From NCBI RefSeq assembly GCF_024609325.1, contig NZ_JANHMQ010000001.1, positions 186,001-250,000 on the forward strand: 64,000 nucleotides of DNA. The letters are read 5' to 3'. The stretch is from Geothrix fuzhouensis. GTDB lineage: Bacteria; Acidobacteriota; Holophagae; Holophagales; Holophagaceae. Both the position numbers and the translations under genes were made by a program. A model generated the notes under the pieces. That model did no database searches. It was not told where the DNA came from and saw only the letters and a list, made by a program, of their open reading frames with translations. Each line of letters begins with the position of its first letter. Position 1 is the first letter of the stretch. Of this stretch, positions 1-64,000 are shown piece after piece.

Positions 1-649
1 AGGGGGTCAGGGCCCCTGAGGGACAGGCCTCCAGGCAGGCGGTGCAGGTCCCGCACTGTTGGGTTCCAAAGGGCTTGTCCGGCGGCAGTTCGAGGGAGAG
101 CAGCAGCACCCCGAGAAAGCCCCAGGAGCCGCCCTTCCCGGCGATCAACAGCGTGTGCTTGCCCTGCCAGCCCAGGCCTGCGCGGACCGCCAGCTGGCGC
201 TCCAGCAGCGGCGCCGTGTCCACGCAGACCCGGCCCTCCAGGCCAGGCCACCAGGCCTGGGCCGCCTCCAGCAAACGGGCCAGTCGGGGCTTGAGGAGCA
301 TGTGGTAGTCCGGCCCCCACAGGTACCGGCTGAGTTTCAGGCTGCCAGGCGCGCTGCCGGGCACCGCCTCGGGCCGCCCGTAGGGAAAGAAGCCCACCAG
401 AGCCGTGCGGGCCTGAGGCCAGAGGGCCCGGGGATCCAGGAGCGTCGCAGGATCCAGGTAGGGGAGCAGGGTGCCTCGTCCCTCCTGGAACCAGGTCCGG
501 AGCTGATCCTCCTCTGCCTGGAAAGGATCGCAGCCCGAGAACCCGACCCGGGCGAATCCGGCGGCAAGGGCCTCGGATCGAAGCCAGGCCTTGAACGGCA
601 GTGGATCGGGGTGCTCGGCTGGCACGTGAACGCCACCTCCCAGGACCAT
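1..649 (-). CDS. queG: tRNA epoxyqueuosine reductase QueG, 3' end cut by the window edge
   Basis: QueG reduces epoxyqueuosine to queuosine at the wobble base of GUN-anticodon tRNAs, using a cobalamin cofactor and two 4Fe-4S clusters in the cytoplasm. About 216 residues are visible and the reading frame is still open at base 1, so roughly the last third is missing. The stretch VDTAPLLERQLAVRAGLGW followed by QGKHT matches the family's catalytic region. Near the edge the first ferredoxin-type motif CGTCTACLEACPSGAL (Cys 199, 202, 205, 209) is present. The chosen ATG is preceded by a strong aggaggtgag ribosome binding site at 650-659. The gene is divergent from pgsA. Confidence 0.9.
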   Translation of the reverse strand, partial: MVLGGGVHVPAEHPDPLPFKAWLRSEALAAGFARVGFSGCDPFQAEEDQLRTWFQEGRGTLLPYLDPATLLDPRALWPQARTALVGFFPYGRPEAVPGSAPGSLKLSRYLWGPDYHMLLKPRLARLLEAAQAWWPGLEGRVCVDTAPLLERQLAVRAGLGWQGKHTLLIAGKGGSWGFLGVLLLSLELPPDKPFGTQQCGTCTACLEACPSGALTP

Positions 650-750
650 CCTCACCTCCTGGGCCGGTTGCTGTCACGGGCTTCTGGGCGCAGGACGGCA
701 TGGTCATTCAGGAAATGGGGGTAGGCTGGATGCGGAGCCGAACGTCTGCC

Positions 751-1398
751 ATGAACCTGCCCAACATCCTGTCGCTCGCACGGATCCTCATGGTCCCGGT
801 TCTGGTCGTGGTCCTCATGACCAAGGTGACGAACCACGAGGTGATCGGCGTACTGGTGTTCTGGGCAGCCTCCATCACGGATGCCCTGGATGGCTATTTC
901 GCTCGGCGCTGGAAACAGGTGACCACCCTTGGCAAGCTGCTGGACCCGCTGGCCGACAAACTGCTGGTGTCCGGGGCCCTGATCTCCCTGGTGGAGTTGA
1001 ACCTCGCGCCGGCCTGGATGACCTTCATCATCCTGGCCCGGGAATTCGCGGTCACCGGGTTGCGTGGCATCGCCAGCGAGGAGGGTCACACCATTCCGGC
1101 CGGCACCATTGGCAAGTGGAAGATGGGCTTCCAGGTGGCGGCCATCTCCTGCCTCATCCTTGGCCCCAGGCTCGACTACTGGCTGTACGAATGGACCCAC
1201 AAGGACATCTTCCACTTCTTCATCCAGCTCAACCGGCCCTACAGCTTCTTCTGGGGCATGGGTGTGCTGCTGCTCTGGGGTGCGGTCATACTCGCCATCT
1301 GGAGTGCCATTTCCTATTTCCATGGCTTCTGGAAGGCGGTGGGGCCGAGCATCATGGCCGAGGACGGCCACCTAACCGGCCACAAGGACCCTGAATGA
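751..1398 (+). CDS. pgsA: CDP-diacylglycerol--glycerol-3-phosphate 3-phosphatidyltransferase
   Basis: This inner-membrane enzyme makes phosphatidylglycerol phosphate, the committed step to phosphatidylglycerol and cardiolipin. The CDP-alcohol phosphotransferase signature D-x2-DG-x2-AR-x8-G-x3-D-x3-D is complete (DALDGYFARR, then GKLLDPLAD), and the N-terminus MNLPNILSLARI is typical of the family. At 215 residues it is about 30 longer than the Escherichia coli enzyme, the extra length lying in a loop and helix near the C-terminus (around LDYWLYEWTHKDIFHFF). An in-frame ATG at 730 would add seven residues; 751 is preferred because it matches the family N-terminus. The stop overlaps the next gene by 4 bases (ATGA). 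Confidence 0.93.
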   Translation: MNLPNILSLARILMVPVLVVVLMTKVTNHEVIGVLVFWAASITDALDGYFARRWKQVTTLGKLLDPLADKLLVSGALISLVELNLAPAWMTFIILAREFAVTGLRGIASEEGHTIPAGTIGKWKMGFQVAAISCLILGPRLDYWLYEWTHKDIFHFFIQLNRPYSFFWGMGVLLLWGAVILAIWSAISYFHGFWKAVGPSIMAEDGHLTGHKDPE

Positions 1399-2033
1399 TC
1401 CGCAAGTATCTCCTCGCCGGCCTGTTTACCTTGTTGCCCCTGGTGGTGACGCTCTGGATCCTGAGGGGCATCTTCACGGCCCTCGTGGGCATCTTCAGGG
1501 AACCGCTGACTTTCCTGGCCCACCTGGCGCACGTGCCGGATCCCCCGACCTGGGCGCTGGCCCTGTTCTCCGCCCTGGCTACCGTGCTGCTGCTGCTGGT
1601 GGTGGGCGCCTTGATGGGCAACTTCATCGGCCTCCAGCTCTTGTCCTGGATGGACGATCTGATGATGTCGCTGCCGGTGGTGAAGACTGTCTACGGTGCC
1701 ACCCGGCAGCTCATGGGGGCCATCCAGTCGGGCCAGGGCGGGAGCTTCAAGGAGGTGGTGGTCGTGGAGTGGCCCCATCCCGGCTCCTACACCCTGGGCT
1801 TCGTGGCCAGCCGGGACTGTTCCTGGGCCATCCCGGGCGGGCAGGGCATGCTCGCCGTCTACATTCCGACCGCCCCCAATCCAACCTCAGGCTACGTGAT
1901 CATGATCGAGGCCTCGAAGGTGAAGCCGGCGGACCTCAGCGCCGACCAGGCCCTGACTTGGGCCATCAGTGGTGGCGTGGTGGTACCGCCCCGAACGGGG
2001 ACCGGTTCGTTCCGAATGCCGGAAAGACCATGA
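1395..2033 (+). CDS. DUF502 family membrane protein
   Basis: This 212-residue protein matches the DUF502 family, whose function is unknown. Two hydrophobic helices lie near the N-terminus (LLAGLFTLLPLVVTLWIL, and a second around ALALFSALATVLLLLVVGALMG). A soluble domain follows, with the family's PVVKTVYGATRQL and GYVIMIEASKVKPADLS stretches. The start overlaps the pgsA stop (ATGA) and its own stop overlaps the following SDR start (ATGA), so the three genes are translationally coupled. The context suggests an envelope or lipid-related role, but that is inference. Confidence 0.8.
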   Translation: MIRKYLLAGLFTLLPLVVTLWILRGIFTALVGIFREPLTFLAHLAHVPDPPTWALALFSALATVLLLLVVGALMGNFIGLQLLSWMDDLMMSLPVVKTVYGATRQLMGAIQSGQGGSFKEVVVVEWPHPGSYTLGFVASRDCSWAIPGGQGMLAVYIPTAPNPTSGYVIMIEASKVKPADLSADQALTWAISGGVVVPPRTGTGSFRMPERP

Positions 2034-2758
2034 GCGCCCTGCAGGGCCGCCGCATCCTTGTCACGGGTGCTGGCAGCGGCATCGGTCGGGCCGCAGCCAG
2101 GCTCTTCAGGGATCGCGGCGCGGAGCTGATCCTGGCGGGACGGCATCTCGCCACGCTGCAGGAGACCCTGCCGGATGCGATCCATGTGGTCCTGGATCAC
2201 TCGGATGACGCCGCGGTGGCGACCTTTGCCAGGGAGTGCCCGGAGTTGGACGGGATGTTCCTGAACGCCGGGAGCCTCGTGTTGGGTTCGGTGGCCTCAA
2301 CTCCGATGGCCGACTTCGACGCCGCGATCGCTGCGAATCTGCGGGGTCCCTGGCTCATGGCTCACCACCTGGGTGGCCGGTTGAAGGATGGCGGCAGTGT
2401 CGTGCTGGTGGGTTCCAACATCGGCCTCCGGGCCATTCCGGAAAGTGCGGCCTACAGCGTGGCCAAGGCCGGTGTCCACATGCTGGCGAAGGTGCTGGCC
2501 CTGGAATGGGCGCCCCGGCGGATCCGCTGCAACGCCATCGCACCCGGGCCCGTGCGGACGGCCATGGTGGACACTCGCTTGGCCGCCAGCGCGGATCCCG
2601 AGGGTGACCTAGCCGAACTGTCGGCCGTGAATCCACTCAAGCGTCTGGGCGCCGAAATCGAAGTGGCCACTCTGGCGGCGTACCTGCTCGGCAGTGAGAG
2701 CGGGTGGACGACGGGGACCGTGATTCCGATCGATGGTGGCGCCGACGCCGTCTACTAG
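2030..2758 (+). CDS. Short-chain dehydrogenase/reductase (SDR)
   Basis: A classical SDR of 242 residues: the Rossmann motif TGAGSGIG sits near residue 12, the NAG motif (LNAGSL) near residue 80, the catalytic Ser in LVGSN and YSVAK (Tyr, Lys) near residues 143-147. It would use NAD(P)H for oxidation or reduction of an alcohol or ketone; the substrate cannot be read from the sequence. The start codon overlaps the DUF502 stop, and the upstream 87 in-frame codons run through the DUF502 gene, so the ATG at 2030 is the sensible start. FabG-like enzymes share this layout, but nothing here ties it to fatty acid synthesis. Confidence 0.85.
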   Translation: MSALQGRRILVTGAGSGIGRAAARLFRDRGAELILAGRHLATLQETLPDAIHVVLDHSDDAAVATFARECPELDGMFLNAGSLVLGSVASTPMADFDAAIAANLRGPWLMAHHLGGRLKDGGSVVLVGSNIGLRAIPESAAYSVAKAGVHMLAKVLALEWAPRRIRCNAIAPGPVRTAMVDTRLAASADPEGDLAELSAVNPLKRLGAEIEVATLAAYLLGSESGWTTGTVIPIDGGADAVY

Positions 2759-2766
2759 GCCGCCGT

Positions 2767-3996
2767 TTACTCGACGAAATCCAGATCCCGCCCGTGCGTC
2801 TCCGGGAGACCCCACAGGGCACCGAAGGCCAGGGCGAAGCAGACGACCCCCACGATCCAGGCGGACCGCACCAGGCCCATGGATGGCCTGAAGAAGAGGA
2901 AGCTGCCCGTGATGAGGGGGACGGCCCCACGGACGAAATTCGGCACGGTGGTGGCAACGGTGGCCCGGAGGTTGGTGCCGAACTGCTCGGCGGCCACCGT
3001 CACGAAGACAGCCCAGTAGCCCGTGGCCAGGCCCAGATAGCCCGCCAACAGGTAGAACACGCCTGGTGTCAGTCCCCGGGTCGTCAGGTAGACCGCGACC
3101 CCCGCCAAAGCCCCAGCGGAGAACCATCCGACCACCTTCTTCCGGGTCTGCAGGGCCTGACTGAGAAAGCCACTCAGCACACTGCCGAGGGTGATTCCCG
3201 TGTAGCAGAAGGCGACGGCTGTGCCGGCCTTCACCGGCCCCGTGACCTTCAGCACCGGGGCGAACTCCGGCGAGAACGTGATGAGGATGCCCACCACGTA
3301 CCAGGTCGGGAGGCCGATGAGGATACACCGGACATAGCGCCCCAGGCGGCCCCAGTCCGTGAAGAGGCTGAGGAAGTCGCCCCGGGTCACCGTGGCTTCG
3401 TGGGTCTTCGCAAACATGAAACTTTCCCGGAGGCCCACCCGCAGGAACAGCAGGGCCACGCCGAGCGCACCGCCCACTGCGTAGGTGACACGCCACGGGA
3501 AGAAGTCACCCACCAGCTTGGCCGTCACGGCCCCGAAGATCCCCACGGCGGCGACAATGGCCGTGCCGTAGCCGCGCAGATCCTTCGGCAGGATCTCGGA
3601 CACCATGGTGACCGCCGCACCCAATTCGCCTGCCAACCCAAGGCCCGCCAGGAAGCGCCAGGCCGCATAGGCGGGAACGGACTGGACGAAGGCGTTGGCG
3701 ATGTTCGCCACGGAGTAGAGGGCGATGCTGCCAAACAAGGTGGAGAGGCGACCCTTCTTGTCACCCAGGATGCCCCAGAAGATTCCGCCCAGCAGCATAC
3801 CCGCCATCTGCCAGTTCAGCAGATGGGCTCCGACATCGATCTGCATGCTGGCAGGAACGCCCAGGGCCGTGAGGCTGGGCTGGCGCACGATGGGGAAGAG
3901 CAGCAGATCGAACATGTCGACGAAGTAGCCGAGGGCCGCCACGAAGACAGTGAGATTCAGGACGGTGCGAAGGCGTGTCTGGGTCATGGGGGTCAT
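2767..3996 (-). CDS. MFS transporter, metabolite:H+ symporter type
   Basis: A 409-residue major facilitator with about twelve hydrophobic segments. The loop after TM2 carries GDKKGR, the MFS motif A G-x3-D-(R/K)-x-G-R-(R/K). The N-terminal region with ALGYFVDMFDLLLFP resembles the metabolite:proton symporters (NanT/ProP-like) that take up organic acids and sugars acids. It ends 9 bases from the convergent SDR stop and is divergent from the GlpD-like gene, with only about 50 bases between starts. No clear ribosome binding site precedes the ATG at 3996; MTQTRL at 3987 is an alternative start. Substrate unknown; glycerol-3-phosphate is a guess from the neighbour only. Confidence 0.82.
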   Translation of the reverse strand: MTPMTQTRLRTVLNLTVFVAALGYFVDMFDLLLFPIVRQPSLTALGVPASMQIDVGAHLLNWQMAGMLLGGIFWGILGDKKGRLSTLFGSIALYSVANIANAFVQSVPAYAAWRFLAGLGLAGELGAAVTMVSEILPKDLRGYGTAIVAAVGIFGAVTAKLVGDFFPWRVTYAVGGALGVALLFLRVGLRESFMFAKTHEATVTRGDFLSLFTDWGRLGRYVRCILIGLPTWYVVGILITFSPEFAPVLKVTGPVKAGTAVAFCYTGITLGSVLSGFLSQALQTRKKVVGWFSAGALAGVAVYLTTRGLTPGVFYLLAGYLGLATGYWAVFVTVAAEQFGTNLRATVATTVPNFVRGAVPLITGSFLFFRPSMGLVRSAWIVGVVCFALAFGALWGLPETHGRDLDFVE

Positions 3997-4047
3997 TGAA
4001 CCATACGAAAGCTTGTGAGATCCCGGCACACTGATAGCGAGGTGCTC

Positions 4048-5280
4048 ATGTCGGATCCTGCCTGGCCCGCGCCACCCCAAGGGCCCTGCGCCCTTCCTGC
4101 CACCGTGGATGCCGAGGTGGCCATCCTCGGCGCGGGCATCCATGGCGCGGCCCTGGCGCGAGAGCTGACCCTGCGGGGCGTGACTTGCGCCCTGGTGGAC
4201 CGGGGCGAGGTGGGTGGCGGCACCAGCCAGTGGTCCAGCCAGCTCCTGCACGGCGGCATACGCTACATGCTCACGGGCGACATCCGCCAGATGCGGGAGG
4301 GCCTTGTGGAACGCGCGACCTGGGCCCGCATCGCGCCTCGCCGGTGCCACTGGGAGGCCTTCTGGATGCCCCACCGGTCCTGGCCCGAGGGTCTGGCGCA
4401 CCGCGTGGGCATCGGTCTCTACGACTTCTGGGGCTCCGAGCGCCCCAACTGGCCCGCGGAGCTGAGTCTCGGCCACGTGCCGAAGGAAGCCTTCCTGGGC
4501 GATCCGCGGGGCGTCCTTGGCCCCTTTCGCGGCGCCACGGCCTACGCCGACCTTATGACCTGGGACCGCGACCTGACGAAGGACCTGGCGGCCTCCAGCG
4601 AGGCGATCCTCCTGGATTTCCACGAGGCGGAAGCCTTCGAGGTGGACGGTGGCGGCCTGCGGTCCCTGCGCCTGCAGGACCGAAGGGACGGGTCGGTGCG
4701 TCAGCTCACAGCGCGCCGCTGGGTCTTCGCCCTCGGACCCTGGACCGATGGCGCCATGTCCCAATGGTTCGACGAGTCCCGGAAGCGCTTGCGACTATCG
4801 GCCGGCATCCACCTCTGGTTCGATCCAGTGCCCGGGTGCGAGCGGCCCTGGGCCATCCGGCGGCCCAAGGGGCGCATCCTCTTCGTGATCCCGCGGGACG
4901 GCATGCTCCAGGTGGGCACCACCGAGCGGGAGGTGGGAGACGGCTGGGTGCCCATCCTCGAAGGTGAACGGGAGGAACTCTTGGGCGCCCTGGAGGCCAA
5001 TCAGCCCAGCCTCCCCTGGCGGGAGATGCCCGTGCGTGCCGAAGAATTGGGTGTACGGCCCCTGGTGGCCGCCAGCGGTGCCACCACCCACCTGAGCCGC
5101 GAGGCGGTGCTGGAGCGGCACACTCGCTTCACAAACTTGACCCTGGTGCTCGGCGGCAAGCTCACCACCGCTCGCGCCCTCATGGATCGGCTCGCCACAG
5201 ACCTCACCGGCCTGCGTTGCGAAGCCTCCACCACCGCGCCCCTGCGCCTTTGGGATGGACAGCACGCGGAGATCCGGTAG
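4048..5280 (+). CDS. FAD-dependent glycerol-3-phosphate dehydrogenase-like protein, short form
   Basis: A 410-residue FAD oxidoreductase of the DAO/GlpD family. The dinucleotide fold is at the N-terminus (AILGAGIHGAALARELTLRG), followed by GGTSQWSSQLLHGGIRYM, which matches the GlpD segment that contacts FAD and substrate. GlpD passes electrons from glycerol-3-phosphate to quinone at the inner membrane. Near the end GGKLTTAR corresponds to the GlpD GGK-(I/L)-TT motif. About 45 residues later the protein stops, so the roughly 120-residue C-terminal domain of normal GlpD (about 500 residues) is absent. The ATG at 4048 has gaggtg upstream. Substrate is therefore uncertain; another 2-hydroxy-acid or polyol phosphate is possible. 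Confidence 0.78.
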   Translation: MSDPAWPAPPQGPCALPATVDAEVAILGAGIHGAALARELTLRGVTCALVDRGEVGGGTSQWSSQLLHGGIRYMLTGDIRQMREGLVERATWARIAPRRCHWEAFWMPHRSWPEGLAHRVGIGLYDFWGSERPNWPAELSLGHVPKEAFLGDPRGVLGPFRGATAYADLMTWDRDLTKDLAASSEAILLDFHEAEAFEVDGGGLRSLRLQDRRDGSVRQLTARRWVFALGPWTDGAMSQWFDESRKRLRLSAGIHLWFDPVPGCERPWAIRRPKGRILFVIPRDGMLQVGTTEREVGDGWVPILEGEREELLGALEANQPSLPWREMPVRAEELGVRPLVAASGATTHLSREAVLERHTRFTNLTLVLGGKLTTARALMDRLATDLTGLRCEASTTAPLRLWDGQHAEIR

Positions 5281-5297
5281 AATCATTCCTTCAGTGC

Positions 5298-5374
5298 GGT
5301 CCCGTAGCTCAGCTGGATAGAGCATCAGACTACGAATCTGAGGGTCGGGCGTTCGAATCGCTCCGGGACCACCA
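5298..5374 (+). tRNA. tRNA-Arg (anticodon ACG), CCA encoded
   Basis: A complete cloverleaf can be drawn. The acceptor arm GGTCCCG pairs with CGGGACC, the D arm contains AGCTCAGCTGGATAGAGC, the anticodon stem TCAGA/TCTGA encloses the loop CTACGAA with ACG at positions 34-36, and the T arm contains GTTCGAATC. The discriminator A is followed by an encoded CCA (5372-5374). ACG would be read as ICG after deamination and decode CGU, CGC and CGA. Confidence 0.97.
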
Positions 5375-5377
5375 CTC

Positions 5378-5411
5378 AAACCCCCTGAAGCCTAGCGCTG
5401 ACGGGGGTTTT
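5378..5411 (+). terminator. Rho-independent terminator after tRNA-Arg
   Basis: Arms aaaccccc (5378-5385) and gggggttt (5403-5410) flank a 17-base spacer and run into a T tract. It starts 3 bases after the tRNA CCA and would end the tRNA transcript. Confidence 0.8.
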
Positions 5412-5734
5412 GCTTGTTCAGGCGGGTTGTCGAAGAGCCACCACTTCGCCTCATGGGTGAGGTTTCAGGGTCGTGCAGGTGCAATAGAGGTGCAACTGAT
5501 TTGGCTCGGGAAATCCTTGTACCACAAGAACCCTGGCCAAGGCCCCGGGAGGGGAAGTGCTAGCACCCGGCCCTACCCACACAGAGCTCAGGCGCTCACA
5601 GGTTTGATCCGGTCCCCGATGGTTGGCGGGAACCGCGAAACCAGTCGAAAGTCCTGATCCCCGCTCGCCCCTGCCAGGAGCTGAGGCCGGAAACAAACGG
5701 GGATCGGGTATTCAGGAAGGCGTCAAACCTGCGT
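5412..5734. other. Intergenic region without a recognisable gene
   Basis: No open frame here has a ribosome binding site or a recognisable protein. A small direct repeat (ggtgcaa, near 5478 and 5489) and an imperfectly spaced inverted repeat (gatccccg 5656-5663 and cggggatc 5698-5705) are visible. The region separates tRNA-Arg from the accessory lipoprotein, but no duplicate of the tRNA 3' end was seen further along, so no attachment site is claimed. Confidence 0.5.
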
Positions 5735-5762
5735 CGGCCCCGGAGCAAGTGCGCCGGGGCCG
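5735..5762 (-). terminator. GC-rich hairpin downstream of the giant lipoprotein gene
   Basis: Nine-base arms cggccccgg (5735-5743) and ccggggccg (5754-5762) enclose a 10-base loop, 13 bases past the stop of the minus-strand gene. There is no T tract on the minus strand, so it could equally be an mRNA 3' stabiliser. Confidence 0.4.
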
Positions 5763-5774
5763 GAGGGGGAAGCA

Positions 5775-8700
5775 TCAAGGCAGCGGGAGCACCACGCGGA
5801 AGCCCGCGTATTCATTGGCCGGGTCCGGAGGATTGGTATTCAGGGGATAGGGCCCACGTCGCTTGGACTGGCCATTGCCCGCGGGACCATACCAGGACCC
5901 GCCCTTGTAGGAGTGCTGGATGTTCGGCGTGGCATCCAGCCAGGCACTGCCATCAATCGGGAGCGGGGGGATGCCTGCTCCAGTGACGGAATAATCGGTG
6001 TGCCAATCATCCCGGCAGAGCTCCCACACGTTGCCGATCATGTCGTACAAGCCCCAGGCGTTGGGGAGTTTCTGGGCTACCGGCTGAGTAGTCAGGTTGC
6101 TGTTGTCGGCGTACCACATGTACTGTTGGACGAGCAGGATGACGGCCGGATCTCCGCCACCCGGATCATAGGAGCCGAAATAGTAATTATTGTTCAAGGG
6201 ATCCGGGACGTTCAACACGGTGGATCCACTCCCTGCCCGGCAGGCGTATTCGTACTCGGCTTCCGTGGGCAGGCGGAAGGAACTGCCCGCAAGCGGGCCT
6301 GTCAGAACCGACGCCGAGGCCGAGTTCAACATGTCCAGGAAGCCGGTGCTGGTGGTGGTGATGGCGTTGAAGTCCACTGTATCCACAGGTCGAGTCAGCT
6401 CGTTCGGATCCGGGAATCCATTGAAGGTTGTGAAATGCGCGGGGTTGTTATTCATGATGGCCACCCACTGGGCCTGGGTGCAGGGCACCTTCGCGATGTA
6501 GAACGCCTTGCCCAAGGTCACGCCGTGCGAAGGCTGTGTCCAGGGATCTGACCCAATAACAGACTCCGTTTCGCCCATGGTGAAGTTGCCCGCCGGGACC
6601 AGGACGAGGTCGATCGAGGTGCTGACACCGGAAGAGGTCGAGGTGCCAGGCACCGTCACGGTCAGGTACGGGGCGGGATAATCCACGGCCACGGTGGCGG
6701 TGTTGGTGCCAGCGAGGGCAAGGGTCTGGGTCAGCGAAAGCACGGCGGGGTAGCGCTGTAGGTTGGCGGGTCCCAAGGTACCAGGAGTGCCGGTGCCATC
6801 CACGCCCCGCCCCTGGCCGGGTTGGCTCGGGTCCGTGACGGTAGCGGGGGTGATGGTATAGTCGCCATCCGCCAGGCCCGAGAGAGTCTGCGTGGCAGCG
6901 GTAAGCACCGCGCTGGTATAGCCGCCGGGTCCAGTGACAACCACGTTGCCCGGCAGGTTGCCCAGACCCGTGATGTTCACGGTGAGGGTGTTGCCCACGG
7001 TCACGGTGGCGGTGGCTGTGGCCGTTGCGGGAGTGGTCGCCGTGTTGGTCACGGTCAAGGTGAAGGTGGTCGTGGCCGTCAGATTGCCCGTGGTCTTGGC
7101 AACTGCGGTAGTCACGGCACCGACGCCTTGGTCAACAGAGCCCGTTCCGCCGGTGAATGCCCCGGTCAGGGTCGTGCTGGTGCCCGAAGGGATGGACGAG
7201 TCCGCGGCCGTGAAGCTGGTTATCACGGGCGGGTCCACCACATTCACGGTCACCTGCGCTGTAGCGGGGGTACTCACGCCATTGGTCACGGTCAGGGTAT
7301 AGGTCGTGGTGACTGTCGGGCTCACATTCTTTGTTCCGAGGCTTGTTACGGAGCCAACCCCCTGGTCGATGGAGCCCGTGCCTCCACTGAAGGTGAACGA
7401 CAGGGTGGTGCTAAAGCCATTGGTGATGGTGATGGTGCTGAGGCCGCCACTAGCGGTGAAGTCGGTGATGGCAGGCGCGGCCACGATGGTGCTGGTGGCT
7501 GTTCCCGCAGTGGAGGCTGTGCCGGCCGCGTTGGTGACGATGCAGGACGAGATGGTGCTGCCTGAGGCTCCCGCTGTGAACGTGATGCTGGTCGTGGTGG
7601 CACCGGCCGTGATGGTGCCATTCGTGATGGTCCAGGCATAGGTGCTACCCGCCTGAGCCGGGACCGACGCGGTGTAACCAGCCTGGCTGGCCGTCACATT
7701 GGCTGGGGCCGTGACCACCGGAGTCGTCGGTGCGGCCACGATGGCGCAGGTGGCGGTTCCGGCCGTGGAGGCTGTGCCGGCCGCATTGGTGACGATGCAG
7801 GACGGGGTGGTGTTGCCTGAAGCTCCCGCTGTGAACGTGATGCTGATCGTGGTGGCACCGGCCGTGATGGTTCCATTCGTGATGGTCCAGGCATAGGTGC
7901 TACCCGCCTGGGCCGGGACCGACGCGGTGTAACCCGCCTGGCTGGCAGTGACGCTGGCCGGGGCCGTGACCACCGGAGTCGTCGGCGGGGCCACGATGGC
8001 GCACGTGGCGGTTCCGGCGGTGGAGGCGGTGCCGGCCGCATTGGTGACGATGCAGGACGGGACGGTGCTGCCTGATGCGCCCGCCGTGAACGTGATGCTG
8101 GTGGTGGTGGCACCGGCCGTGATGCTTCCATTCGTGATGGTCCAGGCATAGGTGCTGCCCGCCTGAGCCGGGACCGACGCGGTGTAGCCCGCCTGGCTGG
8201 CAGTGACGCTGGCCGGGGCCGTGACCACCGGAGTCGTCGGCGGGGCCACGATGGCGCACGTGGCGGTTCCGGCGGTGGAGGCGGTGCCGGCCGCATTGGT
8301 GACGATGCAGGACGGGATGGCGCTGCCGGATGCGCCCGCGGTGAACGTGATGCTGGTCGTGGTCGCACCGGCCGTGATGCTTCCATTCGTGATGGTCCAG
8401 GCATAGGTGCTGCCCGCCTGAGCCGGGACCGACGCGGTGTAGCCCGCCTTATTGGCAGTCACGCTGGCCGGGGCCGTGACCACCGGAGTCGTCGGCGCGG
8501 CCACCACGGTCGCGGTCACCGGCAAGGTGACGGCGGTGCCCGTTGCGTTGGTCACGGTCAGGGTGAAAATCGTTGTGGTCGCCAAATTGCCCGTGGGCAC
8601 GGCAACACCGCTGGCCACGGCGCCGATGCCGTGGTCCACAGTGCCCGTTCCGCCCGTGAACACTGCCGTCAATGTCGTGCCGGTTCCCGTGGTCACGGGA

Positions 8701-9455
8701 CTCTTGGCCGCGACAAAGCTGGTGATGACAGGAGCCGCGATCACAGTGAGCGTGGCCCCACTGCTGTTCAGCGTCCCAGCGGCGTTGGTCAAGGCACAAC
8801 GATACTGGGTACCGGTGTCGCTCAAGGAGGTGGCGGCTGTGGTGTAGCTGGCGCTCGTGGCGCCCGTGCCGCCGGACACGTTCGCCCAGGTGGTTCCGTT
8901 CGTGCTGGATTGCCATTGATAGGTAGCGACCGGGCTGGCATCCGGCACCACGGTGAAGGTGGCCGTAGCACCGGCCGTCACACTCGCGTTGGCAGGCTGG
9001 GTGGTGATGGCGAGCCACCGTACGGTCAGTGTGGCCGCTGTGCTGGTGGCATCCGGGCTAACGGTGTTGGTGGCCACGGCGCGAAACTGGGCGCCATTGT
9101 CCGCCTTGACCGTGGCGGCGGTGGTATAGGTCGCGCTGATGGCACCGGGGATCGCTGTCCAGGTGGTGCCACCGTCGCTGCTGCGCTGCCAGGTGAAGGT
9201 GGGCGCAGGTGTGCCGCTGGCCGCGGCGGTGAAGGTGGCTGTGCTGCCCGCGTTCACGGTCTGGCTCACGGGCTGGGTGGTGATCAGGGGAGCCGTATTT
9301 GGGTTGGTAGTTCCGCCACCACCTCCGCCTCCACCTCCGCAGGCCATGGTCAGGATGAGTGCCGCCTGGGCTAGAAACAGCCCCGCGGAACGCCAGGAGA
9401 AGGGGGATGACTCCCTCTTAGTGGATAGTGGTGGCCTCTGCGCTGCCATATTCAT
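5775..9455 (-). CDS. Giant secreted lipoprotein: Ig-like repeats plus C-terminal FGE-like domain
   Basis: A 1226-residue protein. Residues 24-39 form a lipoprotein signal ending in the lipobox LTMAC (Cys39), followed by nine glycines. Two Ig-like domains with TFTWQ/TYQWQ cores follow (about 55-240), then a GTGTVDHGIGAV-type domain, four nearly identical 85-residue domains (about 320-660), two further domains of the GTGSIDQG type, and a carbohydrate-module-like stretch. Residues about 946-1226 are a formylglycine-generating-enzyme/SUMF1 fold (VPAGNFTMGE, FRLPTEAEYEYACRAG, YDMIGNVWEL, YKGGSW, EYAGFRV). The paired active-site cysteines of true FGE are absent after GGSW, so a binding or structural role is more likely than sulfatase activation. 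The ATG has ggag 8 bases upstream. Location: outer membrane or cell surface (inferred). Confidence 0.85.
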   Translation of the reverse strand: MNMAAQRPPLSTKRESSPFSWRSAGLFLAQAALILTMACGGGGGGGGGTTNPNTAPLITTQPVSQTVNAGSTATFTAAASGTPAPTFTWQRSSDGGTTWTAIPGAISATYTTAATVKADNGAQFRAVATNTVSPDATSTAATLTVRWLAITTQPANASVTAGATATFTVVPDASPVATYQWQSSTNGTTWANVSGGTGATSASYTTAATSLSDTGTQYRCALTNAAGTLNSSGATLTVIAAPVITSFVAAKSPVTTGTGTTLTAVFTGGTGTVDHGIGAVASGVAVPTGNLATTTIFTLTVTNATGTAVTLPVTATVVAAPTTPVVTAPASVTANKAGYTASVPAQAGSTYAWTITNGSITAGATTTSITFTAGASGSAIPSCIVTNAAGTASTAGTATCAIVAPPTTPVVTAPASVTASQAGYTASVPAQAGSTYAWTITNGSITAGATTTSITFTAGASGSTVPSCIVTNAAGTASTAGTATCAIVAPPTTPVVTAPASVTASQAGYTASVPAQAGSTYAWTITNGTITAGATTISITFTAGASGNTTPSCIVTNAAGTASTAGTATCAIVAAPTTPVVTAPANVTASQAGYTASVPAQAGSTYAWTITNGTITAGATTTSITFTAGASGSTISSCIVTNAAGTASTAGTATSTIVAAPAITDFTASGGLSTITITNGFSTTLSFTFSGGTGSIDQGVGSVTSLGTKNVSPTVTTTYTLTVTNGVSTPATAQVTVNVVDPPVITSFTAADSSIPSGTSTTLTGAFTGGTGSVDQGVGAVTTAVAKTTGNLTATTTFTLTVTNTATTPATATATATVTVGNTLTVNITGLGNLPGNVVVTGPGGYTSAVLTAATQTLSGLADGDYTITPATVTDPSQPGQGRGVDGTGTPGTLGPANLQRYPAVLSLTQTLALAGTNTATVAVDYPAPYLTVTVPGTSTSSGVSTSIDLVLVPAGNFTMGETESVIGSDPWTQPSHGVTLGKAFYIAKVPCTQAQWVAIMNNNPAHFTTFNGFPDPNELTRPVDTVDFNAITTTSTGFLDMLNSASASVLTGPLAGSSFRLPTEAEYEYACRAGSGSTVLNVPDPLNNNYYFGSYDPGGGDPAVILLVQQYMWYADNSNLTTQPVAQKLPNAWGLYDMIGNVWELCRDDWHTDYSVTGAGIPPLPIDGSAWLDATPNIQHSYKGGSWYGPAGNGQSKRRGPYPLNTNPPDPANEYAGFRVVLPLP
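7477..8496 (-). repeat. Four tandem 255-bp coding repeats
   Basis: Units begin at 7477, 7732, 7987 and 8242, each exactly 255 bases and differing at only scattered positions. Each encodes one Ig-like domain with the core QAGSTYAWTITNGSITAG and a VTNAAGTASTAGTAT strand. The near identity at the DNA level points to recent duplication or gene conversion, and copy number may vary between strains. Confidence 0.95.
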
Positions 9456-9610
9456 GACTGTCTCCAGGCTTGTGGAATACAGTGAGTTCAGGATGGGTCA
9501 TCGTCAAGGAATGTTAATGAAATTAATAAGTTATCGATAGTGTAAACAATTTATACATTTAAGTTTTTTTCATGTAGTTGTACCCAAAATTACCTCAAAT
9601 TAATAATTGA
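9456..9610 (-). promoter_or_regulatory. AT-rich upstream region of the giant lipoprotein gene
   Basis: From about 9510 to 9610 the DNA is strikingly AT-rich compared with its GC-rich surroundings. On the minus strand a TATAAA hexamer lies 17 bases after ACTACA, and TTTACA and TTGACG hexamers occur closer to the gene, so several sigma-70-like promoters are possible and none is decisive. Such AT-rich tracts often serve as promoters with UP elements or as binding sites for xenogeneic silencers. Confidence 0.4.
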
Positions 9611-9965
9611 GCCTTAGCCGTAGAACCTGAATCAACAACTATTGAGATTGATATTCAGGACCATGAATGGCTGCACCTAAGAGAAGTTCGTGGGTCTTTG
9701 CAAGACTTCCTGACCGAAGTTCCATATGGATCCAGCGAGAAATCCCGTGCCCCGCTCGGGTTTGATAGGAATGGGGGTGCTTGGATTCTGACTACAGGAC
9801 GGGGTTGAGGCGGAGAAGGTCGAAGGCCTATTGCTGGAGGGGACTGGGCGTCGGGAAGAGGGTGTTCGCGACCTTGTTACTGAGGTCGTCATTCCCGCTC
9901 AAAATGGCGATCTGACCGAGGAACTACAGATTTTTCTTCACGCAAACTTTGCGTGGAACGCCTGA
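9611..9965 (+). pseudogene. Frameshifted coding remnant of unknown family
   Basis: Two adjacent plus-strand frames read like protein but carry no start codon. Frame one (9611-9808) includes DHEWLHLREVRGSLQDFL and ends at TGA. Frame two (9792-9965) includes VEGLLLEGTGRREEGVRDL and ends at TGA 9963-9965. Joining them needs a single frameshift near 9800. The composition (many Glu, Leu and Arg in amphipathic order) is protein-like, but I recognise no family. It could be chance, so confidence is low. Confidence 0.3.
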
Positions 9966-10038
9966 ACATGTCCGGGTAAGAGGGCTTGTGAGGGCAGAAT
10001 CCTGTCTTTCCAAACGGCCACCCAAGGTCGCGGCATCC

Positions 10039-10078
10039 AAAAAAAGAGCAGCCCCTGGTGGCCAGGAGCTGCTCTTTG
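10039..10078 (-). terminator. Rho-independent terminator of the OprP-like porin gene
   Basis: On the minus strand the arms aaagagcagc and gctgctcttt flank a short loop (itself partly paired, cctgg/ccagg) and run into seven Ts. It lies 20 bases past the porin stop. Confidence 0.85.
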
Positions 10079-10097
10079 CCGCGCTGCGTGCGGTGGA

Positions 10098-11351
10098 TCA
10101 GAACGCGACCACAAGGGCGGCCACGACGGTGTTGCCGCCCTGTTCTCCGGTCTCGGTTCCAGATGGCTTGAGGAAATTCTTGCTGCGGGCGATGTAGTTC
10201 AGCTTGACGTTGGCGGCCTTCGCCTTTTCTGGAACCCAGGCGTAGGTGTAGCCCACCGTCATCTCGGTGTATTTGGGGGTGTAATCGACGGGGGCGCCGT
10301 TGGCCAGGAGCGCGACGCCGGGCGCGCTCTCGGTGTAGGGGTTGTAGGCGGTGTACCACTGGTCACCGCTATTGAAGTTCATGAAGTCGTAGCGGGCCAT
10401 GACGCTGTGGTGGCCGACGGTGTAGCCACCGGTGACGTAGTAGCTCGTGAACTTCTGGTCCAGATGCTCACGTTTCACCGTGGGCGCGCTGGCGGCAAGG
10501 GTGGGGAAGCGGCGGCCGAGCAGGCCTGTCATGTATTCCGCGGTGAGCGTCCAGGTGCCGTCCTGATAGGTGTAGAACGCGCCAAGATTGGTGGTCTTGT
10601 CCTTGTGGTCGTAGATGGCCGTCTGGGTGGGCCAGACACCGCCGGGGTTCGCGGCGATGGCCCTGGATGGATTGGCCTTGTCGGCCACGTCGGTGGAGCC
10701 CTGGAGGGTGTAGACGGCGAACTTGTGGAACTTGGCGGCACCGAACTCAAGCCGGAACACGAAGTCCTTCTGGGCATTGGTGTCGTTGGTCTTGCCCGAA
10801 GTGGCGTCGTTCATGCCGTTGAACACGGCGAGGGTGGCCTTGCCCCCGAATGCCTTGGGGTCGCCAAAGGCGTAGCCGAGGGCCAGCCCGCGGTCCCGCT
10901 TGTCACCGAACATCCGACCCAGCTGGCTACGCTCGGCGAACAGCAGCTCGGTGGAGCTCATCACGCCTTCGTAGGTCTGGAGGTTCTTGAACTGGCCGAC
11001 CTTCACGTCGAACCCGGCACCCGCCTTCCAGACGATGAAGGCGTCCTGCAGGATGATGGGGTTCGAAGTTCCCACCGAAATGGAGGGGTCGAACATGACT
11101 TCGTAATCCACGTCCTGGGCCACGTTCCCGTAGAGTTTGATCTCCGACCGACGGATGGAGAAGGTGTTCTCCTTGAACTCGCTGCGGAGGTTGTAGTACC
11201 CACCCGGAGCAGCACTGTTGTACCTGAGGTTGCTGTCCAGCATCTGGGTGTACCAGAGCTGGATGTCGCCGCCGATCTTCACCGTCTGGGCGGCGGCGGG
11301 CAGGGCCACGAGAGCGAGAACGGCCAAGCCGAAATGGTGGATGCGCTGCAT
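10098..11351 (-). CDS. Phosphate-selective porin O/P family outer-membrane protein
   Basis: A 417-residue beta-barrel protein with a cleavable signal peptide (LAVLALVALPAAAQ, cleavage after residue 21). The mature protein has the OprO/OprP-type pattern: KIGGDIQLWYTQ strand at the start, FSIRRSEIKLYGNVAQDVDYEVMFD, then DAFIVWKAGAGFDVKVGQFK, a conserved stretch in the family, and a terminal aromatic residue (ALVVAF) for BAM recognition. Family members conduct phosphate or other anions, but specificity cannot be read here. The ATG has taggag upstream. It is divergent from a different type of porin, and the two share a 486-base control region. Confidence 0.85.
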   Translation of the reverse strand: MQRIHHFGLAVLALVALPAAAQTVKIGGDIQLWYTQMLDSNLRYNSAAPGGYYNLRSEFKENTFSIRRSEIKLYGNVAQDVDYEVMFDPSISVGTSNPIILQDAFIVWKAGAGFDVKVGQFKNLQTYEGVMSSTELLFAERSQLGRMFGDKRDRGLALGYAFGDPKAFGGKATLAVFNGMNDATSGKTNDTNAQKDFVFRLEFGAAKFHKFAVYTLQGSTDVADKANPSRAIAANPGGVWPTQTAIYDHKDKTTNLGAFYTYQDGTWTLTAEYMTGLLGRRFPTLAASAPTVKREHLDQKFTSYYVTGGYTVGHHSVMARYDFMNFNSGDQWYTAYNPYTESAPGVALLANGAPVDYTPKYTEMTVGYTYAWVPEKAKAANVKLNYIARSKNFLKPSGTETGEQGGNTVVAALVVAF

Positions 11352-11837
11352 GGAATCTCCTAGAGGGCCGACAGGCCGATGGGAGAAAGGTTCCCGACTT
11401 CCTGTGACATGGCCGCGAAGACCGTGGTCCGGTCCTGTGCCAGAGGGGTGAATTCATGCCAGAGCAGTTTGATCCCGGTTTTCTACACGAGGCTGGCGCT
11501 TATAAGGGTCTTGATTTCACCAGCCAGGTCACGATTCTTCACAAGAACTAATCTGAGTTGGTCCCACCTTGCGCAGATGTCGCGTCTACCTGCCCAGCCA
11601 GTGGCAGGCGAGGTGTTGCCACACCTTTGTGTCCATCGTCACAACCATCGGAACTTTTAGACCATTTTCAATAGACGTAAGGAGTCCCCCCGTTTAGCTT
11701 GAATCCGTTCGATCCAACTCCAGATCCCGAGCGTTCGATGTCCCAGACATCTGGTGGTCAGACCTGAATCCACTGCTCCTTCCTTCCGGCCTCTCAATCA
11801 CTCAATCCCTCCCAACCCTCCCTCACTAGGAGCCCAA
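11352..11837. promoter_or_regulatory. Shared intergenic region between two divergent porin genes
   Basis: No gene is visible. Both flanking starts have good ribosome binding sites (aggag on each side). The middle part, about 11490-11700, is less GC-rich than the genes and should hold the divergent promoters, but no pair of hexamers is convincing enough to name. No obvious operator palindrome was found. Confidence 0.5.
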
Positions 11838-13043
11838 ATGCATAGGAAATACATCACGCTGGTTGCCGCCGCGCTTGTCGCTGGCACTGCCTTCGCACAG
11901 TCCGGCCCAACGGTTTACGGCGTCGCCGACTTGTCCGTCGAATCCGTCTCGGCCACCGGTGCCACCGCTGGTGCGGTGGGGAATGACATCCCCAGCCGTA
12001 TCCGGCTGAACGCCAACAGTTCCCTGCTCGGCGTCAAGGGCAAGTACGACGTGGGCAACGGCAATGCTGTCATCTACCAGTTCGAAACCTATATCGACCT
12101 GGGGAACAACGAATATGCCGGCATCAACGCTCCGGCCACGAGTGCCACCGGATCGACCATCACGACTGCCGGCCTGAATGGCAGCAGCACCAGCATGTTT
12201 GGGGGCCGCCGGGATACCTTCCTGGGCATGACGGGTGACTGGGGCACCCTGAAGGCAGGCTACATGACCACGGGCTTCCGTGGCGCGACCGCCAAGGCTG
12301 ATCTGGCACCCGGCTCCACGGGCGTCACGGCCAGCTATGAGGTGTTCGGCTACGCCGGGGCGGGGAAGAACTGGTTCCAGCGCTACCCCTCGATCATGTA
12401 CACGACGCCGACCTTCAGCGGCTTCTCTGCGGCCGTCACCTACATTCCGAACACCACCAAGGCGGTCGAAAATGGTCAGGTCGACCCCGGAGGCTGGGAT
12501 GTCCTGGCCCGCTACGAAAACAAGCTCTTCCATGTCACTTTCGTTCACACCGATCTGAAGGACGTTACCTTCGGTGGCTTCGCTTCGGAGACCAACAAAT
12601 CCGACGCGCTCTTTGCTGGTATCAGTTTCCCCACCGGCACCAGCGTCAGCGCGATGTACAACATGAGCAAGGCGACGCTCCTGCCCACCACCGTTGGCGC
12701 CACCAGCTTCGAAATGAAGCAGAATTCCTTCTATATCGGGGTCAAGCAGGTCGTGGGCCCGCATGAGTTCATGGTGAACTACCAGTCCGCCCCCAAGCAC
12801 ACGGGAACTAATCTCCCTGCCACTGGTGCTTATGCTGAAGCGGATTCCGGCGCGAGTTCCATCGCCGCCCGGTACGGTTACAACCTCTTCAAGAACACCC
12901 AGCTGTTCGTGCTCTACGCGGCCATCACCAACGAGGCTCAGTCGGCTATCAACTTCAACGTCGGTGCCATCGGCACTGCTGGCCAAGTCAAGGCCGGTGC
13001 GGATCCGAAGGCTTTCGGCGCAGGTCTCCGGTTCGTGTTCTAA
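11838..13043 (+). CDS. Gram-negative general porin (betaproteobacterial type)
   Basis: A 401-residue outer-membrane porin. The signal peptide MHRKYITLVAAALVAGTAFA is followed by QSGPTVYGVADLSVESVS, the typical first strand of Neisseria/Burkholderia-type trimeric porins. SRIRLNANSSLLGVKGKYDVGNG matches the S-R-x-G-x-(R/K)-G strand, FGGRRDTFLGMTGDWGTLKAGYM the eyelet-loop region, and the protein ends GAGLRFVF with terminal Phe. It forms a passive pore for small solutes. The ATG at 11838 follows aggagcccaa; an upstream GTG frame at 11754 would remove the signal peptide from the N-terminus and is rejected. The adjacent liv operon suggests supply of amino acids or amides, which is inference. Confidence 0.87.
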   Translation: MHRKYITLVAAALVAGTAFAQSGPTVYGVADLSVESVSATGATAGAVGNDIPSRIRLNANSSLLGVKGKYDVGNGNAVIYQFETYIDLGNNEYAGINAPATSATGSTITTAGLNGSSTSMFGGRRDTFLGMTGDWGTLKAGYMTTGFRGATAKADLAPGSTGVTASYEVFGYAGAGKNWFQRYPSIMYTTPTFSGFSAAVTYIPNTTKAVENGQVDPGGWDVLARYENKLFHVTFVHTDLKDVTFGGFASETNKSDALFAGISFPTGTSVSAMYNMSKATLLPTTVGATSFEMKQNSFYIGVKQVVGPHEFMVNYQSAPKHTGTNLPATGAYAEADSGASSIAARYGYNLFKNTQLFVLYAAITNEAQSAINFNVGAIGTAGQVKAGADPKAFGAGLRFVF

Positions 13044-13059
13044 ATTCTTGCTTCTTCCC

Positions 13060-13090
13060 AAAAAAACGGGCGCTTTGCGCCCGTTTTTTT
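13060..13090 (+). terminator. Rho-independent terminator of the porin gene
   Basis: Arms aaaaaaacgggcgc and gcgcccgttttttt enclose tttg, giving a stable hairpin with a T tract 16 bases past the stop. The A-rich 5' arm means it could work in both directions. Confidence 0.9.
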
Positions 13091-13407
13091 GTTCGACGAA
13101 AAGGCCCTCTGATTCTGGGGTTACCCATCAGGTGGTTACCGCTCAGTGGGTGCAGCTGTATCGAGTGATCCAGGTGGATCGAAGAGAGGTCCGTCCAGCC
13201 CTGGTTCTTTCCTCTAGGAGTGAAGTTAAGACTTCGAATTGGCAAGTGATTGGCATGCCCCTTGGGGAAGCCGAAAGCCTTGTGTGACAGGCGCCACAGA
13301 TAATCGAGGCATGGGTGATATTTGGGGTTTGCCGGGTGATTTTCAAGACTCCAAAGCGTAGAATGATGGACACCATCCACCCCCAACTCTCTTGCACTGG
13401 AGCTGCC
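13091..13407 (+). promoter_or_regulatory. Upstream region of the liv operon
   Basis: No gene is visible in these 317 bases. The stretch just before livK (13310-13380) is locally AT-richer and contains tagaat near 13361 as a possible -10 element, without a good -35 partner. This is the natural place for the liv operon promoter. Confidence 0.35.
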
Positions 13408-14550
13408 ATGCGAAAGCACCTCTTGGCCCTGGGCGCCGTTCTCGCCCTCTCTCCGTGTCTCCTGGCGCAGAAGATCGGCGTCATCAATTCCATGAGCGGC
13501 CCCGAGGCCCCCATCGGGGAGCACATCACCAACGGCATCAAGCTCGCGGAAGAGGACCTCAAGAAGAAGGGCATCAATCTGCAGCTCGTCTGGGAGGACG
13601 ACACGGGCAAGCCACAGATTTCCATGAGCGCCATGGAGAAGCTGGCCACCCGCGACAACGTCGTGGGCGTGGTGGGCCCCTACACCTCGGCCTGCTCCAA
13701 TGCCGTGGCCAAGCTGGCGGAGAAGTACCGTGTGCCCCTGCTGATCCCTGCCGCGGCCAAGGAGGAGATCACGCGCCAGGGCCTCAAGTACGTCTTCCGC
13801 ATGAATGCGCCCGCGGACAAGTATGCCTCCAGCCTCATTGACGCGGCGTCTTCCCTCGGCAAGCCGAAGACCATCGCCTTCATCTACGAAAACACCGATT
13901 TCGGCACCTCCACCACCAAGACCGCCAAGGAATATGTGGCCAAGAAGGGCATGCAGGTCGTCGCTGACGAACCCTATCCCAAGGGCGCGGCAGACTACCG
14001 CTCTACCCTTGCCAAAGTGAAATCGAAGAATCCCGATCTGGTGTTCATGGTGTCCTACGTGGCCGACGCCATCCTGCTCATGCGGCAGTCGAAGGAAGTG
14101 GGCCTGCAGCCTCAGGCCTTCCTGGGCGCCGGTGCGGGCTTCACCACCCCCGAGTTCGCGAAGGAAAGAGCGATCTCCGAAGACGTCATCTCCTGCACCC
14201 AGTGGACCGGTGATGTGAACTGGCCCGGCGCGAAGGAGTTCGAAGCCCGCTTCAAGGCCAAGTTTGGTAAGGAACCCACCTACCATGCCGCTTGTGCCTA
14301 CGCGTCCATGATCATCATGGCCGAGACGGCCAAGAAGGCTGGTGACCGCGTCAAGACTCGGGATGCCCTGAAGGCCGGCAAATGGAACGGCGTCATGGGC
14401 GAGGTCCAGTTCGCCGACTACGAAGGGTTCACGAACCAGAACAACCACCAGATGCTGGTGCAGCAAATCATCAACGGAAACTACGAGACGGTGCTGCCCG
14501 CCAAGTTCGCCACCAAGAAGGCGGTCTTCCCCTTCCCGAAGTGGAAGTGA
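13408..14550 (+). CDS. livK: Branched-chain amino acid/amide ABC transporter substrate-binding protein
   Basis: A 380-residue periplasmic binding protein of the LivJ/LivK family (type I periplasmic fold). The signal peptide MRKHLLALGAVLALSPCLLA is followed by QKIGVINSMSGPEAPIGEHI, the family's opening strand and first ligand loop. VVGPYTSACSNAV is the conserved segment that contacts the ligand's carboxylate, and YEPYP-like EPYPKGAADYRSTLAKVK follows the hinge. It hands its ligand to the LivHM permease. The start was chosen for the signal peptide and ggag upstream. Substrate could be Leu/Ile/Val, urea, short amides or aromatic acids; the sequence alone does not decide. Confidence 0.88.
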   Translation: MRKHLLALGAVLALSPCLLAQKIGVINSMSGPEAPIGEHITNGIKLAEEDLKKKGINLQLVWEDDTGKPQISMSAMEKLATRDNVVGVVGPYTSACSNAVAKLAEKYRVPLLIPAAAKEEITRQGLKYVFRMNAPADKYASSLIDAASSLGKPKTIAFIYENTDFGTSTTKTAKEYVAKKGMQVVADEPYPKGAADYRSTLAKVKSKNPDLVFMVSYVADAILLMRQSKEVGLQPQAFLGAGAGFTTPEFAKERAISEDVISCTQWTGDVNWPGAKEFEARFKAKFGKEPTYHAACAYASMIIMAETAKKAGDRVKTRDALKAGKWNGVMGEVQFADYEGFTNQNNHQMLVQQIINGNYETVLPAKFATKKAVFPFPKWK

Positions 14551-14597
14551 GGCCGAATTCTGCCGGGGGTCCCGCGCTGCTGCGCGCACACCCCCGT

Positions 14598-14626
14598 GTC
14601 CCAGTCCGGCTGAGCCGGACTGGGAC
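14598..14626 (+). promoter_or_regulatory. Perfect hairpin between livK and livH
   Basis: Arms gtcccagtccggct (14598-14611) and agccggactgggac (14613-14626) are exact complements around one central base. Only three Ts follow, so full termination is unlikely. Such intercistronic stems commonly act as partial terminators or as 3' ends that protect the upstream message, allowing more binding protein than permease. Confidence 0.7.
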
Positions 14627-14651
14627 TTTCCCTCCGGAGCCTTGAGAAACC

Positions 14652-15521
14652 ATGGCCGTCTTCCTTCAATCCCTTATCAGCGGCGTCCTGATCGGTGGCG
14701 TGTACGCGCTCATCGGCATCGGGCTCACGCTCATCTTCGGTGTGATGCGGGTCGTCAACTTTGCGCACGGCGACATCATGATGGTCGGGATGTATCTCAC
14801 CTACCTGCTGTTCACGCTGATGGGCATTGATCCCTTCGTGTCCGTGCTCATCAGCTTTCCACTGATGTTCCTCTTCGGAGGTTTCCTTCAGAAGGTCTTC
14901 ATCAACCGCGTGCTCAACGCCGTGGCCCAGAACCAGATCCTGTTGACCATCGGGCTCGGCCTCATCATGAGCAACACGGTGATGCTGATCTTCACGTCGG
15001 ATTACAAGATCCTCACCACCTCGTATTCCTCCTCCACCATCCAGGTGGGCGGCGGGGTCTCGGTATCCGTGCCTCTGCTGGTCTCCTTCCTGATCACGGC
15101 CGCCATCACGGCGGCGTTGGGTTGGTTCCTGTTGAAAACCGACACGGGCCAGGCCATCCGAGCCACGGCGCAGGACCGGGATGCGGCGCAGCTCATGGGC
15201 ATCAACGTCAGCCGTATGTCTGTCATCGCCTTTGGTCTCGGCGCTGCCCTGGCGGGCACTGCCGGCGCGCTGATCTCCCCGACCTACTACATCTTCCCGC
15301 AGGTGGGCAGTACCTTTACCCTGAAGGCCTTCGTCATCACGGTGCTCGGCGGCATGGGCAGCGTGGTGGGCGCCACCTTGGGCGGAATCCTCATCGGCGT
15401 CACCGAATCCATGAGCGCGGTCTACATCTCATCCGGCTGGAAGGATGTTGTGGTCTTCGTGCTCTTCCTGCTCGTACTCCTCTTCAAGCCCTCGGGCCTG
15501 ATGGGCAAGTCGCGGACCTGA
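14652..15521 (+). CDS. livH: Branched-chain amino acid ABC transporter permease LivH
   Basis: A 289-residue inner-membrane permease with about eight helices. The N-terminus LISGVLIGGVYALIGIGLTL and FGVMRVVNFAHGDIMMVGMY are hallmark LivH segments. The coupling region RATAQDRDAAQLMGINVSRM (the EAA-like loop that touches the ATPases) and the closing GGMGSVVGATLGGILIG stretch are intact. It pairs with LivM to form the channel. The gene opens the permease part of the operon after the hairpin, with a ggag/ttgag purine stretch before the ATG. Confidence 0.93.
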   Translation: MAVFLQSLISGVLIGGVYALIGIGLTLIFGVMRVVNFAHGDIMMVGMYLTYLLFTLMGIDPFVSVLISFPLMFLFGGFLQKVFINRVLNAVAQNQILLTIGLGLIMSNTVMLIFTSDYKILTTSYSSSTIQVGGGVSVSVPLLVSFLITAAITAALGWFLLKTDTGQAIRATAQDRDAAQLMGINVSRMSVIAFGLGAALAGTAGALISPTYYIFPQVGSTFTLKAFVITVLGGMGSVVGATLGGILIGVTESMSAVYISSGWKDVVVFVLFLLVLLFKPSGLMGKSRT

Positions 15522-15531
15522 GGAGATCGAC

Positions 15532-16581
15532 ATGACCAAGACCATTCTCAAGGCTGCGATCGGCCTCCTGTTTCTGGCGGCCCTGCTGGTGATTCCCCGG
15601 TACGTGGAGAGCCCCTACGCCCTGCACATGATGATCCTGCTCTTTCTAAGTGTGTCCCAGGGGCAGAGCTGGAACATCCTGGGCGGCTATGCAGGGCAGT
15701 ATTCCGTAGGCCACGCCGCCTACTTCGGGGTGGGGGCCTACACCACCATGATGCTCATGTATTCCAGGCAGGTCGTTCCCTGGGTGGGTGTCTGGGTGGG
15801 CGTGGCGATCGTGATCGTGGTGGCGCTCGTGATCGGCAGCATCTGCTTCCGGTTGCGTGGCCCGTACTTCGTGCTGGCCTCCATCGCCGTGGCCGAGATC
15901 ATGCGGCTTTCCGCCATCAACCTGACAACCCTCACCAATGGCGCCGAGGGCATCCTGGCCACGGAGATTCCTGCTTTCAAGATCGGGGGGCGGGTGATCA
16001 CGGATTTCCTCACCAAGGTCCCCTTCTATTACATCGGCCTCTTTCTGGCCCTGTTCACCATTGCGATCACATACTGGGTGCAGCACTCCAAGCTGGGCTA
16101 CTATTTCCAGGCCATTAGGGAGGACCAGGACGCGGCGCATTCCCTGGGCATCCACATCACGGCCTACAAGAACATCGGCCTGGTGATCTCCGCGGTGCTG
16201 ACCTCTCTGGCTGGCGCCTTCTACGGCATCTATGTGGGGTTCGTCGATCCGCCGACGGTCCTCGGGCTGGATGTCTCCGTCCAGATCATGCTGATCTGCA
16301 TCATAGGCGGCATGGGGACCATCTGGGGCCCAGTGCTCGGTTCTTTGTTGCTGGTGCCTCTGTCCGAGGCGCTTCGCAGCAACATGATCACCGAGGGCCT
16401 GGTGAAGATCGGTTTTGTGAGCGCAGATTCGAGAATCGGGCTCTTCCTCAAGGAGAATCTCGCCCACGCGCATGTCCTGCTCTACGGCATCCTCGTGGTG
16501 CTGGTGATCCTCTTCATGCCGGATGGGCTCATGGGCTTTATCAAAAAGTTGGCCCCGCGCCGTAATCGGGAGGCGGTCTGA
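15532..16581 (+). CDS. livM: Branched-chain amino acid ABC transporter permease LivM
   Basis: A 349-residue inner-membrane permease, partner of LivH. Family segments are clear: QGQSWNILGGYAGQYSVGHA early, the coupling loop AIREDQDAAHSLGIHITAYK, then LAGAFYGIYVGFVDP and the closing IIGGMGTIWGPVLGSLLLV. The start follows livH by 10 bases with aggaga upstream, and the TGA overlaps the livG ATG by one base (TGATG). Confidence 0.93.
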   Translation: MTKTILKAAIGLLFLAALLVIPRYVESPYALHMMILLFLSVSQGQSWNILGGYAGQYSVGHAAYFGVGAYTTMMLMYSRQVVPWVGVWVGVAIVIVVALVIGSICFRLRGPYFVLASIAVAEIMRLSAINLTTLTNGAEGILATEIPAFKIGGRVITDFLTKVPFYYIGLFLALFTIAITYWVQHSKLGYYFQAIREDQDAAHSLGIHITAYKNIGLVISAVLTSLAGAFYGIYVGFVDPPTVLGLDVSVQIMLICIIGGMGTIWGPVLGSLLLVPLSEALRSNMITEGLVKIGFVSADSRIGLFLKENLAHAHVLLYGILVVLVILFMPDGLMGFIKKLAPRRNREAV

Positions 16582-17300
16582 TGGCCATCCTGGAGATCAA
16601 AAGCGTCAGCAAGTTCTTCGGCGGCCTGGCGGCCAATTCCGACGTGTCCTTTTCTGTCGAGGAGGGCACGATCATGGGTCTCATCGGGCCCAATGGCGCG
16701 GGCAAGACTACCCTCTTCAACTGCATCACCGGCTACTACCCCCCATCCAAAGGGGAAGTCATCTTTGACGGCCGGCGCATGAACGGACTTCAGCCCGACA
16801 AGGTCTGCATGCTCGGCATGGTGCGGACCTGGCAGAAGGTGCGACCCCTGGCCAAGCTATCGGTGATCGACAACGTGATGGTGGGTGCCCTCGCCCGTAC
16901 CTCCTCGCTGAAACACGCTCGGGAACTGGCCATGGAGCAGCTCAAGGTGGTCCGCCTGGAACACCGCGTCGACCTTTTGGCCGGCGGCCTGCCCATCGGC
17001 GAGCGGAAGAAGCTCGAGGTGGCCCGGGCCCTTGCCACGCAGCCCAAACTCCTGTTGCTGGACGAGGTCATGGGTGGTCTCAACCCGGCGGAAAGCGAAG
17101 AGATCATCCAGCTCATCCTGGACATCAAGCAGCGCGGGCTCACGCAGATGGTCATCGAGCACGACATGAAGGCCATCATGCGCATCTCCGACCGGATCGT
17201 CGTCCTCACCTCCGGCGAGAAGCTGACCGAAGGCACCCCCCAGGAGGTGGTGAGCAATCAGGACGTGATCGATGCCTACCTGGGTGAGAGCCATGCTTAA
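16581..17300 (+). CDS. livG: ABC transporter ATP-binding protein LivG
   Basis: A 239-residue ATPase of the LivG branch. Walker A is GPNGAGKTT, Walker B is LLLLDEVMGGLNP, and the switch His is in MVIEHDMKAIM. The signature region reads AGGLPIGERKKLEVARALA: the canonical LSGG-Q is replaced by LPIGE, a variation seen in LivG proteins, which commonly have LSYG. It drives the LivHM permease together with LivF. The start shares one base with the livM stop; the 3' end overlaps livF by 8 bases. Confidence 0.92.
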   Translation: MAILEIKSVSKFFGGLAANSDVSFSVEEGTIMGLIGPNGAGKTTLFNCITGYYPPSKGEVIFDGRRMNGLQPDKVCMLGMVRTWQKVRPLAKLSVIDNVMVGALARTSSLKHARELAMEQLKVVRLEHRVDLLAGGLPIGERKKLEVARALATQPKLLLLDEVMGGLNPAESEEIIQLILDIKQRGLTQMVIEHDMKAIMRISDRIVVLTSGEKLTEGTPQEVVSNQDVIDAYLGESHA

Positions 17301-17997
17301 GATCGAGAAACTGAATTTCGCGTATGGCGATCTCAAGGTCCTGTGGGATGTGGATCTGGAAGTGCATGAGGGTGAAATCGTCACCGTGGTCGGCTCCAAT
17401 GGCGCCGGGAAATCCACCACCCTCAAGAATATTTCCCGCCTTGTCAAACCCACGTCTGGGAGCATCACCTTCGATGGCAAGGACCTCGGCAAGATGCAGC
17501 CGCACCACGTGGTTGAAGCTGGCCTGGTGCAGGTGCCCGAGGGCCGCCGCATCTTCCCCGAGATGACCGTCATGGAGAACCTCCGCATGGGGTCCTACGT
17601 CAAGGCCACCCGGGGGGATCGTCAGAAGAACATCGACTGGGTGTTCCAGCTGTTCCCGCGCCTCAAGGAGCGGGAGAAGCAACTGGGTGGAACGATGTCC
17701 GGCGGTGAGCAGCAGATGCTGGCCATCGCCCGGGGCCTCATGGCCAATCCCAAGGTGCTGCTCCTGGATGAGCCTTCCCTGGGTCTCTCGCCCCTGCTGG
17801 TGAAGAACATCTTCGACATCATCACCGGCATCAACAAGGAGGGCGTTACCATCCTTCTCGTGGAACAGAACGTCTACCAATCTCTCCGCATCGCCCATCG
17901 TGCCTACGTCATGGAGACGGGCCGGGTGGTGCTCACGGGCCGGGGCGACGAACTGCTCAACAATGAACACATCAAGAAAGCCTTCCTGGGCATGTGA
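17293..17997 (+). CDS. livF: ABC transporter ATP-binding protein LivF
   Basis: A 234-residue ATPase. Walker A is GSNGAGKST, the LivF-type segment VPEGRRIFPEMTVMENLRMG is present, the signature is TMSGGEQQMLAIARGL, Walker B is VLLLDEPSLGLSP and the switch His region is replaced by LLVEQNVYQSL, with Gln in place of His as is usual for LivF. The ATG at 17293 lies inside the end of livG with gtgagag upstream. It forms the heterodimeric motor with LivG. Confidence 0.92.
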   Translation: MLKIEKLNFAYGDLKVLWDVDLEVHEGEIVTVVGSNGAGKSTTLKNISRLVKPTSGSITFDGKDLGKMQPHHVVEAGLVQVPEGRRIFPEMTVMENLRMGSYVKATRGDRQKNIDWVFQLFPRLKEREKQLGGTMSGGEQQMLAIARGLMANPKVLLLDEPSLGLSPLLVKNIFDIITGINKEGVTILLVEQNVYQSLRIAHRAYVMETGRVVLTGRGDELLNNEHIKKAFLGM

Positions 17998-18007
17998 GGA
18001 GATCCCG

Positions 18008-18430
18008 ATGACCACTGTCGAAAAGTGGATGACCAAGAATCCCATCACGATCAGCGAGGACGCCTCGATCATCGAGGCCATCCACCTCATGAAAGAAAAG
18101 GGCATCCGGCGCCTCCCCGTCATGGCCAAGGGCCACCTCGTGGGTCTGATCACGGAGCGGATGATCAAGGACTACACCCCGGGCAAGGCCACTTCGCTCG
18201 ACACCTGGGAAGTGCACTACCTGCTCTCCAAGACCGCCGTGAAGGAGGTCATGAACCCCCACCCGCACACGGTCACGCCGGATACGGACTTGGCCACGGC
18301 CGCACAGTCCATCCTTGACCACAAGCTCTACGGCTTGTGTGTCGTGGATGCCAAGGGCAAGCTTGTGGGCATCATGTCCGTGGGCGACATGCTCAAGGCC
18401 GTGGTGGAGTTCGCCAAGACTCGGGAATAG
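18008..18430 (+). CDS. Two-CBS-domain protein, last gene of the liv operon
   Basis: A 140-residue cytoplasmic protein consisting of a pair of CBS domains (Bateman module) and nothing else. CBS1 covers about residues 7-60 (VEKWMTKNPITISEDASI, GIRRLPVMAKGHLVGLITER). CBS2 covers about 78-135 (VKEVMNPHPHTVTPDTDL, LYGLCVVDAKGKLVGIMSVGDM). Bateman modules bind adenosine nucleotides such as AMP, ATP or SAM. The start lies 10 bases after livF with aggaga upstream, so it is co-transcribed. A role in sensing energy charge to control the transporter is a reasonable inference, not shown by the sequence. Confidence 0.88.
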   Translation: MTTVEKWMTKNPITISEDASIIEAIHLMKEKGIRRLPVMAKGHLVGLITERMIKDYTPGKATSLDTWEVHYLLSKTAVKEVMNPHPHTVTPDTDLATAAQSILDHKLYGLCVVDAKGKLVGIMSVGDMLKAVVEFAKTRE

Positions 18431-18441
18431 GCAGGCCAATC

Positions 18442-18474
18442 AGAAGGTGGGGGCCAGCGCTCTCCCCTTCTTTT
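18442..18474 (+). terminator. Probable terminator of the liv operon
   Basis: Arms agaagg-t-gggg and cccc-ttct pair with one bulged T, followed by tttt. It starts 12 bases after the CBS gene stop. Confidence 0.45.
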
Positions 18475-18579
18475 GTCATAGGGCAATTGGACTCCGTGAT
18501 CGTTCCCGGCTGACCCGGTTGACCGCTCCCACGGATTCCCAGGAAGATCGAAGGGCAGTTCCCTTGCCCAGGAGGCACT

Positions 18580-19857
18580 TTGAGCACAGCTCAGCGTTTG
18601 CGCGATATCCGCGACGGATTTGAGCGCCCCTTCTGGGTTGCCAATGTCAGTGAGTTGTTCGAGCGGCTCTCCTACTACGCGGCCTTCGCGTCGCTTGCCC
18701 GCTATCTGAACGAATCACTCGGATTTCCGACTCAGGATGCCAGCAGTCTGGCCGGTTTGTTCGGTGGGCTGGTCTGGTTCCTGGCGGCTTTTGGAGGAGC
18801 GATTGCCGACCGCCTGGGCTTCCGCCGCGCGCTCTCCCTCGCCTATCTGATCCTCAGCTGCTCCTATTTCCTGCTCGGATCACTCGGGTCTTCCTGGATG
18901 GCACCCGTTCGCGGCCTGGTGCCCCTTGGCGCGCTCGTGGCCTTCCTGCTGATGCTGCCCGCGCTCGGCATCGCGCTGGTGAAGCCGGCCGTGGTCGGAA
19001 CAACCGCGCGAGCCTCAAAGGAAAATGTCCGCTCGATTGGCTACTCGATCTATTACACGCTGGTGAACATCGGCGGCGCCGCCGGTCCCTTTGTTGCGTC
19101 GTACGTCCATCGGCACATGAGCGTGGAGAATGTGTTCCGCGTGGCTGCCGTCAGCGTGTTTTTGATGTTTTTCGCCGTGCTGCTGATGTTCAAGGAACCG
19201 CGCAAAGCGGGTGATGTGCCGCCGCCCTCCTTGGCGGAAACAGGCAAGAACTTCGTCACGGTGCTCTCGAATCCGAAGTTCATGTTGTTCCTGGTGATCT
19301 TCACAGGGTACTGGGTTGTGTACTGGCAGGAATTCATCACGTTGCCCTTGTACGTCGCGAAGTACATCGATCCGAAGGCGGATACGGAACTCCTGTTGAT
19401 GACCGGCCCCCTGGTGGTGATTTCCCTGACGGTGTTGATCAACCTGGCCACGCAGAAGATCGCCTCGGTGAAGGCGGTCACGATCGGAACCTTGATGTCG
19501 TCCCTCGCCTGGATCGTGTTGATCTTCAAGCCGACTGTGACGGGCGTGATCATCACGCTCATTTGCGTCGCGCTGGGGGAGATCGTCCAGTCGCCGCGCT
19601 ACTACGAGTACATTTCACGCCTCGCCCCTCCGGGCCAGCAGGGCACCTACATGGGCTTTGCCTTTCTCCCCATCGGGCTGGGCTCCCTCATTGGCGGCTG
19701 GTTCGGCGGGAAATTGATGCACCATTTCGGCGAAGTGACCCACAAGCCGGCCGGCATGCTCTGGACGATCATCGGGGTGGGCGTGCTCACGGCCGTGCTG
19801 TTGTGGGTGTACGACCGACTATTGCCCGCGAAACCGGACGAGGCAACCCTGGCCTGA
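18580..19857 (+). CDS. POT/PTR-type peptide transporter (MFS)
   Basis: A 425-residue inner-membrane transporter with about twelve helices. The first helix carries ELFERLSYY, matching the ExxER...YY motif with which proton-coupled oligopeptide transporters bind protons and substrate. FGGAIADRLGFRRAL is the MFS motif A loop. The family imports di- and tripeptides with protons; this member is somewhat shorter than E. coli DtpA (about 500), lacking the extra helix pair. The start is TTG at 18580, preceded by ggagg four bases upstream; no ATG gives the complete first helix. It converges on a DPP-IV-type peptidase gene, which supports a peptide role. Confidence 0.78.
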   Translation: MSTAQRLRDIRDGFERPFWVANVSELFERLSYYAAFASLARYLNESLGFPTQDASSLAGLFGGLVWFLAAFGGAIADRLGFRRALSLAYLILSCSYFLLGSLGSSWMAPVRGLVPLGALVAFLLMLPALGIALVKPAVVGTTARASKENVRSIGYSIYYTLVNIGGAAGPFVASYVHRHMSVENVFRVAAVSVFLMFFAVLLMFKEPRKAGDVPPPSLAETGKNFVTVLSNPKFMLFLVIFTGYWVVYWQEFITLPLYVAKYIDPKADTELLLMTGPLVVISLTVLINLATQKIASVKAVTIGTLMSSLAWIVLIFKPTVTGVIITLICVALGEIVQSPRYYEYISRLAPPGQQGTYMGFAFLPIGLGSLIGGWFGGKLMHHFGEVTHKPAGMLWTIIGVGVLTAVLLWVYDRLLPAKPDEATLA

Positions 19858-19956
19858 CTATTGTCCAGCCCAGTCGAGACGCCTCATCGGCGTCCCGGCC
19901 AGCTGCTGCTGCTTCAGGTTGTCCGTTCCTTGGATCGACGCAAACGGGAAGCCTGA

Positions 19957-22119
19957 TCAGAGGTACTTCGAGAGGAACTCCCACATGGCCTGGAAGCGTG
20001 CCCAGTTGTGCTGGGGGGCGCGGGGGCTGTGGTCGGAGCCCGGCAGGGGTACCATCTGGACGGGGAATCCCGCCTTCTCCATGGCGTCGATGAGCATGAC
20101 GGTGTTCTGGGGATGGACATTGTCATCCAGGGTGCCGTGGAGCAGCAGGAGGCGGCCGGACAGGTTGGCCGCGGCCTTGAGCACGGAGCTGGAGTCGTAG
20201 CCCGCCTTGTTGTTGCTGGGCAGGCCCATGTAGCGCTCGGTGTAGATGCTGTCGTAGAGGTGCCAGTCCGTCACGGGCGCTCCGGCGATGCCCAGCTTCC
20301 AGGCCTTGCTGTGCGTGAGGCCATAGGTGGTCATGAAGCCGCCGTAGCTCCAGCCGTCCAGGCAGATCCGGTCCATGTCCGCCCAGCCCTGGGCCTTCAG
20401 CCAGGCCAGGCCGTCGAGCTGATCCTGAAGCTCCTGGGCCCCCAGGTTGCGGTAGATGCCGTGGGCGCTGGCCAGGCCCTTCCCCGAGGCGCTGCGGTTG
20501 TCGCAGATCCAGGTAGCGATGCCCTGTTGGGCCAGGAACTGGAACCAGGGCATGTCCCGGCGCCAGAGGTTCCGCACCTCGGGGGCCATCGGCCCGCCGT
20601 AGAGCGTCTGGAACACGGGGTATTTCTTCGCGGGGTCGAAGTCCACGGGCAGGACCAACATCGATTCCATGGGGAAGCCTTCGCGGGTTCTCACCTGCTG
20701 GAAACTCACCTTGCCGAGCTTCAGGGCCTTCCAGGCTTCGGCGGGATTGGCGTCGATGAGGCGGACCAGCTTGCCCTGGCCGTCGTGGAGTGCCTGCTGG
20801 GGCGGGGTGTGGATGTCACTCCAGGTGTCGAGGAGGGCGGTGAACGCGGCATTGAACTTCACCCGGTGGGTGCCCGGCCGGTCCGTCAGCCGCACGAGGC
20901 CCTTTCCGTCCAGCCCCACGCGGTAGGCGTCCAGGCCGATGGGGCTGCGTTCGGTCGCGTCGAAATAGAGTTGCCCAGTCCTGGAGTCCACGCCATGCAC
21001 CTGCCGGACATCCCAGTCCCCGGCCGTGACAGGGCCGAGCAGCTGGCTCTCCTTGCCGTAGCGGTAGACGTGGTGGCGCCCCGTGCGTCCGGACTCCCAC
21101 AGGAAGCCCCCGTCGGGGAGGAAGTGGGGCAGGGGCAGCCGCTCCTGCCAGGCGCGGCCGTTCTCGTGGATGAGCAACTGGGATGTGGCCCCTTCATAGC
21201 GACGCAGATCGAGCCAGCTCTGGATCCGGTCCTGATGCGTGGCCAGCAAGTGACCGGCCGGATCCCAGCCCACTTGCACGATGAGGGTCTCCTGGCCGGA
21301 ATAGGGCTCGTCCATCCAGGTGGTGGCCCCCGTGAGGTCCACCACGCCCAGGCGGACGCTGGGATTGGGATCCCCGGCTTTGGGATAGCGGGCCCTCAGG
21401 GCCTTCTGGGGCTGGAAGCGGTCATCCATGAGGGTGTAGACCGGCACCTTGGTCTCATCGAGGCTGAGATAGGCCAGGTGCTTGGAATCCGGGGCCCACC
21501 AGAAGGCACGGAAGCTGCCCCGGCCGTAGACCTCCTCCTGGTACACCCAGTCCAGGCGCCCATTGAACACGGTCTCTCCGCCACCGGTGGTGAGGCGGGT
21601 CTCCTGGGTCGTTGTCACGTCCACCCGATAGAGGTCACTGCCCCGGAGGTAGGCCACCTGGGTCCCATCGGGGCTGAATGCCGGCTCCTCAGGCTTGCCG
21701 CCCGCGAGCCGCTTGGCCGTGGCCGCCTTCACATCCACCAGGAAGAGGTCCTCCGCCACGGTCAGCAGGAAGGCACTGTGGTCCTCCTTCCAGATGAAGG
21801 CGCCGCGCCCTAGGGCTTCCTTGGCGGCGGCGTCTCCGGCCCCTGCCGCCGCGAGGGCTGACTGGAGGCGGGCGGATTCCAGCAGGGGCTTCCGTTCCCA
21901 GGTGGCGGGATTGATCCGATAGAGGGCCACCTGAGCGCCCTCCCGGCGGGTTTCGACCAGGGCTCCGTCCGGCAGCCAGTCCAGGCGCGTGGCTGGCCGA
22001 CCTGCATAGGCCACTTTCTTCGTGGGATGGGCGACGGCTTCGAGGGTGAGCCTGTCGGTGCCCTGGCCCAGCAGGGTGGGGACGAGGACCAGGCAGGCCA
22101 GAAGAGTGCGGACGGACAT
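19957..22119 (-). CDS. Dipeptidyl peptidase IV-type S9 serine peptidase
   Basis: A 720-residue exported peptidase. A signal peptide (LLACLVLVPTLLGQ) precedes an eight-bladed propeller domain, which includes DWVYQEEVYGR, the Glu-Glu motif that anchors the substrate N-terminus in DPP-IV. The alpha/beta hydrolase domain follows from about residue 470. The catalytic triad is Ser591 in GWSYGG, Asp665 in GTLDDNVH and His697 in GSDHS. The enzyme should release N-terminal X-Pro (or X-Ala) dipeptides in the periplasm, which the convergent POT transporter could then import. Length and motifs are normal for the family. Confidence 0.93.
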   Translation of the reverse strand: MSVRTLLACLVLVPTLLGQGTDRLTLEAVAHPTKKVAYAGRPATRLDWLPDGALVETRREGAQVALYRINPATWERKPLLESARLQSALAAAGAGDAAAKEALGRGAFIWKEDHSAFLLTVAEDLFLVDVKAATAKRLAGGKPEEPAFSPDGTQVAYLRGSDLYRVDVTTTQETRLTTGGGETVFNGRLDWVYQEEVYGRGSFRAFWWAPDSKHLAYLSLDETKVPVYTLMDDRFQPQKALRARYPKAGDPNPSVRLGVVDLTGATTWMDEPYSGQETLIVQVGWDPAGHLLATHQDRIQSWLDLRRYEGATSQLLIHENGRAWQERLPLPHFLPDGGFLWESGRTGRHHVYRYGKESQLLGPVTAGDWDVRQVHGVDSRTGQLYFDATERSPIGLDAYRVGLDGKGLVRLTDRPGTHRVKFNAAFTALLDTWSDIHTPPQQALHDGQGKLVRLIDANPAEAWKALKLGKVSFQQVRTREGFPMESMLVLPVDFDPAKKYPVFQTLYGGPMAPEVRNLWRRDMPWFQFLAQQGIATWICDNRSASGKGLASAHGIYRNLGAQELQDQLDGLAWLKAQGWADMDRICLDGWSYGGFMTTYGLTHSKAWKLGIAGAPVTDWHLYDSIYTERYMGLPSNNKAGYDSSSVLKAAANLSGRLLLLHGTLDDNVHPQNTVMLIDAMEKAGFPVQMVPLPGSDHSPRAPQHNWARFQAMWEFLSKYL

Positions 22120-22165
22120 GGAGACTCCGGGGGATCCTCCATGTATATCGGAAAACGAGGCCTCG

Positions 22166-22981
22166 TCAGCCCACTGCTTCCTCCAACCGGACTTCCACCC
22201 AGGCCAGGGTGCCGGTGGCGAGGGGCACCAGCCCCATTCTGCCTCCCATCAACTGGATGAGGCCCGCGGCCAGAGGCAGGCCGATGCCCAGGCCTCCCCG
22301 GCGGCGGCGCAGGCTCCGTTCCTCCTGCTCGAAAGGCTTCAGAAGCCGCTCCCAGTCCACCGACAGACCCGGGCCCTCATCCTCGATCTCGAAACGGAGG
22401 TTCCAGGCGGTTCCGTCCGGGCGGGCCGTCATGCGGAATCCTACGGCTCCCCGCTCGGTGAAGCCCACTGCATTGTCCAGCAGGGCCTCCAGGGCCTGGG
22501 ACAAGCGGGCTGTATCGCAGGCCAGGGGGGCGGGCAAGGCGGCCAGCGCCACACGCGCCTCGAGTCCCTTGGCCTGGGCACGGGCGCCCAGGGACTGCGC
22601 CAGGAGGGCCAGATGGGCACTCAGGTCCGCCGCGGCCGGCCGCAGGGTGAGGGTCCCCTGGCCGAGGCTGGCAAAGTCGAGGAGCCCCTGCACCAGATGG
22701 CCCAGGCGCGTGGCCGTCTCTTGGGCCCGGTCGAGGATCGCGGCTTGCTCGAGCCCGAGTCCCAGGTCTCGCACCATTTGCAGATTCCCCGCCAGCACCT
22801 GCAGAGGTGTGCGCAGCTCGTGGTGCGCGTTGTCCATGAAGGCTTCCTGAGCCAGGCGGAGTCGCTGCTCGGCATCCAGCGCCTTGCGTTGCTCCCGGAT
22901 GATGCGGGATTTCGCGGAGACCACGCTGAAGAGCGTGAGCCAAGCCAGCACCACCACGGCGGTGGTGGCCAGCACGAACAT
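22166..22981 (-). CDS. Membrane-anchored sensor histidine kinase
   Basis: A 271-residue kinase with one N-terminal helix (VLATTAVVVLAWLTLFSVV), a short coiled linker, the H-box NAHHELRTPLQVLAG (phospho-His), the N-box ALEALLDNAVGF, the G1 box EDEGPGL and G2 box GGLGIGLPLAAG. It has no sensor domain of its own. The ATG overlaps the stop of the upstream multi-helix membrane protein (TGATG), and a GTG 24 bases earlier is an alternative start. The coupled membrane protein may be its sensor; no response regulator gene is adjacent. Confidence 0.85.
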   Translation of the reverse strand: MFVLATTAVVVLAWLTLFSVVSAKSRIIREQRKALDAEQRLRLAQEAFMDNAHHELRTPLQVLAGNLQMVRDLGLGLEQAAILDRAQETATRLGHLVQGLLDFASLGQGTLTLRPAAADLSAHLALLAQSLGARAQAKGLEARVALAALPAPLACDTARLSQALEALLDNAVGFTERGAVGFRMTARPDGTAWNLRFEIEDEGPGLSVDWERLLKPFEQEERSLRRRRGGLGIGLPLAAGLIQLMGGRMGLVPLATGTLAWVEVRLEEAVG

Positions 22982-23658
22982 CAGGACGAGGCGGGTTTCG
23001 GACACAGGAAGGCCTTGGCGAGCATGGCTTCGTGGATGGCGTGGATGAAGCCCACCACCACCCACGGGATAAGAACCAGGCGAGGGGGGAGGGACCTGAG
23101 GAAGTAGTTCGAACTGGCGTTGAAGATCAGCGTGCCCGAACTGTACACCAGCAGGGCAGAGAGCACCCAGAAAGAGGGCTGGGCGGCCAGCCAGACCTCC
23201 TCGGCGGATTCCGACAGTAATTTCAGTTCCTGCGGGACGGCTATGAGATAGACGAGGCACATCACGGAGGTGAAGACCGAATTGCGCCAGGTCGTCCCAT
23301 CGAGGAAGGCCCCGAAGACTGCGGCCACCAATCCGATGAACAGGTAGGCCCCGTACACAATTTTACGATTCCTGGTCCTGGGCGGTGCCATGAGATACAG
23401 CGTCCCGAGCATCCCAGCGAAGACCACTGGCTGTGTCAGATGGCGCAGCCACTGATTGTTCCTGTGGTTCATGGCCATGCCTGTGAAGACGAGTCCCTGG
23501 GCCAGATCGAATACCTGAACTTTGGTGTACAGCCGCATCCAGTCCGGATAAAGGTACCCACCACGCCACCGGCCCCACAGGCAGGCGGCGATGGGGGCCA
23601 GCATCCACGGGTTCAGGGCGAAGTGGATGATCCGGATGAGGGTCCTGGGTGACGGCAA
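22981..23658 (-). CDS. Multi-helix membrane protein, probable sensor partner of the histidine kinase
   Basis: I do not recognise a named family. The protein has six or seven hydrophobic helices (including MLAPIAACLWG, FAGMLGTLYLMA, VYGAYLFIGLVAAVFGAF, SVMCLVYLIAV, WVLSALLVYSSGTLIF and VLIPWVVVGFIHAIHEAML) joined by short loops and has no large soluble domain. The start is uncertain: TTG at 23658 has a gggcgga purine stretch in front and gives 225 residues, while ATG at 23607 would give 208. It lies between a 110-residue protein and the kinase in one operon, so a role as membrane receptor for the kinase is inferred from coupling alone. Confidence 0.65.
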   Translation of the reverse strand: MPSPRTLIRIIHFALNPWMLAPIAACLWGRWRGGYLYPDWMRLYTKVQVFDLAQGLVFTGMAMNHRNNQWLRHLTQPVVFAGMLGTLYLMAPPRTRNRKIVYGAYLFIGLVAAVFGAFLDGTTWRNSVFTSVMCLVYLIAVPQELKLLSESAEEVWLAAQPSFWVLSALLVYSSGTLIFNASSNYFLRSLPPRLVLIPWVVVGFIHAIHEAMLAKAFLCPKPASS

Positions 23659-23674
23659 GGTGTCCGCCCTGAAG

Positions 23675-24007
23675 CTAGACCGAAGGGCCGAGGGTCGTGC
23701 CAGAGCAGATGGGCGGGCAGTCGGTGGTGTTCTGGATGTAGACCGCCTCGGCGCTCGCCACATCAGTGCCTTGGGCGTCCACTGCCACCATCACCATCGT
23801 TGGCGAACCGTCGGCGTGGCGGGCGTGGTAGATGCGGATGCCAGCGGCGCCGGGCTGGGCCAGGAGCTGCTCGAAGGCGCTGCGGTTGAAGGCGGAGGCG
23901 CGGTGGGCGCCTGCCTCGGCGTGGACGTGATGGTTCCGGACTAGGCTCGCCGCCTCCTCGCGCGAGATGCGGTGATCGCGGGTGGGGTCGAAGGGCTGGG
24001 TGGACAC
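23675..24007 (-). CDS. Conserved hypothetical protein, 110 residues
   Basis: A small soluble protein without signal peptide or membrane helix. The N-terminal part (RDHRISREEAASLVRNHH) is a charged helix and the centre (IRIYHARHADGSPTMVMVAVDAQGTDV) looks like paired beta strands. Two Cys near the C-terminus (CPPIC) might bind metal or form a disulfide. I know no function. The start is GTG with aggag seven bases upstream. It is the first gene of the operon with the membrane protein and the histidine kinase, 16 bases before the former. Confidence 0.7.
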   Translation of the reverse strand: MSTQPFDPTRDHRISREEAASLVRNHHVHAEAGAHRASAFNRSAFEQLLAQPGAAGIRIYHARHADGSPTMVMVAVDAQGTDVASAEAVYIQNTTDCPPICSGTTLGPSV

Positions 24008-24213
24008 AGGGTCACTCCTGGAGGGCGGCCTGGGGGCCTGGATGGGAGGATCGAGAGGATGTCTCCCATCAGACCCGAAGATCTGTCAGCTCACAAGATG
24101 AGGCTGTGGCAATCCGTGCGGACGACGCAACCAGACGCCAGGAGGGAATGGCCTGGGCCATATCCCGCCCTTCCGCCGCAGGCGTGTGGTCGGCGGTAGT
24201 CCAGATCCGCAGG

Positions 24214-25524
24214 CTAGCTGGGGAGATGCGGTCGGGTGAGGTTGCGGTGCCCAGTGGGGGTCACCAGCAGGTTGTCCTCGATCCGGATACCGCCGCAGGG
24301 GGTGAGCTCGTCGATGAGCTTCCAGTCGAAGCGGTTCTTGTGCTCGTTCTCCCGGAAGGGGCGCAGCAGCATGGGGATGAAGTAGAGGCCCGGCTCCACG
24401 GTGAACACTTGGCCCGCGTCGATGGTGCGGGTGGTGCGCAGGGTGGGGTGCTGGGGCGGCGGTGGTGCCATGGTGCCGTCGGGCGCGCCCTGGCGGCCGG
24501 CCACGTCATGCACCTGGATGCCGAGGTGGTGGCCCAGACCGTGGGGGAAGAAGGGGCGGCTGAGGCCCTTCTCCACGGCCTCGTCGGGGTCGGCCTTCAG
24601 GATGCCGTGGTCTTTCAGCAGGCCTGCAATGGCCAGGTGCCCCTGGTGGTGCAGGTCGCCGTAAGGCAGGCCGGGCTTCACGAGGTCGCACAGCTGGAGT
24701 TCGAGCTTCACCATGCCTTCCACGAGGTCGGCGAAGCGGCTGTCGCAGTGGGGCGCGGCCACGGTGCGGGTGATGTCGGCGGCGTAGCCACGCACCTGCG
24801 CGCCGGCGTCGATGAGCATGACGTGGCCATTCTTCAGGGTGCGCTTGCCTTCGTAGTGGAGGGTGGCGCCCTTCTCGTTGAGGGCCACGATGCTGCCGTA
24901 GGGCATCTCGTGATCCACGATGCCTACGGCCTGGATGTAGGCGTAGTGGATTTCGAGTTCGCTGGCGCCGGCCAGGAAGGCAGCCCTGGCAGCCAGGTGG
25001 CCCCGGGCGGCCAGCACCGTGGCTTCCTCGATGTTCTGCACTTCGTAGGCGGACTTGTTGGTGCGGTGCCAGTCCAGACGGGCGGTGAGGCCGACCGGGT
25101 TCAGCTCCAGGTTCGCCGCCTCGGCCCGGTCCGTCTCATTGCCGATGTAGGCGGCCCGGTCAGGCGATCCCAGGCGTTTCCAGGCATCTTCGACGGTGCC
25201 CACCTCCTCGATGTCGAATTCGGCGGCCCAGAAGGGCGTTCCGAGGGGCAGCTGCTCGTACCAGAAGTCTTCGGGTGCATAGCGGATGAGCCGGGGGCGC
25301 TGGCCCGGGCGGACCACGAGAATATGGTGCGGCCCAGCCATGGGGCACCAGTGGGCGAAGTGGGGAACGGAGTGGAAGGGGGCGTCCTGATCATCCGCGA
25401 AGTGGGTATAGACCTTGCCGCTGGAGATCACCAGCGTGTCGAACCCCGTTTCGGCCAGGGCTTCGGCGGTGGTGTGCTGGCGCTCGGCGATATGGGCGTG
25501 GAAGAGGGAGGCGAGGTCGGTCAT
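24214..25524 (-). CDS. pepQ: Xaa-Pro dipeptidase (M24B)
   Basis: A 436-residue cytoplasmic dimetal peptidase that splits X-Pro dipeptides. The five metal ligands of the pita-bread fold are present in order: Asp in MLIDAGAQ, Asp in YAADITRTV, His in FPHGLGHHLG, Glu in FTVEPGLY and Glu in GGIRIEDNLLV. Length matches PepQ (about 440). It is encoded 52 bases downstream of mqnA on the same strand and near the DPP-IV and POT genes. Together these would export-cleave, import and finish hydrolysis of proline-containing peptides, which is inference from function. Confidence 0.92.
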   Translation of the reverse strand: MTDLASLFHAHIAERQHTTAEALAETGFDTLVISSGKVYTHFADDQDAPFHSVPHFAHWCPMAGPHHILVVRPGQRPRLIRYAPEDFWYEQLPLGTPFWAAEFDIEEVGTVEDAWKRLGSPDRAAYIGNETDRAEAANLELNPVGLTARLDWHRTNKSAYEVQNIEEATVLAARGHLAARAAFLAGASELEIHYAYIQAVGIVDHEMPYGSIVALNEKGATLHYEGKRTLKNGHVMLIDAGAQVRGYAADITRTVAAPHCDSRFADLVEGMVKLELQLCDLVKPGLPYGDLHHQGHLAIAGLLKDHGILKADPDEAVEKGLSRPFFPHGLGHHLGIQVHDVAGRQGAPDGTMAPPPPQHPTLRTTRTIDAGQVFTVEPGLYFIPMLLRPFRENEHKNRFDWKLIDELTPCGGIRIEDNLLVTPTGHRNLTRPHLPS

Positions 25525-25575
25525 GGAGTCCCTTCAGGAATGGTCAGAAGTCGGATCATTGGATGATCAGGGGCG

Positions 25576-26385
25576 TCAGAGGAACCGCAGGGGTTTCTCT
25601 TCGGGGGCGAAGCCGTGGCGTACGGCTTTTTCGAAGAAGAGGGCGAGGCTTTCGCGCTCGGCTTCGCCCAGGGTGTAGCTGATGTTCTCGGTAAGGTACT
25701 CGTGCAGCTCGATCTTGGTCCAGCCGATGGTGCGCCGGGCCTCTTCAATGATGGCGGGCAGTTGGGCCTGGCCGATCTCGAAGCTCTTGTGGAAGAAAGA
25801 GGCCACCCCGCCGGGCACCGGCAGTTCCGGGGCATCCTTGCGGACCAGCCAGAGCGCGAAAACAAAGGGCAGGCCTGTCCAGGCGTGCCACTCCTCGGCC
25901 AGGTCCAACACGAACAGGCCCTGGCGGGGGGCCCGCATGGCGGAGTCGCCGATCATCAGGGCCGCATCGTTCGCCTCGAGCATGGCGGGGAGATCGGGGC
26001 CCATGTCGGTCACGGCCGGGACCACCCCGTAGCGCTCCCGGAGCAGCAGCTGGGCCAGCACCACGCTGGTGCGACTGGAGGTGTCCAGGGCCAGGGTCTG
26101 GATCTGCTCGGGCGGAACTTTAGAAAGGATCACCACGCTGCGCACCCGCTTGGGGGAGGCGATGCAGAGACCGGGAACGATGCGGAGGTCGGGGATCCTC
26201 AGATACTCGATGGAGCTGACGATGCCCGCGTCCACCTCCCCGGACCGCAGCCGATCGGCGCAGGCGGAGGGGTAGTGGAACTTCAGGTGGAAATGCTCCC
26301 AGCCGAGGCCGTGCTTGAATCCATGGTTCAGGGGGGCGGCGTTCAGATAATCGATGATGGACAGGCGGAATGGTTCAGTGGCCAT
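25576..26385 (-). CDS. mqnA: Chorismate dehydratase MqnA, futalosine menaquinone pathway
   Basis: A 269-residue protein of the MqnA/MqnD periplasmic-binding-like fold. MqnA converts chorismate to 3-[(1-carboxyvinyl)oxy]benzoate, the first step of menaquinone synthesis by the futalosine route. Family features are the opening LSIIDYLNAAPLNHGF, then VDAGIVSSIEYLR, LALDTSSRTSV and ALMIGDSAMRA. Its presence suggests the organism uses the futalosine rather than the MenF-MenD route. It is divergent from the methyltransferase-like gene with only about 34 bases between starts. Confidence in MqnA over MqnD is good because of the SIDYLNxxPL opening. Confidence 0.9.
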   Translation of the reverse strand: MATEPFRLSIIDYLNAAPLNHGFKHGLGWEHFHLKFHYPSACADRLRSGEVDAGIVSSIEYLRIPDLRIVPGLCIASPKRVRSVVILSKVPPEQIQTLALDTSSRTSVVLAQLLLRERYGVVPAVTDMGPDLPAMLEANDAALMIGDSAMRAPRQGLFVLDLAEEWHAWTGLPFVFALWLVRKDAPELPVPGGVASFFHKSFEIGQAQLPAIIEEARRTIGWTKIELHEYLTENISYTLGEAERESLALFFEKAVRHGFAPEEKPLRFL

Positions 26386-26419
26386 GGCAACAGTCTACCG
26401 ACCCTGCGATGATTCCCTG

Positions 26420-26884
26420 ATGGTCCTCTGGCATTACGAGCTCAATACCCCGATGGGGCCGATGCGTGCCGCCTTCGACGGCCGGGGAAGGCTGCGGGAG
26501 TTGGCCGTGGAGGGGCTGGATCCGCGGAAGACCAGCCCCCTGCCGCCCAAGGAGCAGCGCGAGGCCAAGCGGTACCTGGACCGTCAACTCGAAGCCTATT
26601 TGGCGGGCACCCTGCGCACCTTCACGGTGCCGGTGGACCCCCAGGGCTCACCCCTGCAGCTGCGGATCTGGGACACCGTGCGGACCATTCCCTATGGCCA
26701 ATACCGGCTCCCCGGCGATCTCGGCGCCTGGCTGGGGGTGGACGAGGAACTCATCGTCATGGCCTGCGTCGCGAACCCCATCATCCTGCTCGTGCCCACC
26801 CACCGGGTGGCCCTGCCCGGCGAGGGGGCCCTTCCAAAAGCCCTGAGGGAACTGGAATCGGGCATGGGTTGGCGGAGACCTTGA
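26420..26884 (+). CDS. Methyltransferase-fold (MGMT/Ogt-like) protein lacking the catalytic cysteine
   Basis: A 154-residue homologue of the O6-alkylguanine-DNA methyltransferases encoded just downstream. The N-terminal ribonuclease-H-like half (HYELNTPMGPMRAAFDG) and the LRIWDTVRTIPYGQY helix are conserved. The active-site motif reads PTHRV where functional enzymes have PCHRV, so it cannot accept the alkyl group. The Arg-finger segment found in its paralogues (GRANGANP, ARASGANP) is here VMACVANP, and the GYAGG stretch is gone. Known alkyltransferase-like proteins keep DNA binding with Trp at this place; Thr is different. It may be a lesion-binding protein or a decaying paralogue. The ATG at 26420 has no strong ribosome binding site. 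Confidence 0.75.
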   Translation: MVLWHYELNTPMGPMRAAFDGRGRLRELAVEGLDPRKTSPLPPKEQREAKRYLDRQLEAYLAGTLRTFTVPVDPQGSPLQLRIWDTVRTIPYGQYRLPGDLGAWLGVDEELIVMACVANPIILLVPTHRVALPGEGALPKALRELESGMGWRRP

Positions 26885-26885
26885 T

Positions 26886-26904
26886 CGGTTTTAACAAAAA
26901 ACCG
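26886..26904. promoter_or_regulatory. Inverted repeat between the Cys-less homologue and ogt
   Basis: Arms cggtttt and aaaaccg flank aacaa, 2 bases after one gene and 22 before the next start. It could be an operator for the Ada-type regulator or a weak terminator; the sequence does not decide. Confidence 0.3.
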
Positions 26905-26926
26905 TGATTCTGCCATCCTGGTGCCC

Positions 26927-27439
26927 ATGAACGGGCCCTTCCATCTGCTGTCCACGCCCCTGGGTGACCTGGGCGCGGCCTTTGATGGCGCGGGACATCT
27001 GGTTCGGCTGGATCGCCTGCACGGGCGCCCACCGCTGGCTCCCGCTGGCCCTGTCCCGAAGAGCCTGCCCTTCCTCAAGCGGCAACTGGATTCCTATTTC
27101 TCGGGCAACCTCCGGGACTTCAACATCCCCATGCTCGCGGCGGGCACAGATTTCCAGCGGCGGGTGTGGAAGGAACTGCAGAACATCCCCTACGGCCAGA
27201 CCATCTCGTATTTGGAACTGGCGCGGCGCCTGGGGGATGAGAAATGCATCCGCGCGGCGGCCCGGGCCAGCGGGGCCAACCCCATTGCCATCCTCATCCC
27301 CTGCCACCGCGTCATCGGGTCCGATGGATCCCTGGTGGGCTATGCCGGCGGGCTCGATATGAAGGAGTTCCTCCTGCGACTGGAAGGTGCGCTGCCCAAG
27401 GCCCCGCCTCAGCCCCGCCTGCCGCTGGAGTGGGACTGA
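26927..27439 (+). CDS. ogt: Methylated-DNA--[protein]-cysteine S-methyltransferase (first copy)
   Basis: A 170-residue suicide enzyme that removes O6-alkyl groups from guanine. The C-terminal DNA-binding domain is intact: DFQRRVWKELQNIPYGQTIS, then ARASGANPIAILIPCHRVIG with the acceptor Cys and LVGYAGGLDMKEFLL. The N-terminal half is the usual RNase-H-like fold. A GTG two codons upstream is a possible start, but ATG at 26927 is preferred. It is the second of four consecutive alkylation-repair genes. Confidence 0.92.
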   Translation: MNGPFHLLSTPLGDLGAAFDGAGHLVRLDRLHGRPPLAPAGPVPKSLPFLKRQLDSYFSGNLRDFNIPMLAAGTDFQRRVWKELQNIPYGQTISYLELARRLGDEKCIRAAARASGANPIAILIPCHRVIGSDGSLVGYAGGLDMKEFLLRLEGALPKAPPQPRLPLEWD

Positions 27440-27492
27440 GAAATAATTCCGGCGCCGCCCATCGGAGGACTTCCCCCGCCTGGGCTCCTAGC

Positions 27493-28914
27493 ATGGGATT
27501 CATGCGCTGGTCGGACGAGCACCTCTACGAACGGATCCTGGCGAAGGATGCCTCCTTCAACGGGCGGGTGCTCACGGGTGTCCTGACCACCGGGATCTAC
27601 TGCCTGCCCTCCTGTCCGGCGCGGAAGCCCCTGGCCCGAAACGTGCGGTTCTTCGCGGACGAGGCCACGGCACAAGCGGCGGGCCTCCGCCCCTGCAAGC
27701 GCTGCCGGCCCGATGCCTTCTACCGGGGCGAGGATGCGGACCTGGCCCGGCTGGAAGACGCCATGGCCCAGGCGGTGGCGGATCCTGCGGCTTTTCAGGA
27801 GGCAGGTGCCCTGGCGGAAGCGGCAGGGGTCGGGCTCACCAAGCTGAAGCTCTTGTTCCGGGACCATGCCCACACCCAGCCCGCGGCGTTCCTCCAGCGG
27901 GCCCGCATCCAGGCCGCCTGCGCCCGGCTGGATGCCGGCGAAGGATCCCTCCTGGACCTGGGTGCCGCGGTGGGATTCGAAAGCCCTTCGGGTTTCCACG
28001 AAGCCTTCCGGCGGCAGACCGGCCTCGCGCCAGGAGCCTATCGCGACATGCTGGGCTCGGATCGATTCACCCTGCCGCTGCCAGAGCGCACCCGGCTGGA
28101 CGACCTGCTGCGGTTCCATGGCCGCGATCCCGAAAGCGTCTCCGAGCGAGTGGAAGGCGCCACCCTGCGCAAAGCCGCCCATTTCGCCGGGAAGCCGGGG
28201 GTGCTGAGCCTGGCTTTCGATTCCGGGAGCGTGTCCGTGTCCCTGGAGGGCGCCCACGGGGCCAGCGCCATGGCGGAAGCCCATCGGGCGGCCCTGCGTC
28301 TGCTGGCCTGGCACGGGGATCCGGCCCCCTTTGAAGATGCGCATCCGACCCTGGCCCGAAGCCGGGAGGGCCTGCGCGTGCCCCTCACCCTGGATCCCTT
28401 CGAGGCCCTGGTCTGGGCCATCCTGGGCCAGCAGGTGAACCTGGCCTTCGCCTACGCCCTCCGGCGCGATCTGCTCCGCCTGACGGGCACGCCGGTGGGT
28501 GACCTCATGGCCCATCCCGAGGCCAAGAGCATCGCGGCGCTCGATATCGGAGAGCTGCTGGCCCGGCGGTTCTCGCGGCGCAAGGCAGAGTACCTCCTGA
28601 ATGCAGCAGGGAAGGTCGCTCAGGGGGAGCTGCGGCTGGAGGGGCTGCTCACCGCCACTGGAGCCGGGAAAGCGCTCTTGGCTTTGCGGGGCTGCGGGCC
28701 CTGGACGGCCCAGTACGTGCTGATGCGTGGCCTGGGCTTCCGGGACTGCGTGCCCGTGGGGGATGCGGCCCTCACCTTGGCCCTGCAACGCTGGTTCAAG
28801 CTCGACGCGCGTCCTGATGGCCCGGCCACCACCCGTCTGATGGCACCCTTCGCGCCCCACCGCAGCCTGGCCACCTTCCATCTCTGGGCCAGCCTGAAAG
28901 GAGTACCCGCATGA
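27493..28914 (+). CDS. Ada-N / AraC / AlkA fusion: regulator and 3-methyladenine DNA glycosylase
   Basis: A 473-residue fusion. Residues about 1-80 are the Ada N-terminal zinc domain (ILAKDASFNGRVLTGV, YCLPSC and RPCKRCRPDAF, giving the four Cys that bind zinc and accept methyl from phosphotriesters). Residues about 90-180 are an AraC-type helix-turn-helix (GVGLTKLKLLFRDH, GFESPSGFHEAFRR). The rest is AlkA: an N-terminal domain, then HhH-GPD with ILGQQVNLAFA, GCGPWTAQYVLMRGLG and the catalytic Asp in PVGDAAL. It should both switch on the adaptive response when methylated and excise alkylated bases. The Ada methyltransferase domain is missing but supplied by separate neighbours. The stop overlaps the next start (ATGA). 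Confidence 0.9.
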   Translation: MGFMRWSDEHLYERILAKDASFNGRVLTGVLTTGIYCLPSCPARKPLARNVRFFADEATAQAAGLRPCKRCRPDAFYRGEDADLARLEDAMAQAVADPAAFQEAGALAEAAGVGLTKLKLLFRDHAHTQPAAFLQRARIQAACARLDAGEGSLLDLGAAVGFESPSGFHEAFRRQTGLAPGAYRDMLGSDRFTLPLPERTRLDDLLRFHGRDPESVSERVEGATLRKAAHFAGKPGVLSLAFDSGSVSVSLEGAHGASAMAEAHRAALRLLAWHGDPAPFEDAHPTLARSREGLRVPLTLDPFEALVWAILGQQVNLAFAYALRRDLLRLTGTPVGDLMAHPEAKSIAALDIGELLARRFSRRKAEYLLNAAGKVAQGELRLEGLLTATGAGKALLALRGCGPWTAQYVLMRGLGFRDCVPVGDAALTLALQRWFKLDARPDGPATTRLMAPFAPHRSLATFHLWASLKGVPA

Positions 28915-29414
28915 CCGGGATTCATCGATTCGATACTTCGCTTGGTCTGCTTCAGGCTGCATTTGATGCCGACGGTGCCGTGATCTACCTGGGCTTCGCG
29001 GACCACGAATTCCGCGAGCCCCTGCTGGCAAAGCTGGCCCGGCTGAGCCCGGTTATGGAACCACCCGCCAGGGCTTTGGCGCACCTCCGGGAGCGGCTGG
29101 AAACCTATGCGGCAGGCCACCGGGCGGCTTTCGACGTGCCCTTCCGCCTCCACGGCAGTCCTTTCGAGCAGCGTGTCTGGGCCGAACTTCAGCGCATCCC
29201 CTTCGGCGAAACCCGCAGCTACGGCCAGCTGGCCGCGGCCCTTGGCGATCCGAACCTCAGCCGGGCCGTGGGCCGGGCCAACGGCGCCAATCCCATGTCC
29301 ATTCTCGTGCCTTGCCACCGGGTGATCGGTACCAGCGGCAGCCTGACGGGTTATGCGGGCGGCCTGGGGATGAAGGAGCGGCTGTTGCGGCTGGAGGGTG
29401 CTATCCGAGGTTGA
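28911..29414 (+). CDS. Methylated-DNA--[protein]-cysteine S-methyltransferase (second copy)
   Basis: A 167-residue O6-alkylguanine methyltransferase. FEQRVWAELQRIPFGETRSY, VGRANGANPMSILVPCHRVIG with acceptor Cys and Arg finger, and GYAGGLGMKERLLRLE are all intact. It starts within the stop of the Ada/AlkA gene, so the two are translated together, effectively replacing the missing C-terminal domain of Ada. It converges on speD, the two overlapping by 14 bases at their 3' ends. Confidence 0.93.
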   Translation: MTGIHRFDTSLGLLQAAFDADGAVIYLGFADHEFREPLLAKLARLSPVMEPPARALAHLRERLETYAAGHRAAFDVPFRLHGSPFEQRVWAELQRIPFGETRSYGQLAAALGDPNLSRAVGRANGANPMSILVPCHRVIGTSGSLTGYAGGLGMKERLLRLEGAIRG

Positions 29415-29763
29415 CCGCCCGCAGAGGCCCGCGTTCCAGCGCCATCCGGGTCTCGTCCGTGGCGCCAATGGCGGCGCGGAGAACGGCCAGACCCCGGTCC
29501 ATGTCCACGGGCCCGCAGCTGAAGAAGTCCACGGCGGCGAAGCAGTGCTCGGGCCAGGTATGGATGGCCAGGTGGCTCTCGGCGATGATCACCGCCCCGC
29601 TGATTCCGTGCGGGCTGAAGTGGTGGAAGCTGTGGGTGACGATGGTGGCACCGGAGGCCCGGGCGGCCTCGAGCATGGCGGTGGTGATCCTCGCCAGATC
29701 CGCGAGGATGGTGGCATCGCAGCCCGTGTATTCCACGAGCAGGTGACGGCCCAAGGCGGTCAC
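29401..29763 (-). CDS. speD: S-adenosylmethionine decarboxylase proenzyme, prokaryotic class 1b
   Basis: A 120-residue proenzyme that self-cleaves to form a pyruvoyl group and decarboxylates SAM for spermidine synthesis. The cleavage site is Glu62-Ser63 in AESHLAIHTWPE, with His68 and Cys83 (FFSCGP) in the expected catalytic places, as in the Thermotoga-type enzyme. The start is GTG at 29763, which overlaps the stop of the upstream RNA methyltransferase gene (GTGA); no ATG lies in a sensible place. No spermidine synthase gene is adjacent. Confidence 0.92.
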   Translation of the reverse strand: MTALGRHLLVEYTGCDATILADLARITTAMLEAARASGATIVTHSFHHFSPHGISGAVIIAESHLAIHTWPEHCFAAVDFFSCGPVDMDRGLAVLRAAIGATDETRMALERGPLRAVNLG

Positions 29764-30998
29764 GGCCGCTTCACCAGCAGTGCCACGCACTCCACGTGGC
29801 TGGTAAGGGGGAAGAGGTCCAACACCGCCAGCTTTTCGAGGGTCCATGCGGCTTCCAGGCGCTTCAGGTCCCGGCAGAAGGCGGCGCCATCGCAGCCCAC
29901 TAGCACCAGCGTTCCGGCCCCGGCGGTGCAGAGGCGGTCGCTGAGCGCGGGTTCGAGGCCGGCTCGCGGGGGGTCCAGCAGGATCACGTCATCCGGTCTG
30001 CCCAGGCTTTCGGGCACCCACTCCGCCACATCGCCCACCAGACAGTCCGCCGGCAGGCCCAGAGCCTCCAGGTTGCGGCGGGCCCAGGCCACGGCCGCTT
30101 CGCCGGATTCCACCAGCACGCGCTGGTCGAAGCGCTTGCCGAGCAGGGCGGAGAAGAGGCCCACGCCGCCGTAGAGGTCGTAGAGAGTACGGCCCTTCAC
30201 ATCCCAGCCTTCGAGCAGGCCGCGGAAGGCCTCCGCCGCCCAGGGCGGGCTCACCTGGAAGAAGGCGCCGGGCTCGTGACGCAGGGTGATCCCGCCCAGC
30301 CGCTGGGAAAGAGGTTCTTCGCTGCGGTGCCAGCCATCGGGTTCCAGGCGCCAAGTGCGACCCCGCTCATCGGTGGCGAGCACCTCGTTCGCGGGCGTGC
30401 CGGTGGCCAGCTCCCACCGACCTGGGCGGGAGGTGAGGATGTGCGCTGCCAGGGCTTCCTGGAGCCGCGGAATGGCCTGGGACAGGGGTTCGGCAGCGGC
30501 GGGACAGGCGGAGACAGGCACCAGCGCGTGGCTGTGGCGGCGGAAGTAGCCGAGGGCGGTCCCATCCCAGTGAAGCTGGATGCGGTGGCGGCGGGCCTCC
30601 GCGGGGGCAGGATGCCAGTCCCAGGCCACCTCGCCGCCAAGTTGGCGGCGCAGGAGGTCCGCGACCATCTGCCGCTTGAGGTCGGAGGCGTGGCGACCCG
30701 CTTCCCAGAGGTCGCAGCCACCGCAGGTGCCGGCCACGGGGCACTCCGCCGTGGCGCGACGGGGATCCCGGGTGATCCAGCGGGTGACGCGGCCTTCGCC
30801 ATGGCGGGCCTTCCAGATGACGGTGGCTTCCACCACCTCGCCGGGGAACAGGGCGAGGGGGGCCTCCAGCAGCAGCAGGCGACCGTCGGCCTCGCGGCCC
30901 ACACCCTTACCGCCCCAGGCCAGGCGCTCGACGGGGCCCTGCCAGGTTTGGGTGGGGACGGGGGAATTCCGATATGCTGGCGGGACTTTCGCCTTCAT
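29760..30998 (-). CDS. SAM-dependent RNA m5U methyltransferase (TrmA/RlmC/RlmD family)
   Basis: A 412-residue protein with an N-terminal TRAM-like domain, a 4Fe-4S cysteine set (CPVAGTCGGCDLW), and a C-terminal methyltransferase fold. The SAM motif is YDLYGGVGLFSALLG, the LDPPRAGLEP motif is present, the catalytic Cys is in LVGCDGAAFCRDL and the base Glu in SHVECVALL. Family members methylate uridine in tRNA or 23S rRNA; which one applies is not decided here. The start is uncertain: ATG at 30998 is the only in-frame start near the TRAM domain, leaving about 22 bases to the divergent HD-GYP gene. Its stop overlaps the speD start. Confidence 0.85.
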   Translation of the reverse strand: MKAKVPPAYRNSPVPTQTWQGPVERLAWGGKGVGREADGRLLLLEAPLALFPGEVVEATVIWKARHGEGRVTRWITRDPRRATAECPVAGTCGGCDLWEAGRHASDLKRQMVADLLRRQLGGEVAWDWHPAPAEARRHRIQLHWDGTALGYFRRHSHALVPVSACPAAAEPLSQAIPRLQEALAAHILTSRPGRWELATGTPANEVLATDERGRTWRLEPDGWHRSEEPLSQRLGGITLRHEPGAFFQVSPPWAAEAFRGLLEGWDVKGRTLYDLYGGVGLFSALLGKRFDQRVLVESGEAAVAWARRNLEALGLPADCLVGDVAEWVPESLGRPDDVILLDPPRAGLEPALSDRLCTAGAGTLVLVGCDGAAFCRDLKRLEAAWTLEKLAVLDLFPLTSHVECVALLVKRP

Positions 30999-31020
30999 CC
31001 TTTTGGAGCCTGATTCCGCC

Positions 31021-32724
31021 TTGCGATTCACGATTGCCGTCCCCCCAGAGCACCGTAGCATCCTCCTGGGTCGTGCGGCCGGAGAGATGCGCCGGGCCAT
31101 GGTCTTCGTGGCCGGCGGTACCGCGGATGTGGTCCTGGGGCTGCCGGGAGACGGAACCTTCGCGGACTGCGAGATCTGGCCAGGCACGGAGGCGGCGGAG
31201 GCCCTGGTGCGGTCCGCCTGGGCCCGCCTGCAGGACCGCCGGGACATGGAACGGCTCCATGAAGTGGGCCGTGCCCTGGTGTCGGAACAGAATCTGGACC
31301 GCCTGTTGGACCTGATCCTCACCAAGGCCCGGGAATTGTTGCTGGCCGAGGCCGGGTCCATCTACCTGCTCACCGGCGAGGAGGATCGTCCCGAACTGCT
31401 CTTCGCCCATACCCAGAACGCCAGGGTGAGCCTGCCCTTCCATCGATTCGCCATGCCCATTTCCCGGGAAACCCTGGCGGGTTTTGTGGCTCTCAGCCAG
31501 GAGAGCCTGAACCTGCCGGACGCCTATCACATCCCGGCGGAAGCACCCTACCACTTCAATGACAGCTACGACCGCCAGGCCGGCTACCGCACCACCTCCA
31601 TCCTGGTGGTGCCCATGCTCGATACGGAAGGGCAGGTGCTGGGCGTCCTGCAGCTGCTCAATCGCCAGGAGGAGGACGGGCGAGTGGTTGCCTTCACCTC
31701 TGCCGACCAGAGGCTGGCCCAGAGCCTGGCTGGACAGGCGGCGGTGGCCGTGAAGAACGCCCAACTGCGGGAGGAGATTGAGCGGCTTTTTGAAGGCTTC
31801 GTGGCAGCTTCCGTGACGGCCATCGAAGCGCGGGACCCGGTCACCAGCGGCCATTCGGGGCGGGTGGCGGAGCTTACGGTGGGGCTGGCGGAAGTGGTCA
31901 ACGCCACGCCCAATGGCCCTTACGGTAACTTGGCCTTCACGGACCGCCAGCTGCGGGAACTGCGCTATGCCAGTCTGTTGCACGACTTCGGCAAGGTGGG
32001 GGTCCGCGAGCAGGTGCTGGTGAAGGCCAAGAAGCTGGACCCCGGCCAGCTCGAAATCATCCTCCAGCGCTTGCGCCAGCGTGAGCTAGAGGAGGCCCTG
32101 GACGCCCTGGCCCGGGCCTGGAAGGGCGGGGGGAGCACCGCCCTGTGGGAGCGCACCCTCCAGGATCGCCAAACCGAAGCGGAGCGACTCATCCACCTGG
32201 TGCGCCAGAGCAATGAGCCCACCGTGATGGCCCAGGAAGTGGCCGAAGGCCTGGGTCTGCTGGAGGACCTCACCTTCACCCACTGGAGCGGCGAACGCCG
32301 GGCCCTCGTGGAGCCAGCCGACCTGGCCAGCCTCCGGATCCGCCGGGGAAGTCTCTCCGAGGCCGAACGCCTGGAGATCGAGAGCCATGTCACCCACACC
32401 TTCCGGTTCCTGGAGCGCATCCCCTGGACCCGGGACCTAGCGGGCATTCCCGACATCGCCTACGCCCACCACGAGCGCCTGACAGGCCGGGGCTATCCCC
32501 GGAAGCTGGCGGAACCGGAAATTCCGGTCCAGAGCAGGGCCATGGCCATCGCAGACGTCTACGATGCCCTGACCGCCCAGGACCGGCCCTACAAGGGGGC
32601 GGTGCCGGTGGAGCGGAGCCTGGCCATCCTGGACGAAGAGGCCCGGGAGGGGGCCCTGGACCGAGGTCTGCTGGACCTCTTTATCGAGGCCCGGATCTAC
32701 GAGCGGACCGCCCGGAAAGCCTGA
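31021..32724 (+). CDS. GAF and HD-GYP domain protein with a large insertion in the HD-GYP domain
   Basis: A 567-residue cytoplasmic protein. Residues about 80-260 are a GAF domain (EQNLDRLLDLILTKARELLL, LVVPMLDTEGQVLGVLQLLN). An HD-GYP domain follows (about 270-560): SGHSGRVAELT, LLHDFGKVGV and HHERLTGRGYP, plus AMAIADVYDALTAQDRPYK. HD-GYP proteins are usually cyclic-di-GMP phosphodiesterases. Between HDFGKVG and HHER lie about 160 residues rather than the usual 55-60, and the DG before xGYP is TG here. The start is probably TTG at 31021 with ggag upstream, as no early ATG exists; ATG at 31087 would shorten it. Confidence 0.82.
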   Translation: MRFTIAVPPEHRSILLGRAAGEMRRAMVFVAGGTADVVLGLPGDGTFADCEIWPGTEAAEALVRSAWARLQDRRDMERLHEVGRALVSEQNLDRLLDLILTKARELLLAEAGSIYLLTGEEDRPELLFAHTQNARVSLPFHRFAMPISRETLAGFVALSQESLNLPDAYHIPAEAPYHFNDSYDRQAGYRTTSILVVPMLDTEGQVLGVLQLLNRQEEDGRVVAFTSADQRLAQSLAGQAAVAVKNAQLREEIERLFEGFVAASVTAIEARDPVTSGHSGRVAELTVGLAEVVNATPNGPYGNLAFTDRQLRELRYASLLHDFGKVGVREQVLVKAKKLDPGQLEIILQRLRQRELEEALDALARAWKGGGSTALWERTLQDRQTEAERLIHLVRQSNEPTVMAQEVAEGLGLLEDLTFTHWSGERRALVEPADLASLRIRRGSLSEAERLEIESHVTHTFRFLERIPWTRDLAGIPDIAYAHHERLTGRGYPRKLAEPEIPVQSRAMAIADVYDALTAQDRPYKGAVPVERSLAILDEEAREGALDRGLLDLFIEARIYERTARKA

Positions 32725-32773
32725 GACTGGAGGCCAGGGGCCTAAGCCGGTAGGCTAGAGGATTGGAGTGCTC

Positions 32774-33244
32774 ATGTCGGAACGCGAACCCCGAACGATC
32801 GATCTGCAAGGAATCATGGATCTGCTACCCCACCGGTATCCGATCCTCTTGGTGGACCGCATCCTGGATTTCGAGCCCAAGCAATGGATCAAGGGGTTGA
32901 AGAACGTCAGCTTCAACGAAGCGGTCCTCCAGGGGCATTTCCCCAGTCGCCCCGTCTACCCGGGCGTCTACATCATCGAGGCCATGGCCCAGACCGGGGG
33001 CTGTCTGCTGCTCCAGGAGATCGAGGACCGGGCGCGGAAGGTGATCTACTTCATGGGCATTGATGCGGTGAAGTTCCGTAAGCCGGTGTTGCCCGGCGAC
33101 CAGATGGTGATGGAAGTCAAAGTGATCCACCTTAAGGGCCGGATCTGCAAAATGCGCGGCGAGGCCTTCGTGGATGGTCAGAAGGTCGCAGAAGCCGAAT
33201 TCATGTCCATGCTGATGGACCTGGCTGAGGGAGAAGGACGATGA
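32774..33244 (+). CDS. fabZ: 3-hydroxyacyl-ACP dehydratase FabZ
   Basis: A 156-residue hot-dog-fold enzyme of fatty acid elongation. The family motifs are LLPHRYPILLVDRI, GHFPSRPVYPGVYIIEAMAQ (catalytic His and Glu) and KFRKPVLPGDQM. The GTG two codons upstream is a possible start, but ATG at 32774 fits the family. The stop overlaps the lpxA start (ATGA). Pairing with lpxA is the common arrangement that balances phospholipid and lipid A synthesis, both drawing on 3-hydroxyacyl-ACP. Confidence 0.96.
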   Translation: MSEREPRTIDLQGIMDLLPHRYPILLVDRILDFEPKQWIKGLKNVSFNEAVLQGHFPSRPVYPGVYIIEAMAQTGGCLLLQEIEDRARKVIYFMGIDAVKFRKPVLPGDQMVMEVKVIHLKGRICKMRGEAFVDGQKVAEAEFMSMLMDLAEGEGR

Positions 33245-34026
33245 GCGCTCAGATCCATCCGAGCAGCGTGGTGAGCCCGGAGGCCCGGTTGGGCGAGGGC
33301 GTGGTCGTGGGTCCCTTCTGTGCCATCGAAGGCAATGCGGTCATTGGCGCCCGCACCGTGCTGCGCAGCCACATCGTCATCGGCCCCCACACCGAGGTCG
33401 GCGAGGACAATGACATCTACCCCCACGCCACCCTGGGCATGGGCCCCCAGGACCTGAAGTTCAAGGGCGCACCCACGCGCCTGGTGGTCGGCAACCGCAA
33501 TGTGATCCGTGAGGGCTGCACCCTTCATCGGGGCACCGAAGGCGGCGGCGGCCTCACCACCCTGGGCGACGACAACTTCCTGATGACGGGATCCCATGTG
33601 GCCCACGACTGCCATGTGGGGAACAAGAACATCTTCGCCAACTGCGCCACGCTGGCGGGCCACGTGGAGGTGGGGGACGGCTGCAACATCGGGGCCTTCT
33701 CCGCCGTCCACCAGTTCTGCCGGGTCGGCCACCACGCCTTCATGGGTGGTTTCACCGTGGCAACCCAGGATGTGCTTCCCTTCATGAAAACCGCCGGCGC
33801 CCGGGACACCAAGAGCTACGGCGTGAACACCATCGGCCTGCAGCGCAAGGGTTTCCCCGTGGAGGTCGTCGAGGGGTTGAAGAAGGCTCACCGTCTTCTC
33901 TTTCACTCGGGACTGCTGCGGGACGAGGCCATGGCCCAGACCGAGAAGGAAGTGGGTCATATCGCCGAGGTGGCCTACCTGCTGAAGTTCATCCGGGAAG
34001 CCAAACGGGGCGTGCATCGTGGCTGA
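33241..34026 (+). CDS. lpxA: Acyl-ACP--UDP-N-acetylglucosamine O-acyltransferase LpxA
   Basis: A 261-residue left-handed beta-helix protein that attaches 3-hydroxyacyl to UDP-GlcNAc, the first step of lipid A synthesis. Hexapeptide repeats run through the first 180 residues. The catalytic His lies in GSHVAHDCHVGN, and NTIGLQRKGFP marks the start of the C-terminal helices. Length is normal. This shows that the organism makes lipid A. The start overlaps fabZ and the 3' end overlaps era by 8 bases; lpxB and lpxD are not in the window. Confidence 0.96.
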   Translation: MSAQIHPSSVVSPEARLGEGVVVGPFCAIEGNAVIGARTVLRSHIVIGPHTEVGEDNDIYPHATLGMGPQDLKFKGAPTRLVVGNRNVIREGCTLHRGTEGGGGLTTLGDDNFLMTGSHVAHDCHVGNKNIFANCATLAGHVEVGDGCNIGAFSAVHQFCRVGHHAFMGGFTVATQDVLPFMKTAGARDTKSYGVNTIGLQRKGFPVEVVEGLKKAHRLLFHSGLLRDEAMAQTEKEVGHIAEVAYLLKFIREAKRGVHRG

Positions 34027-34951
34027 TCAGCCCGAGACGGGCCCGCACCGGCGCCACGCCACCCTCGCCATCATCGGCCTTCCCAATGCCGGCAAATCCA
34101 CCCTGCTGAATGCCCTGCTGGGGCAGAAGCTGGCGGCCACGAGCCAGATCCCCCAGACCACCCGCACCAAGGTGCTGGGCGTGGTGAACCGGGGTGATGT
34201 CCAGCTGGCCTTCCTCGACACGCCGGGGATCCACCTGCCCAAGCACGCCTTGAACGAACGCATGATGGCCCATGTCGAGCAGGCCCTCGAAGAAGCCGAC
34301 CTGCTCCTGTGGATGGTGGACGCGGATGACTACCTGGGCACGGGTGAACACGCTCTGGCCAAGCGCCTGCGCAAGCTGGGCCGACCCACCTACCTGCTGC
34401 TGAACAAGATCGACCTGCTCTCCAAGGGCCGCCTCCTCGAGAAGATCGCCACCTACAAGGATCTGATGCCCTTCAAGGAGATCGTCCCCATCGGCGCTAA
34501 GATGGGGCTGAACCTGGATCCGCTCTGGGCCCTCCTCGAACGGGATGCAACCCAGCCCGGCTGGCCCTACGCCGAGGAAATCTTCACGGACCAGACCGAG
34601 CGGTCCCTGGCCGCGGAGTTCATCCGTGAAAAGGTGCTCCGGAAGACCCGGGAGGAAGTCCCCCACGGGGTGGCGGTGCTCATCGAGCAATGGATCGAGG
34701 CGGGCCATGCGGACTACCCAGAGGATCTCGGTCCCGAAGGCGTCTTCATCGCGGCGCGGATCCTGGTGGATCGCGATGGCCACCGCAAGATTCTTCTCGG
34801 TAGCCAGGGTGAGATGATCAAGGACATCCGCCAGAGCGCCCAGCGCGAATTGAGGAAGCTCCTTCAGCGCCCCGTGCGCCTGGAACTGTTCGTGAAGGTG
34901 GACGAAGACTGGCGGGACCGTCCCGATCGGTTGGACCGACTGTCCATCTAA
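34019..34951 (+). CDS. era: GTPase Era
   Basis: A 310-residue GTPase that binds the 3' end of 16S rRNA during 30S assembly. G1 is GLPNAGKST, G3 is LDTPGIHLP, G4 is NKIDLL and G5 is IGAKMG; the C-terminal KH domain contains HRKILLGSQGEMIKDI. The start is GTG inside the end of lpxA. The order fabZ-lpxA-era is unusual in that lpxB does not follow lpxA. Confidence 0.95.
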   Translation: MADQPETGPHRRHATLAIIGLPNAGKSTLLNALLGQKLAATSQIPQTTRTKVLGVVNRGDVQLAFLDTPGIHLPKHALNERMMAHVEQALEEADLLLWMVDADDYLGTGEHALAKRLRKLGRPTYLLLNKIDLLSKGRLLEKIATYKDLMPFKEIVPIGAKMGLNLDPLWALLERDATQPGWPYAEEIFTDQTERSLAAEFIREKVLRKTREEVPHGVAVLIEQWIEAGHADYPEDLGPEGVFIAARILVDRDGHRKILLGSQGEMIKDIRQSAQRELRKLLQRPVRLELFVKVDEDWRDRPDRLDRLSI

Positions 34952-34972
34952 TACGACCGTGGCATAGCCGCT

Positions 34973-35027
34973 TCACCGGAGCCTCGCTTCGCTGGCCTGC
35001 CCCGCAGGCCGCTTCGCCATCCGGTGA
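34973..35027. terminator. Nested inverted repeat between era and the carbonic anhydrase gene
   Basis: Outer arms tcaccgga (34973-34980) and tccggtga (35020-35027) enclose an inner stem ggcctg/caggcc. The two genes converge here, so it may end transcription from both sides, although no T tract follows. Confidence 0.4.
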
Positions 35028-35031
35028 TCGG

Positions 35032-35700
35032 CTAGATCGAGAGATCCGTCGCGCGGTGCTCGGGGTCGAGCGGCGCGAGACCCTCCGTCCCGGTGACCGA
35101 GGTGTACTGGCCGCGGTCCGGATCGAAGGCGAAGACCTCACCGGTCTCAATCTTGTAGACCCAGGCGTGCAGGTGCAGCAGGCCGGCAGCGACGGCTTTG
35201 GCGACAGAGGGGTGGCTGCGCAGGTTCTCCAGCTGGACCAGGGCATTCTCCTCGACCGTGGCATGGAGCAGCTGGTTCCCATGGAGGTGGCCGTAGCTCT
35301 CCCACATGATCTGTTCGGTCTTCCGGGCATGGGCCAGCCAGGCCTTGGTGGCCGGCAACTCGCCCAGCTGGTCGGGCTCCAGCAGAGCCTTCATGGCCCC
35401 GCAGTTGGAGTGACCGCAGACGATGATGTCCTTTACCTGAAGGACCGTGACGGCGAACTCGATGCCCGCGCTCATGCCACCCATGTGTTCGTACGGGGGG
35501 ACGAGGTTGCCAACGTTGCGCAGAATGAACAGCTCGCCTGGCTGGGTCTGCGTGATCAGGTTCGGGCTGATGCGCGAGTCCGAGCAGGTGATGAAGAGGG
35601 TTTCCGGTGCCTGGTCTTTGTCCAAGCGCTCGAAAAGCTCTTTGTGCGAGCTGAAGATCTGGGTCTGGAACTGGTGGATGCCTTGAACGAGCTTCTGCAT
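35032..35700 (-). CDS. Beta-class carbonic anhydrase
   Basis: A 222-residue zinc enzyme interconverting CO2 and bicarbonate. The ligand and catalytic motifs are ITCSDSRISP (Cys, Asp, Arg) and IVCGHSNCGAM (His, Cys). FILRNVGNLVPP and the length are typical of plant/E. coli CynT-like cytoplasmic enzymes. It stands alone, convergent with era. Confidence 0.94.
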   Translation of the reverse strand: MQKLVQGIHQFQTQIFSSHKELFERLDKDQAPETLFITCSDSRISPNLITQTQPGELFILRNVGNLVPPYEHMGGMSAGIEFAVTVLQVKDIIVCGHSNCGAMKALLEPDQLGELPATKAWLAHARKTEQIMWESYGHLHGNQLLHATVEENALVQLENLRSHPSVAKAVAAGLLHLHAWVYKIETGEVFAFDPDRGQYTSVTGTEGLAPLDPEHRATDLSI

Positions 35701-35744
35701 CCGTCCAGTTTACCGGAGGTCAAGCCCCTGGACAGGGCCGTGAA

Positions 35745-36476
35745 TCAAAGGTTCAGGTGAGCCAGGTGCTCTTCCGAGGTGATGGGTGTGTTCGGCTCGT
35801 CGTGGATGACCTTGCCATCGCGCAACTTCACGATGCGGTGGGCGTGGCGGGCGATGTCCTCCTCATGGGTGACGAGGATAATGGTGTTGCCCTTCTGATA
35901 CAAATCTTCAAATAGGGCCATGATCTCGATGCTGGTCTTGGAATCCAGGGCGCCGGTAGGTTCATCCGCCAGGAGGATGGAGGGATCGTTCACCAGGGCC
36001 CGGGCGATGGCCACGCGCTGCCGCTGGCCACCGGAGAGCTGGTTGGGCATGTGGTCGCTACGGGTGCCCAAGCCGACGTTCTCCAGGGCCCTCAGGGCCA
36101 TCTGATGCCGCTCGATGGGTGTCTTCCCCGCGTAGATCAGCGGCAGTTCCACGTTCTGGAGCGAAGTGGTGCGGGCCAGCAGGTTGAAGGTCTGGAAGAC
36201 GAAGCCGATCTCCTCATTCCGGATCTGGGCGAGGTCATCGTCCGTCATGGCGGAGGCCAGCTTGCCGTTCAACTCGTAGGTGCCGTTGGTGGGCGTGTCG
36301 AGGCAACCGATGACGTTCATCATGGTGGACTTGCCAGAGCCGGAAGGGCCCATGATGGCCACGTACTCGCCGCGGCGGATCTCCATGGACACGCCGTCCA
36401 GGGCCCGCACCTCCATGTCGCCCATCTGATAGACCTTGGTGATGTCGGTGAGACGGATCAGGGGAGCGTCGGTCAT
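35745..36476 (-). CDS. ABC transporter ATP-binding protein, MacB/LolD type
   Basis: A 243-residue ATPase. Walker A is GPSGSGKST, the signature is [16 protein letters not shown], Walker B is [12 protein letters not shown] and the switch His is in [20 protein letters not shown] and FVFQTFNLL are typical of the MacB/LolD/FtsE branch, which works on envelope substrates (macrolide, lipoprotein or peptide export). No partner permease is adjacent in the window, so the substrate is unknown. The ATG at 36476 follows cttcgaggttccc, a gagg stretch. Confidence 0.9.
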
Positions 36477-36535
36477 GGGAACCTCGAAGGGCCGCCAGAG
36501 GCCCTGTCTCATCTTCGCAGAAGTGCCTGCCTGGT

Positions 36536-37678
36536 TTAGGGCGCGGTTTCGATCAGCACTGCCAATCCTAGACCACCCCCGATACCGAGGGTTGCCACGC
36601 CCAGGCCGCCACCCCGCGCCTTCAGTTGGTGGATGAGGGTAGCGACGATGCGGGCGCCGGTGGCCCCGATGGGATGGCCCAGGGCCACACCCCCCCCGGC
36701 CACATTCAGTCGGTCCTCGGGAAGGCCAAGTTGTCGTTGGCAAACGAGAAGCTGGGCTGAGAAAGCCTCGTTGAGTTCCCACAGATCAATGTCCGCCACC
36801 ATCAGTCTGTGGGCAGCCAATAGCCGTTGCACGGCCGGAACGGGGGCTTCGCCTATGTCCAGCGGATCCACGCCAGCCTCGCTCCAGCCAAGGATCCGGG
36901 CCAAGGGAGTGGCGCCCTCCGCTTGATCCTGCCGGGCTACCAGAATGGCGGCAGCGCCATCGGATAGGGCAGAGGCGTTGCCCGCTGTGACCTGGCCTTG
37001 CGGATCGAAGACCGGTGAGAGGCGCGCCAACGATTCCGCCGTGATCTCCGGCCGGATGGATTCGTCGTGAGCAAGGTTGGCATGGGGTAGCAGCTCAGCC
37101 TGGAAGTCCGCGCTGGCGGCGCGGCGATGGCTCTCGGCCGCCCAGGCATCAGCCTCCGGGCGCGCAATCCCCCGCTTGGTCGCCAGCCGTTCGATGGTTT
37201 CGCCCATGAGCAGGCCCGTCACCGGGCAGCGCAGACCGTCGTGATGCATGACGTCCGGCAGCTCGCGGTGGCCCATGCGGAAGCCCCAGCGGAGGCCCGG
37301 TATCAAGTGGGGGGTGTCCGACATGGCCTCGCTCCCACCCGCCAGGATGGGCGCTTCTGCGCCATCCCTGAGCCGCTGGGCAGCGAGAATGAGGGCCTGA
37401 AGGCTGGAGCCGCAGGCCATGTTCACCGTGAAGGCGGGGGTATCGTGGGGGAGGCCGGCTTTCAGAGCGATGGTACGGGCCGGGTTCATGCCCTGGGTGT
37501 GGCTCCTGGCCATGCCCCAGAGCAGGCTGCCCGGCCGGGGCAGGGTGGGTCGTGACAGCAGGCCTTCCACGGCCGAGAGCCCGAGAGGCACGGCGCCCAG
37601 GCCCGCGAGGCTGCCGCCATAGCGGCCCTGGGGCAGGCGCCCCGCGGCGAGGATCAGCAGATCACCTGGGTTTCTCAC
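36536..37678 (-). CDS. Thiolase family protein with an altered active site
   Basis: A 380-residue thiolase (acetyl-CoA acetyltransferase fold). The nucleophile Cys is in VNMACGSSL, the His in [16 protein letters not shown] and the Asn in ELNEAFSAQ. The second catalytic Cys, usually in a C-x-GGG-x-G motif near the C-terminus, is Gly here ([10 protein letters not shown]). Normal biosynthetic thiolases need this Cys as base, so activity may be changed or lost. The start is GTG at 37678, overlapping the stop of the YdcF/SanA gene (GTGA); the frame runs on upstream through that gene. Confidence 0.87.
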
Positions 37679-38358
37679 GAAGCCTGATCCCAATCGTCTG
37701 GGGTCGGTTCTCGCGGGCCGAGGCGGGTATCCGGCGGGAACCAGACATCCCAGAGGGCCAAATGCCGGGCGACGTATTCCCGGAGCCAGTAACGGACCCG
37801 ATTCACCGGCGGGCGGTTCTCGGTGGACGCAGGCACTCCCCAGGCCTGCAGCCCGAGGTGATCGGCAAGGTAGAGGGCCCGGGGAAGATGGAAATCCGAC
37901 GTGACGATGACTACCTGCCGTTGGCCGAAGACCGCCCGGGCTCGCTTCAGGCTGTCCCAGGTGCGCAATCCCGCGTAATCGCTCACGATGCGGGTGGGGG
38001 GGACGCCCTGTTTCACCAGCCACCGCCGCATGGCCTGAGGCTCATTGTAGGAAGGGTGGCGGTTGTCACCGGACACCAGGAACCAGCGGATCTTCCCGTG
38101 CTGGTAGAGGTTCAGGGCCGTGCGTAGGCGACCCTGAAGCAATTCGGTGGGTTCCCCGTCGCCGTAGACACCAGCCCCCAGGACCAGCACTGGTCCACCC
38201 ACCGCCGGAAGGTCCTCAGCCCGGTAGATTTGCTGGTGGTGGAGGGCCGGGAACCTTCCCAGAGTCCAAAGCAAGTCTCCCAGGAGTAGGAGCGCCAAGA
38301 CCAGGAACAGGGTCCGTCGGTGCGGCCTGCAGCGATGAAGAAAGGCGGAGATCGGCAT
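37675..38358 (-). CDS. YdcF/SanA family (DUF218) envelope protein
   Basis: A 227-residue protein with one N-terminal helix (LFLVLALLLLGDLLWTLG) followed by a DUF218 domain facing the periplasm. Family motifs are LVLGAGVYGDGEP, SGDNRHPSYNEP, WLVKQGVP and IVTSDFHLPRALYLA. SanA of E. coli affects envelope permeability to vancomycin, and ElyC, another member, lipid-carrier use. Which role applies here is not known. It is divergent from the giant pseudo-PHP lipoprotein and overlaps the thiolase gene. Confidence 0.85.
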   Translation of the reverse strand: MPISAFLHRCRPHRRTLFLVLALLLLGDLLWTLGRFPALHHQQIYRAEDLPAVGGPVLVLGAGVYGDGEPTELLQGRLRTALNLYQHGKIRWFLVSGDNRHPSYNEPQAMRRWLVKQGVPPTRIVSDYAGLRTWDSLKRARAVFGQRQVVIVTSDFHLPRALYLADHLGLQAWGVPASTENRPPVNRVRYWLREYVARHLALWDVWFPPDTRLGPREPTPDDWDQAS

Positions 38359-38425
38359 CGTGAGTTAGCATAGACCTTCCGTACGCTCCAGCCCCATGGA
38401 CCTCCCGCCTGAACGAGACGCCTGA

Positions 38426-41400
38426 ATGAACATGAGCCTTGATCCCGCAGCCTTTCCCACCCGTCTGTCCTCTCGTCGACTGCAGCTGGTCCTGGCCCCT
38501 TTGGCCCTGATCCTGGCCGCGGGGGGGATGGGTTGCTTCCGGGCCACAGGTGTAGGGCGCCCCACGGTGGCGGTAGAGGAAATTCCAGCCTCAGGAGGCG
38601 ACCGGCTGGCCGGCCTGAAGGCCACCTCAGGTCCGGGGGACTTCTACCTCGGCAACGATGCGGTGCAGTTGGCGGTGGACGGCGCGGCCTTCGGGGACCG
38701 GGAAGCCCAGTTCGGGGCAGCCTCGGGCGGAGCCATCCTTGATGTGGGTGTCGTCTCTCTCGACCAGAACTTCAAGCGGGTGTCCATGCCCACCGATCTG
38801 GTGGAGCGCCTGGGGCCCGTCGTCAACCAGGATCCTGATCTGCCGCTGGTCTTCGACCGCTACGCGCCCGGGACCGGCGCCAATCAGGTGGACCTGGAGA
38901 TGCAGGGCTACCTGCTGGATCCCAAGGGCAAGTTGGGGGTGGCCACGGACAGCCAGGGGAAGGTGCAGGGTCTCAGCGTCCTCCACCGGATCTCCCTGGC
39001 CAAAGCCGATACCTTCTTTACCCTGGAGACCACCGTCACCAACACCGGCACCACGGCGCTTCCCATCCAGAGCATTGGGGATTTCCTGTCCCAGCATGGC
39101 GGCGGCTTCCGATTCGTGGTTCCGGCGATCTCCACCTTTGCTGGAACGCCGCTCAGCAGCTGGGGCGTGGATATCCCCGGATCGGACTTCTCGGCGCCCC
39201 TGACCACGAGTGTGGTGGCCCCCATGGTGGCGCTCATGGGTTCGGAATCCGCCGGAAGCACCCTGGATGAGCACGCATCCCTGGGCATCCTCCCCCTGGA
39301 TGTAGATCAGGTGCTGGTGGCCTCGGATCCCCAGCATGCACTCACAGAATTGCGCCCCGGATTCCCCGGTCGTCTGGTGGTGGGGAGCCCGGCCGCGGCC
39401 AGCCTGTCCGCTGGGCAGTCCATGACCTACCGGCGGCGGTTGTATCTGGTGGGGGGACCCAGCATCTCCGCCACCCAGCCAGCCCAGGCCACGGCCGTCT
39501 TCAATGAGATGGTCCAGGCACGGACTGGCCTCCGAGGTGGGGATTTCGGCATCTTGACCTACGATTCCTTCGGTACGGCGGCCCGCACAGGTCCCCTCCA
39601 GACCGAGTTCCGGTTCGAGCGCTATACAGGCCTGAACGCTGATCCAGCCGCGGATGCAGATCCCTCCCACTGGGTGACGGAACGGGTGGACTGGCGTGAG
39701 GCCAGTGACATCCCCTCGGTCGACGGACCCATCGGAGTCCTGCTGCCGGCCGTCGCCGATGCACGGGGGACGGGCTACAACCAGCCTTACCGGGTGACCG
39801 CGAGGAACGCTGTCCAGAGCAACACCTTGTATCTCGGCACCAATGCGGCTAATACCAACCGGCCCTATCTCACCACGCCCATCACGCCTTCGAAAGACCA
39901 GATCTGGCGCCTGGCTGAGAACCTTGCCCCTGAGCGCGCCGAGATCGTGGATGCCTCCGGCAACGTGATCCACAATAAGCAGCTGAGCCACAACTTCGTC
40001 GTCCGACAGGCGGGGACCTTGGAGTTGCTGGGCCTGAATCCCCTCCGCATCACCCTGTCGGCGCTGGGTGGAATACCTGATCCCTCGATGAAGCGGTCAC
40101 GTCACCTGGCTGGGTACTACAACCAGGTAATCAAGGGCAAGGACATCGCCGGCACCAACCTGGCCGCCTACCAGTACACGGCAGGGAACCAGATGTTTGG
40201 TACGGCCTTCCGGTTATCGGGCGGGGCAGCCTCGGCCTTCTTCGCCCCCGGGGATTACCTGGCCTACGGCACCCGTGGCCCGCTGTCCCATCTGGATGTG
40301 CTGCCGGTAAAGTCCTTCGATGGCCAGCAAGATACGACCCATGCATTCGTGACCATCCCCCCGGCCTTGCCGGCGGGCTGGACAAGTTTCGACGTTCCGG
40401 GCCCCACTCAGGCCACCACCGGCGGCCTGAACCCCGGCGAAATGCTCAGCTCGGCCCTGGCGGAAGGGGTGCAGACGGTGGCCCGTACCGAAGAAGACGA
40501 GTTGACGGATCCCTCCGCGCTGCAGGCCGAGTTCCGGTCGGAGATCGAAAACCTTTCCGTCACGGATGCCCAGCGGGCTCCCATCGGCAACGATCCCTTC
40601 GTGGTCGGCGCCCGCAGCTCCACCCTGGTGGACGGTTTCGCAACGGCGCTGTTCACCCCGACACCCACCGGCGACCGCAACGGAGGGGCGCGCCCCTCCA
40701 AGGGTTGGACTCTGGCGGATTTCATCACCCAGGCCGAGGGTGCCTACACCATCGTCCACCGGCCCCGGGGGCCCCAAGGGCTCTTCACGGTGCGCGCATT
40801 CGATCCGGCAGTGCCGCTCGGAACTGGCGTAAACGCCTGGTGGACTCAGACCGGTTCCGTATCCCTGGGCAAGCGCCAAGGTGATTTCGATGCTCTGGAA
40901 TTGATCCGGGCTGAGGGCTGTGATCCGGCGGATCCCACGGCCTGGTTCACGGAGTTCAAGGCCGTTCGGGCTGACTGGTTCTCCCTGCTGAGCCAGGAGA
41001 CTCCGACCGCTTTCACCAAGGGACTCGGGCTTTCCGCCTCGCGGTTCAGCCTGGACACGCCCGTGGGTCTGGCTCGCACCTACCTCAAGGTTGGGTCCCC
41101 CTTGGCCCAGACGACGCTGGACCCCCTGCTGTCCTCCCTTCGTAGCGGCGCGGCCGTGGCCTCCACGGGGCCCCTGCTTGATGTGACTGTCAATGGTGTG
41201 GGTCCGGGCGGCCTGGTGACGGGGCCCGCAACCACCGTCACGATCGCGATCTCGCTCTACGCAGCGGACTGGGTGCCGGTGGATGAGGTTCGCGTGGTGG
41301 TGAACGGAGTGGCCCAGGTGGTGCCCATGACCAGCTTCACGGCTTCTACTACCGATTTCCTCCTCCGCACCGCCACCCTCAGTGGGGTCGCCATGCCCAC

Positions 41401-41572
41401 GGGGAAGGATGCCTGGGTGGTGGTCGAAGCCGGCGTGCCTCTGGCCACAACTGGGGCTTATCAGGCCGGAACCCCCTGGAACAAGATCATGAAGGGCATT
41501 TATCCCATTGTCGTCACCAACCCCGTCTTTGTGGATGTGGACGGTGGGGGGTACACTCCTCCGGGACTCTGA
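38426..41572 (+). CDS. Large lipoprotein with a degenerate PHP (CehA/McbA-like) domain
   Basis: A 1048-residue protein with a lipoprotein signal (LAPLALILAAGGMGC, Cys37). The last 130 residues match the C-terminal part of CehA/McbA-type PHP hydrolases: ASTGPLLDVTVNGVGPGG, a WVPVDEVRVVVNG strand, and the closing TNPVFVDVDGGGYTPPGL. In such proteins the PHP metal site begins with HxH and continues with TDHD. The corresponding stretch here (about residues 640-690) has ALAEGVQTVARTEEDELTD, so the metal ligands appear lost. The N-terminal 600 residues form beta-rich domains I cannot name. The ATG at 38426 has a second ATG two codons later. It is probably attached to the outer membrane as a structural or binding protein. 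Confidence 0.72.
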   Translation: MNMSLDPAAFPTRLSSRRLQLVLAPLALILAAGGMGCFRATGVGRPTVAVEEIPASGGDRLAGLKATSGPGDFYLGNDAVQLAVDGAAFGDREAQFGAASGGAILDVGVVSLDQNFKRVSMPTDLVERLGPVVNQDPDLPLVFDRYAPGTGANQVDLEMQGYLLDPKGKLGVATDSQGKVQGLSVLHRISLAKADTFFTLETTVTNTGTTALPIQSIGDFLSQHGGGFRFVVPAISTFAGTPLSSWGVDIPGSDFSAPLTTSVVAPMVALMGSESAGSTLDEHASLGILPLDVDQVLVASDPQHALTELRPGFPGRLVVGSPAAASLSAGQSMTYRRRLYLVGGPSISATQPAQATAVFNEMVQARTGLRGGDFGILTYDSFGTAARTGPLQTEFRFERYTGLNADPAADADPSHWVTERVDWREASDIPSVDGPIGVLLPAVADARGTGYNQPYRVTARNAVQSNTLYLGTNAANTNRPYLTTPITPSKDQIWRLAENLAPERAEIVDASGNVIHNKQLSHNFVVRQAGTLELLGLNPLRITLSALGGIPDPSMKRSRHLAGYYNQVIKGKDIAGTNLAAYQYTAGNQMFGTAFRLSGGAASAFFAPGDYLAYGTRGPLSHLDVLPVKSFDGQQDTTHAFVTIPPALPAGWTSFDVPGPTQATTGGLNPGEMLSSALAEGVQTVARTEEDELTDPSALQAEFRSEIENLSVTDAQRAPIGNDPFVVGARSSTLVDGFATALFTPTPTGDRNGGARPSKGWTLADFITQAEGAYTIVHRPRGPQGLFTVRAFDPAVPLGTGVNAWWTQTGSVSLGKRQGDFDALELIRAEGCDPADPTAWFTEFKAVRADWFSLLSQETPTAFTKGLGLSASRFSLDTPVGLARTYLKVGSPLAQTTLDPLLSSLRSGAAVASTGPLLDVTVNGVGPGGLVTGPATTVTIAISLYAADWVPVDEVRVVVNGVAQVVPMTSFTASTTDFLLRTATLSGVAMPTGKDAWVVVEAGVPLATTGAYQAGTPWNKIMKGIYPIVVTNPVFVDVDGGGYTPPGL

Positions 41573-41587
41573 ACGGGCGGTGCAGCA

Positions 41588-42961
41588 ATGGCGGATTGGC
41601 TTCCGGATCGACTTCCGGAGGATATTGATGCGGAGCGGTCGTTCCTGGCCACCTGCTGCGCGCCAGGGGCGGGTTTCGCGGCCAGCGAAGCCGTGTTCGC
41701 GCTGGCCGAAGAGGATTTCGTCCACCCGGCCCACCGCGCGGTGTTCCGGGCCCTTCGGACCCTCATCGAGGCCCAGGTCGAGGTCAATTCCCTCACCCTG
41801 AAGGATGCGCTGGATCAGGACGACAGCCTCAACAAGGTGGGCGGTTATCCAGGCCTGGTGGAATTGCTGGCTGGCGAGGATGTGGAGCGGCCCCAAGTGC
41901 TGGCGGACTTGATCCGCCGCAAGGCCAAGTTGCGTCGCCTCGTGCACCTGGGTGCCGAATTGGTGCGCCGGGCCGCCGATGAAGATGAGCCCCCCGAAGT
42001 GCTGGTGGACCAGACAGCCCAGAGCCTCTTCCATCTGGCCCAGGGCGATGCCAAGGCCAAGGGGCTGCTCTCCATCCAGTCTGTGGCGGACGACGCCATG
42101 GAGCGCCTTCACGAGCGGCTTGAGGGCCGTCTGTCGCCCGGCGTGCGGGTCGGGTTCAGCCGCTTTGACGAGCTGACCCAAGGTTTCCAGCCGGGCAACC
42201 TGATCGTACTGGCCGCCCGACCCGGCATCGGCAAGACGGCCCTGGCTTTGAACTGGATTCTGCGGGCGGCCCAGGAGCGGGATGGGCGCCCTGGTCACTG
42301 TGGTGCCTTCTTCAGTCTTGAAATGAGCCACGAGGAGGTCTTCCTGCGTCTGCTCGCGGCCCAGAGCCAGACAAATATGAAGGATCTCCAATCCGGTAGG
42401 GCCACCGGACGGCTGGATCAAGTCATGCGGTCCCGGGACGAACTGGTGCAGATGCCACTGTTCATCTGCGACCAGGCCTCCATCACCGTGCCCCAGATCC
42501 AGAACATGGTCGTGAAGCAGGGCAGCCAGAGCAACCGGCGGGTGGAGTTCGTCATCATCGACTACCTGCAGCTGCTCAGCAGTCCCGAGAACAGCCGGGG
42601 CTCCAAGCAGAACGAGGCTGTCCGTATCGGCGAAATCAGCCGCGGCCTGAAACTCATGGCCAAGGATTTTGGAATTCCTGTGGTGGTGCTCTCCCAGCTC
42701 AACCGCGAAGTGGAGCACCGCCAGGGCGGTCGGCCTCAGCTCAGTGACCTCCGCGATTCCGGCGCCATTGAGCAGGACGCCGATATGGTGGCCTTCATCC
42801 ATAGGAAGATGATGCCGTCCGCCAACGAAGAGCCCGATCCCTCAGCCGAGCTGATCGTCGCCAAGCATCGTAACGGACCCACCGCCATCATCCAGCTGCA
42901 CTTCCAGGGCGAGTACGCGATGTACCGGGAAATGGTGAGAGAGACGCCCTCCTACGCATGA
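41588..42961 (+). CDS. dnaB: Replicative DNA helicase DnaB
   Basis: A 457-residue hexameric helicase. The N-terminal domain (DIDAERSFLATCC, FVHPAHRAVFRAL) contacts primase. The RecA-like domain has Walker A AARPGIGKTALAL, Walker B VEFVIIDYLQLL and the SQLNREVEHR arginine region, ending with SDLRDSGAIEQDADMV. No intein is inserted. It lies 15 bases after the large lipoprotein gene, but a functional link is unlikely. A hairpin overlapping the stop ends the transcript. Confidence 0.96.
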   Translation: MADWLPDRLPEDIDAERSFLATCCAPGAGFAASEAVFALAEEDFVHPAHRAVFRALRTLIEAQVEVNSLTLKDALDQDDSLNKVGGYPGLVELLAGEDVERPQVLADLIRRKAKLRRLVHLGAELVRRAADEDEPPEVLVDQTAQSLFHLAQGDAKAKGLLSIQSVADDAMERLHERLEGRLSPGVRVGFSRFDELTQGFQPGNLIVLAARPGIGKTALALNWILRAAQERDGRPGHCGAFFSLEMSHEEVFLRLLAAQSQTNMKDLQSGRATGRLDQVMRSRDELVQMPLFICDQASITVPQIQNMVVKQGSQSNRRVEFVIIDYLQLLSSPENSRGSKQNEAVRIGEISRGLKLMAKDFGIPVVVLSQLNREVEHRQGGRPQLSDLRDSGAIEQDADMVAFIHRKMMPSANEEPDPSAELIVAKHRNGPTAIIQLHFQGEYAMYREMVRETPSYA

Positions 42962-42988
42962 AAAGGGCGGCCAATCGGCCGCCCTTTT
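42961..42988. terminator. Bidirectional terminator between dnaB and the E2 gene
   Basis: Arms aaaagggcggcc and ggccgccctttt enclose a short loop, and A and T tracts flank the stem, so it can serve both converging genes. Confidence 0.88.
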
Positions 42989-43005
42989 CATGCGTAGGTG
43001 AGGGG

Positions 43006-44343
43006 CTATTCCAACCCGAAGGTCGACGTCTCCAGCTCCTTTTTTGCGAACGCCATGAAGAGATCGGCGGTGGCTCCGTCGACGATGCGGTGGTCGAAGC
43101 CCAGGCTGCTGAACATGATCTGGCGGATGGCGATGAAGTCGGTGCCATCGGGACCGGTGATGACCACGGGACGCTTCACGATGGCACCCACGCCCTGAAT
43201 GGCAGCCTGGGGCTGGTTGATGATGGGGAGACCGAAGGTGTCGCCGTAGACCCCGGGGTTGGTGATGGTGAAGGTACCGCCGCTGATCTCATCAGGCTTC
43301 AACTGCTTGGAACGGGCGCGCTCAGCCAGGTCGTTGAGGCTGCGGGCCAGGCCGCCAAGGTTCATCATGTCGGCGTTCCTCACCACCGGCACGATGAGGC
43401 CCCAGTCCAGGCTTACGGCAATGCCCAGGTTGATGTCCTGCTTGTAGACGACATTGTCGCCGTCCACGGAGGCATTGGCGATCGGATAGGTACGCAGGGC
43501 CTTGCAGGCGGCCATCATCACGAAGGGCATGAAGCTCAGCTTGGTGCCGAACTGGGCCTCGAAGGCTTTCTTGTGCTTGTTGCGGAGCTGGGCCACGTGG
43601 GTCATGTCGATCTCAAAGACCGTATAGGCGTGGGCCGAGGTGCGGCGGCTGGCCACCATGTTGTCGGCGATGATCTTGCGCATGCGGGTCATGGGCTCGA
43701 CCTTGACGCGTTCGCCTGCAGCAAAGGCGGGCATGGCAGGGGCGGGGGCCGCGGACATGCCCGGTGTCAGGCCCATGGTTGGTGCCGAGGGATCATGCAC
43801 CGCCGGCAGGGCCGGGGCGATGGAGGGAGCGGGAGCCGCGATCGTGGCGGCCGGGCCTTTGGCCAGGTAGGCCTCCAGATCCTCCTTGGTGACACGCCCA
43901 GCCTGGCCGGTGCCCTGGACCCTGGCAAGGTCGATGCCGTGCTGCTTGGCCATTTCGCGGACCAGGGGGCTGCTCTTGGTGCGGAGGCGGCCCTCCAGGC
44001 TGTTGTCGTCCTCCTCGGCCAGCGGGGCAGGGGCCGCCGCGGGAGCACTCGCAGGAACGGAGGCGGGAACCGCGGCGGGCAGGCCAACCCCGGTGGGCTT
44101 TTCAGAGGCGCCACCAATGCGGGCCACCACAGTCCCTACGGGGACGGTGGCGTTCACCTCCACGAGGATCTCCAGCAGGGTTCCGGCGGCGGGGGCGGGG
44201 ATCTCCGCGTCCACCTTGTCGGTGCTGATCTCGTACAGGGTCTCGTCCTTGGCGATCACGTCGCCGACCTGCTTGTGCCACTTCAGCACGGTGGCTTCCG
44301 CGATGCTCTCGCCCATCTGGGGCATGACGACGTCAAAGGCCAT
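43006..44343 (-). CDS. Dihydrolipoamide acyltransferase (E2) of a 2-oxoacid dehydrogenase
   Basis: A 445-residue E2 protein. One lipoyl domain (1-78) carries the lipoylated Lys in ISTDKVDAEIP. An Ala/Pro-rich linker leads to the E1/E3-binding domain (about 120-162, SSPLVREMAKQHGIDLARV, GQAGRVTKEDLEAYLA). A second linker leads to the catalytic core, with DHRIVDGATAD and its catalytic His. The lipoyl motif TDKVDAE resembles SucB/BkdB more than pyruvate E2. No E1 or E3 gene is next to it in this window, so the oxoacid substrate is uncertain. The downstream end shares a terminator with dnaB. Confidence 0.9.
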   Translation of the reverse strand: MAFDVVMPQMGESIAEATVLKWHKQVGDVIAKDETLYEISTDKVDAEIPAPAAGTLLEILVEVNATVPVGTVVARIGGASEKPTGVGLPAAVPASVPASAPAAAPAPLAEEDDNSLEGRLRTKSSPLVREMAKQHGIDLARVQGTGQAGRVTKEDLEAYLAKGPAATIAAPAPSIAPALPAVHDPSAPTMGLTPGMSAAPAPAMPAFAAGERVKVEPMTRMRKIIADNMVASRRTSAHAYTVFEIDMTHVAQLRNKHKKAFEAQFGTKLSFMPFVMMAACKALRTYPIANASVDGDNVVYKQDINLGIAVSLDWGLIVPVVRNADMMNLGGLARSLNDLAERARSKQLKPDEISGGTFTITNPGVYGDTFGLPIINQPQAAIQGVGAIVKRPVVITGPDGTDFIAIRQIMFSSLGFDHRIVDGATADLFMAFAKKELETSTFGLE

Positions 44344-44352
44344 GGTTCGCTC

Positions 44353-45813
44353 CTATGCGGACAGGGTCGGGGTTTCGAGGTGGTGGCGGGTGAGGGACTG
44401 GAAGGCGTGGGCGACCTCCAGCAGGCGGACATCCGAAAGAGCTGGCCCGATGAGTTGGATGCCGGCCGGGAGGCCGCCGGTGAACCCCGCCGGCATGGAC
44501 AGGCAGGGAAGCCCAGCCAGGGCGGTGGGGACGGTGTAGACATCGGCGAGGTACATGGACATGGGGTCATCCGTCTTGGCGCCGAACGGGAAGGCTGGGC
44601 CGAGGCTGACAGGGGAAGCCAGGATATCGGCCTTGGCGAAGGCCGCATGGAAATCGGCGGCGATCAGGGTGCGGGCCTTGAGGGCCTTGGTGTAGAAGGC
44701 GTCGTAGTAGCCCTTCGACAAGCAAAACGTCCCAAGGAGGATGCGGCGCTTCACTTCATCTCCCAGCCCTCGATCCCGGGTCTGGGCGATCATCTCGGGC
44801 AGCCCACCCTCTGGCACGGGCACGCGGAGGCCGTACCGCACGCCGTCGAAGCGGCTGAGGTTGCTGGACACCTCGCTGGTGCAAAGCAGGTAGTAGGTAT
44901 CAATGGCATAGCGCGTGTGGGGCAAGCTCACTTCCACCAGTCGCGCACCCTTGTCTTCGAATACTCGAAGGGCGGTGTCGAGAAGGCTGCGGACGCCGGG
45001 TTCCAGGCCGTCGGCGAAGTATTCCTTCGGGAGGCCGATGCGGAGGCCCTTGAGTTCTGCGGCCTGCAGCCGCGCCAGCCGCTCGGTCCCTGGCAGGTCC
45101 ACGGAGGTGCTATCCAGGGGATCGAGGCCGGCCATAACGCTGAAGGCCAGCGCCAGATCCTCAGCGGTGGCGGCGATGGGGCCCACCTGATCCAGACTGG
45201 AGGCCATGGCCGTAAGGCCGTAACGGCTGAGGACACCGTAGGTCGGCCGGAGGGCTGTCACATTGCAGAAGCTGGCGGGCAGACGCACGGAACCACCGGT
45301 GTCACTGCCCAGGGCCAAGGGTGCGTACCTTGCTGCCACGGATACCACGGACCCGCTGCTGCTGCCTCCAGGCACCAGGGACGGATCCCAGGGGTTCCGG
45401 GCGGGACCGAAGGCACTGTACTCACCGCTGGAGCCCATGGCGAACTCGTCGAGATTGGCCTTGGCGATGGGAACCGCGCCGGCCACAATCAGGCGGCTCA
45501 CCACCGTGGCGTCGTAGGGCGCGACATACCCTTCGAGCACGCGGGAGCCGCAGGTCATGGGGAGGCCGGACCAGTGGAGGTTGTCTTTGAGAATGACGGG
45601 TAGGCCCAGCACTGGCGTCCGTTCCCCGACCTGCAGGCGTGCGTCGGCTTTCCGGGCCAGCTCAATGCTGCGCGCCTCATCCGTGGCCAGGATGGCGTGG
45701 AGGGTTCCATCCAGGGTCCGGATGCGGTGGAAGGCTGCGCGCACCAGGGTCTCAGAGGACAGGTCGCCAGCATCCATTGCTCCACGCCAGTCCATCGCTG
45801 TGCCCAACGCCAT
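44353..45813 (-). CDS. gatA: Asp-tRNA(Asn)/Glu-tRNA(Gln) amidotransferase subunit A
   Basis: A 486-residue amidase of the tRNA-dependent transamidation complex, which produces Gln-tRNA or Asn-tRNA. The Ser-cis-Ser-Lys triad is present: Lys in VILKDNLHW, Ser in VPGGSSSGS and Ser in GSDTGGSVRLPA. RYAIDTYYLLCTSEVSSNLSRFDG and DEVKRRILLGTF are GatA-specific rather than general amidase motifs. The frame extends upstream without a stop, but ATG at 45813 gives the correct length. gatB and gatC are not adjacent. It ends 9 bases before the E2 gene. Confidence 0.94.
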   Translation of the reverse strand: MALGTAMDWRGAMDAGDLSSETLVRAAFHRIRTLDGTLHAILATDEARSIELARKADARLQVGERTPVLGLPVILKDNLHWSGLPMTCGSRVLEGYVAPYDATVVSRLIVAGAVPIAKANLDEFAMGSSGEYSAFGPARNPWDPSLVPGGSSSGSVVSVAARYAPLALGSDTGGSVRLPASFCNVTALRPTYGVLSRYGLTAMASSLDQVGPIAATAEDLALAFSVMAGLDPLDSTSVDLPGTERLARLQAAELKGLRIGLPKEYFADGLEPGVRSLLDTALRVFEDKGARLVEVSLPHTRYAIDTYYLLCTSEVSSNLSRFDGVRYGLRVPVPEGGLPEMIAQTRDRGLGDEVKRRILLGTFCLSKGYYDAFYTKALKARTLIAADFHAAFAKADILASPVSLGPAFPFGAKTDDPMSMYLADVYTVPTALAGLPCLSMPAGFTGGLPAGIQLIGPALSDVRLLEVAHAFQSLTRHHLETPTLSA

Positions 45814-46024
45814 GCCCGCTCCCGTGGAACCTTCTACTTTGCCACCACGCTGGGGTGTCTTCCAGCCCGGACCGGCCGGGTGACCGCCATCTCCTGGTGA
45901 GATTCCGCCATGTTTCGCTGCCCTGGGCCTGCACGCGGAATAGAAATAGGCTACCATCCTCTGCTCAAGCCCTGTTCTTCCTTCCCCATGCGATGCGCTG
46001 ACGCAGGGTGCATTGTGGATCCCC

Positions 46025-46768
46025 ATGAATCCTTTTGATGTGCTGGAACTTCCCCCTGATGCCTCGCCCGAGGACATCAAGGCCGCGTACCATCGTCTCG
46101 CCAAGCATTGGCACCCGGACCGCTATACCGGTGCCGCCAAGGTGGAGGCGGAAAGTAAGTTTCGGGAACTCGCGGAGGCCTTCAGTACGCTGAAGGATCC
46201 GGGCAAGAGGCTCGCACTGGTGCAACAGATTCCCAAGACAGCAACTGCCGCCGCGGCGCCCAGGGAAAAAGAGAGGGAAACCGAGGCCCCGCAGGAGCGG
46301 ACACCTGAAGATTGGGCGGCCATGGCCAAGCAAGCCTTCGATGAGGGGCGGGTTGATCAGGCCCAGGCACTCATCCAGTATGCGATCCGCTTGGATGATA
46401 AAAAAGCACAGTACCACGCGATGCTGGCCACATTCCTGGAACAAGGAGGGGGTGATCTCCGTGCGGCGGTGAAAGCGCTGGAAGCTGCGATCCGGCTCTC
46501 CCCCCGTGATGTGGAAAGCCATCTTCGCCTGGCGGCCCACTTCCAGACCCTGGGCATGGCAGCCCGGGCCCAGCGGCACCTCCAGACCGCCCGCGAGATC
46601 GCACCGAATCACCCGAAACTCCGGCAACCCGCCCCCAAGAGCGGAAAAGGGGGCAAGGCGGCCCCGGCGCCAGGCAAGAAGGGCACGGCTTCGGCCGCCC
46701 CTGAAGCCACGGCGAGTCTGGTGGATCAACTTAAGGACCTCTGGGGCCGACTGACGGGAAAGGGTTGA
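46025..46768 (+). CDS. J-domain protein with TPR-like helices
   Basis: A 247-residue protein. Residues 1-60 form a J domain with HPD at 30-32 (AAYHRLAKHWHPDRY), the contact that stimulates DnaK ATPase. Residues about 100-200 are TPR-like helical pairs (AKQAFDEGRVDQAQALIQYA, LEAAIRLSPRDVESHLRLAA, RAQRHLQTAREIAPNHPKL). A basic Ala/Pro/Lys-rich linker and a short helix end the protein. There is no zinc or client-binding domain, so it is a specialised co-chaperone rather than DnaJ. It starts with ATG at 46025, divergent from gatA. One base separates its stop from the next start, so it is in an operon with the PP2C phosphatase. Confidence 0.85.
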   Translation: MNPFDVLELPPDASPEDIKAAYHRLAKHWHPDRYTGAAKVEAESKFRELAEAFSTLKDPGKRLALVQQIPKTATAAAAPREKERETEAPQERTPEDWAAMAKQAFDEGRVDQAQALIQYAIRLDDKKAQYHAMLATFLEQGGGDLRAAVKALEAAIRLSPRDVESHLRLAAHFQTLGMAARAQRHLQTAREIAPNHPKLRQPAPKSGKGGKAAPAPGKKGTASAAPEATASLVDQLKDLWGRLTGKG

Positions 46769-46769
46769 C

Positions 46770-47537
46770 ATGAGGATCCGCGCCGCAGGCAAGACCGATG
46801 TCGGTTGTGTCCGTAAACACAACGAGGACAGTTACCTGGCCGACTCGGACCTGGGGCTTTTCGTGGTGGCCGATGGGCTCGGTGGCCACGCCGCCGGTGA
46901 AGTGGCGAGCCAGATCGTCGTGGATACCGTGGCCAAATTCGTGGGTGAGACCCGGGAGAAGGACCGGACCTGGCCCATGGAGTACGATCCCAGCCTCTCC
47001 TACGACGGGAACCGGCTGAAGGTGGCCCTGCTGCTGTCAGACCGGGCCATCGCCGAGGATATCCGCCACAATCCGGAACGGGAGACCATGGGGTCCACGG
47101 TGGTGGCAGGTCTGTTGCACGGATCCAAGGTGACCCTGGCTCATGTGGGAGATAGCCGAGCCTATCTGCTGGATCCAGAAGGTATCCGGCAAGTTACGAG
47201 GGACCACAGCTGGGTGGCCGAGCAGGTGGCGAACGGTATTCTCACCCCTTCAGAAGCCCGGGTGCATCCCTTCCGGAACGTGATCACTCAGGCTCTTGGC
47301 AACGGGGGAGACCTGGATATTGAGGTCCAAAATATGGAGCTGGGCAAATCGGAGCGACTTTTGCTTTGCTCCGACGGCCTGTCAGGAATGATCGGCGACA
47401 GACAGATCTGGGACATCGTGACACAGTCCAGCACCCTCCAACAGGCTGTGGAATCACTCGTTCTGACCGCGCGGGAGCATGGCGGCGAGGACAATATCAC
47501 GGCTATCTTGGTCGATCTGGAGCCCGAAGTTCCCTGA
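46770..47537 (+). CDS. PP2C-type Ser/Thr protein phosphatase (Stp1/PrpC-like)
   Basis: A 255-residue metal-dependent phosphatase. The motifs are VGCVRKHNEDSYL, VVADGLGGHAAGEVAS, MGSTVVAGLL, LAHVGDSRAYLL, LLCSDGLSGMI and EDNITAILV; all metal-binding Asp residues are in place. It is cytoplasmic, with no kinase domain fused. It follows a J-domain gene by one base and precedes the pil operon by about 80 bases. The window contains a second phosphatase of the same family. Confidence 0.92.
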   Translation: MRIRAAGKTDVGCVRKHNEDSYLADSDLGLFVVADGLGGHAAGEVASQIVVDTVAKFVGETREKDRTWPMEYDPSLSYDGNRLKVALLLSDRAIAEDIRHNPERETMGSTVVAGLLHGSKVTLAHVGDSRAYLLDPEGIRQVTRDHSWVAEQVANGILTPSEARVHPFRNVITQALGNGGDLDIEVQNMELGKSERLLLCSDGLSGMIGDRQIWDIVTQSSTLQQAVESLVLTAREHGGEDNITAILVDLEPEVP

Positions 47538-47554
47538 TGCAAAAATAGTTAACC

Positions 47555-47582
47555 TTGACCTAATCCATTCCAGCGGTACCAT
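47555..47582 (+). promoter_or_regulatory. Candidate sigma-70 promoter of the pilMNOPQ operon
   Basis: TTGACC (-35, five of six) and TACCAT (-10, four of six) are separated by 16 bases, 35 bases before the pilM start codon. The stretch is AT-richer than its surroundings. Confidence 0.45.
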
Positions 47583-47616
47583 CTTCAATACCTAAATTCT
47601 CCAAGTGAGGCATCCG

Positions 47617-48699
47617 GTGGGTCTCTTCGGAAGCAAACCCAAAAGTCTTGTTGGCTTGGATATCGGATCCAGCTCAGTGAAAGTCTGCGAACTCCAGCAG
47701 ATTGGAAAGAGTGGCCAGACCCGCTATCGCCTGCAGAAACTCGGGCGGGTGGCGCTACCGCCCGACGCCATCGTGGATGGCGACATCATGGATAGTAACG
47801 CTGTGGCGTCAGCTATCCGGCAGGTCATGGCAGAACAGAAAATCAAAGCCAAAGATGTGGCCATCTCCGTGTCGGGTCAGCAGGTGATGGTCAAAAAAGT
47901 GACATTCCCCCTCATGAGTCAGGCAGAGTTGGCTGAATCTGTGCGTTGGGAAGCTGAGAGCTTCTTCCCGGCGGGCCAAGGTTTGGATTCCTACGCCCTG
48001 GATTACTACCTCATCGAGGAACGGGCCGCCGACGGCAACATGGATGTGGTGCTGGTGGCTTGCCGCAAGGACAAACTCGAAGCCTACGTGAGCTGCGTGG
48101 CCCAAGCCGGATGCAGCCCCAAGGTGGTGGACGTGGATGTCTTCGCCCTGCAGAACGCCTATGAGGCCAATACCATGGGCGGCGGACGGGACGAAGTCGT
48201 GGCCCTGGTGAACATGGGTGCCACCTTCACCAACCTCACGATGATGGTGGGTGGCAAGTCCGTGTTCTGGCGCGACATGGCCTGGGGCAGCAGCCGATAT
48301 TCCGAGAAGCTCATGGAGGACTGGGGCGTGACTCGCGAAGGCGCGGAGCGCCTGAAGCGGAACCAGGCTTCGGAGGGGCACGAGCCGGATGAAGTCCATC
48401 CGTCGATCAATGCCGTCTCGGACGCATTTGCCGATGAGCTCAGCCGAACTCTTGATTTCTTCAAGAGCAGCTTCAAGGTCGACCGTCTCGACCGAGTGCT
48501 CGTCAGCGGCGGCGGCTCCATGACCCACGGATTGATGGATGTACTGAGCGATCGGCTCCGGGTTTCAGTGGACCGGTTCAATCCCTTCCAACTCGTTGAG
48601 ATCGATGGCCGAACCGAGGATCCCATGACGGTTCGCGAGATCGGCGGCGGTGCCACCGTCGTGGTCGGACTGGCCTTGCGCCATGTGGGGGACCGATGA
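47617..48699 (+). CDS. pilM: Type IV pilus inner-membrane platform protein PilM
   Basis: A 360-residue actin-like ATP-binding protein on the cytoplasmic face of the type IV pilus machine. SLVGLDIGSSSVKVCELQ is the phosphate-1 motif and VLVSGGGSMTHGLMDVL the adenosine motif; VSGQQVMVKKVTFPLM is family-typical. It binds the N-terminal tail of PilN. A GTG at 47605 is possible, but GTG at 47617 gives the usual (M)GLFG start and has gtgagg seven bases upstream. It leads an operon of five coupled genes. Confidence 0.93.
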   Translation: MGLFGSKPKSLVGLDIGSSSVKVCELQQIGKSGQTRYRLQKLGRVALPPDAIVDGDIMDSNAVASAIRQVMAEQKIKAKDVAISVSGQQVMVKKVTFPLMSQAELAESVRWEAESFFPAGQGLDSYALDYYLIEERAADGNMDVVLVACRKDKLEAYVSCVAQAGCSPKVVDVDVFALQNAYEANTMGGGRDEVVALVNMGATFTNLTMMVGGKSVFWRDMAWGSSRYSEKLMEDWGVTREGAERLKRNQASEGHEPDEVHPSINAVSDAFADELSRTLDFFKSSFKVDRLDRVLVSGGGSMTHGLMDVLSDRLRVSVDRFNPFQLVEIDGRTEDPMTVREIGGGATVVVGLALRHVGDR

Positions 48700-49295
48700 T
48701 CAAGATCAATCTGCTAGGGGACGCCCTGAGCCAGGGCGGCACCAAGAAGGGCGCCAGCAAGGCGGCCGCCGAGCCTGTCCAGGTCTACACGGGTGAAGGC
48801 GGAAGCCGCTCGAGCCTGCCCATCGCCGGTGTTGTCGTGGGTCTCGTGTTCGCTGCCTGCGGTGGCATCTACTATGTCTGGCTGAACAGCGAATTAACCA
48901 AGGCCGAACAGCAGAAGGCCGACCTCGAACGCGATAAGAAGCAGTACGAGCCTTATATTGCCTTGGAAAAGACCTTCCGGGAGAAAAAGGCAGCCCTCCA
49001 GAAGAAGGAAGAGGTGATGACCACTCTCAAGCGGCAGCAGTCGCTCCCGGTGCATCTCCTTGAAGAACTCGCCAACAGCCTGCCGGACGACGTGTGGTTC
49101 AAGAAGGTCTCCCAGAAGGGTTCGCTCATCACCATCGAGGGAGAGGGCCGGAATTTCGAAGCCATCAATGCCTTCTACGGGAACCTGCAGTCTCGCACCC
49201 GCTGGTTCAAGAAGATTAATTACCCGAATGCGAAGCGGGGGGCCACTGGCTCCTTCGACTTCACGATCTCCTTCGAACTCCAGAACGCTGTCTGA
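48696..49295 (+). CDS. pilN: Type IV pilus assembly protein PilN
   Basis: A 199-residue inner-membrane protein. The short cytoplasmic tail IKINLLGDAL is the INLL motif that PilM grips. One transmembrane helix (LPIAGVVVGLVFAACGGIYYVWL) is followed by a coiled coil (residues about 65-115) and a ferredoxin-like periplasmic domain (VWFKKVSQKGSLITIEGEG). It pairs with PilO to connect motor and secretin. The start overlaps the pilM stop (ATGA). Confidence 0.93.
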   Translation: MIKINLLGDALSQGGTKKGASKAAAEPVQVYTGEGGSRSSLPIAGVVVGLVFAACGGIYYVWLNSELTKAEQQKADLERDKKQYEPYIALEKTFREKKAALQKKEEVMTTLKRQQSLPVHLLEELANSLPDDVWFKKVSQKGSLITIEGEGRNFEAINAFYGNLQSRTRWFKKINYPNAKRGATGSFDFTISFELQNAV

Positions 49296-49303
49296 GGTAG
49301 GCC

Positions 49304-49915
49304 ATGAATCCCCAGCTTCAGAAACAGATCGGCGTCGGCGCGGTGGCGGGAATCGTCCTGGCCGGCTTGGTCTACTTCCTGCTCGGCGGGAAGCGGAGCG
49401 AGCTGGAAACCGTGCGGGCCGACGTGAAGACCCTCCAGGCCGAAGTGGACAAAGGCCGCCTGCTCAAGGCGAGTTACGAGAAGTTGCGCGATGAGGTCGC
49501 CAAGCAGGACAAGCGTATCGAAGCATTGATCAAGATCATGCCTTCCGAGGCGGACTACGGCGAAATCCCCTATCGCATCAAGAAACTCGCAGATGACGCA
49601 GGTATCGATCAGGTCTCCTTCTCCCTCAGGCCCGAGCGGAAGGATACCTACTACACGGAGAAGCCCGTCGAGTTCGAGTTCAGGGTGGGGTATCACGCCT
49701 TCGGCCAGTTCACCTCACTGGTTTCGGGTTATGACAAGATCATCAACGTCTCCAACATCGAGTTCACCCGGAAGACCGACAAGGGCAGCCTCTATCCGGC
49801 CACGGTGAAGTGCATCATCAGCGCCTTCATCTACAACCCCGAACCTCCCCCGGCGGCGCCCGCCAAGAACCCCGCCCCGGCGAAGGCCCCCAAGGCCGGC
49901 GCCAAGGAGGATTGA
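49304..49915 (+). CDS. pilO: Type IV pilus assembly protein PilO
   Basis: A 203-residue inner-membrane protein with one helix (VGAVAGIVLAGLVYFLLGG), a periplasmic coiled coil (about 33-75) and a ferredoxin-like domain (IMPSEADYGEIPYRIKKLAD, VEFEFRVGYHAFGQF). It dimerises with PilN and holds PilP. The C-terminus is an Ala/Pro/Lys-rich tail. It starts 8 bases after pilN with gaggta upstream. Confidence 0.93.
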   Translation: MNPQLQKQIGVGAVAGIVLAGLVYFLLGGKRSELETVRADVKTLQAEVDKGRLLKASYEKLRDEVAKQDKRIEALIKIMPSEADYGEIPYRIKKLADDAGIDQVSFSLRPERKDTYYTEKPVEFEFRVGYHAFGQFTSLVSGYDKIINVSNIEFTRKTDKGSLYPATVKCIISAFIYNPEPPPAAPAKNPAPAKAPKAGAKED

Positions 49916-49925
49916 GGAACCCGCC

Positions 49926-50387
49926 ATGATCCATCGACTCCTGTATCTTCCTCTATTCGCCGGAATCGCCCTGGCTGGCCAGACTGGCCAGACGGCCAAG
50001 CCCGCTGAATCGCCCGTCGTCGCCGCATCGGGGCCTGAAGCACCTGCCCAGGACGTGGCCATCATCAAGATCACGCCCTACCAACCCACCATCCAGCGGG
50101 ATCCTTTCGCGACCCCCCGGGATGACCGTCCCACCGATGCTCTCGACCGCATCGATGACATCTCCGTCAAGGGGATGATCCGGAAAGACGGCAAGAATTT
50201 TGCCATCGTCTCCGATAGCCGCGGGAATGTCCGTTGGCTCCCCGCCGGACACCGGTTCAAGGATGGGGAAATCACCAGCATCACTGACAAGGCTGTCACG
50301 TTCCATCAATGGGATGTGAACACCACAAACCGCTCTGTATTCCGCACCATCACGAAGACGTTCAAGCGTGAGGAGGGTAAACGATGA
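49926..50387 (+). CDS. pilP: Type IV pilus assembly protein PilP
   Basis: A 153-residue periplasmic protein. PilP joins the PilNO frame to the secretin PilQ through its beta-sandwich domain, seen here as the C-terminal part (DDISVKGMIRKDGKNFAIVS, then the ITDKAVTFHQWD strands). PilP proteins are usually lipoproteins, but this one has a plain signal peptide (LYLPLFAGIALAG) with no Cys, so it is probably soluble in the periplasm. Its stop overlaps the pilQ start (ATGA). Confidence 0.88.
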   Translation: MIHRLLYLPLFAGIALAGQTGQTAKPAESPVVAASGPEAPAQDVAIIKITPYQPTIQRDPFATPRDDRPTDALDRIDDISVKGMIRKDGKNFAIVSDSRGNVRWLPAGHRFKDGEITSITDKAVTFHQWDVNTTNRSVFRTITKTFKREEGKR

Positions 50388-52411
50388 ATGCTCGCCTGAG
50401 TTCCTTGCTGGTCGCAGGGGGCGTGGTCCTGGCGGGGATCCACACGGGGTCCCTCCTTGCCTCGCCGGCCACAGAATCCGCCGTCGCGAAGGCCACGCTG
50501 GCCGCCGCGACCTTGGAGCCCGCTGGCGCGGGTGCCAAGGTATCGCTCCGGATCCCGGGTATGACGGGACAGCCTGCCATCCAGGTCCTTTCCAGCCCCC
50601 TTCGTGTCGTGCTGGATCTGCCCGGGGTCGAACGCGGCACCGCCGTCACCAAAAAAGATTTGGCCCAGCTGACACATCCCCTGGTCCAGAAGGCCCGCCT
50701 GGGCCAGTTCTCAATGGCACCCAAGCCGGTGACCCGGCTGGTGCTCGAGGTGGCCCCCGGGACCCAAGTGGTCGTGGGTACTGGCCCTGATGGCGTCCAG
50801 CTGATGCTGAGCCCCGGCGAGGGGCGCGTCCAGGCTCGGATTGAGGGTATCTATCACCCGGAGGCCTTGCCTCTTCCTGGCATCCAGACCACTGACCCCA
50901 TGACGGTCGCGCATACGCCGGTCCTTGCACCTGCTCCCAACAACCCCGCGACGGTCCAAACATCGGCAAAGCCGCTGGCCAGCCTGCCCGCTCTGGGTAG
51001 TTCCTTCCAGCTTCTGCCTCAATTGGCCACTTCCACCTCCCTGCCTGTGGCCACGCCTGAAGCGGTGCAGTTGCCCGAGGCCGAGAAGGCCCAGGCTCCC
51101 ACCCACAACCGATACGCAGGGCGAACCCTTGGCGAGACTTCCACCAAGTACACTGGTGCCAAGATCACCATCGACCTCCAGAACACGGATATCCGCGACT
51201 TCCTGCGCATCCTTGCGGATACCGGGAAGCTGAACCTTGTGATGGATCCCGATGTACAGGGCAATTACGGGTTCAAGTTCAACGAGACCCCCTGGGACCA
51301 GGTCCTTGATGTCGTGCTGAAGAACGCAAGCCTGGGCAAGGAAATCCAGAACGGCGTCCTGCGCGTCGCCAAGGTCGAGAAGCTCCAGAAGGAAGAAGAG
51401 GAACGCAAGAAGCTGGAGGAGACCAAGGCCCTGTCTGGGGAACTCCAGACCATCACCCGCCCCCTCTCCTATGCGAAGGTCAGCGATGTCCAGAGGATCC
51501 TCAAGGAGATGATGACCAAGCGCGGTTCAGCCATCCTGGATGACCGTACCAACACCCTCATCATTACGGATCTCCCTTCTCGCATTCCCGTCATCTCGGA
51601 GCTGCTGGACACCCTGGATGTCCAGATTCAACAGGTCCAGATCGAAGCCCGCGTGGTCGAGGCCAACAAGGACTGGCAGCGTCAGTTTGGCGTCAAGTGG
51701 CCCCAGGCCGACGGCGGTGCTGCAACTCTCGGCGGCCCGTGGGTGGGCACCCAGGCACCTTTCTGGAACGGCATCCAGGGCTTCAACCGGACTGCTTCAG
51801 GCCAGCACAGCTCGGTGGCCTGGTCTCCCGGCATGCCTGGTGTGACCTCCATCGCGGCTCCCGCGGGTGAAGTCTGGCTCTCCTTCCTGAGCAACCGGTT
51901 CAGCATCAATGCGGTCCTTCAGGCCATGGAGTCCGAGGGAACCGTGAAGATCGTGTCCTCCCCGAAGGTGGTGACCCAGAACAACAAGAAGGCCACCATC
52001 CTCAGCGGCGAGAAGATCCCCTATCCCACGCAGCAGGGTGGAGCCCAGGGTGGTGCGATCACCGTCGCCTTCGTGGACGCGAACTTGCAACTCGATGTCA
52101 CGCCCCAAATCACCAACGAAGGCACCATCATTATGGATATCAAGCTGGAGAAGGCCGAGGCCGACTTCAGCCGCACAGTGAATGGCACACCGACCATTCT
52201 CCGCAAGATGCTGGAAACCCAAATGCTGGTGCGGGATGGCGGCACTGCGGTGTTGGGTGGTGTGTATGTGACCAACCATACCAAGGGCCGGGCCGGTGTC
52301 CCCTTCTTGTCCAAGATCCCCCTTCTGGGCTTTCTGTTCCGCAGGGATACCAAGTCCGAGTCGAACAGCGAACTGCTGATCTTCATCACGCCTCGGGTAT
52401 TGCGACAATAG
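50384..52411 (+). CDS. pilQ: Type IV pilus secretin PilQ
   Basis: A 675-residue outer-membrane secretin. After the signal peptide come an AMIN domain (about 45-140, VLDLPGVERGTAVTKKD), a Pro/Ala-rich linker, the secretin/TonB short N-terminal domain (about 255-320, ITIDLQNTDIRDFLRILAD), an N1 domain, and the secretin barrel from about residue 420 (QVQIEARVVEANKDWQRQFG, VKIVSSPKVVTQNNKKA, AVLGGVYVTNHTKGRAGVPF). The extra 60 residues between 440 and 500 carry WNGIQGFNR and vary in the family. The five-gene order pilMNOPQ is complete. A terminator follows. Confidence 0.95.
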   Translation: MNARLSSLLVAGGVVLAGIHTGSLLASPATESAVAKATLAAATLEPAGAGAKVSLRIPGMTGQPAIQVLSSPLRVVLDLPGVERGTAVTKKDLAQLTHPLVQKARLGQFSMAPKPVTRLVLEVAPGTQVVVGTGPDGVQLMLSPGEGRVQARIEGIYHPEALPLPGIQTTDPMTVAHTPVLAPAPNNPATVQTSAKPLASLPALGSSFQLLPQLATSTSLPVATPEAVQLPEAEKAQAPTHNRYAGRTLGETSTKYTGAKITIDLQNTDIRDFLRILADTGKLNLVMDPDVQGNYGFKFNETPWDQVLDVVLKNASLGKEIQNGVLRVAKVEKLQKEEEERKKLEETKALSGELQTITRPLSYAKVSDVQRILKEMMTKRGSAILDDRTNTLIITDLPSRIPVISELLDTLDVQIQQVQIEARVVEANKDWQRQFGVKWPQADGGAATLGGPWVGTQAPFWNGIQGFNRTASGQHSSVAWSPGMPGVTSIAAPAGEVWLSFLSNRFSINAVLQAMESEGTVKIVSSPKVVTQNNKKATILSGEKIPYPTQQGGAQGGAITVAFVDANLQLDVTPQITNEGTIIMDIKLEKAEADFSRTVNGTPTILRKMLETQMLVRDGGTAVLGGVYVTNHTKGRAGVPFLSKIPLLGFLFRRDTKSESNSELLIFITPRVLRQ

Positions 52412-52426
52412 GCCTACCCCGTTCAC

Positions 52427-52458
52427 AAAGGAACGGCCCCGAACGGGGCCGTTCCTTT
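52427..52458. terminator. Strong terminator after pilQ
   Basis: Arms aaaggaacggcccc and ggggccgttccttt enclose the loop gaac. The A- and T-rich ends let it act in both directions, also for the small minus-strand gene that follows. Confidence 0.9.
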
Positions 52459-52475
52459 ATTGAAGAAAGCAAAAG

Positions 52476-52676
52476 CTACTTGACGATGGGGAGGGTGCGG
52501 ACGAGGCGCTTGCAGCTGTTGCAGAGGATGGTGAAGTTGTCCGCCTGCTCGAAGTGGTATTTGAATCCAGGGTCTTCGGAGACCTTTTCTAGGCGGCCAA
52601 AGTGATATTCGGCGATGCGCACGCTTTGGGGGGCGGTCAGATCGGCGCCGCAGTGGGTGCATGAGATGGCGGCCAT
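52476..52676 (-). CDS. Small zinc-ribbon-like protein, 66 residues
   Basis: A short basic protein with two CxxC pairs (Cys6/Cys9 in SCTHCGADL and Cys52/Cys55 in LCNSCKRL), which most likely bind one zinc ion. The middle part (RIAEYHFGRLEKVSEDPGF) is charged. I know no function. The ATG has gaggagc upstream, so it is translated well. It is the last gene of a minus-strand group with a 50-residue membrane protein and a dehydrogenase; its start lies 25 bases after the membrane protein stop. Confidence 0.75.
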   Translation of the reverse strand: MAAISCTHCGADLTAPQSVRIAEYHFGRLEKVSEDPGFKYHFEQADNFTILCNSCKRLVRTLPIVK

Positions 52677-52701
52677 GCTTGCTCCTCGGGAGGCTGGAGA
52701 G

Positions 52702-52854
52702 TCAGGAATGGAACAGTTTCCAGAGCCCCCAGCTTACCAGAGCCAGCACGGTGAGGCCCACCAAGACCCGCAGCAGTGCCTTGCCGATCCGATATGCGAC
52801 GTAGATCACGAACAGGAGGGCGAGGGCGCCGACGACAAGCATGGTGTTGCTCAT
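52702..52854 (-). CDS. Single-pass membrane miniprotein, 50 residues
   Basis: This short frame starts MSNTMLVVGALALLFVIYVA, a hydrophobic helix, continues with a basic stretch (YRIGKALLR) and has a second hydrophobic segment (VLVGLTVLALVSWGLW). The ATG overlaps the stop of the dehydrogenase gene (ATGA), and gggagg lies seven bases upstream, which supports real translation. Function unknown. Confidence 0.65.
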   Translation of the reverse strand: MSNTMLVVGALALLFVIYVAYRIGKALLRVLVGLTVLALVSWGLWKLFHS

Positions 52855-53720
52855 AGGCGCCTCCCATCTGGATCCCAAGTATAAAATCCCCTTCCAGCCT
52901 TCCGGCCCGTTTCACCCTGGGCGACCTTCTCCCGGAGCAGGGTGGGTGGCTCGAAGCGAGGATTTCTGGAGGCCCGGAAGAGGCCTTCGGCAATGCTTAG
53001 ACGCAGGTCCAGGCCGATGCGGTCGGAGAGTTCGAGCGGCCCCACTGGGTGGCCATAACCCAGGGTCATGAGGGCGTCCAGGTCCTCGGTTGTGGCGGCG
53101 CCCGCCTCCAGCAACCGCATGGCTTCCAGGCCCTGGACCAGGGCCATCCGGGCCGCGGCGAAACCCGGCTGATCCTGCACGACGACCACGCGCTTCCGCA
53201 GGGCCAAGCCGAGGGCGCGTCCCTGGTCCACCAAGGACGGAGGTGTCCCAGACGGTACGGCGACTTCCACCACGGCCATCCGAGGCACCGGTACGAAGAG
53301 ATGAAAGCCCAGAAGGCGCTTTTGAATTCCGGCGGCCTCCGCCAGGTCGGAGATGGGCAGGGCGGAGGTCCCGGATAGCAGCAGCAGGTCCGTTCCGCCC
53401 CAGCCTGCGGCCATGGCCAGAGCTAGGGTTTTCTGACCCGGATCTTCCGGCAGGGCCTCCAGCAGAGTGGATACGCTCTCCATCGCTTCCAAGCTGAAGG
53501 GAGCTGCCTGGAGGCGGCTGCGGGCCTTTTCGTGCGCCTGGGGCGACAAAGCGCCCTTCTGCATGGCCACTCCCCACCGCTGCTCGACTTCCTGGAGTCC
53601 TTGTCGGGCGTGGTCCAGGTCGCGGCCGAGCAGCCGCACCTGCAGCCCGCATTCCGCTGCCCACTGGGCTGTGGAGAGGCCGAGTGCCCCCGGCCCGAGG
53701 ATGGCGAAGATACCGGTCAT
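52851..53720 (-). CDS. 3-hydroxyacyl-CoA dehydrogenase
   Basis: A 289-residue NAD-dependent enzyme of the HbdA/HADH type. The Rossmann motif reads ILGPGALGLSTAQWAA, the catalytic His is in LLGFHLFVPVPRMAVVEV, and the C-terminal dimerisation domain has GYGHPVGPLELSDRIGLDL and GRKAGRGFYTWD. It would oxidise 3-hydroxyacyl-CoA in beta-oxidation or reduce acetoacetyl-CoA. It overlaps a 31-residue frame at its start and the 50-residue membrane protein at its end, both by ATGA. Confidence 0.88.
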   Translation of the reverse strand: MTGIFAILGPGALGLSTAQWAAECGLQVRLLGRDLDHARQGLQEVEQRWGVAMQKGALSPQAHEKARSRLQAAPFSLEAMESVSTLLEALPEDPGQKTLALAMAAGWGGTDLLLLSGTSALPISDLAEAAGIQKRLLGFHLFVPVPRMAVVEVAVPSGTPPSLVDQGRALGLALRKRVVVVQDQPGFAAARMALVQGLEAMRLLEAGAATTEDLDALMTLGYGHPVGPLELSDRIGLDLRLSIAEGLFRASRNPRFEPPTLLREKVAQGETGRKAGRGFYTWDPDGRRL

Positions 53721-53812
53721 GATTGCTCCCGATTGGCTGGGGTGATCCCCGCCTGCCAGGCCCCGGCCATCAGCAGGTCCAGAAGATCCTTGTCCGCGGG
53801 TCCTTCAGCCAT
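53717..53812 (-). CDS. Possible 31-residue leader protein of the dehydrogenase operon
   Basis: The frame reads MAEGPADKDLLDLLMAGAWQ and ends with ATGA overlapping the dehydrogenase start. An ATG with ggagg seven bases upstream makes translation plausible. The peptide could be a coupling leader without its own function. No homologue is known to me. Confidence 0.4.
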   Translation of the reverse strand: MAEGPADKDLLDLLMAGAWQAGITPANREQS

Positions 53813-53898
53813 TGATTCGCCTCCCTACCCGCTATGATGAACGGAAAGGGCCATCCGCACCTTCCCGAACCCGCAGCTCGCCAGGGTCTTCATTCCTC

Positions 53899-54819
53899 AT
53901 GCTCATCGATTTCGCCGCGATCACCCATCCGGGCAAAGTCCGGAGGAACAATGAAGATGCTTACCTGCTGAGCGCGCTGGATGGCGAAGAGCCCATCATC
54001 AATGCCCCGGCCACGCCGTTGAAGGTGAGCGAGCCGGGCCTGCTCGTGGCTGTGGCCGATGGCATGGGCGGGGCCGCCGCGGGAGAAGTGGCCAGCCGGG
54101 AAGGGTTGGCGGCGGTGGCCCTCTATCTTTTCGGCCACTGGGGGCGTCTCGCGCCAGGCAAGGGCCGCGAAGCGGACCTGGTCAAGGCGCTGGAAGCGGC
54201 CGTGAGGGAGGCCAGCGACGCAGTTCTGCGCTATTCCGATGACGACCGCACCGCCCGGGGCATGGGCTCCACGCTGACGGCCGCGGTCATCTGGAGTGGC
54301 TGCGCCTATGTGGCCCAGATTGGCGACTCCCGGGCCTACCTGCTGCGCCAGGGTGATCTGCACCAGCTCACCGAGGATCAGACCCTCGTGAACGATCTGG
54401 TGGCCCAGGGCTCGCTTACCCGCGAGCAGGCGCGCACCCATCCCCAGCGCAACATGATCACCCAGGCCCTGGGTTCGCCGCAGCCGCTGAAGGTGGCGGT
54501 CTCCCGCCTCGCACTGCGACGTGGGGATCGCCTCCTCTGCTGTTCTGATGGACTCCACGGTGAAGTGGGTGACGGCCACATCCGCGAGGTTCTGAGCCAG
54601 AACCTCAGTCCCCGACGCAGCCTGGAGCTGCTGTTGGACGAGGCCATCACCCGGGGCGCCCGGGACAATGTCACCGGGGTGGTCCTGGTTCTCAATGATC
54701 CCTCGCTTCCTCTGCCCACGCCGGGCGAACCAATCGACCTGCTTCACCCCGATTCCAGGGACCGTCGACACGGTTTCTGGGGCCGTCTGCGTGGGCTTTT
54801 CGGAGGCGCCACCTCATGA
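53899..54819 (+). CDS. PP2C-type protein phosphatase, second copy
   Basis: A 306-residue phosphatase. The motifs are GKVRRNNEDAYLLS, VAVADGMGGAAAGEVAS, GMGSTLTAAV, VAQIGDSRAYLL, LLCCSDGLHGEV and DNVTGVVLVL. Compared with the copy at 46770 it has a longer loop after NEDAY (LSALDGEEPIINAPATPLK) and a basic C-terminal tail (RRHGFWGRLRGLFGG). The stop overlaps the next gene (ATGA), which places it at the head of a coupled group with RdgC and an amidase. Confidence 0.92.
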   Translation: MLIDFAAITHPGKVRRNNEDAYLLSALDGEEPIINAPATPLKVSEPGLLVAVADGMGGAAAGEVASREGLAAVALYLFGHWGRLAPGKGREADLVKALEAAVREASDAVLRYSDDDRTARGMGSTLTAAVIWSGCAYVAQIGDSRAYLLRQGDLHQLTEDQTLVNDLVAQGSLTREQARTHPQRNMITQALGSPQPLKVAVSRLALRRGDRLLCCSDGLHGEVGDGHIREVLSQNLSPRRSLELLLDEAITRGARDNVTGVVLVLNDPSLPLPTPGEPIDLLHPDSRDRRHGFWGRLRGLFGGATS

Positions 54820-55427
54820 GCATCCTTCAGGGGACCGTGTCCCTCAAACGTTTCCTGGTGCTGGGCCCAGTGCCGGACCCCAAGGATCTCCAAGCCGGTC
54901 TGGAGCAGGACCAGTTCCGCCCCTTCCAGGACGGGGTGGAGGAAGAGCGCATGGGTTGGTGCGACTGGCGCAACCCGCTCATCACGCCGCCGGATGAGGA
55001 CTGGGTCGGGCAGGAGCGCTTTGCCGTCTTCGGTCTTCGTATCGACACGCGCCGCGTGCCACCGACCCTGCTCAGGGCCCATATGGACCTGCGGCTGCAG
55101 AGCCTGCAGAAGGAGAAGGACCTGGCCTTCATCGGCAAAGAGGCCCGCATCTCCCTCCAGGACGAAGTAAAGCTGGAACTGTTGCGCAAAGTGCTGCCGA
55201 CACCGCGAGTGGTGGAGGTGGCCTGGGATCTCAAGGGCGGCATCCTCTGGACCACGGCCTCCTCCAGCAAGGCCCAGGGCGCCCTCTCGACTCTGTTCAT
55301 CAAGTCCTTCGGCTGCGAGATCCACCCCCTGGCGCCTCTGGTGCTGGCGGGGCGGCTCAGTCCCGGATTGTCCGTGGAGGGCCTGATGGCCCTGGATCCG
55401 CTGGATCTCGAACTCGAGGAGGCCTGA
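54816..55427 (+). CDS. rdgC: RdgC-family recombination-associated protein
   Basis: A 203-residue protein similar to the shorter RdgC proteins. RdgC of E. coli forms a ring around DNA and limits RecA loading. Shared features are the opening VSLKRFLVLG, FRPFQDGVEEERMGWCDW (the GW segment), DTRRVPPTLLRAHM and VVEVAWDLKGGILWTTASSSKA. It is about 100 residues shorter than the E. coli form. The start overlaps the phosphatase stop, and TTG of the next gene follows after one base. Assignment rests on recalled motifs, so it is moderate in confidence. Confidence 0.7.
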   Translation: MSILQGTVSLKRFLVLGPVPDPKDLQAGLEQDQFRPFQDGVEEERMGWCDWRNPLITPPDEDWVGQERFAVFGLRIDTRRVPPTLLRAHMDLRLQSLQKEKDLAFIGKEARISLQDEVKLELLRKVLPTPRVVEVAWDLKGGILWTTASSSKAQGALSTLFIKSFGCEIHPLAPLVLAGRLSPGLSVEGLMALDPLDLELEEA

Positions 55428-55428
55428 G

Positions 55429-55977
55429 TTGAAGCCGCTTGAACTTATGGAACAGGGGCGTTTCCTCGGCGAGGAGTTCCTTCTCTGGCTCTGGATGCGC
55501 AGCATGACCGAAGGTGGCGCCAGCGGCGAGGATGGTGATGGCTCCGGCTGCTTCGTGGACGACGCCATCCAGCTGGCCTCTGAGCGCGGCGAGGTGAAGG
55601 AAATCAGTCTCCGCAAGGGCAATCCCGCGGAGAGTCGCGAAGCTTTCGAGTCGCTCAGCCGCGGCATGCGCCCAGCGAAGATGAAGCTGCGGATCCTTTC
55701 CGGCGACCTGGAATGGGTGTTCACCCTCAATGCCGCCACCCTCGACATGGGCACGCTCAAGCTGCCGCCTAGCACCGGCAAGGCGCCCCACGAGCGGCTC
55801 CACGACCGACTCTTCCTGCTGGAGGAGGGCGCGGCTCATCTGGAACGCCGCCTGAAGATCTTCCTTCAGGCCCGCTCAGATGATCCAGGCCGCCTGGAGG
55901 AATCCATGCGCGCGTGGGTGAGGGCCGGGCGCACGGGCGAAGCGCTGCCCACGGGCGAGGCCCCGTGGGAGGCATGA
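55429..55977 (+). CDS. Conserved hypothetical protein next to RdgC, 182 residues
   Basis: A soluble acidic-to-neutral protein. The N-terminus has GRFLGEEFLLWLWMRS, the centre has beta strands (MKLRILSGDLEWVFTLNAAT) and the C-terminal 50 residues are a charged helix (HDRLFLLEEGAAHLERRLK). I recognise no named domain. The start is TTG with gaggagg upstream. It is sandwiched between rdgC (one base) and the amidase (ATGA overlap). A role as RdgC partner is inferred from this coupling only. Confidence 0.7.
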   Translation: MKPLELMEQGRFLGEEFLLWLWMRSMTEGGASGEDGDGSGCFVDDAIQLASERGEVKEISLRKGNPAESREAFESLSRGMRPAKMKLRILSGDLEWVFTLNAATLDMGTLKLPPSTGKAPHERLHDRLFLLEEGAAHLERRLKIFLQARSDDPGRLEESMRAWVRAGRTGEALPTGEAPWEA

Positions 55978-57635
55978 ACCACGCTGCGGTCCTGCTTCTG
56001 CCCGCGGTGATCGTCGCGGCGGCGCAGGAGCCCGCACCCGTGCTGGCGCAGACCCGCACGCCCGAAGGCAAGGCCATTCTCCTCAGGCTCCAGTTCAGGA
56101 AAGGCCTCAGCGTCGAAGGCAAGGCGCTGCCGAGGGCTTTTCTGACCAAGGCAGCGGATGTAAGCGGCTGGGTGTCGTTTGAGAACCTCAGCCCCCAGGG
56201 CAAGCGCTGGGCGCTGGCGGCGCTGTTCCCCGAGGACCAGTGGCGCCAGGAGGAGGTGCGCCATCGGGTCGGCCATCCCGACGTGGAATCCGTATGGACC
56301 ATGGCCGCGCTCTTCACCGGCCATGGCCAGAACTACGACCGGCTCATGGTCGAGAACCCCGACCTCCCGGAGAAGCTGCGAGAGGGGGATGTCTGGCGCA
56401 TTCCCCGCAGCTTGCTCTCGGCGGACCTCGGCGGGACGGGCAAGCGGCCCGACCGCTCCCAGCCTGAGGACGAACTCGACGACGAGGCCCGCGTGGCGGC
56501 CTATCGCGGCATGCTCTCCTTCGGTGAGGATGGCCAGGGCAAGTACGCCGCCTATCGCCTGCGCAAAGGCGAGGCGCTGTATTCGAGCGTGGTCATCCGC
56601 TACACGGACCGGGTGGATCCCAAAGGCGTGAACGAACTGGCGGACCTGATCGCCAAACGCAGCGGCATCACTGATGTGCGGGGCATCCAGCCGGGCCAGG
56701 TCGTCAAGATCCCCGTCAACTTTCTGGCGGATCCCTTCCAGTCCGAGGGCAGCTCGGGACTGGCTGAGGAGCGTGAGGTCCGCGCCGAGGTGCGTCGGAC
56801 AGTGCGCGTGGAAGCGGGCCCGATGCTCAAGGGTGTGCGGATCATCCTGGACGCCGGCCACGGCGGAGTGGACCCTGGCGCCCGGGCCAACGGCCTCTGG
56901 GAAGCCGATTTCGTCTACGACATCACCATGCGGGTACGTCGCCTCCTCGAGCAGGAGACGGAGGCCCAGGTGAGCAGCACCATCCGCTATCCCGGTCTGG
57001 GTTTCAAGAGCCGTGAAGCGATCCGGACGCCCAGCCATGCCGCCGAGATCCTCACCAATCCGCCCTTCGCGGTGGACGGTGAAAGCCCTTCGGCGGTGAG
57101 TGTCCACCTGCGCTGGGTCCTGGCCAATGATCTCTTCGCGGCCTTTCGGAAGACCCAGGGCGATGCCCAGAAGACCCTCTTCCTCAGCTTCCATGCCGAC
57201 AGCCTGCATCCCTCGGCGCGAGGCTCGATGATCTACGTACCGGGAGCGGCCCTGGTGCCCTCCACCTTCGCGCTGGGTGGTGCCAGGACTGGTCTTGTGG
57301 CCGAGGTGAGACGCTCCGGCCGGGTGACTTTCACTGGCAGAGAGAAGCTGCAAGGCGAGGCCCGCAGCCGCCAATTCTCCGAGGCTCTGCTGAAGGCCCT
57401 TCGGAAAGACAGCATCCCCATCCACGCCAACCGGCCTATTCGCAACGTCATCTACCGCGGCCACGGAAAATGGGTTCCTGCCGTCATCCGCTACAGCACC
57501 GGCGCCACCAAGGCCCTGATCGAAGTGGCCAACCTGACCAACGAAGATGACGCCGCCAACCTGCGCGACCCCGATTTCCGCGAGCGCTACGCGGCCGCAG
57601 TGGTGAATGCGATCCGGGCGTACTACCGGAAATAG
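55974..57635 (+). CDS. N-acetylmuramoyl-L-alanine amidase with LysM-like segments
   Basis: A 553-residue exported protein. The catalytic Amidase_3 domain (about 290-550) has ILDAGHGGVDPGA and NGLWEADF (zinc His and Glu) and LFLSFHADSLH (second zinc His), then EVANLTNEDD with the catalytic Glu. It cuts the amide bond between muramic acid and the stem peptide. Between the signal peptide (VLLLPAVIVAAA) and the catalytic domain lie two LysM-like segments (NYDRLMVENPDL...GDVWRIP and NELADLIAKRSG...GQVVKIP), which would bind peptidoglycan. The start overlaps the preceding gene (ATGA). It probably serves cell separation or cell-wall turnover. Confidence 0.9.
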   Translation: MNHAAVLLLPAVIVAAAQEPAPVLAQTRTPEGKAILLRLQFRKGLSVEGKALPRAFLTKAADVSGWVSFENLSPQGKRWALAALFPEDQWRQEEVRHRVGHPDVESVWTMAALFTGHGQNYDRLMVENPDLPEKLREGDVWRIPRSLLSADLGGTGKRPDRSQPEDELDDEARVAAYRGMLSFGEDGQGKYAAYRLRKGEALYSSVVIRYTDRVDPKGVNELADLIAKRSGITDVRGIQPGQVVKIPVNFLADPFQSEGSSGLAEEREVRAEVRRTVRVEAGPMLKGVRIILDAGHGGVDPGARANGLWEADFVYDITMRVRRLLEQETEAQVSSTIRYPGLGFKSREAIRTPSHAAEILTNPPFAVDGESPSAVSVHLRWVLANDLFAAFRKTQGDAQKTLFLSFHADSLHPSARGSMIYVPGAALVPSTFALGGARTGLVAEVRRSGRVTFTGREKLQGEARSRQFSEALLKALRKDSIPIHANRPIRNVIYRGHGKWVPAVIRYSTGATKALIEVANLTNEDDAANLRDPDFRERYAAAVVNAIRAYYRK

Positions 57636-57706
57636 CCGCCCGGCCACTGCCCCAAGGTGCCCTTGGCGCAGGCGGGAAAAGCATCAGAATGGGGATGGAG
57701 GGGCGG

Positions 57707-58120
57707 ATGCGACTGCTGCTGGTGGCACTGGTCCTGCTCATGGGCTTCGGCTGCCGGAAGCCCGAAGCCACCGCGCCGCCCCAGGCGCGGCTCATCGTGC
57801 GCTATCTGGACCGGGACGCGGTGCTGGACTTGCGAGACGTGCCCTCCGAGGGCCCCTGGCGGGTGATGAACGCCGGGCAGTGGGAGCCCCTGGAAGTCCG
57901 CTGGAAGGTCGGCGCGCCCAGGATCGGCGCCGCCGTGGTGGGTCGAACGGCTCCCGACTGGGTGCTGCTGGAGGATCCTGCCCAAGACACCCACCGCGTC
58001 GTCATGCGTGGCCCCGGCCCCGAGGAACTCCGAGAGCGCAACCAGCGCATGGATCCCGACGACCGCGATGCCCTGGCCGTCCTGGGCGTCCTGTGGGTGC
58101 TGGGGTGGACGCGGTGGTAG
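57707..58120 (+). CDS. Small lipoprotein, 137 residues, function unknown
   Basis: An exported protein with a lipobox (LLVALVLLMGFGC). The mature part has a beta-rich core (ARLIVRYLDRDAVLDLRDV, PLEVRWKVGAPRIG) and a charged helix at the C-terminus (PEELRERNQRMDPDDRDAL) ending in a hydrophobic stretch (VLGVLWVLGW). I recognise no family. The ATG at 57707 has ggaggggcgg upstream; the ATG at 57689 is an alternative. Confidence 0.65.
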   Translation: MRLLLVALVLLMGFGCRKPEATAPPQARLIVRYLDRDAVLDLRDVPSEGPWRVMNAGQWEPLEVRWKVGAPRIGAAVVGRTAPDWVLLEDPAQDTHRVVMRGPGPEELRERNQRMDPDDRDALAVLGVLWVLGWTRW

Positions 58121-58205
58121 GAGACCCCTGTCGCGAGAATCGCTCTCCGCTAGAATGGCCCTTCCCGAGGCGGCCCCCCTGGCCCCCGGCGATTGAGAGG
58201 CATCC

Positions 58206-58703
58206 ATGACAACGACTCCTTTGGTGGGCATCCTGATGGGCTCCAAGAACGACTGGGAGACCATGCAGCACACAGCGCTGACCCTGAAGGCGCTGGGGGT
58301 TCCCTTCGAGGCCCATGTGGCCAGTGCGCACCGGACGCCGGAGAAGGTGGTGGCGTTCTGCAAGGAGGCTGAGGGTCGGGGCCTGAAGGTGATCATCGCC
58401 GCGGCGGGTGGGGCGGCCCATCTCGCGGGCGTATGCGCGAGCAAGACCCAACTGCCGGTGCTGGGGGTGCCCATGAAGGGCTGGGCCACGGAGGGTATGG
58501 ACGCGCTGCTCTCCACGGTGCAGATGCCCTCGGGCATTCCCGTGGGCACCCTCGCCATCGGCAAGGCCGGTGCGATCAACGCGGCACTGTTGGCCACGTC
58601 GATCCTCTCGCTCACGGATGCCGGCATCCGCGACCGCTACCTGGCCTACCGGCACTCGCAGACCGAGAAGGCCCTGGCGGATGACGATCTCGTGATGCCC
58701 TGA
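58206..58703 (+). CDS. purE: N5-carboxyaminoimidazole ribonucleotide mutase PurE
   Basis: A 165-residue octameric enzyme of purine synthesis. The phosphate loop is [13 protein letters not shown], followed by [11 protein letters not shown] with the catalytic His, then [13 protein letters not shown] and [20 protein letters not shown]. It interconverts N5-CAIR and CAIR with no cofactor. purK is not adjacent. It starts an apparent operon with mogA (one base between genes). Confidence 0.96.
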
Positions 58704-58704
58704 C

Positions 58705-59190
58705 ATGGACCGCGTCCACCTCATCACCCTGTCCGACCGCGCCTCCCGGGGCGAGTACCAGGACCAGTCCACGCCGCTGCTGACATCGTGGCTCAAGGGG
58801 CAGGGGGTGAAGACGGTGACTTCCTCGCTGATGCCGGATGATCCAGAGGCTCTGGAGGCGGACCTGCGAGCCGCCGTGGCCTCGGAGGCGCCCATGGTGC
58901 TCACCTGCGGCGGCACGGGCTTCGGGCCCCGGGATACCACGCCCGAGGCCACGCGGCGCGTCATGGAGCGGGAGGCGCCGGGGATCTGTGAACTGATCCG
59001 CGCCAAGGGCGGCCATCCCCTGGCCTTCGCCAGCCGCGCGGTCTGCGGCATTGCCGGACGGACGGTGATCCTGAACCTCTCGGGACGGCCCGCCGCGGCC
59101 CTGGAGCAGATCCAGCTGGCCTGGCCGCTGCTCGTCCATGCCGTGTCCGTGCTGCGGAAAGAAGGCGCGGCGGGGGGCCCTTGCACATGA
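58705..59190 (+). CDS. Molybdopterin adenylyltransferase-type protein (MogA/MoaB)
   Basis: A 161-residue protein of the MoaB/MogA fold, which adenylylates molybdopterin before molybdenum insertion. The motifs are ITLSDRASRGEYQDQS and TCGGTGFGPRDTTPEATR (the GGTG loop and Asp), followed by GIAGRTVILNLSGRPAAAL. MogA and MoaB cannot be separated with confidence. Its stop overlaps the next small gene (ATGA). Confidence 0.9.
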   Translation: MDRVHLITLSDRASRGEYQDQSTPLLTSWLKGQGVKTVTSSLMPDDPEALEADLRAAVASEAPMVLTCGGTGFGPRDTTPEATRRVMEREAPGICELIRAKGGHPLAFASRAVCGIAGRTVILNLSGRPAAALEQIQLAWPLLVHAVSVLRKEGAAGGPCT

Positions 59191-59402
59191 AGGTCTGGGC
59201 GCGCATCAACCACGTGGGCTGGGTGCACCTCTGGCGCCACCGTGAAGACTTCGAGGCCGCGGAGCCTTCGGCCCACTTCCTCAACGGCCGGACGGATCCC
59301 CGCTGGGTGGAGGTGGTCATCACGGCCGAGCAGCGACGGGCCCTGGCAGCCGGTGAGTTGGTCGAGATCGAGGATCCGGGCTTCTTCGCCGATGAGGCGT
59401 GA
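59187..59402 (+). CDS. Small conserved protein, 71 residues
   Basis: A short soluble protein starting MKVWARINHVGWVHLWRHRE with an aromatic-rich N-terminus and an acidic C-terminus (LVEIEDPGFFADEA). No signal or membrane helix is visible. I know no function. It starts inside the mogA stop (ATGA), so it is co-translated with mogA. Confidence 0.6.
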   Translation: MKVWARINHVGWVHLWRHREDFEAAEPSAHFLNGRTDPRWVEVVITAEQRRALAAGELVEIEDPGFFADEA

Positions 59403-59454
59403 GGTCAAAGATCGCGATTCATCACGGATGGCCCCGCGTCTCGGTGGTGGATCC

Positions 59455-60198
59455 TCATCTTGCGACGGGTTCGGCCACCAGCGCCTCCAGCCGGTGGTAC
59501 AGCGCCAGCAGGGAACAGCTGAGCCACAGGTTCATGGCGCCGCCCAGGAGATTGAAGATCCAGAAGGCCGGATGTTTCAGACGGAGCAGGGCGCCAGGTC
59601 CAAGGTCGGGATTCGCCGTGGGCAGTAAGCGGTCCAGGGCCCATCCCACGGCGATCTGGTAGACCAGGGCCACCAGCAGCATGGCCAGTACCGCCTGGAC
59701 GATCCGGGGCCAATGACGGGCCATGGCAGCCTGGCTCCAGCGCAGAGAGGCCATCGCGGAGTCCCCTCGGAGCAGCATCCGCATGGGCGCCCAGCCAAAC
59801 AGGGTGAGGACCAGAATGCCAGGGATCAGGAAGCAGAGCAGGCCCAGCCCGATGGCCATGCTGAGGCCCAGGCGCAGGAGAAAGGCCTTCAGCCAGCGAG
59901 CCTCGAAGACGGCATGCCAGGTTCCCGTGGGGTTGACCGGAGTGTCTCGGAGCTCCGCGTCCAGCTGGGCCTGCAACCTGGGGATGAAGTACATCTCAAG
60001 CGGCAGCAGCCCCGCGAAGGCGAAGATGGGCTGGACCAGCAGGCTGGGTCCCGCCCCCGCTGCCAATTCCAGGGCGGGTCCCAACTGGGTGAGCACCATG
60101 GCCAACAGGACCAGCCCGCTGGCGAGCAGGGGATGCAGGCGAACCAGGGTGAGCCCTTCACGGAGGGCGCGAAGGTGGGACGGCGGAGGCGTGCGCAT
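59455..60198 (-). CDS. Inner-membrane protein of unknown function, 247 residues
   Basis: A membrane protein with about six hydrophobic segments ([94 protein letters not shown]). The [20 protein letters not shown] stretch resembles the repeated motif of DUF975/glycerophosphodiester-associated membrane proteins. It is divergent from yqgE with about 36 bases between. No function is claimed. Confidence 0.65.
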
Positions 60199-60234
60199 CC
60201 CTCCAGGCTATCCGGGGCTATCATCATCGGCATC

Positions 60235-60747
60235 ATGACGCCCGAAGCTCCCTGCCTCCTGGTGGCCAGCCCCTCCCTCCTGGACCCCAACTTCCTCCAC
60301 GCGGTGGTGCTGATCGTTGAGCACGACGAGGAGGGGGCCCTGGGATTGATCCTCAACCGGCCCCTGCCGCTCGCGTTGGCCCAGGTCAGCGAGGAGGGCG
60401 GTCTGACGTATCAGGGCTCCGAGGAAGCCACAGCCTGGCGAGGTGGTCCTGTGGACCCCCAGCGGGGCATCCTCCTGGTGCAGGGCGGCCTGCCGGCGGA
60501 GGAAGACACGGTGGTGGACCTCAGCCATTTCGTGAGCCACCGCAAGGACCTTCTGGAGGCTCTGCTGGGTGATCCGACGGCCCGCTACCGGCTCTTCCTC
60601 GGCTACGCGGGTTGGAGCCCGGGCCAATTGGATCAGGAACTGGAGATGGGCGCCTGGACACGGCGCCCCGTGGTCTCCGAATGGTTGATGCACCCCGATC
60701 CCATGGGTCTTTGGCAGTTGGCCCTGGGCAGCGAAACCAGTGGGTGA
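60235..60747 (+). CDS. YqgE/AlgH family protein
   Basis: A 170-residue protein matching YqgE/AlgH (DUF179): the start [20 protein letters not shown], then [36 protein letters not shown] and [20 protein letters not shown]. AlgH was once described as a regulator of alginate genes, but its role is unclear. The ATG at 60235 is the standard family start; the longer frame upstream runs through the divergent membrane protein. Confidence 0.9.
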
Positions 60748-60801
60748 GTTGAACCTCGGCTCTGCGCGAAGGGCGCGTTATACCTGCATCAAAAATTCTT
60801 A

Positions 60802-60807
60802 TATAAA
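60802..60807 (+). promoter_or_regulatory. Possible -10 element of amtB
   Basis: TATAAA lies in a locally AT-rich stretch 66 bases before the amtB start. No convincing -35 hexamer and no sigma-54 (-24/-12) pair was found in 60748-60873, although amtB-PII operons are often sigma-54 dependent elsewhere. Confidence 0.25.
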
Positions 60808-60873
60808 TGGGATGATCCATTAAACGGATTGTCTGCCGGGTAGCCTGGAACCACGCCGCTCTCGGAGGAACCG

Positions 60874-62196
60874 ATGACCTGGAAGCGATCCCTTCGCCTC
60901 GTTGCCATCCTCGGTGCGGGACTTCCCCTGGTTGCCGGGAGCGGTGCTCCGGTGAACGATACGGGAACCACGGCGTGGATGCTGACCTCCACCACCCTCG
61001 TGCTGCTGATGGTGCCTGGGCTGGCCATGTTCTATGGCGGCCTGGTCCGCACCAAGAACGTGCTGGGCACGATGATGCATTCGTTCTCGGCCATGGCCGT
61101 GGTGGGCGTGCTCTGGACGGTGGTGGGCTACGCGCTGAGCTTCGGCCCCAACGCCATGGGCGGCCTCATCGGCTGGAGCCGCGGGCTCGTGCTACTGCGC
61201 AGCATCGATCACACGATCCTGCCGGCCGGCGTGCCCGAATACGCCTTCGCCATGTTCCAGGGCAAGTTCGCCATCATCACGCCCGCCCTGATCGCGGGGG
61301 CGGTGGCGGAGCGGATCACCTTCCGGGGCTGGGTGGCCTTCATCACGCTCTGGGTGATCTTCGTCTATTGCCCGCTCTGCCACTGGGTGTGGGCGTCCGA
61401 CGGCTACTTCTTCAACCTCGGGGCCAAGGGGGCCATCGACTTTGCCGGCGGCACGGTGGTACACATTTCCTCGGGTGTGGCCGGGCTGGCCCTCGCTCTG
61501 TTCCTGGGGGCGCGCCACGGCTACCCGAAGACCGCCATGGCCCCGAACAACCTGACCTTCACGCTTATCGGCGCGGGCCTGTTGTGGGTGGGCTGGTTCG
61601 GCTTCAACGCGGGTTCTTCCATCGCCTCGAACCTGGAAACGGCCCGGGCTCTCACCGTCACCCAAGTCGCCGCGGCCTCCGGTGCCCTGACCTGGGTGCT
61701 CATCGAGATCATCCGCGAGGACAAGCCCACCAGTCTGGGCATGGCTTCGGGCATTCTGGCGGGCCTGGTGGTGATCACGCCGGCTGCCGGAGTGGTCCGG
61801 GTGGGTGGGGCCCTCGTGCTCGGAGCCATCGCCTCCTGCGTTTGCTACAGCATGATCATGCTGAAGAACCGCCTGGGGTATGACGACTCCCTGGATGCCT
61901 TCGGGATCCACGGCACCGGAGGCATCGTCGGGGCCCTCGGCCTCACCTTCTTCATCCGCGATTCCTGGTGGGCCGAAGCCGCGACCAAGGTTCCCGGCTG
62001 GGGCCTGCTCGCCCAGCTGAAGATCCAGGCCTTTGCGGTGGGGACCACCATCGCCTTTTCCGTGGTCATGACCCTGCTCATCGCCTTCCTGGTGGAGAAG
62101 GTCGTCGGTTTCCGCGTGACCGAGGCGGTGGAGAAGACCGGCCTCGACCACGACCTGCACGGGGAACGCGCCTACGGCCTGAACAACCTCAACTAG
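60874..62196 (+). CDS. amtB: Ammonium transporter AmtB
   Basis: A 440-residue trimeric inner-membrane channel for ammonium. A signal-like N-terminus precedes eleven helices. Family motifs are VPGLAMFYGGLVRTKNVLG, FAGGTVVHISSGVAGLALA with the first pore His, and DDSLDAFGIHGTGGIVGALG with the second pore His. The ATG has cggaggaaccg upstream. It precedes the PII gene by 19 bases; PII blocks AmtB when nitrogen is plentiful. Confidence 0.96.
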   Translation: MTWKRSLRLVAILGAGLPLVAGSGAPVNDTGTTAWMLTSTTLVLLMVPGLAMFYGGLVRTKNVLGTMMHSFSAMAVVGVLWTVVGYALSFGPNAMGGLIGWSRGLVLLRSIDHTILPAGVPEYAFAMFQGKFAIITPALIAGAVAERITFRGWVAFITLWVIFVYCPLCHWVWASDGYFFNLGAKGAIDFAGGTVVHISSGVAGLALALFLGARHGYPKTAMAPNNLTFTLIGAGLLWVGWFGFNAGSSIASNLETARALTVTQVAAASGALTWVLIEIIREDKPTSLGMASGILAGLVVITPAAGVVRVGGALVLGAIASCVCYSMIMLKNRLGYDDSLDAFGIHGTGGIVGALGLTFFIRDSWWAEAATKVPGWGLLAQLKIQAFAVGTTIAFSVVMTLLIAFLVEKVVGFRVTEAVEKTGLDHDLHGERAYGLNNLN

Positions 62197-62215
62197 GCTG
62201 AACCAGGAGGCTCAG

Positions 62216-62557
62216 ATGAAGCTCATCACCGCCATCATCCCTGAAGAGAAGCTCGACGAAGTCCGCGAAGCGCTGATCGAAGCGGAGATCGAGCGAATCA
62301 CTGTCACTCGGGTCAGCGGCCACGGTCGCCAGCAGGAGATCATGGTCCAGCGTGGCAAGAAGATCGTGCCCAACCTGATTCCCAAGGTCCAGATCACCAT
62401 CGCCTGCAATGACCAGTTCGAGGACATCACCGTGGACACCATCATCCGCACGGCGCGGCACGGCGCGGGCGAGGTGGGCGATGGGAAGATCTTCGTCCAG
62501 GATCTGAAGGAGTGCATCCGCATCCGCACCGGCGAGCGGGGCGGCCAGGCCATCTGA
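62216..62557 (+). CDS. Nitrogen regulatory protein PII (GlnK-like) without the uridylylation Tyr
   Basis: A 113-residue PII trimer subunit. The opening MKLITAIIPEEKLDEVREAL, then VSGHGRQQE, IPKVQITIACND and the C-terminal GAGEVGDGKIFVQDL (ATP-binding) are family motifs. The T-loop reads IMVQRGKKIVPNLIPK, one residue shorter than in E. coli GlnB/GlnK. Tyr51, the site uridylylated by GlnD, is replaced by Ile in the aligned position. ATP and 2-oxoglutarate control may remain. The linkage to amtB makes it GlnK-like. The ATG has aggaggctc upstream. Confidence 0.92.
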   Translation: MKLITAIIPEEKLDEVREALIEAEIERITVTRVSGHGRQQEIMVQRGKKIVPNLIPKVQITIACNDQFEDITVDTIIRTARHGAGEVGDGKIFVQDLKECIRIRTGERGGQAI

Positions 62558-62585
62558 ATTTCGCGTTCCGGGCTAGGCTTTCTGC

Positions 62586-63998
62586 ATGCGAAGCATCGTC
62601 TGGTTCCGGGGCAAGGATCTCCGTGTGGCGGACCACCGGCCCCTGGCGGAGGGCGCCGCCACGGGCGACGTGATCCCACTCTTCGTGCTGGATCCCTTCT
62701 TCTTCGCACCGGAACGGGCCCGGAACCTGCCCCATCGCCTGCAGTTCCTGCTGGAATCGCTGAGCGCCCTGGAAGCCAACCTCGCCCACCTGGGGTCGCG
62801 CCTGCTGGTGGTGCCGGGGCGCAGCGTGGACGTGGTGCCCCGCCTGGCAGCCCAATGGAAGGCCGACCAGGTGCTGGCCCACCGCTGGGTGGAGCCCTTC
62901 GCGCGGGAGCGTGACCGCCGGGTGGACGAGGGGCTGGCCCGTGTGGGCGTCGCGTTCCGCCTGTTCGAGGGCGAGACCCTGCTGCCGCCCGGCTCGGTGC
63001 GGAACGGGCAGGGCGACATGTTCCGGGTGTTCACGCCCTTCGCCCGGGCCTGCGGGGTGAAGCTGGATCTGGAACCGGCGCTGGCCGCCCCGCGGTCGCT
63101 CCCGCCAGTTCCGGGAGACGTCTGGGCCGAAACGGTACCAATCCCTTCGCTGGAGGCCCTGGGGCTCACGCCCAATTCTCGCCTCCAGGCCGGCGGAGAG
63201 CGAGCGGCCCGCCAGCGCCTGAAGGCCTTCCTGGAAGGTCCCCTGACGGACTACGGAGTGGACCGGGACCGCATGGATCTGCCCGGCACGTCGCGCCTCA
63301 GCGCAGACCTGAAGTTCGGCACGCTGTCCGTGCGGGCCCTGTGGCAGGCCGTGGCGGCAGCCGGAGCAAGCGACTCCGGGCACCGCTACCTCAACGAGCT
63401 GCTGTGGCGCGAGTTCAGCCACCACCTGCTGTGGGAGTGGCCCGAGCTGCTGGAGCGGCCCTTCCGGCCCGCGTTCGAGGGCTTCCCCTGGCGCGACGAC
63501 GAAGCCGCCTGGGAAGCCTGGACGGAAGGCCGCACGGGCTACCCCGTGGTGGATGCCGCCGCCCGGCAGCTGTGGGCCGAAGGCTTCGTCCACAACCGGG
63601 CCCGCATGGTGGCCGCGAGCTTCCTCGCGAAGCACCTGCTCATCGATTACCGGCGCGGCGAGGCCCACTTTCTGCGTTGGCTCACGGACGGCGATTGGGC
63701 CGCGAACAACGCCGGCTGGCAGTGGTGCGCCGGCTGCGGCTGCGACGCCCAGCCCTGGTTCCGCATCTTCAACCCTGTGACCCAGGGCCGGAAGTTCGAT
63801 CCGAGAGGCGACTACGTGCGGCGCTGGGTGTCCGAGCTGGCCGACTGCCCGACCGCCTTCATCCACGAGCCCTGGAAGGCGCCGCAGGCAGTTCGCACAC
63901 GCCTCGACTACCCCGAGCCCATCGTGGACCACGCCTTCGCACGGGAGCGCTTTTTGGCGGTGGCGAAAGCACATCTGGGTCATGCGAAGATGGGCTGA
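62586..63998 (+). CDS. phrB: Deoxyribodipyrimidine photolyase (cryptochrome/photolyase family)
   Basis: A 470-residue flavoprotein that repairs cyclobutane pyrimidine dimers with blue light. The N-terminal antenna domain opens MRSIVWFRGKDLRVADHRPL. The FAD-binding helical domain contains LNELLWREFSHHLLWEWPEL, GYPVVDAAARQLWAEGFVHN, ARMVAASFLAKHLLIDYRRG and GDWAANNAGWQWCAGCGCDA, all typical of class I CPD photolyase, followed by FRIFNPVTQGRKFDP. The antenna cofactor is not decided. The start is the ATG at 62586, 28 bases after the PII stop, and only two bases remain after its stop in the window. Confidence 0.92.
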   Translation: MRSIVWFRGKDLRVADHRPLAEGAATGDVIPLFVLDPFFFAPERARNLPHRLQFLLESLSALEANLAHLGSRLLVVPGRSVDVVPRLAAQWKADQVLAHRWVEPFARERDRRVDEGLARVGVAFRLFEGETLLPPGSVRNGQGDMFRVFTPFARACGVKLDLEPALAAPRSLPPVPGDVWAETVPIPSLEALGLTPNSRLQAGGERAARQRLKAFLEGPLTDYGVDRDRMDLPGTSRLSADLKFGTLSVRALWQAVAAAGASDSGHRYLNELLWREFSHHLLWEWPELLERPFRPAFEGFPWRDDEAAWEAWTEGRTGYPVVDAAARQLWAEGFVHNRARMVAASFLAKHLLIDYRRGEAHFLRWLTDGDWAANNAGWQWCAGCGCDAQPWFRIFNPVTQGRKFDPRGDYVRRWVSELADCPTAFIHEPWKAPQAVRTRLDYPEPIVDHAFARERFLAVAKAHLGHAKMG

Positions 63999-64000
63999 TC

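Follow-up and report, generated by a model that had tools for sequence, protein, structure and literature searches.

A cysteine-less alkyltransferase homologue conserved beside an intact paralogue in Geothrix

Why would a genome keep, directly beside an intact O6-alkylguanine alkyltransferase (AGT), a homologue of that enzyme without the catalytic cysteine? The question is raised by a short gene of Geothrix fuzhouensis, here called the pseudo-AGT, which lies in the 64,000-nucleotide stretch of DNA that was analysed as a whole (the window) and which had been the subject of a preliminary description made from the sequence alone. To our knowledge, alkyltransferase-like proteins (ATLs) are the only well-described non-catalytic relatives of AGTs. 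A search of the open-access literature found no report of the present subfamily, which is weak evidence of absence given that subscription papers lay mostly outside its scope.

The locus and its conservation within the genus

The pseudo-AGT reading frame runs from an ATG at 26420 to a stop at 26884 and encodes 154 residues, in agreement with its previous description as an open frame of near-normal size. The features of the locus are as follows.

25576-26385, minus strand: mqnA-type menaquinone biosynthesis gene, divergent from the pseudo-AGT and 34 bp away, a landmark for the conserved position of the locus
26420-26884, plus strand: pseudo-AGT, 154 residues with a full AGT fold (predicted) and a PTHRV motif, without flipping Tyr, Arg finger or GYAGG loop
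26420-26647, plus strand: N-terminal domain of the pseudo-AGT (residues 1-76), its most constrained part, with the flap motif DPR[KQ]TSPLPP..QREAKR
26648-26764, plus strand: degenerate helix-turn-helix segment of the pseudo-AGT (residues 77-115), its least constrained part
26765-26767, plus strand: codon for Cys116 of the pseudo-AGT, a residue shared by all 41 full-length orthologues
26798-26800, plus strand: codon 127 of the pseudo-AGT (Thr, ACC), corresponding to the catalytic Cys of active AGTs; Ala, Ser, Thr, Cys or Val across the 41 full-length copies
26927-27439, plus strand: OGT2, a Cys-intact AGT (PCHRV, Tyr, Arg finger, GYAGG), immediately downstream of the pseudo-AGT at 44 of 44 loci
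27502-28914, plus strand: AdaA-AlkA fusion (Ada zinc domain, AraC-type helix-turn-helix and HhH-GPD glycosylase), in the same-strand run as the AGT genes
28911-29414, plus strand: OGT3, a second Cys-intact AGT (PCHRV), whose start overlaps the AdaA-AlkA stop

The pseudo-AGT scores 30.7 bits against PF01035, for which the curated cut-off is 27 (Pfam), and matches positions 2-55 of the 81 in the profile; the match does not reach the last part of the domain, which includes the GYAGG loop. The genome holds six PF01035 loci, so that active AGTs are not scarce in it, and in the window the AdaA-AlkA fusion is placed between the intact OGT2 and OGT3. Both of these neighbours read PCHRV where the pseudo-AGT reads PTHRV, just as the preliminary description had reported, and the GYAGG stretch that it found missing is indeed absent from the window frame, with no GYxGG-like loop in any of the 41 full-length copies. 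Its account of the Arg finger holds in part: the segment VMACVANP is as quoted and the finger is lost, but the finger had been placed slightly wrong. By human AGT numbering we place the finger Arg of OGT2 at the first R in CIRAAARA, nine positions ahead of the Asn; at this place the pseudo-AGT has lost the Arg together with a deletion of 2-3 residues. Two further features had been overlooked, namely that Pro has taken the place of the base-flipping Tyr and that VMACVANP contains a Cys (Cys116) that is invariant among the full-length orthologues. The pseudo-AGT thus lacks four features of an active AGT (catalytic Cys, flipping Tyr, Arg finger and GYAGG loop).

A scan of positions 26200-27500 for promoter and terminator consensus sequences gave no match. 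A CTGC[CG]AT..T-like stretch lies at 26404-26413 and again at 26910-26919, just 5' of the start codons of the pseudo-AGT and OGT2. It recurs ahead of the gene in many relatives of the pseudo-AGT and might serve leaderless promoters as an extended -10 element.

The named relatives are Geothrix species and Holophagaceae metagenome-assembled genomes. We found the locus in 44 of 47 genomes of the same genus, with 41 full-length copies, two copies cut by the assembly (a gap within the gene in G011, a start at the contig edge in G022) and one remnant, in G037 (L074:5821-6070), where an internal deletion has removed most of the pseudo-AGT and left mqnA and OGT2 intact, making it a natural gene deletion. 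These last three copies were excluded from the conservation and omega counts. Whether relatives keep the gene beside ogt had been proposed as a check, and OGT2 adjoins the pseudo-AGT at all 44 loci. The mqnA gene lies head-to-head with it at 43 of the 44, which is every Geothrix locus where the contig extends far enough, the two genes being 34 bp apart in the window and 309 bp apart in G015. Three of the 47 genomes (G023, G026 and G040) gave neither the pseudo-AGT locus nor an mqnA match; because mqnA is missing too, the locus is probably just unassembled there, a real loss being less likely, although G026 is 93% complete.

The AdaA-AlkA fusion gene is fragmented in G029 and G021 (L047:5063-5457; L055:5063-6129) and missing from the locus in G013, G036 and G038, all of which retain OGT2 and the pseudo-AGT.

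Beyond the genus, a profile of the orthologues at E <= 1e-20 matched 37 of 396 genomes of the phylum, an even draw from a larger group searched at a cut-off strict enough that distant relatives may be missed. Many of the matches in these 37 genomes are ordinary AGTs. The same family accounts for 36 of them; the 37th match, in a genome of another family (G429), was rejected as a pseudo-AGT, being an ordinary PCHRV AGT.

Active-site loss and reversed domain constraint

Across the full-length copies, the catalytic position is occupied by Ala in 24, Ser in 8, Thr in 5, Cys in 3 and Val in 1, so that 38 of 41 have a residue other than Cys and none has Trp; the partial G022 copy has Asp. On the tree (midpoint root) the site changed at least 11 times, including a single change to Cys. 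The three Cys-bearing copies form one nested clade and still lack the Tyr, the Arg finger and the loop; most simply, the Cys was re-gained there. The Thr on which the preliminary description had dwelt is therefore one among several drifting small residues, with little meaning in itself, and the idea that it has taken on a new role in catalysis or binding was rejected because the site drifts across orthologues.

The residues flanking this site, P126, H128, R129 and V130, do not vary among the 41 copies. The same holds for Asn119 and Glu146, which by human numbering we take to be the hinge Asn and the Glu of the AGT active site, His128 and Arg129 being its His and Arg. In all, 58 of the 154 positions are invariant across the 41 genomes. 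The losses are equally uniform: none of the 41 copies has a Tyr at residue 98, an Arg in residues 107-117 or a GYxGG-like loop. A residue-by-residue table was made for 14 of the 41.

The best predicted model (27 rows) had a pLDDT of 86.7 and a pTM of 0.80, the other four having pLDDT values from 80.3 to 57.7, and its top structural match was the Mycobacterium tuberculosis OGT (MtOGT; 4wx9), with Z 18.9 and 2.3 A over 145 residues. The pseudo-AGT is thus predicted to have the two-domain AGT fold, while ATL structures align with the model only from residue 76 onward (Z 8.2-8.9, 75-78 residues).

These data bear on two ways in which the protein might still act on alkylated DNA. The first, lesion reading with an altered finger, is unlikely because the Arg finger, flipping Tyr and active-site loop are absent from all 41 copies. 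In its ATL form, the protein would sense lesions and flag O6-alkylguanine for excision repair, with an unusual residue in place of the Cys. The replaced Cys, the retained HRV and AGT fold and the alignment of the C-terminal part with ATL structures would fit such a sensor; yet the pseudo-AGT has an N-terminal domain, which ATLs lack, as its most constrained part, it has lost the residues just named throughout, and its Asn hinge is invariant (41 of 41), so that we consider an ATL-type role improbable on these sequence features.

The second would have the nucleophile moved to Cys116, which may sit in the old pocket with His128, Asn119 and Glu146 and act in alkyl transfer or as a thiol sensor. 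Cys116 is invariant in all 41 pseudo-AGTs and has no Cys counterpart in nine Cys-intact orthologues from other genera (described below) or in 14 of 14 OGT2 rows, and the old site still has its Asn, His, Arg and Glu. Against this, the flipping Tyr, Arg finger and loop are missing, and Cys116, whose position presumably corresponds to human Met134, aligns with a Cys in the Ada protein of E. coli (1sfe), which has the normal catalytic Cys as well, so that a structural role suffices for it. A relocated nucleophile therefore seems very improbable.

Is the gene simply decaying? The preliminary description had judged it to be maintained, had suggested a dN/dS analysis and had named stops or frameshifts in relatives as signs of decay. 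In a codon model of the 41 genomes, whole-gene omega was 0.064 for the pseudo-AGT and 0.061 for OGT2, values that are approximate, with branch lengths taken from one nucleotide tree of both genes and only scale, kappa and omega fitted. The pseudo-AGT value is far below 1 (2dlnL 2750 against omega = 1), and the assembled parts are without a real break at 43 of the 44 loci, the deletion in G037 being the only one. An early-stage pseudogene would account for the missing catalytic residues and for that large deletion, but it counts as refuted by the low omega over the 41 genomes, the unbroken frames and the 58 invariant positions also speaking against it, and we regard it as almost certainly wrong. 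The earlier judgement of a maintained gene is thus upheld.

Selection is unevenly spread along the gene. By region, omega in the pseudo-AGT was 0.036 for the N-terminal domain, 0.111 for the helix-turn-helix segment and 0.058 for the C-terminal part, against 0.106 for the N-terminal and 0.028 for the C-terminal domain of OGT2. Pairwise identity over the 41 genomes follows the same pattern (pseudo-AGT, N 0.855 and C 0.685; OGT2, N 0.681 and C 0.917), the opposite trends of the two genes being found simultaneously in 806 of 820 genome pairs. OGT3 behaves as OGT2 does, with identities of 0.641 (N) and 0.867 (C), the N-terminal value being the lower one in all 136 pairs from the 17 genomes in which it was collected. 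Constraint is therefore reversed: the N-terminal domain is the conserved half of the pseudo-AGT and the variable half of the adjoining intact AGT. In reviews, the N-terminal domain is likewise said to be the less conserved half of AGTs generally (PMC10779285, PMC7216122). Four-fold site entropy is flat along the pseudo-AGT gene (1.07-1.16 bits, with only 8 usable codons in the helix-turn-helix part), and because such sites vary about equally in all regions, the constraint acts on the protein; nucleotide-level or overlapping-gene constraint was rejected on the same grounds as the cause of N-terminal conservation.

Descent from an active alkyltransferase at the same chromosomal place

The pseudo-AGT descends from an active AGT that occupied the same place on the chromosome. 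Nine Cys-intact orthologues were identified in other genera (G050-G053, G060, G062-G064 and G072, from genera g3, g4, g5, g7, g8 and g10). In a 52-row tree, several inner branches of which are weak, these nine group with the pseudo-AGT clade, and OGT2 together with G054 forms a separate clade. A tenth Cys-intact row in the pseudo-AGT clade, G048 of g2, has a very long branch and was excluded from the count. The mqnA gene adjoins seven of the nine, the exceptions being G050 and G051.

The nine differ in what they have kept besides the Cys. Tyr, Arg and Cys are all present in G052, G053, G063 and G064; Gln replaces the finger Arg in G050 and G051; in G060 and G062 the Tyr is replaced by Cys and the Arg by His; and G072 has Phe for Tyr and Gln for Arg. 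The loss is thus graded: five of the nine have lost flipping residues, the Arg finger in each case, and have kept the catalytic Cys.

The Cys-intact orthologue of g10 at L082:3242-3760 is a natural intermediate: Phe replaces its flipping Tyr, Gln replaces its finger Arg, and its loop is altered.

No separate OGT2-type gene was found in the nine Cys-intact genomes, where the best OGT2 match is the orthologue itself; two of the nine are less than 82% complete, so that such a gene could be missed. N-terminal identity already slightly exceeds C-terminal identity in this group, at 0.687 against 0.658 for the four fully intact orthologues and 0.621 against 0.566 for all nine, implying that the role of the N-terminal domain predates the loss of the Cys and need not involve OGT2. 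Elsewhere, G054 has a gene of the OGT2 clade at the mqnA place without a pseudo-AGT, and four g6 genomes have at this place an AGT of 60-64% identity that is nearer OGT2. For the g6 AGT, a tree that joins it to OGT2 in one clade is not rejected (p-AU 0.45).

A second Cys-less AGT homologue is present in three of six genomes of genus g9 (G066, G067 and G070), with PSHRV or PTHRV at the active site and without the Tyr, Arg finger or loop:

L089:6018-6491, L093:2206-2676 and L096:6031-6486: Cys-less AGT homologue of g9

These genes form their own clade on a long branch, and their Cys was likely lost independently of the Geothrix pseudo-AGT, although a tree that unites the two in a single clade is not rejected (p-AU 0.21). 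Neither mqnA nor another AGT match was found within the stretches examined around them. In L096 the upstream gene has the Pfam domains of an ABC-F type ATPase and is closely matched in L089 and L093, and an S9 peptidase gene lies on the opposite side in L096 and L093.

Possible roles and comparison with known systems

That the pseudo-AGT is a maintained, non-catalytic protein in which the Thr is nothing special can be held with high confidence. More tentatively, we propose that it works as a protein-protein partner, likeliest in assemblies with OGT2, a mechanism that we infer and hold at somewhat less than even odds. For the two parts jointly we would put the probability at about 0.38. In these soil and sediment bacteria, the protein has probably turned into a helper instead of a repair enzyme.

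An active AGT at this chromosomal place lost lesion handling (Arg finger, Tyr and loop) and its nucleophile, and has been retained through purifying selection mainly on the N-terminal domain. The protein might then act through protein contacts of that domain, for which the partner most at hand would be OGT2, and in a mixed assembly it could seed, space or stabilise AGT clusters on DNA without itself being consumed. A mixed assembly with OGT2 is our first choice because OGT2 adjoins the gene and the N-terminal domains of AGTs are known for cooperative assembly. Cooperative AGT complexes require N-terminal domain residues (PMC10779285), and in MtOGT the R37L change in the N-terminal flap makes binding to methylated DNA ten-fold weaker with the rate unchanged, R37 being suggested to hold the flap required for cooperative clusters (PMC5751216). 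The DPR[KQ]T motif of the pseudo-AGT aligns with the MtOGT PS[R/K]T stretch that contains R37.

Several observations tell against a partnership with OGT2. The counterpart of R37 is Lys in 32 copies and Gln in 9, never Arg; the N-terminal constraint is older than the loss of the Cys; and the g9 homologue has no other AGT match nearby. A fused-chain model of the pseudo-AGT and OGT2 (pLDDT 43, pTM 0.27) gave no usable interface and counts neither for nor against. In addition, G054, the g6 genomes and G037 have an OGT2-like gene without an intact pseudo-AGT, so that OGT2 is not strictly dependent on it.

Some of the same evidence favours a new role apart from OGT2, in which the N-terminal domain would contact another protein or a small molecule, or the protein would regulate the mqnA or ogt promoters. 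The N-terminal constraint predates Cys loss and is present where OGT2 is absent, OGT2-like genes exist elsewhere without a pseudo-AGT, and mqnA is head-to-head with the gene at 43 of 44 Geothrix loci. A DNA-binding regulator, however, fits poorly with a helix-turn-helix segment that is the least constrained region (omega 0.111) and with the lack of Arg in residues 107-117, and a role at the mqnA promoter with the absence of the mqnA link in g3 (L081, L083). A role apart from OGT2, though unlikely if taken singly, is nearly as likely as a mixed assembly with OGT2, the reading that we prefer.

Whichever partner is involved, the fate of the pseudo-AGT is the opposite of that of ATLs: the lesion-reading half decays, and the little-understood N-terminal domain stays under strong selection. 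Nature has preserved a series (all elements intact; Arg finger lost and Cys kept; all lost; gene deleted) that makes the roles of the AGT N-terminal domain and of clustering directly testable, for instance in Geothrix fermentans DSM 14018, G. campi and G. rubra.

Among known systems, the two-domain AGTs (MtOGT; MGMT/Ogt/Ada-C, PF01035) share with the pseudo-AGT the two-domain fold, the N-terminal domain with its flap, the Asn hinge and the active-site His, Arg and Glu. They differ in having the catalytic Cys, flipping Tyr, Arg finger and GYAGG loop, and in conserving the C-terminal rather than the N-terminal half.

ATLs such as S. pombe Atl1, E. coli ATL and the V. parahaemolyticus protein (2kif) are likewise AGT homologues that lack the catalytic Cys and retain HRV. 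In TTHA1564 of Thermus the Cys is replaced by Ala. This protein is classed as an ATL (PMC7216122). ATLs have no N-terminal domain and no Asn hinge, conserve the Arg finger and Tyr, and in most cases carry Trp instead of the Cys (PMC10779285). The pseudo-AGT, in contrast, has the N-terminal domain as its most constrained part, has lost the Arg and Tyr, keeps Asn119 in 41 of 41 copies and has a drifting small residue at the Cys site, with Trp in none of the 41. The preliminary view, which set the protein apart from the known class of ATLs, is therefore well founded.

In the trypanosome AdoMetDC prozyme and the dead deoxyhypusine synthase paralogue, a dead paralogue activates a live enzyme through a heteromer (PMC5201418, PMC3663545). 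Here the comparison concerns only how such a pair works: the folds are unrelated, the pseudo-AGT offers only its fixed adjacency to OGT2 (44 of 44 loci), and OGT2-like enzymes persist in some genomes without the dead paralogue. It is a speculative and rather unlikely prospect that a prozyme-like system exists in direct DNA repair, in which, of a tandem AGT pair, one member would have the catalytic C-terminal domain and the other would be a non-catalytic subunit driven by its N-terminal domain and controlling the clustering of the suicidal enzyme on DNA, with a similar and perhaps independent loss in another genus of the family. Differing from ATLs in three features (N-terminal domain, Arg and Tyr, Asn hinge) and lacking the catalytic features of AGTs, the pseudo-AGT is best called a new variant within the AGT family.
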